Assembly (NCBI GenBank): GCA_016937995.1
Contig: JAFGVM010000022.1
Coordinates: forward strand, 1 to 37,870
Source of the DNA: Candidatus Delongbacteria bacterium
GTDB lineage: Bacteria > UBA4055
Length of the DNA stretch: 37,870 nucleotides
Reading direction: 5' to 3'
The notes beneath the pieces were generated by a model, which saw only the letters and a list, made by a program, of their open reading frames with translations, was not told where the DNA came from and did not search any database. This document shows, in pieces, positions 1 to 37,870 of this stretch. Positions within the stretch are counted from its first letter, which is position 1, and the number at the start of each line of letters is the position of its first letter. The translations under genes and the position numbers were made by a program.

Positions 1-505
1 AATGTCCCTGTGGATCGCTGAAAAAGGGTTTGAAGTATATGGAATTGATATCTCTCCGACCGCAATAGATTGGGCGAAGGAAAAAGCCGCTGATTTGAAT
101 CTTAAGGCTTATTTTAGATTGGACAGCGTGCTTGATCTAAGTGAATTTCCTGACGATCACTTCGATTTCATTCTTGACGGCCACTGCCTGCATTGTATAA
201 TTGGAGATGACAGAAAAAAGTTTCTAACTGAAGCCCTTCGAGTGCTGAAACCGAACGGTTTTTTCTTTTCCGAAACGATGTGCGGAGAACCCAAGGAGCC
301 GTCGGTGCTGGAAATATTTGATCTCAAAACAAGATGTATGATCAGAGACGGTATAGCAGGCAGATATATCGGTTTGGCTGAAAATATTATTGAAGAGTTT
401 AAAAAAGCCGGATTTGATTTAATAAGCACTGAAGTCAGTCCTGACCCTGACGGACCAGATGATCTGAGAATTCAAGCTACAAAAATAATAAGAGGATTGT
501 TTTAG
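1..505 (+). CDS. Class I SAM-dependent methyltransferase, 5'-truncated by window edge
   Basis: The reading frame is open to the left edge, so the N-terminus, including the glycine-rich SAM motif I, is missing. What remains (about 167 aa) shows the motif that follows strand 1 (VYGIDISPTAIDWA, the acidic residue that binds the SAM ribose), then FDFILDGHCLHC as the motif II/IV region, and ALRVLKPNGFFFSE as the post-motif III signature of the Methyltransf_11/25 group. The substrate cannot be told. It ends 15 bp before the GNAT gene on the same strand, so the two are probably co-transcribed. Family assignment is firm; function beyond a small-molecule methyltransferase is not. Confidence 0.85.
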   Translation, partial: MSLWIAEKGFEVYGIDISPTAIDWAKEKAADLNLKAYFRLDSVLDLSEFPDDHFDFILDGHCLHCIIGDDRKKFLTEALRVLKPNGFFFSETMCGEPKEPSVLEIFDLKTRCMIRDGIAGRYIGLAENIIEEFKKAGFDLISTEVSPDPDGPDDLRIQATKIIRGLF

Positions 506-520
506 AAGGATAAATGAGTT

Positions 521-1042
521 ATGAAAATCCGCAAAGCAAATAAGTCAGATATTGAAGGTATTGCAAAAGTTCATTTTACTACAATGATGTCAACTTACAA
601 GGGTTTAATGCCGGATGAGTTTCTTTCTGCCCGAACTTTAGAAGAAAGAATAGATAAATGGAACGAAACTTTTGAAAGTGATTATGAGATATTACTTGTA
701 GCTGAATCTGAAGGAAATATCGTAGGTTTTTGCGGAGGTGCAAAGAACGATCTTCCAGACTTGAAAGATAAATATAAATATGAGCTTAAGAAGATATATG
801 TTCTTAAGGAATATCAGGATCATGGGACAGGTAAGTTTCTGATCAATGAATTTGTAAAAAAAGTCAGAGAACACGGATATAATTCTATGTTTCTATGGGT
901 GCTCGCCAGTAATCCCTACAGAAGATTTTATGATAAACTCGGTGGGAAAGTCGTAGCTGAGAAAGAATATCATCCAGCAGGTCATGTCCTTAAAGGTGAA
1001 GGCTATGGGTGGGACAACTTGGATAACTTCCAAAGATTATAG
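521..1042 (+). CDS. GNAT family N-acetyltransferase
   Basis: 173-aa single-domain GNAT protein. The N-terminus (MKIRKANKSDIEGIAKVH) is the usual beta1-alpha1 start. ILLVAESEGNIVGFCGG is the beta2-beta4 core. IYVLKEYQDHGTGKFLI carries the acetyl-CoA pyrophosphate loop (Q-x-x-G-x-G). FYDKLGGKV is the usual C-terminal motif B. GAAGGA at 505-510 may serve as a ribosome site ahead of ATG 521. The acceptor substrate is unknown; RimI-like and small-molecule acetylases share these motifs. It converges on the PHP gene with only 13 bp between stop codons and no obvious terminator hairpin. Confidence 0.88.
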   Translation: MKIRKANKSDIEGIAKVHFTTMMSTYKGLMPDEFLSARTLEERIDKWNETFESDYEILLVAESEGNIVGFCGGAKNDLPDLKDKYKYELKKIYVLKEYQDHGTGKFLINEFVKKVREHGYNSMFLWVLASNPYRRFYDKLGGKVVAEKEYHPAGHVLKGEGYGWDNLDNFQRL

Positions 1043-1055
1043 TTTATAGCTGTTT

Positions 1056-2663
1056 TTAATATCTATAGATCCAGATAGGATTGGACATCGCATAATTGTT
1101 GGACAGATCTCCGTTTGGAGCATGATAAACTGAGTTGATCTCGATCCGGAAATAGCACGAAATTTTATCTTCAGGAATATCAATAGTATCTTCAAACTCA
1201 AAAATATCATTTTTAGGAGAATTAGTATAGATAACTTTTTCACCTGATGACTGGAGATTACCTCTGAAGATCAGCACACTTTTTATATGCCCTGAATGAT
1301 TTGAAGACTTTATATTGAAAAAAAGTTTCAGATCACCTTCTTTAGTTATGATCTCATCACCAAAAGTATATTCAGTCTCGTTTTTATCAGTAATAATAAA
1401 ATTAACATGTGGACCGTTCGTGATATATGAGAGACCATTATTTAAAGCTGCAAGTACATTTTCTGTAGAATTTGATTCAGCTTTAACAACTGTCCTGCAT
1501 CTTCCAAAGATCTGTTTATTTTCTTTTGTAAGCTTGAACATGGGAAATTTAATTTGACGGAATAAGTTGAAATTGCCGTGAGCATCATTTCCTGCGACAA
1601 TGAACATCTTTCTGCCGCTTAAAAGCATTTCAACCCACTTATTCTTACCAGCCTGAAAATTCTCATCAAATTCACCATTAAGGATCTGTAAAAGCTTAAG
1701 CTTCTCATTACTTAGATCAGCATTATCCCAAACACCTCTTTTTATCAGGAAATATTCTAATAAAGGAACTTTATTCAAAGGATGCGCAGCTATCAGTAAG
1801 GTGTTTTCGTCGGCTGTTCTTATAACATTATCAATCGAATTTGTACTGTGCCTGTCAAGCCATTTTTCTGCACTGTCACCCTCACCATAGAAAAAATCTT
1901 TATTATTTAGTGCAAGCATATGTACATTTCTACCTTTACTGTTCCTGACAGTGATCTCCTCACCCGCAATAAAGTTTATATCTTCATCAGTAAGATCTGC
2001 ACAAACAGATCTCATTTTATGAAATAAGGGAGTATCAACATCTCTTTTCAGATAATTGTCTACTTCATCATCAAGATCATAAGAATGATCCGTAACTCCC
2101 ACAAAATTAAGACCAAGACTTTCTGAGCAGTCTCTTGTCATGGTCAAAGGAGCTCCAAACTCAACCTGATCGGAAGTAAACTGAGAATGATAATGCAAAT
2201 CACCCTGTAAGAAGCCATCGAACATTTCTTCGTTATCATCAATAAATACTTTAAGCTCAGTGATCTCTTTATTAAAATTATCGTTAACATATTCCAGTTG
2301 AACACCATTAATGGTAACTTGTATCTGTGCCTCTACATTAGCGATCCCGCTCACATCATCAAACTCAAAATGAAAAGACCTGCAATAGAATTTTTTATCA
2401 ATGTCCTTTTTAACCAGATATGTTTTTGCGAAATGCGTACCGTTCTCGAAATCAAAAGAAAATTTAACAGCATGCAGCCTTACAGGATACTTGTCCGCAT
2501 CTTTAATTAGAATGAAAACAGGTACATTTTTACTTAAGGTTTTATATGGAAGGTCGATCAATATTTCGGGTTCTTTTTTAAAATACGTGGAAAAATGGAA
2601 ATACTTAAATCGATAATGTATTTCGGGATAAAGAGCAACTAGTGGTAATAAACTTGGATCCAT
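1056..2663 (-). CDS. PHP-domain (CehA/McbA-like) metallohydrolase
   Basis: 535 aa. An N-terminal beta-rich region (about 1-150) precedes a PHP phosphoesterase/amidohydrolase domain. Metal-binding motifs seen: GDLHYHSQFTSD (His157, His159), FVGVTDHSYD, AGEEITVRNSKGRNVHMLAL, AAHPLN and AGNDAHGN. These follow the CehA/McbA family order. The last ~100 residues look like an Ig-like beta-sandwich. No signal peptide is visible. The ATG overlaps the stop of the upstream membrane-protein gene (TAATG), indicating translational coupling. Substrate unknown: family members cleave phosphoesters or carbamate-type esters. Confidence 0.82.
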   Translation of the reverse strand: MDPSLLPLVALYPEIHYRFKYFHFSTYFKKEPEILIDLPYKTLSKNVPVFILIKDADKYPVRLHAVKFSFDFENGTHFAKTYLVKKDIDKKFYCRSFHFEFDDVSGIANVEAQIQVTINGVQLEYVNDNFNKEITELKVFIDDNEEMFDGFLQGDLHYHSQFTSDQVEFGAPLTMTRDCSESLGLNFVGVTDHSYDLDDEVDNYLKRDVDTPLFHKMRSVCADLTDEDINFIAGEEITVRNSKGRNVHMLALNNKDFFYGEGDSAEKWLDRHSTNSIDNVIRTADENTLLIAAHPLNKVPLLEYFLIKRGVWDNADLSNEKLKLLQILNGEFDENFQAGKNKWVEMLLSGRKMFIVAGNDAHGNFNLFRQIKFPMFKLTKENKQIFGRCRTVVKAESNSTENVLAALNNGLSYITNGPHVNFIITDKNETEYTFGDEIITKEGDLKLFFNIKSSNHSGHIKSVLIFRGNLQSSGEKVIYTNSPKNDIFEFEDTIDIPEDKISCYFRIEINSVYHAPNGDLSNNYAMSNPIWIYRY

Positions 2664-3310
2664 TAAGCTATTTTATCTTTGTTTAGTTTTCCTGCTAAAA
2701 ATATAGTTAATAATATAATGAAAATCATCCCTAAAGGAAAATATTTCTGCAATACATCTGTTCCGTATAAAGCATCAATACTGCTGTTGAAATTAATGAA
2801 CATAACAAAAACAAGTATATTGAACAACCTTACAGGGAATATGATCTCAAATCTTAGCTGTATCAAGCCGCTTATAATAATTATCCAGAAATTATACAAA
2901 GTAATACTGAGAAGCATACCCAAATGTTGTTTTTCGAAATTCACATTGAGTAACCCGTATGATCCAAAATACAAAGCTAATGATGAAAAAAGAACTCCGA
3001 ATATTAATCCTAAAGAAAAGATGACAATTGTTTTTGTTAAAATAAGCTGTCTCAGAGAATAACCCATTCCTAAAAATCTGGGTATCCTTTTTTTGACCCT
3101 GTCCAGATAAAAAGAAAAATCGATTAAAGGTGATATGAAAAAGAATCCGAAAAAGTAGAAGGACAGAACATTTGAGTTTTTCTCAAAGAACGAAAAGAAC
3201 AGGACATACAATATTATCATAAAGCTGAGGATCAGCTTGATCCTTACCCTTTGATCCTTCCTCAAAACAAAGATCTCGTTCCACATTAATCGTGAGTAAT
3301 TACTCATCAT
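2663..3310 (-). CDS. Six-helix membrane protein, ABC-2-permease-like
   Basis: About 215 aa with a short N-terminal cytoplasmic stretch and about six hydrophobic segments (LILSFMIILYVLFFSFF; VLSFYFFGFFFISPLIDF; IVIFSLGLIFGVLFSSLAL; YNFWIIIISGLIQL; ILVFVMFINF; GMIFIILLTIFLAG). The shape resembles an ABC-2-type permease subunit, but no ATPase gene is adjacent, so the role is unassigned. I start at ATG 3310; an in-frame ATG at 3307 and a TTG at 3316 are alternatives. Its stop overlaps the PHP start by one base, and it begins 12 bp after the purQ stop, so purQ, this gene and the PHP gene look like one transcript. Confidence 0.7.
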   Translation of the reverse strand: MMSNYSRLMWNEIFVLRKDQRVRIKLILSFMIILYVLFFSFFEKNSNVLSFYFFGFFFISPLIDFSFYLDRVKKRIPRFLGMGYSLRQLILTKTIVIFSLGLIFGVLFSSLALYFGSYGLLNVNFEKQHLGMLLSITLYNFWIIIISGLIQLRFEIIFPVRLFNILVFVMFINFNSSIDALYGTDVLQKYFPLGMIFIILLTIFLAGKLNKDKIA

Positions 3311-3322
3311 AATCAAGCTTTT

Positions 3323-4099
3323 TTAGTTAAAATAATCCACTGCATTTTGAAATATTTTCAGACCGTCAGGTTCATGATCTACTGGAAGATCTCTGAAGTT
3401 TGGATGATGGAATTTTTCCACATTTCTTTCAGGATGTGGCATCATGCCCAGAATTTTACCGGTAATATCAATAAGTCCGGCAACACCTGCCTTCGAACCG
3501 TTCGGATTAAAAGGGTATTTTTCGGTTGGTTCTTTATTTTCATCAACGTATTGAAAAGCAACAAGTTCTTTATCAAAAAGAGCCTGATATTCGTTATCTG
3601 TCTTAGTGATCAGTTTACCTTCTGCGTGAGCAGCCTGTATCTTCAAAATTCTACCGTTAAGGTCTTTTAACCAAGGGGAATTAACGTTCTCAGGTATTTT
3701 AAGGTCCACCCATCTGCATTCAAAGTGAGCATTATCATTCCAGTACAATGAAACATCCGGATTTCCCAGATTGTTATAAGGCAATATTCCTAAAGTTGTT
3801 AATACCTGAAAACCATTGCAGATACCTATGATCAGTTTCTTTCCCTGAATAAATTGAAGCAGTTCATCTTTAAGTTTAAGAAGATTGTGAGCCAGGATCT
3901 TTCCACTTTTAACATCATCACCATATGAAAATCCACCTGAGAAGACAAGAATATCATAATCAGAAATATTTTTCTCACCTGATAGTATCATATTCAGGTG
4001 TACTTCTTCAGAAACAGCACCAGCAAGTTCAAATGCTCTTCCAGTTTCTACATTACAATTAATACCGTCTGTTATCAGAATTAAAACTTTTGGCTTCAT
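3323..4099 (-). CDS. purQ: Phosphoribosylformylglycinamidine synthase, glutaminase subunit
   Basis: 258-aa class I glutamine amidotransferase that supplies ammonia to PurL for FGAR to FGAM conversion in de novo purine synthesis. Visible signatures: VLILITDGINCNVET at the N-terminus, oxyanion strand LVFSGGFSYGDDV, nucleophile elbow GICNGFQVL (Cys94) and the catalytic His/Glu pair in MMPHPERN near the C-terminus. It is somewhat longer than the common ~225-aa PurQ. GAGGAT lies upstream of the ATG, and a very good sigma-70 promoter lies at 4136-4164. No purL or purS is in the window, so purine genes are scattered or further away. Confidence 0.93.
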   Translation of the reverse strand: MKPKVLILITDGINCNVETGRAFELAGAVSEEVHLNMILSGEKNISDYDILVFSGGFSYGDDVKSGKILAHNLLKLKDELLQFIQGKKLIIGICNGFQVLTTLGILPYNNLGNPDVSLYWNDNAHFECRWVDLKIPENVNSPWLKDLNGRILKIQAAHAEGKLITKTDNEYQALFDKELVAFQYVDENKEPTEKYPFNPNGSKAGVAGLIDITGKILGMMPHPERNVEKFHHPNFRDLPVDHEPDGLKIFQNAVDYFN

Positions 4100-4135
4100 T
4101 TTATCCTCAATTTGTGTTGAATTTAAGATAGTATG

Positions 4136-4164
4136 AATATATGTTTTTTGAGATTTAAAGTCAA
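4136..4164 (-). promoter_or_regulatory. Sigma-70 promoter of purQ operon
   Basis: On the minus strand, TTGACT (4164-4159), an exact 17-bp spacer and TATATT (4141-4136). It lies 37 bp upstream of the purQ ATG. No PurR-like operator or purine riboswitch was recognised. Confidence 0.6.
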
Positions 4165-4177
4165 TCAGTTATATACT
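4148..4177 (+). promoter_or_regulatory. Possible promoter of M20 amidohydrolase gene
   Basis: TTGAGA (4148-4153), 18 bp, then TATACT (4172-4177), pointing right. It overlaps the purQ promoter on the opposite strand, so the two start sites may exclude each other. Confidence 0.45.
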
Positions 4178-4263
4178 ATAGTTTTTTCGTAAAATATTAT
4201 TATATATTCTTGCATAACGGCACATTAAAAACTTATATTATTTTGAATGTTACAGGAGAAGGG

Positions 4264-5391
4264 ATGAGCAAATATTTTAGCACTTTAATTCAACACAGAA
4301 GAGAATTGCACAAAATACCTGAGATATGCTATAATGAGCATAAGACCGGAGACTACATTTTAAATATTCTTCAAACCTTGAATTGTTTTGAAATAAGAAA
4401 AATGGCAAAAACCGGTTTGGTAGCATCTTACAAACCCATGGAAGGACAATACATAGCTTTCAGAGCTGACATGGACGGTCTTAAGATCACTGAAGAGACC
4501 AGTTATGATTTCAAATCTGAAAATCACGGTTATATGCATGCATGTGGTCATGATCTTCACATGAGTATGCTGTTAACACTTGCAGTATGGATCAGTGAAA
4601 ATAAACCTTTAAAGAATATATTACTTATATTTCAGCCTGCAGAAGAGGGTCAGGGTGGGGGAAAGCTAATGGTAGAAGAGGGTCTTTTCGATATTTATGA
4701 TGTTGAAGAGATCTATGCTCTTCACAATATAAATGAATTTCCTGTGGGTTCAATCGCATTTAATAACAATAAAATGTTCGCTGGAACTATTGAATTTGAG
4801 ATCACTCTTTCAGGAAAAGGAGGTCATGCGGCATCTCCGCATGAAGGGACTGATGTGAATACCGCAATGAATTTTCTTGCACTTATGCTCAATACTATTA
4901 CTTCAAGATATTTAGATCCTATCAATGAGAATGTTCTGTCGATAGGTATAACATGCGGTGGTGAAGCAGCTAACATTATACCTGACACATCGACTATAAG
5001 AGGAACTGCCCGGTCTTACACAGTAAATGAGCTTGAATTTATAAAAAAGAAAATTAACGATATGACCAGCGGGATATGTATAGCTTATGACTGCAGGTCG
5101 GAATTTAAACTTCATTCGGAATATATACCTGCAATAAATAATAAAAATATTGTTGAAAAATTGAAAACAATAAAGTTTGACAATAACCTTAGTCTCATTG
5201 ATTGTAAACCTAAAATGACAGGTGAGGATTTTTCATTTATGCTGGATAAAGTTCCCGGTGCAATAATTTGGCTTGGAGCAGGAAACGATACCAATAGAGA
5301 GTTCGGTTTGCATAACTCAAAATACGAACCTGATGAATTAGCTATGGAATATGGATTTGAACTGTTCGTAAAACTGATAGAAAAAATTTAA
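4264..5391 (+). CDS. M20-family amidohydrolase (N-acyl amino acid/hippurate hydrolase type)
   Basis: 375 aa from the ATG at 4264, chosen because AGGAGAAGGG lies directly before it; a longer frame from TTG 4210 lacks a ribosome site. It is a zinc aminoacylase/carboxypeptidase of the M20D group. Seen in order: HRRELHKIPE, FRADMDGL, the HACGHD motif (Cys94-Gly-His96 metal ligands), PAEEGQGGG (acidic pair), GKGGHAASPHEG from the dimerisation domain, and the C-terminal TGEDFSFML. The Cys-Gly-His ligand set is characteristic of N-acyl-L-amino acid amidohydrolases. The exact acyl-amino-acid substrate is not predictable. Confidence 0.9.
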   Translation: MSKYFSTLIQHRRELHKIPEICYNEHKTGDYILNILQTLNCFEIRKMAKTGLVASYKPMEGQYIAFRADMDGLKITEETSYDFKSENHGYMHACGHDLHMSMLLTLAVWISENKPLKNILLIFQPAEEGQGGGKLMVEEGLFDIYDVEEIYALHNINEFPVGSIAFNNNKMFAGTIEFEITLSGKGGHAASPHEGTDVNTAMNFLALMLNTITSRYLDPINENVLSIGITCGGEAANIIPDTSTIRGTARSYTVNELEFIKKKINDMTSGICIAYDCRSEFKLHSEYIPAINNKNIVEKLKTIKFDNNLSLIDCKPKMTGEDFSFMLDKVPGAIIWLGAGNDTNREFGLHNSKYEPDELAMEYGFELFVKLIEKI

Positions 5392-5414
5392 TTATACATA
5401 ATATGGAGATATCT

Positions 5415-5876
5415 ATGGAAGATATCAGTGTACCAAAGATAAAAAAAGAAGTTATTGTTGCTTTCAAAGATGGTGGAATAATAAAAAAGCATCAGTTAAC
5501 TATCTTTTTGAACAAACTTTCTGAAAAAAGAACAGGTGAGCAGACTATTATTGAACTTCTTAACAGTGTCAAACAGTTCGTACCGTCATTTGTTACTAAC
5601 GGCGAAGAAAGGTTCACTATCATCAATCTGGAGTCTGTGCTTTATGTTCAGGAAATTGAGGAGTTGGAAGAGGAGATCAAAGAAGATGAAAAAATGCTTT
5701 CAGTTCAGTTTATAACCGGAGAAAAATTGAAAGTAGTAGCTCATGAGGATCTTCCTGAGTACAGGTCAAGAACAGTAGATTTCCTCAACGGAGATCATGT
5801 TTTTCTGACATTTGTTAAGGATTGCAAGAAGATACATATCAATAAAACCAAAATCAATAAGGTGGAGATCTTATGA
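5415..5876 (+). CDS. Hypothetical protein coupled to PilT-like ATPase, internal duplication
   Basis: 153 aa from ATG 5415, preferred over ATG 5403 because GGAG (5405-5408) sits correctly before 5415. I do not recognise a named family. Two similar halves are visible: a first copy ending FVTNGEERFTIINLESVLYV and a second ending FVKDCKKIHINKTKINKVEI, each with a V-x-F-x-x-G beta-hairpin start, joined by an acidic linker (EELEEEIKEDE). There are no membrane segments or signal peptide. The stop overlaps the next start (ATGA), so it is translationally coupled to the PilT-like gene and probably acts with it. The fold may be small-beta-barrel or LytTR-like; that is a guess. Confidence 0.7.
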   Translation: MEDISVPKIKKEVIVAFKDGGIIKKHQLTIFLNKLSEKRTGEQTIIELLNSVKQFVPSFVTNGEERFTIINLESVLYVQEIEELEEEIKEDEKMLSVQFITGEKLKVVAHEDLPEYRSRTVDFLNGDHVFLTFVKDCKKIHINKTKINKVEIL

Positions 5877-7252
5877 GTAATTTAGAAAAATTCCTAAATG
5901 CTATGGTTACAAAAAATGGTGAGGAAATGGTACTGAAACTGGGTGAACCTCCTTACATGATAATTGCTGGTAAAGAGAGAGTTTTAAATCCCAATCCATT
6001 AAGTGCTGAATTCATTTCCTCTATAAAAAAAGAATACAAAGAGCTTTTTAACGATCAGGCCGGCTTTAATTATAGCGGTGCCACTTTTAATTTTATGTCT
6101 GATGAAACTTCAGTAGTTTTCAAGAATGCAAAAGCAAGTACGAGTACAGCTACGAATATCAAGATCGATGATCTTTTACGTTTTATGCTCGATAATAATG
6201 CATCCGATCTCCATTTAAGTACAGGAAGTAAACCTATACTTAGAATTGACGGCGATATGATGATCCTTGAGGATTATCCCGAATTAACTGAAAATGATCT
6301 TTGGACAGTTATAAATCAGATCACTCCAGAAAAGAATATTAAAGAGTTCAAAGAAACAAATGATTCAGATTATGCATATGAAATTACAGGCTTATGCCGT
6401 TTCAGGGCAAATATTTTCCGTGACAACAAGGGTGTCGGAGCAGTTTTCAGACAGATACCTTTTGAGATCCTGACCCCTGAAGTCCTGAATATACCTGAAG
6501 CTATAATCGAGTTATGCAGTATGCCTAAAGGTCTGATACTTGTAACAGGTCCGACTGGATCAGGCAAATCAACTACTTTAGCTGCAATGATAGACCATGT
6601 GAACAGAAATACACAAAAACATATTATTACAGTTGAAGATCCGGTTGAGTTTGTGCATCAGAATAAAAAATGTCTTGTCAACCAGAGAGAAGTGGGGGAG
6701 CATACCCAGACCTTTAAGAAAGCTCTGAGGGCTGCATTGAGAGAGGATCCTGACGTTATTCTCGTTGGAGAGATGAGAGACCTTGAAACTATCGCTATCG
6801 CGATAGAAATGGCGGAAACAGGCCACCTGGTAATGGGAACACTTCATACGAACACCGCAGTTGGTACAGTTGACCGTATAATCGATCAGTTCCCGGCTAA
6901 TCAGCAGAACCAAATAAGAACTATGCTCGCTGAATCATTGATCGGAGTTGTTTCACAGATGTTATGTAAAAGAATTGGTGGTGGAAGGGTCGCAGTATAC
7001 GAAACACTGATAGTTACTACCGCTGTTTCAAATCTTATCAGAGAAAGTAAAACTTTCCAGATACCGTCACTTATGGAGGTTGGTAAAGGTGTTGGTATGA
7101 GACTTATGACAGACAGTTTTATTGATCTTATCAATGAAGGTATAATAACTGTTGAGGAAGCAATGAGCAAAGCGGTGGATAGAAATCAGCTTATTCATAT
7201 TATGGGTAATAAAGGAATGTTGGATCTGCTTGAACAAGTGGGAATTCAATAG
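5873..7252 (+). CDS. pilT: PilT-family retraction ATPase with duplicated N-terminal domain
   Basis: 459 aa, about 100 longer than typical PilT. Residues 101-459 are a complete twitching-motility ATPase: ASDLHL (110-115), Walker A GPTGSGKST (226-234), the Asp box, Walker B ILVGEMRD, the His box GTLHTNTAV and AIRA-type C-terminal residues AESLIGVVSQML. Residues 7-85 resemble the PilT N-terminal PAS-like domain again in degenerate form (NGEEMVLKLGEPPYMIIAG against NNASDLHLSTGSKPILRIDG), so that domain is duplicated. PilT hexamers drive type IV pilus retraction at the inner membrane. No pilin or PilB/C gene is nearby, so which pilus it serves is open. A bidirectional terminator follows. Confidence 0.9.
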   Translation: MSNLEKFLNAMVTKNGEEMVLKLGEPPYMIIAGKERVLNPNPLSAEFISSIKKEYKELFNDQAGFNYSGATFNFMSDETSVVFKNAKASTSTATNIKIDDLLRFMLDNNASDLHLSTGSKPILRIDGDMMILEDYPELTENDLWTVINQITPEKNIKEFKETNDSDYAYEITGLCRFRANIFRDNKGVGAVFRQIPFEILTPEVLNIPEAIIELCSMPKGLILVTGPTGSGKSTTLAAMIDHVNRNTQKHIITVEDPVEFVHQNKKCLVNQREVGEHTQTFKKALRAALREDPDVILVGEMRDLETIAIAIEMAETGHLVMGTLHTNTAVGTVDRIIDQFPANQQNQIRTMLAESLIGVVSQMLCKRIGGGRVAVYETLIVTTAVSNLIRESKTFQIPSLMEVGKGVGMRLMTDSFIDLINEGIITVEEAMSKAVDRNQLIHIMGNKGMLDLLEQVGIQ

Positions 7253-7269
7253 TGAATATATTTAGCAAT

Positions 7270-7303
7270 AAAAAAGGGTTGAATTTTTTTTTAACCCTTT
7301 TTT
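7270..7303. terminator. Bidirectional intrinsic terminator between pilT-like and UPF0104 genes
   Basis: AAAAAAGGGTT (7270-7280) pairs with AACCCTTTTTT (7293-7303) around an AT-rich loop. There are T-tracts on both strands, and it overlaps the last codon of the convergent gene. Confidence 0.75.
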
Positions 7304-8228
7304 ATTGTAATTTTTTCTTTCCTTTTAGCATCCATATTATACCTCCTGAAGAGCTCACCAGTAATGAAGTTGTAATGATAAGAAAATCAAGTGAAGCTGA
7401 CATCTCAGCATTAATTCCTACTGTACTCAAAAGATAAACCCATGATACTGCGCTAAGTCCAAGTCCGTTAGGAGCTACAGGCACCATTTTGATTATGCCT
7501 ATGGTTGCAAAAAAAACAATTGCGTACAAATAGCTAAGATCGATCCCGATACTCAAAATTATAAAATAAACAAAGAAACCTTCTACGATCCTGAATACGA
7601 ATGATATTAAAAGAACATTTAGAAGTTTCCATGAAACAGATGAATAATCTCTGAAGTCTGATAAGAATGTAAACTTTCGTTTGAATAATTTTTCTACAAA
7701 TACAGTGATCTTTTGATTTGTTCTCTTGTTTATCAGAACAATGAATGCACCCATCGCTGAAGCCAGAAGCAATAAAGCCAGATAAATGAACAAAGTATCA
7801 TTTAATATATCCATAAAAATGATACCGCAAATTCCAAGAATAAGTAAAGCAACCAGACCGACCATTCTCTCAACAATTACAGATGATACTGATACTACCT
7901 TATTCCCGGTAGCTTTTGTAGCCCCGATCATCCTGCTTACATCCCCACCGACAGAACTTGGGAGAAAATTGTTAAAGAACATCCCTATAAGATATTCATT
8001 AAAAGCGGTAATATATTTTATTTTTGCGTTACGAATAGACAATAAATATTTCCATCTAAAAGCTGAGATCATAACAGAAATTACCAAAAATAAGATTCCT
8101 GTTATCAAATATTCAACATGAATGGATGCTAAGGTATTAATGAATTTTTTAAAATCAACTAGATATCCAAATAGAAATCCAATCAGTAAAAGAGAAATAA
8201 CGATCTTAAATATGTTCTTTTTATTCAT
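7302..8228 (-). CDS. UPF0104/LPG-synthase-TM-like membrane protein
   Basis: 308 aa with about 7-8 hydrophobic segments. The segment FFNNFLPSSVGGDVSRM is the hallmark of the lysylphosphatidylglycerol synthase transmembrane-domain family (PF03706), with SSVIVERMVGL as the second conserved block. There is no C-terminal aminoacyl-transfer domain, so it is not a complete MprF. Stand-alone members are usually taken as flippase-like or glycolipid-related membrane proteins. I start at ATG 8228; TTG 8231 directly before it is possible. It follows the DUF2723 gene by 15 bp and is the last gene of that run. Confidence 0.82.
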   Translation of the reverse strand: MNKKNIFKIVISLLLIGFLFGYLVDFKKFINTLASIHVEYLITGILFLVISVMISAFRWKYLLSIRNAKIKYITAFNEYLIGMFFNNFLPSSVGGDVSRMIGATKATGNKVVSVSSVIVERMVGLVALLILGICGIIFMDILNDTLFIYLALLLLASAMGAFIVLINKRTNQKITVFVEKLFKRKFTFLSDFRDYSSVSWKLLNVLLISFVFRIVEGFFVYFIILSIGIDLSYLYAIVFFATIGIIKMVPVAPNGLGLSAVSWVYLLSTVGINAEMSASLDFLIITTSLLVSSSGGIIWMLKGKKKLQ

Positions 8229-8243
8229 CAATGTAGCTGCAAA

Positions 8244-11243
8244 TTACCTGTTGTTAATAGAAAATTCCTTTTCATTCTGGATAACTTTTTCCAGTACGAT
8301 CTTATGTTCATTAAAATCTTTACTTTCAGGGTCAAGCTCAAGATATTTGTTCACAACTTCAAGAGCTTTTTCATGGTCTTTATCAATAGAATATATTTGG
8401 AAGAGCAGATCAAGTCCTTCCTTGTCTTTAGGATTCAGCTCTGTATACTCTATCAGTGTTTTCTTAGCATTCTCTCTGTCACCACCCTGGTAAATAATAA
8501 CCGCAAATTCTTTGAAGACAGAATTTTTTAAATTTTCATCATTTTCCTTTTGTATTTCATTTGCAATAACAATCCGCATTTTTTCACACAATTCTATCTC
8601 ATCAACCTGTGCAAATCCGGCATAAATTTCAAAAAGTTTTTCGTATTTTGTCTCACCTTTATATTTGTATATATCATTAAGTATTTTGTCCAGGATAGTT
8701 GAACCGAATTCCTTAAAACCTTTTGAGGTGGCATAAAGCAGAAATCTGATCCTTTTTTTCATTGAAAGTTCTGAAATATCTATCTTTGAAAGAAGCTCCT
8801 CTCCCTGTTCTTTTTCGCCGATCCTGATGTACATTCCTGCAATCTCAGCCTGGATCATTTCACTTGTGTATGGAATGTTATCAGTCGGAATGTATTCTTC
8901 CATCTTGGAAAGTAAATACTTGATCTTTGTATTATTATTGAATTTATTAAATTCCTCAAATGTGTAAATTTCATTTACATTTATATCTTCTTTTATATTA
9001 TCTTCAGGAATTTTTTGCTCTTCATAGTACATGGCCAACTGCAGAAATGCACTTCTGTAATTTTGAAGCAATCTTATAATATTACTGTCAAAGTGAACAT
9101 TTTTATTTCCTAAATTTCTGTAATGATCAACATATCTCCTTAATATCCTATCGTACAGCGGTTCCGGTTCAATTCCTTTGTCCGCAGGATAATCTACGAC
9201 TCTGAAACAAAGACCGTCCATTCTCATATATTCGTCAAGACCTATAAAATTCGAAGCTGCGACAGTAACTGCAAAATAGATCGGTCTTTTCCAGTTGTTT
9301 ATAGCATTTCTTACTATCATTTCGAATACCATTAGGTCCTGGATCCTAAGGAAACCTTCAGGTTTACCATCCACCTGAACGTTCATTTTTGGGCCCATTT
9401 CCCATTCGACCATTGAATTTTTATCTTTAGAAGGCAGCTGGAGTTTCTTTTTCTCCGGCCAGTACCTTCTCATAAATCCTTCCTGAGTCATATGTTTCTG
9501 ATCAAAAAGATATTTTATCTCATCCTCAGTATACTGGACAAATTCAGGTATCCTCTTTTTTAACTGGCTTATATACCAGCCGGTATTCAAAAGTGACAGA
9601 TTAACAACAATAACATCCTTTCTGATACCTTCGACCTCCTGAAGATACCATACAGGGAATGTGTCATTATCACCGTTCGTAAAAAGTATCGCGTTCTCGT
9701 CACAGCTTTCTAAAATATTTTTAGAATAATCCCATGCAACGTAATTCCCTGTTCTGTTTGATGTAAAGAAGTTTGTCTTGAGCTCCATAATAGGGATTAT
9801 AAGAGCTATGAACACCAGGGGTATTATCAGTTTCTTTAATTTTCCGCCATCTTTGAAAGCTTCAGCTATAGATGTTATTCCCATACCGATCCAGATAGAG
9901 AATATGAAAAATGATCCAACATAGAAATAATCTCTTTCTCTAGGCTGCCCCCAATCCTGATTCTGATAAATAACAAGCCCAAGGCTCATAATGATGAAAA
10001 GTGCGAACATTGCTGTAGCCTTCTTCCAGTCTTTGAAGAAATGATGCAATGCACCCCAGATACCTGCGAACAAAGGTATCGCCAATAGACCGTTAAGGGA
10101 AACAGTTTGTTTTATCGCATCAAAATTCCTTCCAACGAATTGCCAGTTGAAATATCTGATATACATTTCAACGATCTGATATTTCCAGAAAAATACCCAG
10201 TGACCTTTCCACGGATCTCCATCACTGCCAGGAGTTACACCCATTTTCTCAAGCGATTCTAAATATTTTCTATTTGTCTCTCCAAAGAACATTGTGACAG
10301 CATTTTTAAGTTGCTGCTCATCACCATATTGCTCCCGGTTTAGATAAGCCATCATTCTTTCAAGATTTGACGGATCGTTCTCATTGATAGGAGGATTCAG
10401 TCCGGCTCTCAGATAGATCATAAGATAAGTTGAGTAACCAAGTATCAGTAATAACGGCATAATGAATGCCAGTGAAACATCAGCATATTCATCGCTTTTC
10501 TGGAAGACCCAGGTAAGAAAAATAAATACAAAAAGCGAGTATATTTTTATATCTAACGGGAATGCGAAAAGTACAAGAATGGAAAGGAAAACTCCTGAGC
10601 CAACTATGATACTTATCCTCTTATCGTAGAACCACATTATGAATATCACGACAGGTAAAGTAAGTATATTAAGTAAATGTACACCTGTTCCTAGACCTAC
10701 CAGTAACATCATTAGCAGTATATATTTAGCAGCATCATCTTCATTATGCTTTTCAGCCCAGACCAGCGCAAGCCAGATTATCATTGATGTGAAGAACATA
10801 CTTAAAGCATATACTTCAGCTTCAACAGCATTGAACCAGAATGTGTATGTAAATGCAAACGTCATAGCTCCAATAATTGAACTACCGTGAATTATAAAAT
10901 AATCGTAGAGGTCTGTAGGAGCACCTCGCCAGTTCTTTATAAGACGAACACTGGTCAGGTAGAGGATCAATACTGTAAATGAACTAGCAATAACAGATAT
11001 TAAATTAACCCTGAGACCTATATCTCCGACTACAGGTATCATTGAAAATATCCTTCCGAGCATCAAAAAGAATGGAGCACCCGGTGGATGGGGGATACCC
11101 ATAATGTATGATGTCGTGATAAATTCTCCACAATCCCAAAATGAAGCTGTTGGAGCTACAGTTATAAAGTAAACTATAAATGATATCAAAAATACCGATG
11201 CTCCCAGTATCCTGTTAATTCTGACTTCGTTAAAATCCTTCAT
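8244..11243 (-). CDS. DUF2723 polytopic membrane protein with TPR-like C-terminus
   Basis: 999 aa. The N-terminal half is a GT-C-like polytopic membrane domain with the DUF2723 signature TASFWDCGEFITTSYIMGIPH and HPPGAPFF, and AVEAEVYALSMFF in the next luminal/helix region; about 12 hydrophobic helices follow. Residues ~730-999 are soluble and helical with TPR-like repeats (DRENAKKTLIEYTELNPKDK, HEKALEVVNKYLELDPESKD). DUF2723 is common in Bacteroidota/FCB genomes. Its eukaryotic relative TMEM260 is a protein O-mannosyltransferase, so a lipid-linked-sugar transferase role is plausible, by homology only. Its start overlaps the end of the VanZ-like gene by 14 bp. Confidence 0.88.
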   Translation of the reverse strand: MKDFNEVRINRILGASVFLISFIVYFITVAPTASFWDCGEFITTSYIMGIPHPPGAPFFLMLGRIFSMIPVVGDIGLRVNLISVIASSFTVLILYLTSVRLIKNWRGAPTDLYDYFIIHGSSIIGAMTFAFTYTFWFNAVEAEVYALSMFFTSMIIWLALVWAEKHNEDDAAKYILLMMLLVGLGTGVHLLNILTLPVVIFIMWFYDKRISIIVGSGVFLSILVLFAFPLDIKIYSLFVFIFLTWVFQKSDEYADVSLAFIMPLLLILGYSTYLMIYLRAGLNPPINENDPSNLERMMAYLNREQYGDEQQLKNAVTMFFGETNRKYLESLEKMGVTPGSDGDPWKGHWVFFWKYQIVEMYIRYFNWQFVGRNFDAIKQTVSLNGLLAIPLFAGIWGALHHFFKDWKKATAMFALFIIMSLGLVIYQNQDWGQPRERDYFYVGSFFIFSIWIGMGITSIAEAFKDGGKLKKLIIPLVFIALIIPIMELKTNFFTSNRTGNYVAWDYSKNILESCDENAILFTNGDNDTFPVWYLQEVEGIRKDVIVVNLSLLNTGWYISQLKKRIPEFVQYTEDEIKYLFDQKHMTQEGFMRRYWPEKKKLQLPSKDKNSMVEWEMGPKMNVQVDGKPEGFLRIQDLMVFEMIVRNAINNWKRPIYFAVTVAASNFIGLDEYMRMDGLCFRVVDYPADKGIEPEPLYDRILRRYVDHYRNLGNKNVHFDSNIIRLLQNYRSAFLQLAMYYEEQKIPEDNIKEDINVNEIYTFEEFNKFNNNTKIKYLLSKMEEYIPTDNIPYTSEMIQAEIAGMYIRIGEKEQGEELLSKIDISELSMKKRIRFLLYATSKGFKEFGSTILDKILNDIYKYKGETKYEKLFEIYAGFAQVDEIELCEKMRIVIANEIQKENDENLKNSVFKEFAVIIYQGGDRENAKKTLIEYTELNPKDKEGLDLLFQIYSIDKDHEKALEVVNKYLELDPESKDFNEHKIVLEKVIQNEKEFSINNR

Positions 11244-11676
11244 TTAATTTTCCATTTAATTTAAATTTCAATTTATTTACGAAAATATAAACCGCTACTG
11301 ATACAATAATGCCGGTTATATCTGCAACAACATCAAGTATATCAGGGTCTCTTACACCACCGAATATGCCTGATGAAAAGTAACCTACGAACCCCTGATG
11401 TATCTCATCAGATACCGCATATAATGATCCGGCCAGGACAGTAAAAATAACCGTTCTCTTGATATACATTTTCTTTGAAAGAATAAAATATCTGATAAAT
11501 AGAACTCCAAGAATAAAATACTCGATTAGATGGATCACCTTGTCCTTGTAAATAAAACCATGACTTGAAGTTTTTATATTCAGACCTGAAACAACAAAGA
11601 TCAAGATCAAATATGCAAGAAGTGTGTATTTTGTACTTCTGCATGAATTGATGTATGTGAGTAGTGGTCTTATCAA
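11230..11676 (-). CDS. VanZ-like membrane protein
   Basis: 148 aa with four hydrophobic segments. VanZ-family (PF04892) signatures are DKVIHLIEYFILGVLF, then YAVSDEIHQGFV, and RDPDILDVVADITG in place of the usual GRxxxxxDVxADxxG. There is no ATG near the family start; TTG 11676 is used, with GAGATAGGG just upstream inside the asparaginase stop region and 3 bp between the genes. VanZ proteins of this type are of uncertain function; the original VanZ gives weak teicoplanin resistance. Co-transcribed with asparaginase and DUF2723. Confidence 0.78.
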   Translation of the reverse strand: MIRPLLTYINSCRSTKYTLLAYLILIFVVSGLNIKTSSHGFIYKDKVIHLIEYFILGVLFIRYFILSKKMYIKRTVIFTVLAGSLYAVSDEIHQGFVGYFSSGIFGGVRDPDILDVVADITGIIVSVAVYIFVNKLKFKLNGKLNEGF

Positions 11677-11679
11677 ATT

Positions 11680-12651
11680 CTACCCTATCTCTTCTGAAAA
11701 AGATTCTTTGATCTGAGCAACGTTCATTTTTTTACCTAAGAGAACCATAAGTTTCAGTCTGGCTTTTTCTCCTTTTAGATCTCCGGCCATAATTGCTCCT
11801 GCCTCCTCAAGCTGTCTCGCTCCGCCTTCATATGCATAAATTCCAAGAACTCTTCCGTTAGGAACTCTTGAAGTTATTATAACAGGGATCCCCTTGCTGA
11901 TAGCATCTAAAATACCTGCCTTTATCTCAGGATTAACATTCCCTCTACCAAAAGCTTCTATAACGATCCCTTTTACGCCCGAGTCGATAGAACAATCAAT
12001 AAATTTTCTGCCAATACCTGAGTAGAGTTTGATCAGCTCAACTCTGTATTCTAAATTTTCTACCTGATACTTATATCTCAATTCTGATCTTCTGTAGTAA
12101 ATAACATCGTCAGCATCAACGATACCCAAAATACCATAATGCGGTGCCTCAAAAGCATTGGTCAGGTTAGTCGATGATTTATATACTTCCCTTGCACTGA
12201 AAATCTCATCATTTATCACAAGGACTACTCCTCTGTCCATACTTTTTTTATTTGAAGCGACTCTTATTGCATTAAGCAGATTCCTGGGCCCGTCAAGACC
12301 GCTTTCCTCATTTGACCTCATCGCTGCTGTAAGTACAATAGGCTTAAGTGTCTGGAGTGTAAGGAATAGCATGTATGCCGTTTCTTCCACTGTATCAGTA
12401 CCATGAGTAATAACCACACCGTCAAATTCATCGATCACACTCGTAATGTAATTTGAAAGCTCGAACATCATCTGCGGAGTCATCATTGGGCTTGGAATAT
12501 TACTGAATTCATAGAGAGTAAAGTCAGCTACTGTACTTATCTGCGGTATTAGTTCCAGTATCTCTTTTCCGCTTAATGAGGGTACAACTCCATTGAATGA
12601 AGCTTTCATTGATATTGTACCGCCGGTCGTAATCACTAATATTTTTTTCAT
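11680..12651 (-). CDS. ansA: L-asparaginase, type I-like
   Basis: 323 aa. Cytoplasmic-type asparaginase hydrolysing L-Asn to Asp and ammonia. The catalytic sites are complete: ITTGGTIS (nucleophile Thr12) and VITHGTDTVEETAYM (Thr-Asp-Thr at 85-87, second threonine site), plus the downstream Lys in AREVYKSSTNLTNAF. There is no signal peptide, consistent with the AnsA-type rather than the periplasmic type II enzyme. It is the first gene of a four-gene minus-strand run (VanZ-like, DUF2723, UPF0104), which has no obvious functional link to asparagine metabolism. The asparaginase call is firm; assignment to ansA is by type. Confidence 0.9.
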   Translation of the reverse strand: MKKILVITTGGTISMKASFNGVVPSLSGKEILELIPQISTVADFTLYEFSNIPSPMMTPQMMFELSNYITSVIDEFDGVVITHGTDTVEETAYMLFLTLQTLKPIVLTAAMRSNEESGLDGPRNLLNAIRVASNKKSMDRGVVLVINDEIFSAREVYKSSTNLTNAFEAPHYGILGIVDADDVIYYRRSELRYKYQVENLEYRVELIKLYSGIGRKFIDCSIDSGVKGIVIEAFGRGNVNPEIKAGILDAISKGIPVIITSRVPNGRVLGIYAYEGGARQLEEAGAIMAGDLKGEKARLKLMVLLGKKMNVAQIKESFSEEIG

Positions 12652-13006
12652 CTTCTTATTCTCTGATTTCTATTTGGTGCATGACTACGCTTTTACTTGT
12701 AAAGGCTCAATTGCGTTCATAATATACAAATATATATTATATATTGTCTTAAGTTGAGCGGCTTAAATTTATAAAACAAGACACCAATTATCAAGCAAAA
12801 TATAAGTGTATACTCTAATTGCATTTTAAATCCATAATATATTTATCCCTGTAAGTATAAATGAACAAAGAATTTTTCAAGCATAATTTAATCCTAAAAA
12901 AAATGATTTTTTTTCTTGACAATCAATAGCTTTGAGTTTAGATTGCTTACATTAAGGCTAAAAAATAATTTTTCAAGAAGAAGTGAACTAAAAAAAGGAG
13001 TCAGAA
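12652..13006. other. 355-bp divergent intergenic region
   Basis: AT-rich space between the asparaginase operon and the DUF5679 gene. A clear rightward promoter lies at 12916-12944. Leftward, a weak match (AAGACA, 18 bp, TATATT on the minus strand, about 12720-12750) could serve asparaginase. No ORF, RNA structure or repeat could be supported in the rest. Confidence 0.5.
12916..12944 (+). promoter_or_regulatory. Strong sigma-70 promoter of DUF5679 gene
   Basis: Perfect -35 TTGACA (12916-12921), a 17-bp spacer and -10 TAGATT (12939-12944). The expected start is near 12951, about 55 bases before the ATG at 13007. Confidence 0.72.
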
Positions 13007-13162
13007 ATGGCAAAAAAAGAAATAGGTTATTGCGTTAAGTGCAGAGCAAAAAAAGAGTTCAAAGATGCAAAAAAAGTTACTATGAAGAACGGTAGACCAG
13101 CTTTAAAAGGTAAGTGCTCTACTTGTGGAACTGGAATGTACAAGATATTATCTTCTAAGTAA
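13007..13162 (+). CDS. DUF5679 small zinc-ribbon protein
   Basis: A 51-aa protein, short enough to be missed by length cut-offs. Two Cys pairs, CVKC (residues 9-12) and CSTC (about 39-42), form a likely zinc ribbon around a basic Lys-rich middle (KDAKKVTMKNGRPALKGK), the standard DUF5679 arrangement. AAAGGAG ends 6 bases before the ATG. It has its own near-consensus promoter and a perfect-palindrome terminator, so it is probably an abundant monocistronic message. The function of the family is unknown; a nucleic-acid or ribosome-associated role is a guess from charge and zinc ribbon. Confidence 0.88.
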   Translation: MAKKEIGYCVKCRAKKEFKDAKKVTMKNGRPALKGKCSTCGTGMYKILSSK

Positions 13163-13183
13163 TATTAGCTTAAAGATAGTTCT

Positions 13184-13211
13184 AAAGGGAAGTTTAAACT
13201 TCCCTTTTTTT
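13184..13211 (+). terminator. Intrinsic terminator after DUF5679 gene
   Basis: Perfect 22-bp palindrome AAGGGAAGTTT/AAACTTCCCTT (13185-13206) followed at once by a T-run. Confidence 0.85.
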
Positions 13212-13236
13212 ATTTCTATTACATTTGGAACTAAAA

Positions 13237-14094
13237 ATGATTTTTTTTGTTTTTAATAAAATTTCAGGAACCTATACAGAGGAAAGAGAAATCCTTATCC
13301 GAACCAGATCCTTGAAATTATTCGAAAATAACTTTAAAATTACATATACTTTGCCTAAGGGAGATCTTTTTGTTCCAGATATCGACCCTGATAATATAGT
13401 TCATGGAGATATTATTGTGGCAGTGGGTGGAGATGGTACAATAAATCTGTGCTTACAGTTTATTCATGATAATTTACTCTCAGAAAAAGTTTCTCTGGGT
13501 TCTATTCCAGCAGGCACCGGCAATAACATGGTAAAAATATCAGGACTTAGTAAGGATGTGGTTAAATCAATTGATATCATTAAAAATAATCTGACAAGAG
13601 AATTACGGTATGGTACTATAAACGACAAAAAGGTATTTTTTAACTTCAGCCTCGGTTTTACATCATTTGTATTAAATAATCGAAGAACAAATTCGTTGAT
13701 CGGTTACGCTTTTGATGGGATCAGAAGTTATTTCAGTTATAACGGGGTATATGTTAAGATACTTTCAGATATTAGCATTATTGAAAAAAAAGTTTTCATT
13801 GCTTTGTTTATTAATACAAGCCATTATTTGTCTTTTATAAGGCTGATCAAAGAAAATGATACCAGCGGATATTTGAACTTATTTTATCTTACCGGAAGCA
13901 GTAAATTCGTTAACATCATAAAATTGTTACCATTACTGTTTGGAATTAATTTTTTAAAAAAACAAAGATTGAATGATCTGACCATAGAGCTTCAAGATGA
14001 TCAGCAAATTGAAGTGGATGGTGATATTTATGAAACTAATGAGAAAATATTACGTATAAAAAATTCGAATATTATAAATTTCATCTCGGGTTAA
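13237..14094 (+). CDS. Diacylglycerol kinase-like lipid kinase (DAGK_cat)
   Basis: 285 aa from ATG 13237 (MIFFVFNKISG, the usual NP/NK-x-x-G start of the family). A TTG at 13225 would add four residues. The catalytic domain shows IIVAVGGDGTINL (GGDGT, 64-68) and GSIPAGTGNNMVK, the ATP-binding glycine motif with Asn-Met where GTGND is usual. The C-terminal beta-sandwich ends with QIEVDGDIYE, the conserved DGE/DGD motif. Such enzymes phosphorylate diacylglycerol, sphingoid or other lipids at the inner membrane. It precedes SppA by 62 bp on the same strand. Confidence 0.88.
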   Translation: MIFFVFNKISGTYTEEREILIRTRSLKLFENNFKITYTLPKGDLFVPDIDPDNIVHGDIIVAVGGDGTINLCLQFIHDNLLSEKVSLGSIPAGTGNNMVKISGLSKDVVKSIDIIKNNLTRELRYGTINDKKVFFNFSLGFTSFVLNNRRTNSLIGYAFDGIRSYFSYNGVYVKILSDISIIEKKVFIALFINTSHYLSFIRLIKENDTSGYLNLFYLTGSSKFVNIIKLLPLLFGINFLKKQRLNDLTIELQDDQQIEVDGDIYETNEKILRIKNSNIINFISG

Positions 14095-14156
14095 AATAAA
14101 TGACAACTTTTTTTTATCTTTTCGGTCGAAAAGTAAAAAATTTAAAGGAGTATAAA

Positions 14157-16571
14157 ATGTTCAGAAGAAATGCATTACTAATTTTTGTAGTATTGTTAGC
14201 GCAAAATCTATTCTCACTCGGTTTCTCATACAACAACACCGGAATAGCCTCAGAAAGACTGGCTTTCAAGGTAATTAAAAATCCATCGCTGTTAGGTTAT
14301 GATCCTTCAGTAAGTATTTTGGCTTATGCTGATCACAATGATGAAAAGATCAACGGTAACGGGCTTTACTTTGCGTTCAACACTTTGGGTTTTGGTTATG
14401 CAAAAGATATGAATGATAAGGAATATTATATTATTTCAAGTGGCAGCAAAACTACTGATGGTGTATATTTTGGTTCCGCTTTAAGATGGTTCAATACAGA
14501 CATGGATCCTGAATATGACCTTTCGTTAACTCTTAGACCTGCAAAATATCTTTCAATAGCTGGAAATGTTCATAATTTATTTCAGGCTAATTCCAACAAT
14601 ATTACCACTGATGCAGGAATTGCATACAGACCATTGTCAAATACGAAATTACAATTACTTGCAGATATTTCTTTCATTGACGATAAGATTGACCAATCAT
14701 TTTACAATATTGGATTATCCAGTGAGATCATGGATGGAATTACTTTATCAGCAGGTTATGCGAACAGTATGGTCGAAAATTCTGATCCTGTCTACTCTCT
14801 GGCAATTAATTTTTCAAGTGGATTAACTAACTTAGGTACAACCTCAACTATATATGATAATGCAGATATGAACTCATATAATACCTACTTTCAAGTTTCT
14901 AATCTGAAGGGACCTAAGTTCATCAAGTTAAAGAACAGTAAAATGATCGAGATAATTCTTGAAGGTGAATACAAAGAAGAAATACCTAAAGAAAATTTCT
15001 TAAGTTCCATGATAGGAAAAAAGGGTAAGACCACAAGGAATCTGATAAATGTGATCAATAAATATCAGGATGACCCTGAAATAGCCGGAATTCTTCTTAA
15101 AACTAAAAATTATTCCATGACCTTTGCACAGAGAGAAGAATTGAGAGATGCATTAAAAGATTTTAAGAATAATGGAAAGAAAATAATAACATACTTTATA
15201 AGTTCATCTCAATCGAATTATTTCCTAACATCTGTTTCAGATAAAATATTTATGTATCCTGAAGGCGAAATTCAGCTTGCGGGTATTGGTATTGAAATGA
15301 TGTTCTTCAGGAATATACTTGATAAACTCGGTATCAAAGCCCAGATCATAAGACATGGTAAGTTCAAAGCTGCTGTTGAACCTTTTATGCTTGATAAGGC
15401 AAGTGATGAGAATGTTGAACAATTGGATAAATATCTGACCATCCTTGATGATTATTTGAAAAATAATATCAGTGAAGGACGAAATATTTCTATAGAAAAA
15501 TTGAATGAGATATTTGATACTGTACCTTACCATACAGCTGCTTCAGCAAAAGAGTTCAATTTAATAGATGATTTTTTTCCTGAGAATAAACTTGAGGATA
15601 AGATCAAAGAAGTAATGGGTAAAAAAGTTAAAATTATTCCTTCAAAGGATCATTTGATAGCTTTAAATGAAAAGGATATCTGGAAAAGTATAGGTCAGGG
15701 AAAAATCGCTATAGTATATGCGACAGGTTCAATTAACACCGGCAAGAGCAGTAACGGAGGATTCCTGTCAGGTTCTGTTATGGGAAGTGAAACTACCGCT
15801 AAACTGATAAGAAAAGCCAGGAAAGATAAAAATGTTAAAGCGATCGTATTCAGAGTTGATTCCGGTGGAGGAAGCGGTCTGGCATCTGATATAATACTGA
15901 ACGAACTAAGACTGGCTCAGACCGAAAATAAGAAGCCCGTCATTGTATCTATGGGTAGTATGGCTGCTTCAGGAGGTTACTGGATTTCCTGCTATGCTGA
16001 TAAGATTTTTGCAGATAATACGACTTTAACAGGTTCTATCGGAGTTTTCGGCATAATCCCTTCTTTTGAAGAACTTGCTACAAAAGTCGGTGTTACGACC
16101 CAGAAGATCAAAAAGAATAAATATGCAGCAAATTCTTTCTTTAAAGACCTGACTCCTGAAGAGATCGACTTTACTCAAAAACTTGTTGATGATTTTTATG
16201 ATGGTTTTATTAAAAAAGTGGCAGATGCTAGAAATATGAAAGTTGAAGATGTTGATAAGATAGCAGAAGGCAGGATCTGGGGCGCGGAAGATGCAAAAAA
16301 AATAGGTATTATCGATGAGATAGGTAATCTTAACGATGCTGTAAAATACGCAGCTGAATCTGTTGGGATTAAAGATATTGATGTTACTGACCTGAGCATC
16401 TATACAAAATCAGGTCAATTCAGCATATCGGATATTTTAACTATGGGAGTAACAGAGAAAATCAGTGAGATCATTCCTGTTGAGACCAGTACAATTTCAA
16501 CTGTTCTGAAACTGCAGGAGAACAACGAGAAGATCCTACTGATGCTGCCATATGACCTGGAGATCAAATAA
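14157..16571 (+). CDS. sppA: Signal peptide peptidase SppA with N-terminal outer-membrane-like domain
   Basis: 804 aa from ATG 14157, chosen for AAAGGAG at 14144-14150 and because it places a signal peptide (FRRNALLIFVVLLAQNLFSL) at the N-terminus. Residues ~25-255 are beta-rich with alternating aromatic strands like an outer-membrane protein. Residues ~260-804 are a tandem-S49 67K-type SppA. The catalytic dyad is intact: Lys404 in GKFKAAVEPF and Ser605 in MGSMAASGGYWIS, 201 residues apart as in E. coli SppA (Lys209/Ser409). SppA degrades cleaved signal peptides in the membrane. The extra domain is an unusual fusion. A small hairpin at 14118-14133 lies in the 62-bp space after the lipid-kinase gene. 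Confidence 0.9.
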   Translation: MFRRNALLIFVVLLAQNLFSLGFSYNNTGIASERLAFKVIKNPSLLGYDPSVSILAYADHNDEKINGNGLYFAFNTLGFGYAKDMNDKEYYIISSGSKTTDGVYFGSALRWFNTDMDPEYDLSLTLRPAKYLSIAGNVHNLFQANSNNITTDAGIAYRPLSNTKLQLLADISFIDDKIDQSFYNIGLSSEIMDGITLSAGYANSMVENSDPVYSLAINFSSGLTNLGTTSTIYDNADMNSYNTYFQVSNLKGPKFIKLKNSKMIEIILEGEYKEEIPKENFLSSMIGKKGKTTRNLINVINKYQDDPEIAGILLKTKNYSMTFAQREELRDALKDFKNNGKKIITYFISSSQSNYFLTSVSDKIFMYPEGEIQLAGIGIEMMFFRNILDKLGIKAQIIRHGKFKAAVEPFMLDKASDENVEQLDKYLTILDDYLKNNISEGRNISIEKLNEIFDTVPYHTAASAKEFNLIDDFFPENKLEDKIKEVMGKKVKIIPSKDHLIALNEKDIWKSIGQGKIAIVYATGSINTGKSSNGGFLSGSVMGSETTAKLIRKARKDKNVKAIVFRVDSGGGSGLASDIILNELRLAQTENKKPVIVSMGSMAASGGYWISCYADKIFADNTTLTGSIGVFGIIPSFEELATKVGVTTQKIKKNKYAANSFFKDLTPEEIDFTQKLVDDFYDGFIKKVADARNMKVEDVDKIAEGRIWGAEDAKKIGIIDEIGNLNDAVKYAAESVGIKDIDVTDLSIYTKSGQFSISDILTMGVTEKISEIIPVETSTISTVLKLQENNEKILLMLPYDLEIK

Positions 16572-16576
16572 TCTGT

Positions 16577-16601
16577 AAAGGCGTTGCTGGTCAACGCCTT
16601 T
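16577..16601 (+). terminator. Terminator hairpin after sppA
   Basis: AAAGGCGTTG (16577-16586), loop CTGGT, CAACGCCTTT (16592-16601). A 10-bp perfect stem with only a weak T-tract after it. Confidence 0.65.
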
Positions 16602-16655
16602 AATTTTACGTTTAGATCAACTGTTTTTTATTTCACAATTTTTATTTTATTTCAC

Positions 16656-16683
16656 TTGACTATTGTTCTGTTAAAATTAAATT
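16656..16683 (+). promoter_or_regulatory. Possible rex promoter
   Basis: TTGACT (16656-16661), a 16-bp spacer and TAAATT (16678-16683), 41 bp before the rex ATG. A single TTCACAA half-site lies just upstream (16632-16638) but has no TTGTGA partner, so autoregulation by Rex is not shown. Confidence 0.4.
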
Positions 16684-16724
16684 TCTTCCATAGAAAATTA
16701 TAGCAAAAAAAACGAGAAAATATA

Positions 16725-17360
16725 ATGAATACGGTTTCACAAAGAACAATTGAGCGTTTGAGTTTATACAGAAGAAGATTAATGGTTGAACTTGCTGACA
16801 AAGATTACATTTTTTCACATCAGCTTGCTAAACTGGCAAATTCAACTGCAGCCCAGGTGAGAAGGGACCTGATGCATTTAGGTTATACAGGAGTGCCCAG
16901 AAAAGGTTACAAGATCAAAGACCTGATCTCATGTATAAGTAAATTTCTTGACCCTACACATATTGAAAATGTTGTTATAGTGGGTGTTGGTAATTTAGGT
17001 AAGGCTTTATTAACATTCTTTAAAGGAAGAAGGCCGAAATTATCATTGGTTGCATGTTTCGATATAGATGAAAATAAGGTTGGAACTGAGATAGCTGGAG
17101 TTCCATGCTACCATCTGAATGAAATGCCTCAGAGGATCAAGGAACTAAAAGTAAATATAGGTATTATAAGTTCAACAGAAAATGCTACTAAAGCTATTTC
17201 TGAAATGATGATCGCCGCAGGTATAAGATCAATAATCAATTTTACTTGTTATCCACTGAATATTGCAGATTCAGAGAATGTTTTCCTTGAGCAGATAGAT
17301 ATTACAGCTTCATTTGAAAAAGCTGCATATTTCTCAAAAACACATTTAAAGAAATTGTAA
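16725..17360 (+). CDS. rex: Redox-sensing transcriptional repressor Rex
   Basis: 211 aa, normal Rex length. The N-terminal winged helix contains IERLSLYRRRL and FSHQLAKLANSTAAQVRRDL, with the recognition-helix core followed by GxxGxPRKGY, the conserved wing. The Rossmann domain begins with VVIVGVGNLGKAL (87-92), and FLEQIDITASFEKAAYF is the C-terminal swapped helix. Rex senses the NADH/NAD+ ratio and represses fermentation and respiration genes when NADH is low, so the organism probably shifts between fermentative and respiratory modes. It sits alone between two terminators. Confidence 0.95.
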   Translation: MNTVSQRTIERLSLYRRRLMVELADKDYIFSHQLAKLANSTAAQVRRDLMHLGYTGVPRKGYKIKDLISCISKFLDPTHIENVVIVGVGNLGKALLTFFKGRRPKLSLVACFDIDENKVGTEIAGVPCYHLNEMPQRIKELKVNIGIISSTENATKAISEMMIAAGIRSIINFTCYPLNIADSENVFLEQIDITASFEKAAYFSKTHLKKL

Positions 17361-17374
17361 CCAAAATAATATGT

Positions 17375-17402
17375 AAAAAGGCGATCAATTGATCGCCTTT
17401 TT
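17375..17402. terminator. Bidirectional terminator after rex
   Basis: A perfect 28-base palindrome: AAAAAGGCGATCAA and its complement TTGATCGCCTTTTT. It overlaps the last codons of the convergent hypothetical gene, so it can end both transcripts. Confidence 0.82.
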
Positions 17403-17975
17403 AATTACATTCTCGAAATAATACACAAGAATATCATATGGTTCTTCTATGTCTGACCATGTATAGTTCCTTCCGAACTGATCTGTTCTATTATTTGAAA
17501 AAATCGTATGATTACCTTTTAACATACTCCAGTAATTCAGAAATGAATAATGATCCAGAGAAAATTTAACGCCGAAAGCCAGAGAAAATATCTTTAAACT
17601 CTGCTTTGTTTTTTCAAGGTCTAGCCTTGAAACTCTCTCAAATAATTTAGTATCTGAAATTATATTATCCGTATGTTGCTTTGCATAAAGATATTCCGCT
17701 ATGAATTGATCGGTAAATAACAGGGTAGAGGTCTTCATGACCTTTGTTTCAAACAGCTTATCGATACCGTCTTCAATTAACTTTAATTTATCACTGTCAA
17801 TATTTCGCTTTGTTCTCGAAATATCAACAAAAATGTACCATTCAGAGATCTTATCAAAGATCTTCAGGTAATTAAATTCTTTAAGATGCTTAACGTCTTT
17901 CAGAACTTTATAAGCCTGATAGATAAATGTGACAATGAATATAAAACCTAATATATATAGAGAATACTTTAGCAT
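17385..17975 (-). CDS. Membrane-anchored hypothetical protein
   Basis: 196 aa, not recognised. One N-terminal transmembrane segment (YSLYILGFIFIVTFIYQAY) is followed by a soluble, mainly helical region of mixed charge without Cys-rich or catalytic motifs. Its ATG lies one base after the murA stop (TAA-A-ATG), so it is translationally coupled to murA and last in the long minus-strand run. An envelope-related role fits the context but is inference. Confidence 0.65.
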   Translation of the reverse strand: MLKYSLYILGFIFIVTFIYQAYKVLKDVKHLKEFNYLKIFDKISEWYIFVDISRTKRNIDSDKLKLIEDGIDKLFETKVMKTSTLLFTDQFIAEYLYAKQHTDNIISDTKLFERVSRLDLEKTKQSLKIFSLAFGVKFSLDHYSFLNYWSMLKGNHTIFSNNRTDQFGRNYTWSDIEEPYDILVYYFENVIKKAIN

Positions 17976-17976
17976 T

Positions 17977-19269
17977 TTATTCCGACAGTCTTTTTATATC
18001 CGCACCAAGACCGTTCAATTTATGTTCAATGCCTTCATAACCTCTATCGATCTGCTTGATATTATGAATGACCGACTGACCTTTTGCTGATAGAGCGGCA
18101 ATTAACATGGTCATACCTGCTCTGATATCAGGGGAAGATAATTCCACACCATGAAGTTTGTTCGGTCCGGTAATGACCACTCTATGAGGGTCACATAGAA
18201 CGAGCTTAGCACCCATCCTTATTAATGAGTCAACAAAGAACAGTCTGCCTTCGAACATTTTTTCATGGACCATTATAGTTCCTTTTGAGAACAATGACGC
18301 AACAACCATGATACTTGTAAGGTCGGCTGGGAAGCTTGGCCAGGGTTGATCAGAGATCGAAGGTATCTTACCGCCAAAGTCATCAATTACTTTTAATTTC
18401 TGTCCGCCGGGAATAAAAATATCTTTTTTCTTAACTTCCACTTTCAATCCTATCTTTGCAAAAGCAGGAAAGATGATGTCCATATGTTCTGTATATGCAT
18501 TTTTTATTGTTATTCCGTTGCCGATAGTTGCTGCTAAACCGATAAAAGAACCTACTTCTATATGATCCGGCATAATAGTGTGTTCTGCACTGTGTAATTT
18601 CTTAACACCAGTGATGATTAGTTTATTAGTTCCGATCCCTTTGATATTGGCACCCATAGCGACCAACAGATTACAAAGTCCCTGAACATGGGGTTCACAG
18701 GCAGAGTTATAAATTGATGTTTTACCCGGAGTAAGTACGGCAAGCATTACGGCATTTTCAGTTGCCATTACAGAAGCTTCATCAAAAGTAAAATCCTTCC
18801 CCGCAAGTTTTTCCCCGATCAGTCTACATCCTGATTTCTTATCTTCGATCTTAACTCCCAGTTCCTGAAAAGCCAGTAAGTGAGAATCGATCCTTCTCTG
18901 TCCGATCTTATCTCCACCGGTTGAAGGTAAAGTAATAGAACCTTTTCTAATAATGACAGGTGCCATATACAGCAATGAACTTCTGATCCTGGATGCCAGA
19001 CCGTCATTAAGATAGTCTTTATTTATTTTTTTTGCTGTGAAAGAAAATTTATTAGCTGAGATCTTCTTAACTGACACACCGAGGTCTTTAGCAATCTCTA
19101 TCATGATATTAGTATCGATGATATTTGGAATATTTGAGATGATGACCTCTTCATTTGTAAGCAGGGTGGCAGCAATGACAGGAAGTGCCTCATTTTTATT
19201 CCCGGAAGCATAAATATCACCTTTAAGCTTCTTTCCTCCGTTCACCATAAAATAATCTTTTGTAGACAT
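17977..19269 (-). CDS. murA: UDP-N-acetylglucosamine 1-carboxyvinyltransferase, Asp variant
   Basis: 430 aa. First committed step of peptidoglycan synthesis: enolpyruvyl transfer from PEP to UDP-GlcNAc in the cytoplasm. Conserved sites are present: SGNKNEALP (Lys25, Asn26), FPADLTSIM (catalytic Asp region) and DIRAGMTMLIAAL with IDRGYE at the end. The active-site loop reads LPSTGGDKIGQRRID, with Asp120 where E. coli has Cys115 (GGCxIG). Cys to Asp is known to make MurA insensitive to fosfomycin, as in Mycobacterium and Chlamydia. GAGGAAAAGG precedes the ATG. An aroA-type EPSP synthase is excluded by the MurA-specific motifs. Confidence 0.93.
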   Translation of the reverse strand: MSTKDYFMVNGGKKLKGDIYASGNKNEALPVIAATLLTNEEVIISNIPNIIDTNIMIEIAKDLGVSVKKISANKFSFTAKKINKDYLNDGLASRIRSSLLYMAPVIIRKGSITLPSTGGDKIGQRRIDSHLLAFQELGVKIEDKKSGCRLIGEKLAGKDFTFDEASVMATENAVMLAVLTPGKTSIYNSACEPHVQGLCNLLVAMGANIKGIGTNKLIITGVKKLHSAEHTIMPDHIEVGSFIGLAATIGNGITIKNAYTEHMDIIFPAFAKIGLKVEVKKKDIFIPGGQKLKVIDDFGGKIPSISDQPWPSFPADLTSIMVVASLFSKGTIMVHEKMFEGRLFFVDSLIRMGAKLVLCDPHRVVITGPNKLHGVELSSPDIRAGMTMLIAALSAKGQSVIHNIKQIDRGYEGIEHKLNGLGADIKRLSE

Positions 19270-19295
19270 GGCCTTTTCCTCGTATTGAACTTTTT

Positions 19296-19320
19296 GTCAT
19301 GCTGAATTTATTTCAGTATC
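19296..19320. repeat. Short palindromic intergenic repeat (GCTGAA...TTCAG type)
   Basis: GTCATGCTGAATTTATTTCAGTATC-type element: CTGAA and TTCAG pair around TTTAT, in the 87-bp space before murA. From memory, very similar elements recur in many Bacteroidota-type genomes; only one copy is seen here. Confidence 0.5.
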
Positions 19321-19334
19321 TTTCTTTTGATGTG

Positions 19335-19352
19335 GAACGTATTCGTGCGTTC
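19335..19352. repeat. Small palindrome downstream of the STAND-ATPase gene
   Basis: GAACG (19335-19339) and CGTTC (19348-19352) around TATTCGTG. It lies directly after the stop of the 1052-aa gene and may stabilise the message end or be a REP-like remnant. There is no T-tract. Confidence 0.35.
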
Positions 19353-19356
19353 ATTA

Positions 19357-22300
19357 CTACATATTCGTTTTTCTACGGCTCAATCTTTTCTTAACTGAAG
19401 GGGATACCTTCTTATCATGAGATAAATTGGTTTTATTCTTAGGTGAAGATTTCAGTATCGCCCTTTTTAGCTTTCTATATTCAGCAAGTTTATTGGAATC
19501 AGTTACCTGAGAAGTCATCACAGCTGCTTTTTTAACAACTTCCTTTACTTTTATCATATTTTTCATCTCGGAAAGAGTTTTCAATAAAGCCAGGTAAAGT
19601 TCGAAAATTATCTCGGTATCATACTTTATTGAATTATCTTCCAGATTCAATATCAACTTATCATAATTATCCGGTGAATATCTGACTAATCCCAAATTTG
19701 CAATATCAGAACCAATTGAACTTAATTTTTTCAAAGGATCTTCTGACCTCACTGCTTTATTCTTATCGAAATACTCTTTGGCGGATTTACAGTTATTTGA
19801 GAATAAAAGCAATACACCAAGTCTATAGTTGGATTCTATAGAATTTAACGATTTTACCTTTTTCGATAATTTTAAAGCTTTCACAAAGGTCTTTTCAGCG
19901 AAATCATACTCATCGTAATACTGATAGACCGTACCAAGAGTTATATACGCTTTCAGCAGAAGTTTATTGTTCTTGTTCACTACCAGTCCGGCAATAATGG
20001 AATCCATCGCAGCAATTGCCTGTAAAAATCTGTTCTGGTTACTGTGGATTATCCCCAAGTTCAATGAATATTCATAAAATTTATCCGTATTCTCAGAATC
20101 TTTATAGAAAGATACAAGTTGTTTTGTATAGTCCTCAGCCTGTTTATAATCCTTGATCTTCAGTGATATTATTGCAGCTTTTTCAGTGATGTCATATATT
20201 TTTGAATAATCATGTTTTGCGTAATATTTCTCACCTAATTCTTTGTAAAGGTCCATTGCAGTTCTGAAAGAATTATCAAAGTATGCTGAATTTGCTCTGT
20301 TCTCAAGAAGTAGATCATTTTCACTATTATAACCAATAGAGTCATAAAGTTTTGTAGCAATTTCCAGTTCTTTGATACCATCTTCTATTTTGTTCTGATC
20401 AAAATACAGCTTAGTCCTAAGATTATGAAAATTAGCCTGAGACTCCAGAGATTTGATCTCTACAGCTTCTTTTATTGAGATATCGCAAATATTTTCCAGC
20501 TTTTTAAGATTATTGTTTCTCAGATACAATGTTCCAAGCAGATAATTCATGTTCAGATAACATTCCTTCTTTTCCTTCTCAAGCAGCTTTGTTGCCACTT
20601 TTTCATATTTTATAATATAATCTTTTATATTAGTCCTGCTGACAAGATAAGTTGAGTATAGCATATTTTTACACCAGAGTTCGATAGGGAACTTATCATC
20701 TTTTACAGCTTTGTTGTAAAGGATCCTGTCATTAATATCAATCATATTTTCGAGTGCATTAAAATTCAGCTGATAGTGTGAACTTTCAAGGAGATCAATG
20801 ATTATCGTAAATAATTTATCCCAGTTTTTAGCTCTGTAGTAGTGATAGAATATTTTGAATGAAAAATCTTCAATACCTTTTTGTTCAAATATTTCACCCA
20901 GCAGATTATGGAGCAGTTTCTTGTTTTTAGGGTTAATCGATTGATAAACAGCTTCAACAATAGATAATTCAACTATCTTGAAATAATTGTTTTCATTATC
21001 TATCAGACCTTTATCAAGCAACTCGGTAAGTGCTTCTTTTTCATCCATTGGGTAATTGATATTGTGCAGCAATGAATCCAGGTCACTGTAGTAGAACTCA
21101 TCGCCCAGTATGGTGATGATCTTGAAAATGTTATTGGCATTAACACTCAATGAGTTCAGTTTGCTTTCAAAAATATCAAAAAGATTATCAGGAATATTAT
21201 CTTTCTCAAAATCCTTAAGTTTAACAACTTTGTCCTGAATATCCAGTATTCCTTTATTCAGTAAATACTGAGCATATTCCTTCAAAATATAAAAATTACC
21301 TCCTGTTACTTCAAAGAAAAGGTCAACGGTCTTTTTTGGTATTATTTTATGTGGGAACATCAGTTTCATAGACCTTGATATCATATTTTTATCAAGATCA
21401 GAAACTTCTATTGTATGATAGTCAAATTTTTTGTCTTTCAGAATATCTTTATCGTTTGAAACAAAGACGAATTTTACCTTTGGTGATTTTATTGCTACTT
21501 CATAAAAAATCTCTTCACAGGAACCGGTCAAGTACTGAAAATTGTCGATAATTATACAGACAGGTCTATTATAGTAAGAGATATTTAATTTAATGCTGTC
21601 TTTCAGTGCCTGTTTAAGATTTGCAACAACTGTTACATGATCGAGCTTATGTAATGAATGATCAATGTCTCCGTGATATTTATTGATAAAGAAAGTAAGA
21701 TTATTCTTATTCAGCAAAGGCAGTGAGGAAGAGTTTATATATTTATTTATCTTATCAACATTACCGGCTTCTTTTGTAATACCGAACAATAAACTGTCCA
21801 TGATCTCTATTATAAGTCTGAATTCTCTGACAGAGTGTTTTTTCTCGTTCAGAGAGATAAGAAAATTATTTCCATCATAAGTACTGCTGATCTCTTTTAT
21901 TATCTGGGATTTACCCGAACCTATCTCTCCTGTGACCAATAAAATTTTTTCCTTTGAGTTATCAATAAAAGCCAGAATGTCATCTTCCTCATCACGGTTC
22001 AAATAAATTTTCCTTAATTTTTCGCTTTGACTGATCTCTTTTCCGTCAGTATACCAGATACCTGACAATGCGGATCTGTTAATATTATAATTCTCAATCA
22101 CAGATATAGCTGTCTTTTCTGATAAAATTATATACGGAAGCTCATTCAATTCCACAGCGGAATAGCTTTTTTTAAAAGAATGTCTTTTATCGATCTCATC
22201 TTCCTGAAGTATAGCAATTTTGAAGATCATTGTAACTTTCTGCTCTTTTAGTAATTCGTCTATTCTTTCGTGTATAGTGTTCGTTTTTAAAGCCAGGTCA

Positions 22301-22515
22301 TATATTGTTCTAAAATCTTTAACTCTGGGATTGTCAATTAAGACCGATCTGTGATCATGAGAAAGGATCTTTACATCAAGCTCTTCAAGCTTTACAGTCA
22401 ATAATGTCTTTATGTTATCGAACAAAATATCAATATCTTTTTTATACATATCTTTCAGTTCGTTGTAGTTCGCAAGGTAAAAATAGAGCTTGTACTTTCT
22501 TTTATTTTTTGTCAT
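19357..22515 (-). CDS. STAND-type ATPase with TPR repeats (cyclase-like N-terminus suspected)
   Basis: 1052 aa. Residues ~190-460 form an AAA/STAND NTPase: Walker A GEIGSGKS (196-203) and Walker B VCIIIDNFQYL (319-329), with the D-N-x-Q ending typical of the AAA_16/MalT group. Residues ~530-1000 are TPR-like helical pairs (KQAEDYTKQLVSFYKDS, YDEYDFAEKTFVKALKLSKK). The last ~30 residues are strongly basic. Residues 1-145 have the strand/helix pattern of a degenerate class III nucleotidyl cyclase domain (LYFYLANYNEL; LPYIILSEKTAISVIEN) without catalytic Asp or Asn, a weak inference. Such proteins are usually signal-integrating regulators, but no DNA-binding domain is seen. AAGGAAG lies upstream of the ATG. 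Confidence 0.75.
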   Translation of the reverse strand: MTKNKRKYKLYFYLANYNELKDMYKKDIDILFDNIKTLLTVKLEELDVKILSHDHRSVLIDNPRVKDFRTIYDLALKTNTIHERIDELLKEQKVTMIFKIAILQEDEIDKRHSFKKSYSAVELNELPYIILSEKTAISVIENYNINRSALSGIWYTDGKEISQSEKLRKIYLNRDEEDDILAFIDNSKEKILLVTGEIGSGKSQIIKEISSTYDGNNFLISLNEKKHSVREFRLIIEIMDSLLFGITKEAGNVDKINKYINSSSLPLLNKNNLTFFINKYHGDIDHSLHKLDHVTVVANLKQALKDSIKLNISYYNRPVCIIIDNFQYLTGSCEEIFYEVAIKSPKVKFVFVSNDKDILKDKKFDYHTIEVSDLDKNMISRSMKLMFPHKIIPKKTVDLFFEVTGGNFYILKEYAQYLLNKGILDIQDKVVKLKDFEKDNIPDNLFDIFESKLNSLSVNANNIFKIITILGDEFYYSDLDSLLHNINYPMDEKEALTELLDKGLIDNENNYFKIVELSIVEAVYQSINPKNKKLLHNLLGEIFEQKGIEDFSFKIFYHYYRAKNWDKLFTIIIDLLESSHYQLNFNALENMIDINDRILYNKAVKDDKFPIELWCKNMLYSTYLVSRTNIKDYIIKYEKVATKLLEKEKKECYLNMNYLLGTLYLRNNNLKKLENICDISIKEAVEIKSLESQANFHNLRTKLYFDQNKIEDGIKELEIATKLYDSIGYNSENDLLLENRANSAYFDNSFRTAMDLYKELGEKYYAKHDYSKIYDITEKAAIISLKIKDYKQAEDYTKQLVSFYKDSENTDKFYEYSLNLGIIHSNQNRFLQAIAAMDSIIAGLVVNKNNKLLLKAYITLGTVYQYYDEYDFAEKTFVKALKLSKKVKSLNSIESNYRLGVLLLFSNNCKSAKEYFDKNKAVRSEDPLKKLSSIGSDIANLGLVRYSPDNYDKLILNLEDNSIKYDTEIIFELYLALLKTLSEMKNMIKVKEVVKKAAVMTSQVTDSNKLAEYRKLKRAILKSSPKNKTNLSHDKKVSPSVKKRLSRRKTNM

Positions 22516-22592
22516 TCGTGGTTACTTCCTTTTTTTTGTTACTTACGATGTAGAATGCATTCCTGCAATCCTTACCATGTCGACCTCGTGCT

Positions 22593-23255
22593 TTACGACA
22601 CTCCGTACTCTTCTCTGTATTTGTACATTTTACCCAGAAGCTCTTCAGAGATCAGGTCTTTATTCTCCTCAAGATACTCAATTATTTCAACAATAGATAC
22701 TATAGGGTAGAAGTCTATGCCTAAGATCTCTCTAAGTTCCTGAATAGCTGACTTTTCACCCTTACCTTTTTCCATTCTGTCCACCGAGACCACTACAGCT
22801 ACTATTTTAGGACCACCGACTGATTTTAAGATATCGATTGATTCTCTAATTGCTGTACCTGCAGTGATAACATCATCAATAAGAACGAGTTTGTCAGCAG
22901 ATTCAAGTTGCTTACCAACAAGCATACCTATATCTCCGTGACCTTTGGCTTCTTTCCTGTTGAAAGAATAGTCTTTACTCAGTGAGAATTCACTGTATAA
23001 TGCTCCGGCGCATGATACAGCCAACGGGATCCCTTTGTAAGCAGGACCGAAGATCACATTATAATCATCTTTTACATTGTCGATTATAGCCTGTGCATAG
23101 AATTTACCGAGTTTAGCTACTGCCTCTCCGCTGTATAGCATTCCTGTATTCAAAAAGTAAGGTGATAATCTACCTGATTTCAAGGTAAATTCACCGAATT
23201 TAAGTGATTTGTTATCGATAAGGAACTTAATGAATTCCTTTTTATACTCCTGCAT
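22593..23255 (-). CDS. pyrE: Orotate phosphoribosyltransferase
   Basis: 220 aa from ATG 23255, preferred over a TTG nine codons upstream because AAAGGAGA (23261-23268) sits right before it. It converts orotate and PRPP to OMP in pyrimidine synthesis. Signatures: FTLKSGRLSPYFLNTG (orotate-binding N-terminal hood), VIFGPAYKGIPLAV, and the PRPP motif LVLIDDVITAGTAIRES. It lies between rnz and the STAND-ATPase gene, with about 80-115 bp spaces on both sides; those spaces contain palindromic repeats, so it may have its own promoter. Confidence 0.95.
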   Translation of the reverse strand: MQEYKKEFIKFLIDNKSLKFGEFTLKSGRLSPYFLNTGMLYSGEAVAKLGKFYAQAIIDNVKDDYNVIFGPAYKGIPLAVSCAGALYSEFSLSKDYSFNRKEAKGHGDIGMLVGKQLESADKLVLIDDVITAGTAIRESIDILKSVGGPKIVAVVVSVDRMEKGKGEKSAIQELREILGIDFYPIVSIVEIIEYLEENKDLISEELLGKMYKYREEYGVS

Positions 23256-23275
23256 TTTTTTCTCCTTTAATAAGA

Positions 23276-23347
23276 GACGCAAAGTGTTGCGTCATTACTG
23301 TTACTCCACACGTTAAAACCAGTGGTTACCAATGTTATATCCCATGG
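23276..23347. repeat. Cluster of REP-like palindromes between rnz and pyrE
   Basis: Three hairpin-forming units in a row. First, GACGCAA-AGTG-TTGCGTC (23276-23293), a perfect 7-bp stem with a 4-base loop. Second, CCAC...GTGG (23306-23325), a degenerate palindrome around GTTAAAAC. Third, CCA...TGG (23329-23347), around ATGTTATATCCCA. The first has the same plan and the same CAA-N4-TTG core as the hairpins at 37465-37516. Confidence 0.6.
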
Positions 23348-23370
23348 GAAAGTGGACTGTTCACACTTCA

Positions 23371-24273
23371 CTATATCATTATTTCCATGAAATCTTCAGC
23401 CAGATATATCTCTCCATCGAATTTTTCTGCCGCTTCTGTTCTGAACTTCTCTGAATAAGGATAAGCTGCACTGAAGTGGTACAGCATTATCTTCTTCACA
23501 TTTGCTCTATGAGCTACATTTCCTGCCATATACGATGTTAAATGAGTTCTGTCTTTTGCTCTTTCCTCATGCTCTTTCTGAAATGTCGATTCTATTATCA
23601 TAAAGTCAGCATTATCAGCGGTTTTATATATTCCTTTCGACAGATAAGTATCACCGATATAGGCGATCGTTTTACCTTTAACAGGTTCAGATGCTACGTC
23701 TTTCAAAGCTATTTTATCACCATTCTCCAGAGTAACCGCTTCACCTTTCCTCAATAGACCACATACCGGGCCTTCAGTCAGCCCGTAGCCCTCAAGTTTC
23801 TCTTTGATGATATTTCCAAGTTTGTCATTGAAAGTTATTCTGTAGCCAAAGCAATCCAGTCTGTGCTTAAGCAGATACGTATTTATCTTAAAATCTTCAA
23901 AGATATGTTCGTTTTCGTCATCTATTTCAATGATCTCAGTTTCAAATGAGAATTCTGTTCCTACAAATTTCAGGTTCATTTCGATAAATTCTTTAATACC
24001 AATTGGCCCCACAATAGTTACTTTTCCTTCTATTCCGAACATGCTTTTGGTTGAAAGCATCGGGATAAGCCCTGCAATATGGTCAAAGTGAAGGTGAGAA
24101 ATGAATATGTATCTTATCTTGCTTAATTTATATCCGGCTATCTGTAGCTGTCTTTGAGTATTTTCAGAGCAATCGAGCATAATACCGTAACTCTCCAGTT
24201 TTATTATGAAAGATGTGCAATTACGATTCTTTGTAGGTGCTCCACCGCTACTGCCTAATACCAATAATTTCAT
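23371..24273 (-). CDS. rnz: Ribonuclease Z-like metallo-beta-lactamase protein
   Basis: 300 aa, matching RNase Z length. It should process tRNA 3' ends. N-terminal LVLGSSGGAPTKNRNCTSF and LDCSENTQRQL correspond to the RNase Z G-x-G-x-P...R-N-x-S and D-C-G-E-G-T-Q blocks, with Ser-Glu-Asn replacing Gly-Glu-Gly. The zinc motif is FISHLHFDHIAGL (His60, His62, Asp64, His65). A later His (LKHRLDCFGYR), Asp (IAYIGDT) and the His of MLYHFSAAYP complete the site. The typical exosite/flexible arm is short. A non-tRNA MBL role cannot be excluded, but the overall pattern is RNase Z. Confidence 0.82.
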   Translation of the reverse strand: MKLLVLGSSGGAPTKNRNCTSFIIKLESYGIMLDCSENTQRQLQIAGYKLSKIRYIFISHLHFDHIAGLIPMLSTKSMFGIEGKVTIVGPIGIKEFIEMNLKFVGTEFSFETEIIEIDDENEHIFEDFKINTYLLKHRLDCFGYRITFNDKLGNIIKEKLEGYGLTEGPVCGLLRKGEAVTLENGDKIALKDVASEPVKGKTIAYIGDTYLSKGIYKTADNADFMIIESTFQKEHEERAKDRTHLTSYMAGNVAHRANVKKIMLYHFSAAYPYSEKFRTEAAEKFDGEIYLAEDFMEIMI

Positions 24274-24301
24274 CAGAGATTAATTCTCCATTAACAATTT
24301 T

Positions 24302-24757
24302 TTAATTCTCAATTTGTTTTATCATATAATACTTGATGTTACCCGGTGATATGAACAAAGTACATTCTTCATTATCACATATTTCCTTCATCATTTCAAC
24401 TACTTCAGTTACCTCAAGATCTACTTCGAAGAGAATGTCGGACAGAAATACCTGCCCGTCGTCATCATTTTCAGCCAGCTGGAGTACGATCTCTTTTAAT
24501 TCGTCAACATCGATGATATCAACAGGTCTGTAACTTTCTGGAAATGAATGGAATACATAATTTGATCTACCAGCTTCAACCACGAAAATCGATATCGCAT
24601 TTTCTCTGTATAGTTCGTTTAATATGCTTTTTACAAGTTTTATATCTTTATATATCTTGCCAAATGCTTTACTTGATATAATCCCATCATTAAGAACTGC
24701 ATATTGCAATACTTTCTTATATATGTCGAATTCAGTCAGCTTCTTTTTAAAGAACAT
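24302..24757 (-). CDS. Small acidic protein with two winged-helix-like halves
   Basis: 151 aa, not recognised. Two halves have the same outline: helix, D-G-x-hydrophobic-S turn, helix, V-x-x-[IM][LM] helix, E-x-x-[IL] and a beta wing ending in an aromatic pair. The first runs from DIYKKVLQYAVLNDGIISSK to SNYVF; the second from LKEIVLQLAENDDDGQVFLS to IKYYMI. That resembles tandem winged helices, but the acidic charge argues against simple DNA binding. The ATG shares one base with the uvrD stop (TAATG), with GGAGAA as ribosome site inside the last uvrD codons, so it is translationally coupled and may be a helicase partner. Confidence 0.65.
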   Translation of the reverse strand: MFFKKKLTEFDIYKKVLQYAVLNDGIISSKAFGKIYKDIKLVKSILNELYRENAISIFVVEAGRSNYVFHSFPESYRPVDIIDVDELKEIVLQLAENDDDGQVFLSDILFEVDLEVTEVVEMMKEICDNEECTLFISPGNIKYYMIKQIEN

Positions 24758-26922
24758 TATTGATTCTCCATTAATTTTAATCCAGCGTATTTCGTCAGCA
24801 GCTTTTTTATCCCGTATTCATCGAAATCGACGGTCAATGTCTGCTTAGCTCCTTCTCCTTCGATCATCAATATAATACCTTCCCCGAACTGATTTGAGAC
24901 CACAAGATCTCTTTCATTGAATTGATCTATCTGAAGTGTTTTATATGTATTTTCGTACTTACTTTTTCTTTCATAGTCAAGATTTGACCTGTCAATATAG
25001 TTGTAATCTTTCATATCAACAGAATCTTCAGGCAGATTCTTCAAAAATCTTGAAGGTATATACCCGTTAAAATCCCCGTAGTATCTTTTCCTGAACTTAT
25101 ACGTAGAAAAATATAGCTTCTTCTTCGCTCTGGTAACAGCAACATAGAATAATCTTCTTTCTTCTTCGATCTTATCCGAAGTATCATCTCTGACAATAGG
25201 GAAGAGCCCGTCATTCATTCCTATAATGATCACATTCTCGAACTCCAGGCCCTTGGCTGAATGTACCGTCATCAGTGTTATATTGCTTTCACTGTCGTTA
25301 TATGAATCAATATCAGCCAGCAGTGATACCGATTCAAGGAAATCTCTGAGAGTATTGTTTTCTTCATTAGCCGTAAATTCAGAAATACTTGCTAAAAATT
25401 CATAAAGGTTGTCTATCTTTTTATCTGAATCGTTCTTCTCTGCTTCAAGATTATAATATGCTTTTAATCCCGATTCAATGAGTACGAATTCACACAGTTC
25501 TTCAGCATCCATCCTTGAAAGGTTTTCAATACCCTTATTATAAAGCTCTAAAAATCTGTTTATCTTATGTCTTGAATTTTCAGTGAGATCAGAAATGTTC
25601 TTATTATCCCTGAGTGCATCAAAGTAGGTCATTTCGTTGGTGAAAGCATGATGCCGAACCTTTTCCAGAGTCGTTTTTCCGATACCTCTCGGTGGGAAGT
25701 TGACGATACGTTCAAAAGCAACATTGTCTTTTGGATTTAAAAGCAGCTTAAGATATGCTGTAATGTCCTTGATCTCTTTTCTTTCATAGAACTTCACTCC
25801 ACCAACGATAACGTAGGGAAGACCCTTCTTACGCAGATTCTCCTCAGGTAATCTACTTTGCGAGTTAGTTCTGTAAAGGATACATATATCTTCAAGTTTG
25901 GAACCGTTGCCGATCAGTTCAGTGATAATATCAATGACCTTTGTACTTTCTTCTATATCCGAATCAGAAGATATCATTACTGCCTTATCACCTGTATCAG
26001 CATTGGTAAATAATTTTTTACCTAATCTCTGTGTGTTCTCTGATATGACAACATTCGCTATATTGAGAATATTTGTAGTACTGCGGTAATTTTCCTCAAG
26101 TTGTACGACCTTACACTTTTTAAATTTCTGCTTAAAGTTCAGGATATTAGTTATATCAGCACCTCTCCAGCTGTAGATAGATTGATCTTCATCTCCGACG
26201 ACACAGATATTTTCATAAATTCCACTGAGCATTTTTACCAGAAGGTCCTGAACAAAGTTCGTATCCTGATATTCATCAACACAGATATACTTTATCTTAT
26301 TTTGAAATTCGAACAAAAGGTCCTGATTTTCTCTGAACAATTTTATTGTCATACAGATCAGATCATCAAAGTCGAAAGCATTACACTTAGCCAGTTCATC
26401 CTGATATCCTTTGTAGATGTCTTTTATCTTTGAATGAAAATTTACATCAGAATCAGGGTTGTATTCTTCCGGATATATAAGTTTGTTCTTAAAATTAGAG
26501 ATCATATGAGCGATCTTTTTGTACGGGAATGCCGATGAGTCAATATTCTGCTGAGTAATGATATTCTTAACGACCTTATAAGAATCATCAGAATCGTAGA
26601 TCACAAAGTTTGAAGTATAACCAAGCCTTTCAGCATATTTTCTCAATATTCCCGCACAGATCGAATGAAAAGTACCTGCAATGGTCATTTTCCCAAAATC
26701 TCCAACCCTTTGAATTATCCTGGTCTTAAGTTCTTTTGCAGCCTTATTTGTAAAAGTAACAGCCACGATCTCTCCGGGATCTGCTTTTTTTGAAAGGATG
26801 ATATTTGCTATTCGTTCAACAAGAACTCTGGTCTTACCGCTTCCTGCACCTGCTATAATAAGCAAAGGTCCGTCTAAATGTTCGACAGCTTCCTGCTGTT
26901 TGGAATTTAAAGTTATTCTCAA
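24757..26922 (-). CDS. pcrA: UvrD/PcrA-type superfamily 1 DNA helicase
   Basis: 721 aa, standard PcrA/UvrD length. 3'-5' helicase for nucleotide-excision and mismatch repair and replication-fork clearance. Motifs: Q-motif LNSKQQEAVEHLDGPLLIIA, Walker A AGAGSGKTR (25-32), Ia AVTFTNKAAKELKTRI, II VDEYQDTN, III GDEDQSIYSWRGAD, IV ENYRST, V TLMTVHSAKGLEFENV and VI EERRLFYVAVTRAKKKL. A Tudor-like PcrA tail (VVSNQFGEGIILMIEGEG) is at the C-terminus. It starts with TTG at 26922, inside a heptamer tandem repeat; no nearby ATG keeps the Q-motif. Confidence 0.94.
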   Translation of the reverse strand: MRITLNSKQQEAVEHLDGPLLIIAGAGSGKTRVLVERIANIILSKKADPGEIVAVTFTNKAAKELKTRIIQRVGDFGKMTIAGTFHSICAGILRKYAERLGYTSNFVIYDSDDSYKVVKNIITQQNIDSSAFPYKKIAHMISNFKNKLIYPEEYNPDSDVNFHSKIKDIYKGYQDELAKCNAFDFDDLICMTIKLFRENQDLLFEFQNKIKYICVDEYQDTNFVQDLLVKMLSGIYENICVVGDEDQSIYSWRGADITNILNFKQKFKKCKVVQLEENYRSTTNILNIANVVISENTQRLGKKLFTNADTGDKAVMISSDSDIEESTKVIDIITELIGNGSKLEDICILYRTNSQSRLPEENLRKKGLPYVIVGGVKFYERKEIKDITAYLKLLLNPKDNVAFERIVNFPPRGIGKTTLEKVRHHAFTNEMTYFDALRDNKNISDLTENSRHKINRFLELYNKGIENLSRMDAEELCEFVLIESGLKAYYNLEAEKNDSDKKIDNLYEFLASISEFTANEENNTLRDFLESVSLLADIDSYNDSESNITLMTVHSAKGLEFENVIIIGMNDGLFPIVRDDTSDKIEEERRLFYVAVTRAKKKLYFSTYKFRKRYYGDFNGYIPSRFLKNLPEDSVDMKDYNYIDRSNLDYERKSKYENTYKTLQIDQFNERDLVVSNQFGEGIILMIEGEGAKQTLTVDFDEYGIKKLLTKYAGLKLMENQ

Positions 26923-26955
26923 TTCTTAATTCTCAATTCTCAATTCTCAATTGCT
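26914..26955. repeat. Heptanucleotide tandem repeat spanning uvrD/pcrA start
   Basis: Plus-strand units TATTCTC, AATTCTT, AATTCTC, AATTCTC, AATTCTC, AATTGCT: three perfect copies and three degenerate ones. On the minus strand each unit reads GAGAATT, which supplies both a GAGAA ribosome-site-like string and, across unit borders, TTG codons. It fills the whole 34-bp space between the lipoprotein stop and the helicase start, and the TTG start itself lies in it. Confidence 0.75.
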
Positions 26956-26956
26956 T

Positions 26957-27298
26957 CTATATGTTCGTCACTTCAGCTTCGATCTCTACATCCCACCACA
27001 TCTCATCGTTCTCGATCTTTTCTGAAGATGAACTAAGAACAGTATGTTTCAGGATCTTACCTGCAGGTATCAATTCAGGTTTCCCATCTTTCTCCACTAC
27101 TTTGAAACCGAATTGTCTTAAAGCATCATCTCTTGCATCCTGAAGTGCTTTTTCCTCAGTTTCACCCCAGCCTTGCGCTGTGATCTTGTGATTCTGAACG
27201 TCCACATTCTCAGTTGTTGAATTAGGTTTCTCATTTTTTGCACAAGAAACAAACAAAGCCAAAGCAATTACCAGTAATACACCTGTTAATTTTTTCAT
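26957..27298 (-). CDS. LPP20-like lipoprotein
   Basis: 113 aa. The lipoprotein signal peptide KKLTGVLLVIALALFVSC has lipobox LFVSC-A, so the mature protein starts at the Cys. The mature part shows the LPP20/DUF400-like pattern ITAQGWGETEEKALQDARDD followed by LRQFGFKV, known from small periplasmic lipoproteins of unknown function. The ATG overlaps the mltG stop (ATGA), so it is translationally coupled to mltG and likely shares an envelope role. Outer versus inner leaflet cannot be decided for this lineage. Confidence 0.78.
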   Translation of the reverse strand: MKKLTGVLLVIALALFVSCAKNEKPNSTTENVDVQNHKITAQGWGETEEKALQDARDDALRQFGFKVVEKDGKPELIPAGKILKHTVLSSSSEKIENDEMWWDVEIEAEVTNI

Positions 27299-28323
27299 CT
27301 GTTTTTCCTCCAGATTTCTCTTCTATATTTATCAAATTTTTTCTTGTCATTTATATGACCGTCCAGTGTCGAATTGAAATAATGTCCTCCGTCACCTCTG
27401 GCGACCATATATATATACGGTTTGTCGGAAGGACTCAGAGCTGCTTTAATACATGCGTAAGAGGGATTATTTATCGGTCCGGGGGGCAGACCTTTATACA
27501 TGTAAGTATTGTATGGATCGTCAATTTTGATATGTCTTTCTCTGAGTCTTGTGGGCTTATCCAGGATATACTGAACTGTGGGATCAGCCTGTAGCAGCAT
27601 ACCTTTTTTTAGCCTGTTGTTATACACAGCACTAATATCGTAGACTTCAGATGAGTCCATGACCTCACCCTGAATTATTGATGCAAGGGTTATTATTTCA
27701 TGCAGTGAAAATTTACTTTTTGAAATATCATCCATAATAGGATCAAGCTTACTGAATGTATTATCCACCATTCTTCTTATTATCTCTTCCGGACTGTCAT
27801 TTTCATTGAAATTATATGTCTCGGGGTAGAGGTAGCCTTCAAGATCTCTTGCTTTTATATTGTATTGTTCCAAGAGGTCTTTGTTCTTGGTCAGAGAAAC
27901 AAAAGTTGCAGAGTCAATATTCATCGTTTTTTTTAGTACTCCTGCTATCTCACTTATTCTATATCCTTCCGGGATAGTGACGTTCCTGGTCAAAATACCT
28001 CTCCTGGTAAGAAAGATTGCAAGCTGCTTCACTGTAAATTCAGTATTCTCGGGTATATAGAATCTTCCATATCTTAACTTACTGTCCAGACCGAACCATT
28101 TTGCAACGAACTTCAGATCAAAATCAGAAATATCTATATCGTTCTGCCTAAGGATACCGGCTATGTTGTTTATTGTGGAATTCTTTGGTATTTCGAACAT
28201 GAAAGAAGGTCTTTCGTCTATCACGACTTTGTTTATTACCATTAAATCCAGTAATATAAAGCCGAAAGTAACCATCATGAAGATCAGTGCTAATAGATTT
28301 AAGATAATTTTACTTCTTTTCAA
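27295..28323 (-). CDS. mltG: Endolytic murein transglycosylase MltG
   Basis: 342 aa. An N-terminal transmembrane helix (IILNLLALIFMMVTFGFIL) is followed by a LysM-like region and the YceG catalytic domain. Motifs: LEGYLYPETYNF, TLASIIQGEVMDSSE with catalytic Glu220 (E. coli MltG Glu218 in IEKE), VYNNRLKKGMLLQADPTVQY, and MYKGLPPGPINNPS near the end. It cleaves nascent glycan strands to set chain length at the inner membrane. It starts with TTG, two bases after the stop of the selenoprotein gene. Tight spacing on both sides puts it in one operon with the selenoprotein and the lipoprotein. Confidence 0.93.
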   Translation of the reverse strand: MKRSKIILNLLALIFMMVTFGFILLDLMVINKVVIDERPSFMFEIPKNSTINNIAGILRQNDIDISDFDLKFVAKWFGLDSKLRYGRFYIPENTEFTVKQLAIFLTRRGILTRNVTIPEGYRISEIAGVLKKTMNIDSATFVSLTKNKDLLEQYNIKARDLEGYLYPETYNFNENDSPEEIIRRMVDNTFSKLDPIMDDISKSKFSLHEIITLASIIQGEVMDSSEVYDISAVYNNRLKKGMLLQADPTVQYILDKPTRLRERHIKIDDPYNTYMYKGLPPGPINNPSYACIKAALSPSDKPYIYMVARGDGGHYFNSTLDGHINDKKKFDKYRREIWRKNR

Positions 28324-28325
28324 TT

Positions 28326-29207
28326 CTATTCCAGCTCCCTGATCAATTTTTCAATATTTTCTTCTCTGATATATTTTGCACCGAGAACTTTTATCAATTC
28401 ATATGAAACAAATTTCTTTTTTCCGGTCTTATCCACATCAAATACCACCTTGCCTACTTTTTCACCATCACTTCCGTTCTGAACGTAAACTTTTGTATCA
28501 ACAAGTCTCGGATAGTAGAATTCATAGTCATTATGACCACCGATCAACAGGTCATATCCTTCAACGTGATCCAATGTTTTTACAATTCCTTCCCTGTTCA
28601 GATGAGCTAGAATGACCACAATATCACTCTCTTTTCTCAATTTATCGAGAGTATTTCTTAATTTATCAAAAGCTTTATCGACGATTATATCTCCATCAGC
28701 GATAGTCTCTGTTTTAATTAAATATCTGAATCCGGTATTGAAATTTACTCCTGTAACACCTATTTTGATCCCGTTATCAAGTGTGATTATTTTATATTCA
28801 TCCATCTTAAGATCTTTATTCATGAAGCTCAGATTTGTAGAAACAAAAGGAAGTTTACTGCTAAGTTTATTTTTATAGAAATTCATTCCATTTATGAATT
28901 CCTGATCTCCGGGACAAATCGCATCATAGCCTAAGTTGGGATAAATTTCAGCCACAATATCATCGTCACTGTTCGAACCGAACTGATTAAGTATATCTCC
29001 TGTATCCACGAATATCATATTAGGCTGTTCAGTCTTCAGACTGTCAAATAAAGTTTTTCTCTCAGCAAGACCGCCGAGTCTTTCTATAGGTCAACCGCAA
29101 TCTCTATAATATCCGTTATTACTTCCACTGAACACAATCGTGGCCTGTTTTGCCATGATCATATTTATCGTCAGTACCAAAAAAAATATTGTCGTTCTTT
29201 TTATCAT
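28326..29207 (-). CDS. Predicted selenoprotein: secreted metallophosphoesterase-like protein (in-frame TGA at 29093-29091)
   Basis: 293 aa if TGA is read as Sec39. A plain ORF search stops at the TGA and gives only a 230-aa fragment from ATG 29018. Upstream the same frame continues 38 codons to ATG 29207: signal peptide (IKRTTIFFLVLTINMIMA), strand ATIVFSGSNNGYY, then Asp-Cys-Gly-[TGA]-Pro, and ERLGGLAERKTLFDSLK, FVDTGD, GYDAICPGDQEF, VILAHLNREG, LLIGGHNDYEF. This is the 5'-nucleotidase/metallophosphoesterase N-domain order of the Cys-Gly-Cys, GGLA-R subgroup, with TGA replacing the second Cys. Metal ligands are degenerate (no D-x-H; GDQ for GNH; GHND for GHxH), suggesting redox or metal binding rather than phosphatase action. 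A SECIS-like hairpin follows. Alternative: a nonsense-mutated gene. Confidence 0.75.
29061..29093 (-). promoter_or_regulatory. Predicted UGA-Sec codon and bacterial SECIS hairpin
   Basis: Counting the U of UGA (29093) as 1, bases 16-21 (CUCGGC) pair with 28-33 (GCUGAG): five Watson-Crick pairs and one G-U. The six-base apical loop is GGUCUU (22-27). The E. coli fdhF SECIS also has GGUCU at 22-26, with G23 and U24 needed for SelB. A shorter alternative stem (AAGAC/GUCUU) is possible. The GGU also encodes a conserved Gly, so part of the match may be constrained by the protein. Confidence 0.65.
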
Positions 29208-29251
29208 ACCTACACTCTAGTAGTTAATGAGCAATTACTTCCAAAGAAATA

Positions 29252-29280
29252 AATATATATAATTAATCTAACATAGTCAA
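29252..29280 (-). promoter_or_regulatory. Strong sigma-70 promoter of selenoprotein-mltG operon
   Basis: Minus strand: TTGACT (29280-29275), a 17-bp spacer and TATATT (29257-29252). The start site would be about 38 bases before ATG 29207, which supports 29207 rather than 29018 as the true gene start. Confidence 0.65.
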
Positions 29281-29325
29281 CGAGGCAGTTGGCAAAATAT
29301 GTCACACTTTTTTCAAAATAATTAC

Positions 29326-29354
29326 TTGAAAATCAAACTTCTATGGGATACATT
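29326..29354 (+). promoter_or_regulatory. Possible promoter of FemAB/GNAT-like gene
   Basis: TTGAAA (29326-29331), 17 bp, TACATT (29349-29354), 36 bp before ATG 29391. Confidence 0.45.
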
Positions 29355-29390
29355 AGTTAAAACAAATTAAATCAAAATTTTAGGTCCCGC

Positions 29391-30338
29391 ATGGATGATA
29401 AATTAAAATACAGACTTTTCTGTGAAGAAGAGAAAGAGTTACCGATATTTTTCAGAGACTGGTGGCTGGATTCGGTTACTGATCCATCTGAATGGGATAT
29501 TATTTTGATAGAGAAAGACAATAATATCATAGCTGTATTTCCATTCTTTAAAGCAAAAATACATGGCTTTAATTTCATTGTTCAACCTAAACTTACACAG
29601 TTTTCAGGTCCGTGGATAAGATATCCTGAAAATATGAAGTACGCAGCTAAACTCAGCTATGAAAAGAAAATTTTCAATGAAATTATTGAAAAACTTCCTA
29701 GCTTTGACATGATGGATATTAATTTTCATTACTCCATCGATAATTGGCTGCCATTCTACTGGAAGGGTTACAAACAGACAACAAGATATACATACGTGAT
29801 AGAGAATATTAAAAACCTTGAAAATGTTTACGATAATTTTCAAAGCAATATCAGAACTGACATAAAGAAAGCTGAGAAGATAGTTACGATCACTCCAACA
29901 GATAACCTGCAGAAATTCTATGAACTTAACTCCAGTACGTTCAACCGGCAGGGAATAGATATGAGTTACTCTTATGAATACCTGAGAAGAATGGACAATA
30001 TTCATAAGGCAAATGATTCCAGAAGGATCACTTTTGCTGTTGATAATGAAGGAAATGTTCATTCAGCAATTTATGTTGTATGGGATAAGAACAGTGCCTA
30101 TTATCTTATGAGCGGAAGCGATCCTGAGTTCAGAAGCAGTGGTGCTACGAGTTTTTTATTATGGGAAGCTATCCAGTTTGCATCAACTGTTGTTGACAAG
30201 TTTGATTTTGAAGGAAGTATGATAGAACCAATCGAAAAATTCTTTAAAGGTTTCGGAGCCGTACAGAAACCATATTTCAATATTTCAAAATCCAATTCTA
30301 TTTTACTCAATATAGCACGTCTATTAAAGCTTTTATAG
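29391..30338 (+). CDS. FemAB/BioF2-like GNAT acyltransferase
   Basis: 315 aa. It resembles the GNAT_acetyltransf_6/BioF2-like (PF13480) group: an N-terminal degenerate GNAT half (FFRDWWLDSVTDPSEWDIILIE...FPFFKAKIHGF), a central NIRTDIKKAEK helix (the conserved R/K-x-x-x-[KR]-x-x-K element), and a C-terminal GNAT half with FAVDNEGNVHSAIYVVWDKN, AYYLMSGSDPEFRSSGATSFLLWEAI (acyl-CoA or aminoacyl-tRNA loop) and DFEGSMIEPIEKFFKGFGAV. Such proteins often modify cell-surface polymers or peptides. Substrate unknown. It has its own likely promoter and no obvious terminator hairpin. Confidence 0.78.
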   Translation: MDDKLKYRLFCEEEKELPIFFRDWWLDSVTDPSEWDIILIEKDNNIIAVFPFFKAKIHGFNFIVQPKLTQFSGPWIRYPENMKYAAKLSYEKKIFNEIIEKLPSFDMMDINFHYSIDNWLPFYWKGYKQTTRYTYVIENIKNLENVYDNFQSNIRTDIKKAEKIVTITPTDNLQKFYELNSSTFNRQGIDMSYSYEYLRRMDNIHKANDSRRITFAVDNEGNVHSAIYVVWDKNSAYYLMSGSDPEFRSSGATSFLLWEAIQFASTVVDKFDFEGSMIEPIEKFFKGFGAVQKPYFNISKSNSILLNIARLLKLL

Positions 30339-30541
30339 AATATTTCGAATTTAGTTTACTATTTTTGTTTAATTCTAAATATATTCAATATTTTGATTTT
30401 ACTATAGAGCTATAAACAGTCCCAGTGCAAATTTAATTATCAGGTAATGTTGAGGCATTATTTATAACGCCCGAAGCGAAACGATCGAACACATATTTTG
30501 TTTAAAAGTATAAACCAGGAATGATAGAAGGTTATAAATCC

Positions 30542-30570
30542 TTGATTATTTGGAAAAATATTGATATTTT
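30542..30570 (+). promoter_or_regulatory. Possible glmS promoter
   Basis: TTGATT (30542-30547), 17 bp, TATTTT (30565-30570), 49 bp before the glmS ATG. The rest of the 281-bp space upstream (30339-30619) shows no convincing glmS ribozyme core or other RNA element. Confidence 0.4.
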
Positions 30571-30619
30571 CATCACTTTAATGAAAAAGCTTACTTATTA
30601 GAAGGGGAGACCTGCAGAT

Positions 30620-33349
30620 ATGGAATTTAGAAAACTGGCTGAAAAGATAAAGAACAAAGGAAAATTTACCATTAAGATACCTGTCCCTGCATTAGGTTGT
30701 GGTGTTCTTGGATTATCTTTTGCAAAATATGACGTAAATATGGGTAAATACGCTTCTCAATTATTGAAAAGCTTAGAGTACCGTGGATACGATTCGACAG
30801 GAGCTGCTATACAGGATGACAAAGGCAATATTACTCTCAAGAAAGATGTTGGTGCCCCGTCTGAACTGGTTAGAACACTCGGTATAACAGATATGGAGGG
30901 AAAAATTTTCTGCGGCCAGGTAAGATGGGCTACATTCGGAGCAGTAACGCAGGAGAATGCTCAACCACACATAGTAAAATGTAAAAAGCACATATACGGA
31001 GCTCATAACGGTAATATTACAAATACACATTTTTTAAAATCTTTCCTTTCAAAAGAAGGTCACCGGATCGTTAGTGATAATGATGGTGAAATGCTCGTCC
31101 ATACTGTGGAACATTATTTTGATATGCATCTTGAAAAATATCCTGACAGCAAACATAATGATCATGATATCAGAAGACAGGCCATGGTAAATGCAATTCT
31201 TGATGCAACTGAAAAGGCTGTAGGATCTTTTGCTGCAGTAATTGTTGATCCTGTGACTGAGAAATCTTATGCTATTAAAGCCGGAAGCAGTCTATATGCA
31301 GGAAAAGGTCAAATCGACGGTAACGATTTTATACTTCTTTCTTCAGATCTTACGGCTGTTTTAAAGTTCACGAAAGATCTAATCAATCTGAGAGAAGGTA
31401 ATTTTATAGAGTATGACAGTAGTGAATATCAGGTTTATTCATATAAGGATATGAAAATAAAGCAAAAAGACGGTTCGGTTATTGAAAGAAAGAAAGGCGA
31501 TAAAATTCAGATAGACATTACAAGAAGTAAATTGAGAGCTGAAGATACAGAATTACATCCTCAATTTCATTTCTTTATGCATCAGGAGATCTACAATCAG
31601 GTTGAAAGCTCAAAGAATTTGATTACTTTCTTTAATAAAGGAAGTAAAACGACGAACGATCTTGATGCTTTGCTGAGGAACAATAAGTTGAAATCAAATG
31701 TACTTGATATTTCAAAAGCGATCTACAGGACCGAGTCTTTGAAAGAACAGAGAGAAATATTTTCTAAATTCAAAGATAGTAAGGATTTCCAGAAAATAGC
31801 GGATGATATAGCCGAAACTTTACCTGAGTTGAATACAGCCGTGAAGAAGAAAGATTTTATCAAGTATGAATTCTATTCAAGATACTCAAATGTATTTCTG
31901 GATATCATTGAAGGTGTAGAATATAAGAAAGATAATATACTTGCGGCTAAAGTACTTGATATAGGTGCAGAGCTGAGGGAATTAAAGAAATTCCATGAAC
32001 ACGTTGATCTTTTCTCAAGCATTATATTTGATGCCTGGAAAAATCATTCTACGATATATACTATCTCATGCGGAACATCCTATAATGCAACAAAGACCGC
32101 AGCTTTATTCTTCAATGAAATAGCAGGAATTAAGATAGCACCTATTTTACCAGGTAACTTCAGAGGTCAGTATTCAAATTCTATCAGAGAAAATGATGTT
32201 CTTCTCGGTGTAAGTCAGAGTGGTGAGACAAAAGATCTTATAGATATTTTCAATGATATTGATGACAGTGGAATCAAAGTTAAGAAGATTACTATAATAA
32301 ACAATGAGAATTCTACTTTGGCTCAGGAGAAGTGTGATTTCTATCTTCCTATCAAGTGTGGTCCTGAAATAGCTGTTCCGGCTACAAAAAGTTATATGAA
32401 TCAGGTATTATTATTCTATTACCTGGCTATAAAAGTGGGTGAGAAGCGCCTTGACGAGATCGAGGATAAAAAGCTGAACAGATCAATGAAGGAAAAGCTT
32501 GACAGAATGAAAGAAAACCTTCAATATATTCCTGATCTGATCGATGAGACCATAAGAACCACAGAATCCCAGGTTGATAAGATGGCAGATTCATTATATA
32601 TGGAACCAAGTATCCATATCCTTGCTACCAAGGTCAGTTCTGTTGCCGAAGAAGGTTCGTTAAAGATCAGAGAAACTGTTCTAAACCATACTCAGGGTAT
32701 TGAAGGATCTGAATTTAAGCATGGTCCAAATACTATTTTAGGCTTCAATACTATCTTTGGAACAAGAGATATTGAGAAATTCGTTAAATACAATAAAACA
32801 ATGAATAAATATGCTCTTAAAAAGGCTCAGGAAGCTAAATTGAATGAGAAAGATACTGCAAACCTTTTAGCAGATATCAGCAGCTATATGATCGAACCGG
32901 TTAAACCATTTAACATTTCTCCGAAAGCAAATCAGATATTCAATGAAGTCACTGAAAAATTCAAACTTGTTGACTCTTTTGATACAAACTATCCTTTGAT
33001 ATTCTTAACAGGACCTGATACAAGGGATGTTAATCTGACCATCTCTCAGATAAATACTCATAAGATCAGAGGTGCAAATACATACCTGATCGCTGAAGAT
33101 AATGATGATCTTATTAACAATGCAAGGTCAATTCCATCAGGTGATAAGCATTATGAGTTCATTTATGTAAAGTTACCTAAGACCGATGATACTTTGCTTT
33201 CAACATTCTCCAGTATGGTCGTTTTACAGCTTCTGGCTTTTAAAATGAGTGTTAAAAAGATGAAATATCTTAATAAACTTCATGTACCGTTACATGGCGT
33301 TCACCCGGATGTTCCTAAGAATGTATCTAAAAGTATTACAGTAGATTAA
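30620..33349 (+). CDS. glmS: Glucosamine-fructose-6-phosphate aminotransferase, large form with propeptide
   Basis: 909 aa against about 610 for usual GlmS. It makes GlcN-6-P from Fru-6-P and Gln, feeding peptidoglycan and LPS synthesis (MurA is in the same window). The glutaminase domain has the nucleophile at Cys27 (GCGVLG), then EYRGYDSTG, VRWATFG and AHNGNITN. MHQEIYNQ marks the inter-domain linker. Two SIS domains follow: ISCGTSYNATKT, VSQSGETKDL, PATKSYMNQ, FKHGPNTIL, ending PDVPKNVSKSITVD. About 110 extra residues lie between MHQEIYNQ and the first SIS domain; more lie in the C-terminal half. AAGGGGAG precedes ATG 30620. The 26 residues before Cys27 must be removed for it to act as N-terminal nucleophile. 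Confidence 0.88.
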   Translation: MEFRKLAEKIKNKGKFTIKIPVPALGCGVLGLSFAKYDVNMGKYASQLLKSLEYRGYDSTGAAIQDDKGNITLKKDVGAPSELVRTLGITDMEGKIFCGQVRWATFGAVTQENAQPHIVKCKKHIYGAHNGNITNTHFLKSFLSKEGHRIVSDNDGEMLVHTVEHYFDMHLEKYPDSKHNDHDIRRQAMVNAILDATEKAVGSFAAVIVDPVTEKSYAIKAGSSLYAGKGQIDGNDFILLSSDLTAVLKFTKDLINLREGNFIEYDSSEYQVYSYKDMKIKQKDGSVIERKKGDKIQIDITRSKLRAEDTELHPQFHFFMHQEIYNQVESSKNLITFFNKGSKTTNDLDALLRNNKLKSNVLDISKAIYRTESLKEQREIFSKFKDSKDFQKIADDIAETLPELNTAVKKKDFIKYEFYSRYSNVFLDIIEGVEYKKDNILAAKVLDIGAELRELKKFHEHVDLFSSIIFDAWKNHSTIYTISCGTSYNATKTAALFFNEIAGIKIAPILPGNFRGQYSNSIRENDVLLGVSQSGETKDLIDIFNDIDDSGIKVKKITIINNENSTLAQEKCDFYLPIKCGPEIAVPATKSYMNQVLLFYYLAIKVGEKRLDEIEDKKLNRSMKEKLDRMKENLQYIPDLIDETIRTTESQVDKMADSLYMEPSIHILATKVSSVAEEGSLKIRETVLNHTQGIEGSEFKHGPNTILGFNTIFGTRDIEKFVKYNKTMNKYALKKAQEAKLNEKDTANLLADISSYMIEPVKPFNISPKANQIFNEVTEKFKLVDSFDTNYPLIFLTGPDTRDVNLTISQINTHKIRGANTYLIAEDNDDLINNARSIPSGDKHYEFIYVKLPKTDDTLLSTFSSMVVLQLLAFKMSVKKMKYLNKLHVPLHGVHPDVPKNVSKSITVD

Positions 33350-33375
33350 TATCTATTACATAAACATAATCGCAG

Positions 33376-33402
33376 AGACGCTCAACCAGAGCGTCTTTTT
33401 TT
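33376..33402 (+). terminator. Intrinsic terminator after glmS
   Basis: AGACGCTC (33376-33383), loop AACCA, GAGCGTCT (33389-33396), then a T-run to 33402. An 8-bp perfect stem. Confidence 0.9.
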
Positions 33403-33937
33403 ATGCAATTTTTAGTTTGTCAACATATTTACCAGTAAAAAATTCCATTTCGTTAAAATAGGGAAGTTAAGGATCTCTAAGAAAGCATTTAATTTTTTCT
33501 CCACATATTTTTTCTTTAATTCACAGATCCAATTTACATTTCACACGTTATTCACACGTTATAACAATATGAATGTTAGTAAAATTCCATAGTACAAACA
33601 TTATTACACATACAGAACAAATACTTCAAAACATACCCAAAACCTTCAAACCGGCACAATGTCGCATAATATATATTATGTAAACTAATCGTATATATGA
33701 AAGGAAAGATTTGCAGTTCTGCCCTGTTTTAATAATTTAATTCTGCATATTACTTTTATTACTTGATTTATATAGTTTAAGGTGCATTTTCATTTTTTTA
33801 AACCCTTCTATTTTAACGAAATGCAATATCTTCAACATAATGTATTTAAATTTAAAAATATTTCATTGATTGCATTTGTTTGAAAAAAATTATACTTTTT
33901 ATCTAAATTGAAAATTAAAACAAATATGGAGTATTTT
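33403..33937. other. 535-bp AT-rich intergenic region upstream of lipoprotein gene
   Basis: No ORF can be supported. It holds a perfect 11-bp tandem repeat (33540-33561), a perfect 16-bp palindrome CATAATATATATTATG (33665-33680), and a 9-bp inverted repeat AAATGCAAT/ATTGCATTT (33819-33827 and 33869-33877). The second arm of that repeat lies next to a possible promoter: -10 TATACT at 33891-33896, or TTGAAA (33880-33885) with TAAATT (33904-33909). The layout looks regulatory. Confidence 0.5.
33540..33561. repeat. Perfect 11-bp tandem direct repeat
   Basis: TTCACACGTTA occurs twice without a gap (33540-33550 and 33551-33561). The 11-bp period is close to one helical turn, as for adjacent regulator sites on one face of the DNA. 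Confidence 0.7.
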
Positions 33938-34447
33938 ATGAAATTCAGAAGAATTGTATTGGTATTGACTATTTCACTACTCTCTTTCACCTTATTCAAC
34001 TGTGGTAGTAAGAAAGAAGCTTCTTCCGAACAGACACTCGAAACTAAGAAGGTAGTTAAAGATGAGATCGATCTTAAAACTCAGGAAGGTTATGAGAAAG
34101 TGATCACTTCACTTGGTATAACAATATTCGAAAATTCTGAGCTAAAAGAACTTAAAAAATCAGATTTTTATGGAAATGAAGTGATTGAGTACACTATACC
34201 GGTTGGAGAAGGAACTCCATTTGCAGACCATAAAGCTGCAGAAGACAGCTTAAAATCATTCTATAAAGCTGAATTAGAGGCTAAATTGATCCCTGATGGT
34301 TGGAATAAGTCTATCGGTGGTGATGAAAACAGAATGATGTTCATTAAAACTGGCGGGAAAGTTAAAATGTTCACAGTATCGATCTTTCCTTCAATGGCTG
34401 AAAACGACAGTACTAAGAAAACTTATCTGTTCAACTATAGCGATTAA
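33938..34447 (+). CDS. Putative lipoprotein
   Basis: 169 aa from ATG 33938, chosen for GGAG at 33928-33931 and because it gives a clean signal peptide; earlier ATG and TTG codons lack a ribosome site. The signal peptide KFRRIVLVLTISLLSFTLF ends in lipobox LFNC-G. A Ser/Glu/Lys-rich tether follows (GSKKEASSEQTLETKK), then a folded ~120-aa domain of alternating strands and helices with no recognised motif. The long upstream region with repeats and a terminator behind it suggest an individually regulated envelope lipoprotein. Function unknown. Confidence 0.78.
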   Translation: MKFRRIVLVLTISLLSFTLFNCGSKKEASSEQTLETKKVVKDEIDLKTQEGYEKVITSLGITIFENSELKELKKSDFYGNEVIEYTIPVGEGTPFADHKAAEDSLKSFYKAELEAKLIPDGWNKSIGGDENRMMFIKTGGKVKMFTVSIFPSMAENDSTKKTYLFNYSD

Positions 34448-34450
34448 TGC

Positions 34451-34479
34451 AAAATAGGGTAGAACCTCTACCCTATTTT
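34451..34479. terminator. Bidirectional terminator between lipoprotein and hsdR
   Basis: AAAATAGGGTAGA (34451-34463), a 3-base loop and TCTACCCTATTTT (34467-34479): a perfect 13-bp stem with A- and T-rich ends serving both converging genes. Confidence 0.8.
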
Positions 34480-34545
34480 AGTGGACAGTGGTCATTTCAT
34501 GTGGATCGCTATTTATAGGTTAGGTCTGCCAACTGTAAATTGCTA

Positions 34546-37419
34546 CTACGCAACCATTCCCTGAACGAATGTTTCTATAAACTCCTTCATTCTTTCAATG
34601 ATCCTGTCCCCTATTTCTCTGGCTTGCAGGACACTTGGTCGTTGGTCCAGGCATTTGAAGACATCATCTCTTAGCGGTTCCTGAGAATTGAATATATATG
34701 CATCTATAAGTGCTGCGAACTGCTTTTGATCCAGGTTTTCTTCTTCGCATATATCTTTCAGTGCCAGTCTTTTTTCTTCACTCCAGAATTTTTCGAATTC
34801 ATCTTCTATGGAATCTATATCATCAATTAGCGGTAGATTTTCTTCTATAAACTTTTCTATCAGTTCTCTTTTGCTTCTTAGTTCAACTTCACCTGCAAGT
34901 TTGTCGTATATGAATTTCTTTAGTGCATCAGGGTCAGTTTTCTTATCCTGCTTCATCTTTCCGATAAGCTTTATAATGTATGCTACATTGACAACATCTC
35001 TGTGAAGTAGTTCGACTTCAAAATCTATATCATTTAGTATTGACGACTTATCTTTTGTTTTGTCATTTTTTACTTTGTCATACAGGTCAAGGTATTTGCT
35101 TCTGTAGTCTGCAAAACTCTGCTCGGACATTGGTAGATCTTTCCAGCTGAAATCTACATAGGACTTTAATACATTGATCAGTCTTATCAGTTCACGGAAT
35201 ATTTTGATGAATTTCATTTCATCTTCTTCGGTAATCAGATCGTTCACACTGTCAACTGTAGGTGCAACGGTTAGAAGCTCTGAGAAAGCCTGACTGAATT
35301 TTCTTAATATAGCTTCGTAAGGCGGTATTATTATATCTTCAATAGCTTCTTTGTTTGAGAATAGCGTTATAGCATCATCTACTACATGTTTCAAGTTCCT
35401 GAAACAGAGGATATTTCCCTGAGATTTTTTCTTGTTATATATTCTGTTCGTCCTTGAAAATGCCTGAATTATACCGTGATATCTTAAATTCTTATCAACA
35501 TAGAGTGTATTGACCTTCTTTGCATCAAATCCAGTTAGGAACATATTTACTACAAGCAGGATATCCAGCCTGTCTTTAGCATCATTGAATGTTGGTTTTT
35601 CTCTCTCCTTCAGCCTTTTACTTATATCTTTGAAATAGTTTTCATACAGTTTGCCATCTTGTGTAGAATAATTTGTACCGTACATTTCGTTATAATCTGA
35701 AATTATATCATCAAGCTTTTCTCTATTGTGCTTCTCGTTATACATTGGTTTCGTTTCAGCTGCCAGAAGATAGTCTTCCTCCTCCGGAAGTAAATCTGCT
35801 ACTCCTTGTATCTCATCATTCGCACCGTAGGTAAATATCGCACCAATCCTCAGATCATGCTCACCTGCATCCTTTTTGGCTTTGAATATCTCATAATATT
35901 TTATCAAATTATCTATTCCACTGATTGCGAAAATGGATGAAAATTCCCGTCTGTGAGTTTTTTCATCATGATACTTTATGATATGGTCAGCTATCTTTTC
36001 AAGTCTTTCAGATGAATCTAAAATTTCTCTGGTATCTATATCTTCAACTTCTATATCAATGAAAGTATTTCCTTTCTGCCTGTATCTGCCTATGTATTCG
36101 ATGTTGAATTTGAGTACATTCTGATCACGGATCGCATCGGTTATTACATATTTGTGAAGACATTCCCCGAATAAATCCTTTGTGGTTCTTTTACCAAGAT
36201 CGGTCTTGAATGAATTTTCTGCAAAGATAGGAGTTCCTGTGAATCCGAATAGCTGTGCCGCATTGAAAAATTTCGTTATCCGCTTATGTGTCTCTCCGAA
36301 CTGGCTTCTGTGACATTCATCAAAGATAAACACCACCCGTTCGTCTCTAAGATGCCATATCTGCCTACTGTAAACATCTTTTATAGCATTGTTGAGTTTC
36401 TGAATGGTAGTAACAATGAGCTTTGTATCATCCTTTAATTGATCAAGGAGACCTTTGGTATTTTCTGTAGTATCTACACTGTCTTTCTTAAAATTATTGA
36501 ACTCGTTCATTGTCTGATAATCAAGATCCTTCCTGTCAACTACAAATACCACCTTCTTTACGGTTGGGAAATTCATTATGATCTGACTTGCCTTGAATGA
36601 TGTAAGTGTCTTACCTGAACCTGTTGTATGCCATATGTATCCGTTATCCTTATTTTCCTGCACCTGCTCAATTATTGATTCCACTGCATAATACTGATAC
36701 GGTCTGAGGATCATCAGCTTACCGAATGTTTCGTTGTGTACTATGTAGTGGGATATCATCTTTCCGAGATGGTTGGTATTTAGGAATGCATCGGTGAATT
36801 TTGTTAGGTCGGTTATATTTCTGTTGTCTTTATCTGCCCAGAAGAAAGTCTGCATGAAGTCCAACTGTCTGTTGTTGGCATAATATTTTGTATCTACTTC
36901 GTTGGATATTACGAACATTTGTACGAAGTTGAAGAGTCCTCTGTTTGTCCAGAATGAATGTAATTGATAGCGGTTGATCTGATTGAAAGCTTCTTTTAGC
37001 TCCAGTCCACGTCTTTTTAGTTCGATCTGAACCAGTGGAAGACCGTTTATGAGAATTGTAACATCGTATCTGTTCTTGTAAGTTCCTACCTGAGTTACCT
37101 GATTTGTTACCTGGAATATGTTTTCATTCCATTCGTCATTGTTAAAGAACCGGACATAGAAGCTGTCACCATCATCTCTTGTGAGATAAAACCTGTCACG
37201 TAAAGTCTTTGATTTCTGGAATATATTACCTTTTTCGAGGTGGTTCAGGATAGCATTGAATTCTCTGTCTGAGAAAACAGTATTGTTGAAAGCACCAAGC
37301 TGGACTTTCAGGTTTGAAAGAAGAGAATCCTCGTCATGGATCAAAACTCGCTCGTAATTTAAACCAACAAGTTGATCTATAAGGTTGTTTTCAAGTATGG
37401 CTTCTGGTTGTGTTGTCAT
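34546..37419 (-). CDS. hsdR: Type I restriction enzyme, restriction (motor) subunit
   Basis: 957 aa, slightly short for HsdR (about 1000-1040). The N-terminal nuclease domain has the PD-(D/E)xK residues Asp119 (RYDVTI) and Glu133-x-Lys135 (IELK), then QINRYQ (the Q-x-x-x-Y motif). The SF2 motor shows Walker A HTTGSGKTLTS (264-274), DECHRSQFG (DEAD box, from 367), GFTGTPI and QAFSRTNRIYN (motif VI). A helical C-terminal domain follows, which docks on the methylase. It cleaves DNA after translocation when complexed with HsdM and HsdS. Neither is in the window; they may lie beyond 37870. AAAAGAG precedes ATG 37419. Confidence 0.92.
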   Translation of the reverse strand: MTTQPEAILENNLIDQLVGLNYERVLIHDEDSLLSNLKVQLGAFNNTVFSDREFNAILNHLEKGNIFQKSKTLRDRFYLTRDDGDSFYVRFFNNDEWNENIFQVTNQVTQVGTYKNRYDVTILINGLPLVQIELKRRGLELKEAFNQINRYQLHSFWTNRGLFNFVQMFVISNEVDTKYYANNRQLDFMQTFFWADKDNRNITDLTKFTDAFLNTNHLGKMISHYIVHNETFGKLMILRPYQYYAVESIIEQVQENKDNGYIWHTTGSGKTLTSFKASQIIMNFPTVKKVVFVVDRKDLDYQTMNEFNNFKKDSVDTTENTKGLLDQLKDDTKLIVTTIQKLNNAIKDVYSRQIWHLRDERVVFIFDECHRSQFGETHKRITKFFNAAQLFGFTGTPIFAENSFKTDLGKRTTKDLFGECLHKYVITDAIRDQNVLKFNIEYIGRYRQKGNTFIDIEVEDIDTREILDSSERLEKIADHIIKYHDEKTHRREFSSIFAISGIDNLIKYYEIFKAKKDAGEHDLRIGAIFTYGANDEIQGVADLLPEEEDYLLAAETKPMYNEKHNREKLDDIISDYNEMYGTNYSTQDGKLYENYFKDISKRLKEREKPTFNDAKDRLDILLVVNMFLTGFDAKKVNTLYVDKNLRYHGIIQAFSRTNRIYNKKKSQGNILCFRNLKHVVDDAITLFSNKEAIEDIIIPPYEAILRKFSQAFSELLTVAPTVDSVNDLITEEDEMKFIKIFRELIRLINVLKSYVDFSWKDLPMSEQSFADYRSKYLDLYDKVKNDKTKDKSSILNDIDFEVELLHRDVVNVAYIIKLIGKMKQDKKTDPDALKKFIYDKLAGEVELRSKRELIEKFIEENLPLIDDIDSIEDEFEKFWSEEKRLALKDICEEENLDQKQFAALIDAYIFNSQEPLRDDVFKCLDQRPSVLQAREIGDRIIERMKEFIETFVQGMVA

Positions 37420-37457
37420 AATTGGCTCTTTTAATTTCTAATTTCAGAATTCTCAAT

Positions 37458-37516
37458 CCCGTACGGGTTCAACATTTTGAACCCTTATTCCCTTCCGGGC
37501 ACAAGTTATTGTGCCC
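37458..37516. repeat. Paired REP-like hairpins between higA-type gene and hsdR
   Basis: CCCGTACGGG palindrome (37458-37467) overlaps hairpin GGGTTCAA-CATT-TTGAACCC (37465-37484). After 12 bases comes GGGCACAA-GTTA-TTGTGCCC (37497-37516). The two hairpins have identical geometry: 8-bp stem, 4-base loop and CAA/TTG at the loop. The order resembles the inverted-repeat REP doublets mobilised by REP-associated tyrosine transposases; no such gene is in the window. Confidence 0.7.
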
Positions 37517-37520
37517 CTAC

Positions 37521-37541
37521 TTATCACTTATCACTTATCTC
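37521..37541. repeat. Three-copy heptamer repeat TTATCAC
   Basis: TTATCAC, TTATCAC, TTATCTC in tandem, overlapping the stop codon of the antitoxin gene. Slippage would alter its last residues or its stop. Confidence 0.6.
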
Positions 37542-37870
37542 TATTTTTTCCATATTTTCCTTTTTTTTCTCCTACGGCTACCAAATCATCATGCATGGTC
37601 TTGTAAGAATCTGTACTTTGTATCAGTACTTCTGCAGGTATACCCAATATAGAATGAAGTTTTTTTATCATATTTAAACTTAAATTTATTTTTTTATTCA
37701 ATACTTCAGATACTTTACTTTTTGAACCTATAATTTCAATAAGATCTTTATTCTTTAATCCCATTTGTTCCATTCTGAATTTTATCGCTTCGACAGGATC
37801 AGGCAGATCTATCTTATAATGAACATCTTCATAATCTTTTATCAAAAGAGCCAAAAGATCGAATTTGTCA
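37531..37870 (-). CDS. higA: HigA-type XRE-family antitoxin, 5'-truncated by window edge
   Basis: The frame stays open to the right edge, so the gene begins outside the window; TTG 37854 is an internal codon. The visible 113 residues match the COG5499 HigA pattern: LLALLIKDYEDVHYKIDLPD, then PVEAIKFRMEQMGLKNKDLI, a helix-turn-helix with SKVSEVLNKK as recognition helix, then MIKKLHSILGIPAEVLIQ. The basic tail KKGKYGKNRDK is unusual. HigA antitoxins neutralise the RNase toxin HigB, normally encoded just upstream, which here would lie beyond 37870. It sits next to hsdR, as often seen in defence islands. Confidence 0.85.
   Translation of the reverse strand, partial: DKFDLLALLIKDYEDVHYKIDLPDPVEAIKFRMEQMGLKNKDLIEIIGSKSKVSEVLNKKINLSLNMIKKLHSILGIPAEVLIQSTDSYKTMHDDLVAVGEKKGKYGKNRDK

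Follow-up and report, generated by a model that had tools for sequence, protein, structure and literature searches.

The window, i.e. the whole 37,870-nucleotide stretch of Candidatus Delongbacteria DNA that was analysed, encodes on its minus strand an UshA-like protein in which an in-frame UGA at codon 39 is almost certainly read as selenocysteine, as judged from sequence comparison. In the fuller reading, which we regard as highly probable, the product would be an exported UshA-like selenoprotein with SelB- and SECIS-dependent insertion of Sec39 on a decayed phosphoesterase scaffold and with a periplasmic redox or soft-metal role. The minus-strand frame from 29207 to 28326 is interrupted over its 293 codons solely by the TGA at 29093-29091, agreeing with an earlier note on this DNA that a single TGA joins a signal peptide to the domain in one frame, and the joined translation around it reads ...SGSNNGYYRDCGUPIERLGGLAERK.... 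Standard ORF calling yields just a 230-aa piece with an internal ATG start (28326-29018), and annotation can easily mistake the gene for one of a 230-aa protein lacking both the signal peptide and the CxU site. Its features are as follows.

28326..29207, minus strand: predicted UshA-like selenoprotein gene, 293 codons with one UGA read through (frame reading, profile match and orthologues)
29148..29207, minus strand: hydrophobic, signal-peptide-like N-terminus, residues 1-20, without a lipobox Cys (inferred from sequence)
29091..29099, minus strand: Cys37-Gly38-Sec39 (CxU) motif, invariant in the ten orthologues
29091..29093, minus strand: in-frame UGA, codon 39, predicted Sec (TGA in 10/10 orthologues; other relatives have Cys or TGA)

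The N-terminal segment of the ten orthologues varies in sequence while its hydrophobicity is kept, and this hydrophobic N-terminus suggests that the selenoprotein is exported. Of the window's stop-to-stop frames with 150 codons or more, 28 in all, 15 end in TAA, 9 in TAG and 4 in TGA; TGA thus terminates other frames and the genetic code is not changed, as had been claimed before. Elsewhere in the window, three more candidates for read-through (8119, 33881 and 30065) gave translations without anything resembling a conserved Cys/Sec site, and an Rfam search of the whole window returned no match. A promoter had also been claimed for the gene, and this was not borne out, as just a 10-of-12 consensus match was found at 29280-29252 and such matches were no commoner in the region than in shuffles (7 versus 5.3, sd 2.8).

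The source genome (G000), a draft of 2.75 Mb in 99 contigs and 97% complete, was searched for the selenocysteine machinery, with which the earlier note had let its claim stand or fall. All of selA, selB, selC and selD were found, each above its curated cut-off: SelA at 549 bits (cut-off 268), SelB at 334 bits (242), SelD at 354 bits (125) and tRNA-Sec (selC) at 58.4 bits (47). The SelD of this genome (L014, G000:C37:2048-2968) is itself a predicted selenoprotein, with an in-frame TGA in the context ...FVKAAGUAGKV.... SelB or an over-threshold tRNA-Sec was present in nine of the ten genomes carrying an orthologue of the UshA-like gene, and neither was found in the tenth (G009), an 86% complete draft.

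Syntenic orthologues were identified in 10 of the 13 Candidatus Delongbacteria genomes examined (L015 and G002:C61 appear to be one contig and were counted once), and the window protein shares 51-79% identity with the other nine. Each of the ten contains exactly one stop within the match, which is TGA at the same codon. Their locus was compared through the following downstream genes.

27295..28323, minus strand: mltG, endolytic transglycosylase, starting 2 nt past the selenoprotein stop (TIGR00247, 212.6 bits versus a cut-off of 103.4)
26957..27298, minus strand: small conserved ORF, 113 aa, of no family (ORF, profile search and synteny)
24757..26922, minus strand: PcrA/UvrD-type helicase (profile search and synteny)
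23371..24273, minus strand: Ribonuclease Z (profile search and synteny)

The mltG gene adjoins the selenoprotein gene in 10/10 carrier genomes, rnz is there too where contigs reach, and the contigs, as far as they extend, preserve the order selenoprotein - mltG - (small ORF) - pcrA - rnz and, on the opposite flank, a glmS-like gene in divergent orientation; the operon claimed previously is supported by this conserved synteny. Two of the other genomes, G004 and G007, have mltG with different neighbours and no such selenoprotein gene adjoining it, while in G001 no mltG was found either, and the lack of both there suggests an assembly gap. Within the orthologues, the mean pN/pS was 0.112/0.83 for residues 22-38, before the UGA, and 0.243/0.815 for residues 53-293, indicating that purifying selection acts on both sides of the UGA. 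Conservation along the protein peaks at residues 26-57, and the invariant core is SxNGYxRDCGUPxxRLGGLAERKT.

Just 3′ of the UGA, the RNA runs in the order CCUAUAGAAAGA-CUCGGC-GGUCUU-GCUGAG, and a hairpin was predicted in it.

29061..29078, minus strand: candidate bacterial SECIS hairpin, stem CUCGGC/GCUGAG, loop GGUCUU at 29072-29067 (folding and synonymous-divergence minimum)

The hairpin comprises a stem of 6 bp, shortened to 5 bp in four orthologues, and a 6-nt loop starting with GG, with 18 nt between the UGA and the loop. Across the ten orthologues, local fold energies lie between -8.3 and -13.2 kcal/mol. In the window it lies inside every constraint quoted for bacterial SECIS elements in PMC13188914, i.e. 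a loop of 3-9 nt, a G in the first two loop positions, a stem of 4-16 bp, a distance of 16-37 nt from the UGA and an MFE <= -7.5 kcal/mol; by a stricter stem-only energy, four orthologues narrowly miss (-7.3 versus -7.5 kcal/mol). Under a similar filter (stem energy <= -7.5 kcal/mol), such a hairpin accompanies 1.25% of the 1,921 TGAs in the window. In E. coli fdhF (MG1655 record), GGUCU begins at the same 19th base after the UGA. The clearest sign of the element came from synonymous divergence, which was lowest, among 272 stretches of 12 codons, in the one directly 3′ of the UGA (0.22; median 0.53), and pS for codons 40-52 was 0.35 versus 0.82-0.83 on both flanks. Invariant-residue columns gave the same picture, with a divergence of 0.26 within 14 codons of the UGA on its 3′ side versus 0.56 elsewhere (permutation p = 0.0001), so the RNA there is selected beyond the protein. 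One outer stem pair fails in 4/10 orthologues, the 50-nt minimum-energy fold differs from the hairpin in several of them, and no compensatory double changes were found in their stems because the hairpin sits within an invariant protein segment. SelB carrying Sec-tRNA-Sec would bind this hairpin, and selenocysteine would be inserted at codon 39, yielding Cys37-Gly-Sec39.

Residue 39 was further compared among 33 aligned CxC/CxU family members, i.e. the ten orthologues and 23 others, which were picked for having the motif and are not an unbiased census; position 37 is Cys in all of them and position 39 is Cys or TGA in all, and the alignment thereby shows a predicted Cys/Sec exchange at position 39. 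Two paralogues in the same genome carry Cys in the Sec39 column (NCNCP and GCRCP), and outside relatives have CGC, CDC, CSC or CGU at the motif. A tree of 34 sequences placed the ten orthologues in a single clade (support 100/99); the four Sec proteins from other phyla lay elsewhere, separated from it by Cys proteins, and the root and deep forks of this tree were weak. The earlier claim that the UGA stands for Sec at a Cys position is thus strongly supported by the machinery, the ten-genome TGA and the Cys/TGA column together.

Two readings without selenocysteine were weighed against these data. The assembly is a draft, and a lone TGA is the expected outcome of a nonsense mutation or sequencing error that turned a Cys-containing gene into a pseudogene; yet the TGA recurs in ten genomes that were assembled separately, the sequence to either side of it is under purifying selection and the synteny is conserved, by which this explanation is already refuted and retains a negligible probability. 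With ten genomes sharing the TGA, a base-calling error is very unlikely, and the earlier argument against a chance nonsense mutation gains from the same orthologues and the both-sided selection. The UGA might alternatively be a true stop, the product being the 230-aa C-terminal piece from the internal ATG (29018) behind a short upstream leader, which is indeed what a standard ORF caller returns. Against this, the most conserved residues, 26-57, fall nearly all outside the 230-aa ORF, the codons before the UGA change synonymously (pS 0.83 versus pN 0.11), stop-free relatives run through the site with Cys and the full Sec machinery is present, so a true stop is held to be extremely improbable and decoding as selenocysteine is preferred.

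Profile searches placed the protein in the phosphoesterase fold family. NCBIfam matches were to NF041198 'UshA-like (seleno)protein', with 112 bits versus a cut-off of 275 over profile positions 16-275 of the 519-position model, to NF049981 (UshA-like family 2), with 37 bits versus a cut-off of 140 over residues 23-104, and also to SoxB and nucleotidases. Searched against the PDB, a profile of the ten orthologues matched nucleotidase 3ivd (1.3e-16) and UshA (about 2e-7), and Pfam PF00149 scored 20.0 bits, below its 21.5 cut-off; an AlphaFold model from two sequences had a pLDDT of 32 and was not used for fold search. The fold family is hence that of 5′-nucleotidase, UshA and SoxB (PDB 3ivd, 1ush; TIGR04486), whereas in the window group DxH, the NH dyad and the two metal His are not conserved and the C-terminal 5′-nucleotidase domain is absent. 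The set of conserved metallophosphoesterase ligands (DxH, GD, GNH[ED], H and GHxH) was not found complete, with SNN replacing DxH and DQE replacing NHE. A metallophosphoesterase-like protein, as described in the earlier note, therefore holds for sequence and fold family and not for the metal ligands. With these ligands eroded and Cys37-Gly-Sec39 invariant together with the residues around it, the protein is probably not a hydrolase, and we are fairly confident that its domain does not function as a phosphatase. We think that it is a decayed phosphoesterase serving as a scaffold for the Cys-x-Sec site, i.e. one phosphoesterase-type domain whose two-metal hydrolytic site has decayed and whose conserved core is Cys-x-Sec plus GGLAERK. 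From this conservation, a periplasmic thiol/selenol redox protein or a soft-metal ligand, rather than a nucleotidase, appears most likely.

Activity as a metallophosphoesterase (nucleotidase), with Sec as an additional metal ligand or as a substitute for one, would account for the profile matches to nucleotidases and UshA, and for Asp71 and Asp101 (Asn in nucleotidases), each kept in 9/10 orthologues; Cys37/Sec39 also lies about 6-10 residues past the lost DxH, so could be near the metal site. It is unlikely nonetheless, as position 202 is H, N, S or Q with His replaced in 5/10 orthologues, position 225 is N in 8/10 and H in just 2/10, and L052 has neither Asp71 nor Asp101. A different extension keeps the Sec-fixed subfamily on a decayed scaffold and adds that read-through tunes the mltG-pcrA-rnz operon: at low selenium, ribosomes would stop at codon 39 and mltG translation would drop, which, if true, would couple cell-wall synthesis to selenium status. 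Of this proposal, the Sec-fixed subfamily is well supported; as a whole it is a long shot. For the preferred reading, a decayed scaffold with a redox or soft-metal role, the conservation contrast offers a testable clue to family function, namely that selection keeps the Cys-x-Sec pair and not the phosphatase site.

The literature has recorded UshA-like (COG0737) CxU selenoproteins since 2008, when 76 sequences were listed from marine samples (PMC2398784), and tables in PMC9312934 and PMC13188914 also include them; PMC2398784 sets this family apart from selenoproteins with conserved Cys-based redox motifs. The earlier suggestion of an undescribed selenoprotein consequently does not extend to the UshA-like CxU kind, and survives in that the ten proteins have their own clade and the window protein scores below the NF041198 and NF049981 cut-offs. 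With NF041198 (UshA_like_PCGU), the window protein shares the phosphoesterase-type domain, a GGLA[RE]R block after Cys-Gly-Sec and the exchange of Sec and Cys across the family, and the C-[GX]-[CU] that NF041198 places before GGLARR is present, with GGLAER in the window protein. It differs in its length of 293 aa, in D-CG-U where NF041198 has P-CG-U, in its separate clade, and in the absence of the NF041198 C-terminal part (396-518), where the G007 member has multihaem cytochrome c motifs. NF049981 is a weak match only, with the spacing CxxU (PMC13188914) versus CxU in the window protein. The nearest paralogues, also from this phylum, are CxC lipoproteins linked to a pilus secretin (L055, L056, L058-L063 and L065), which share Cys37-x-Cys39 in the same column; they have Cys instead of Sec and a lipoprotein-type signal, and in the loci read they follow the secretin gene instead of adjoining mltG. 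On these comparisons, the ten Delongbacteria proteins are a distinct new subgroup of predicted UshA-like selenoproteins, adding a subgroup missed by curated NCBIfam cut-offs. No earlier selenoprotein report for Candidatus Delongbacteria was found in the literature searched; a mention in Haft and Tolstoy 2025 is possible.

The second UshA-like lineage follows a pilus-type secretin gene (L055:2166-3077, L056:92-1006 and L057:2280-3527), and in L055 and L057 a glycine dehydrogenase-like gene comes next. The product of this secretin-linked locus is CxC in most genomes and CGU (TGA) in G007, where it carries multihaem cytochrome motifs as a fusion; this is a Cys/Sec exchange at one syntenic locus.

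In several genomes the mltG-pcrA-rnz cluster also contains two conserved small ORFs (26957-27298 and 24302-24757 in the window), for which Pfam and NCBIfam gave no match. Transcribed divergently from the selenoprotein gene, 30620-33349 of the window encodes a 909-aa GlmS-like protein with glutamine amidotransferase and SIS domains, which exceeds the 607-position length of the GlmS model and is 71-74% identical across the phylum. A FemAB/GNAT-type gene (29391-30338) lies between the two in the window, and they adjoin directly in most other genomes where both are visible. Further along, 34546-37419 encodes the Type I restriction enzyme subunit HsdR.
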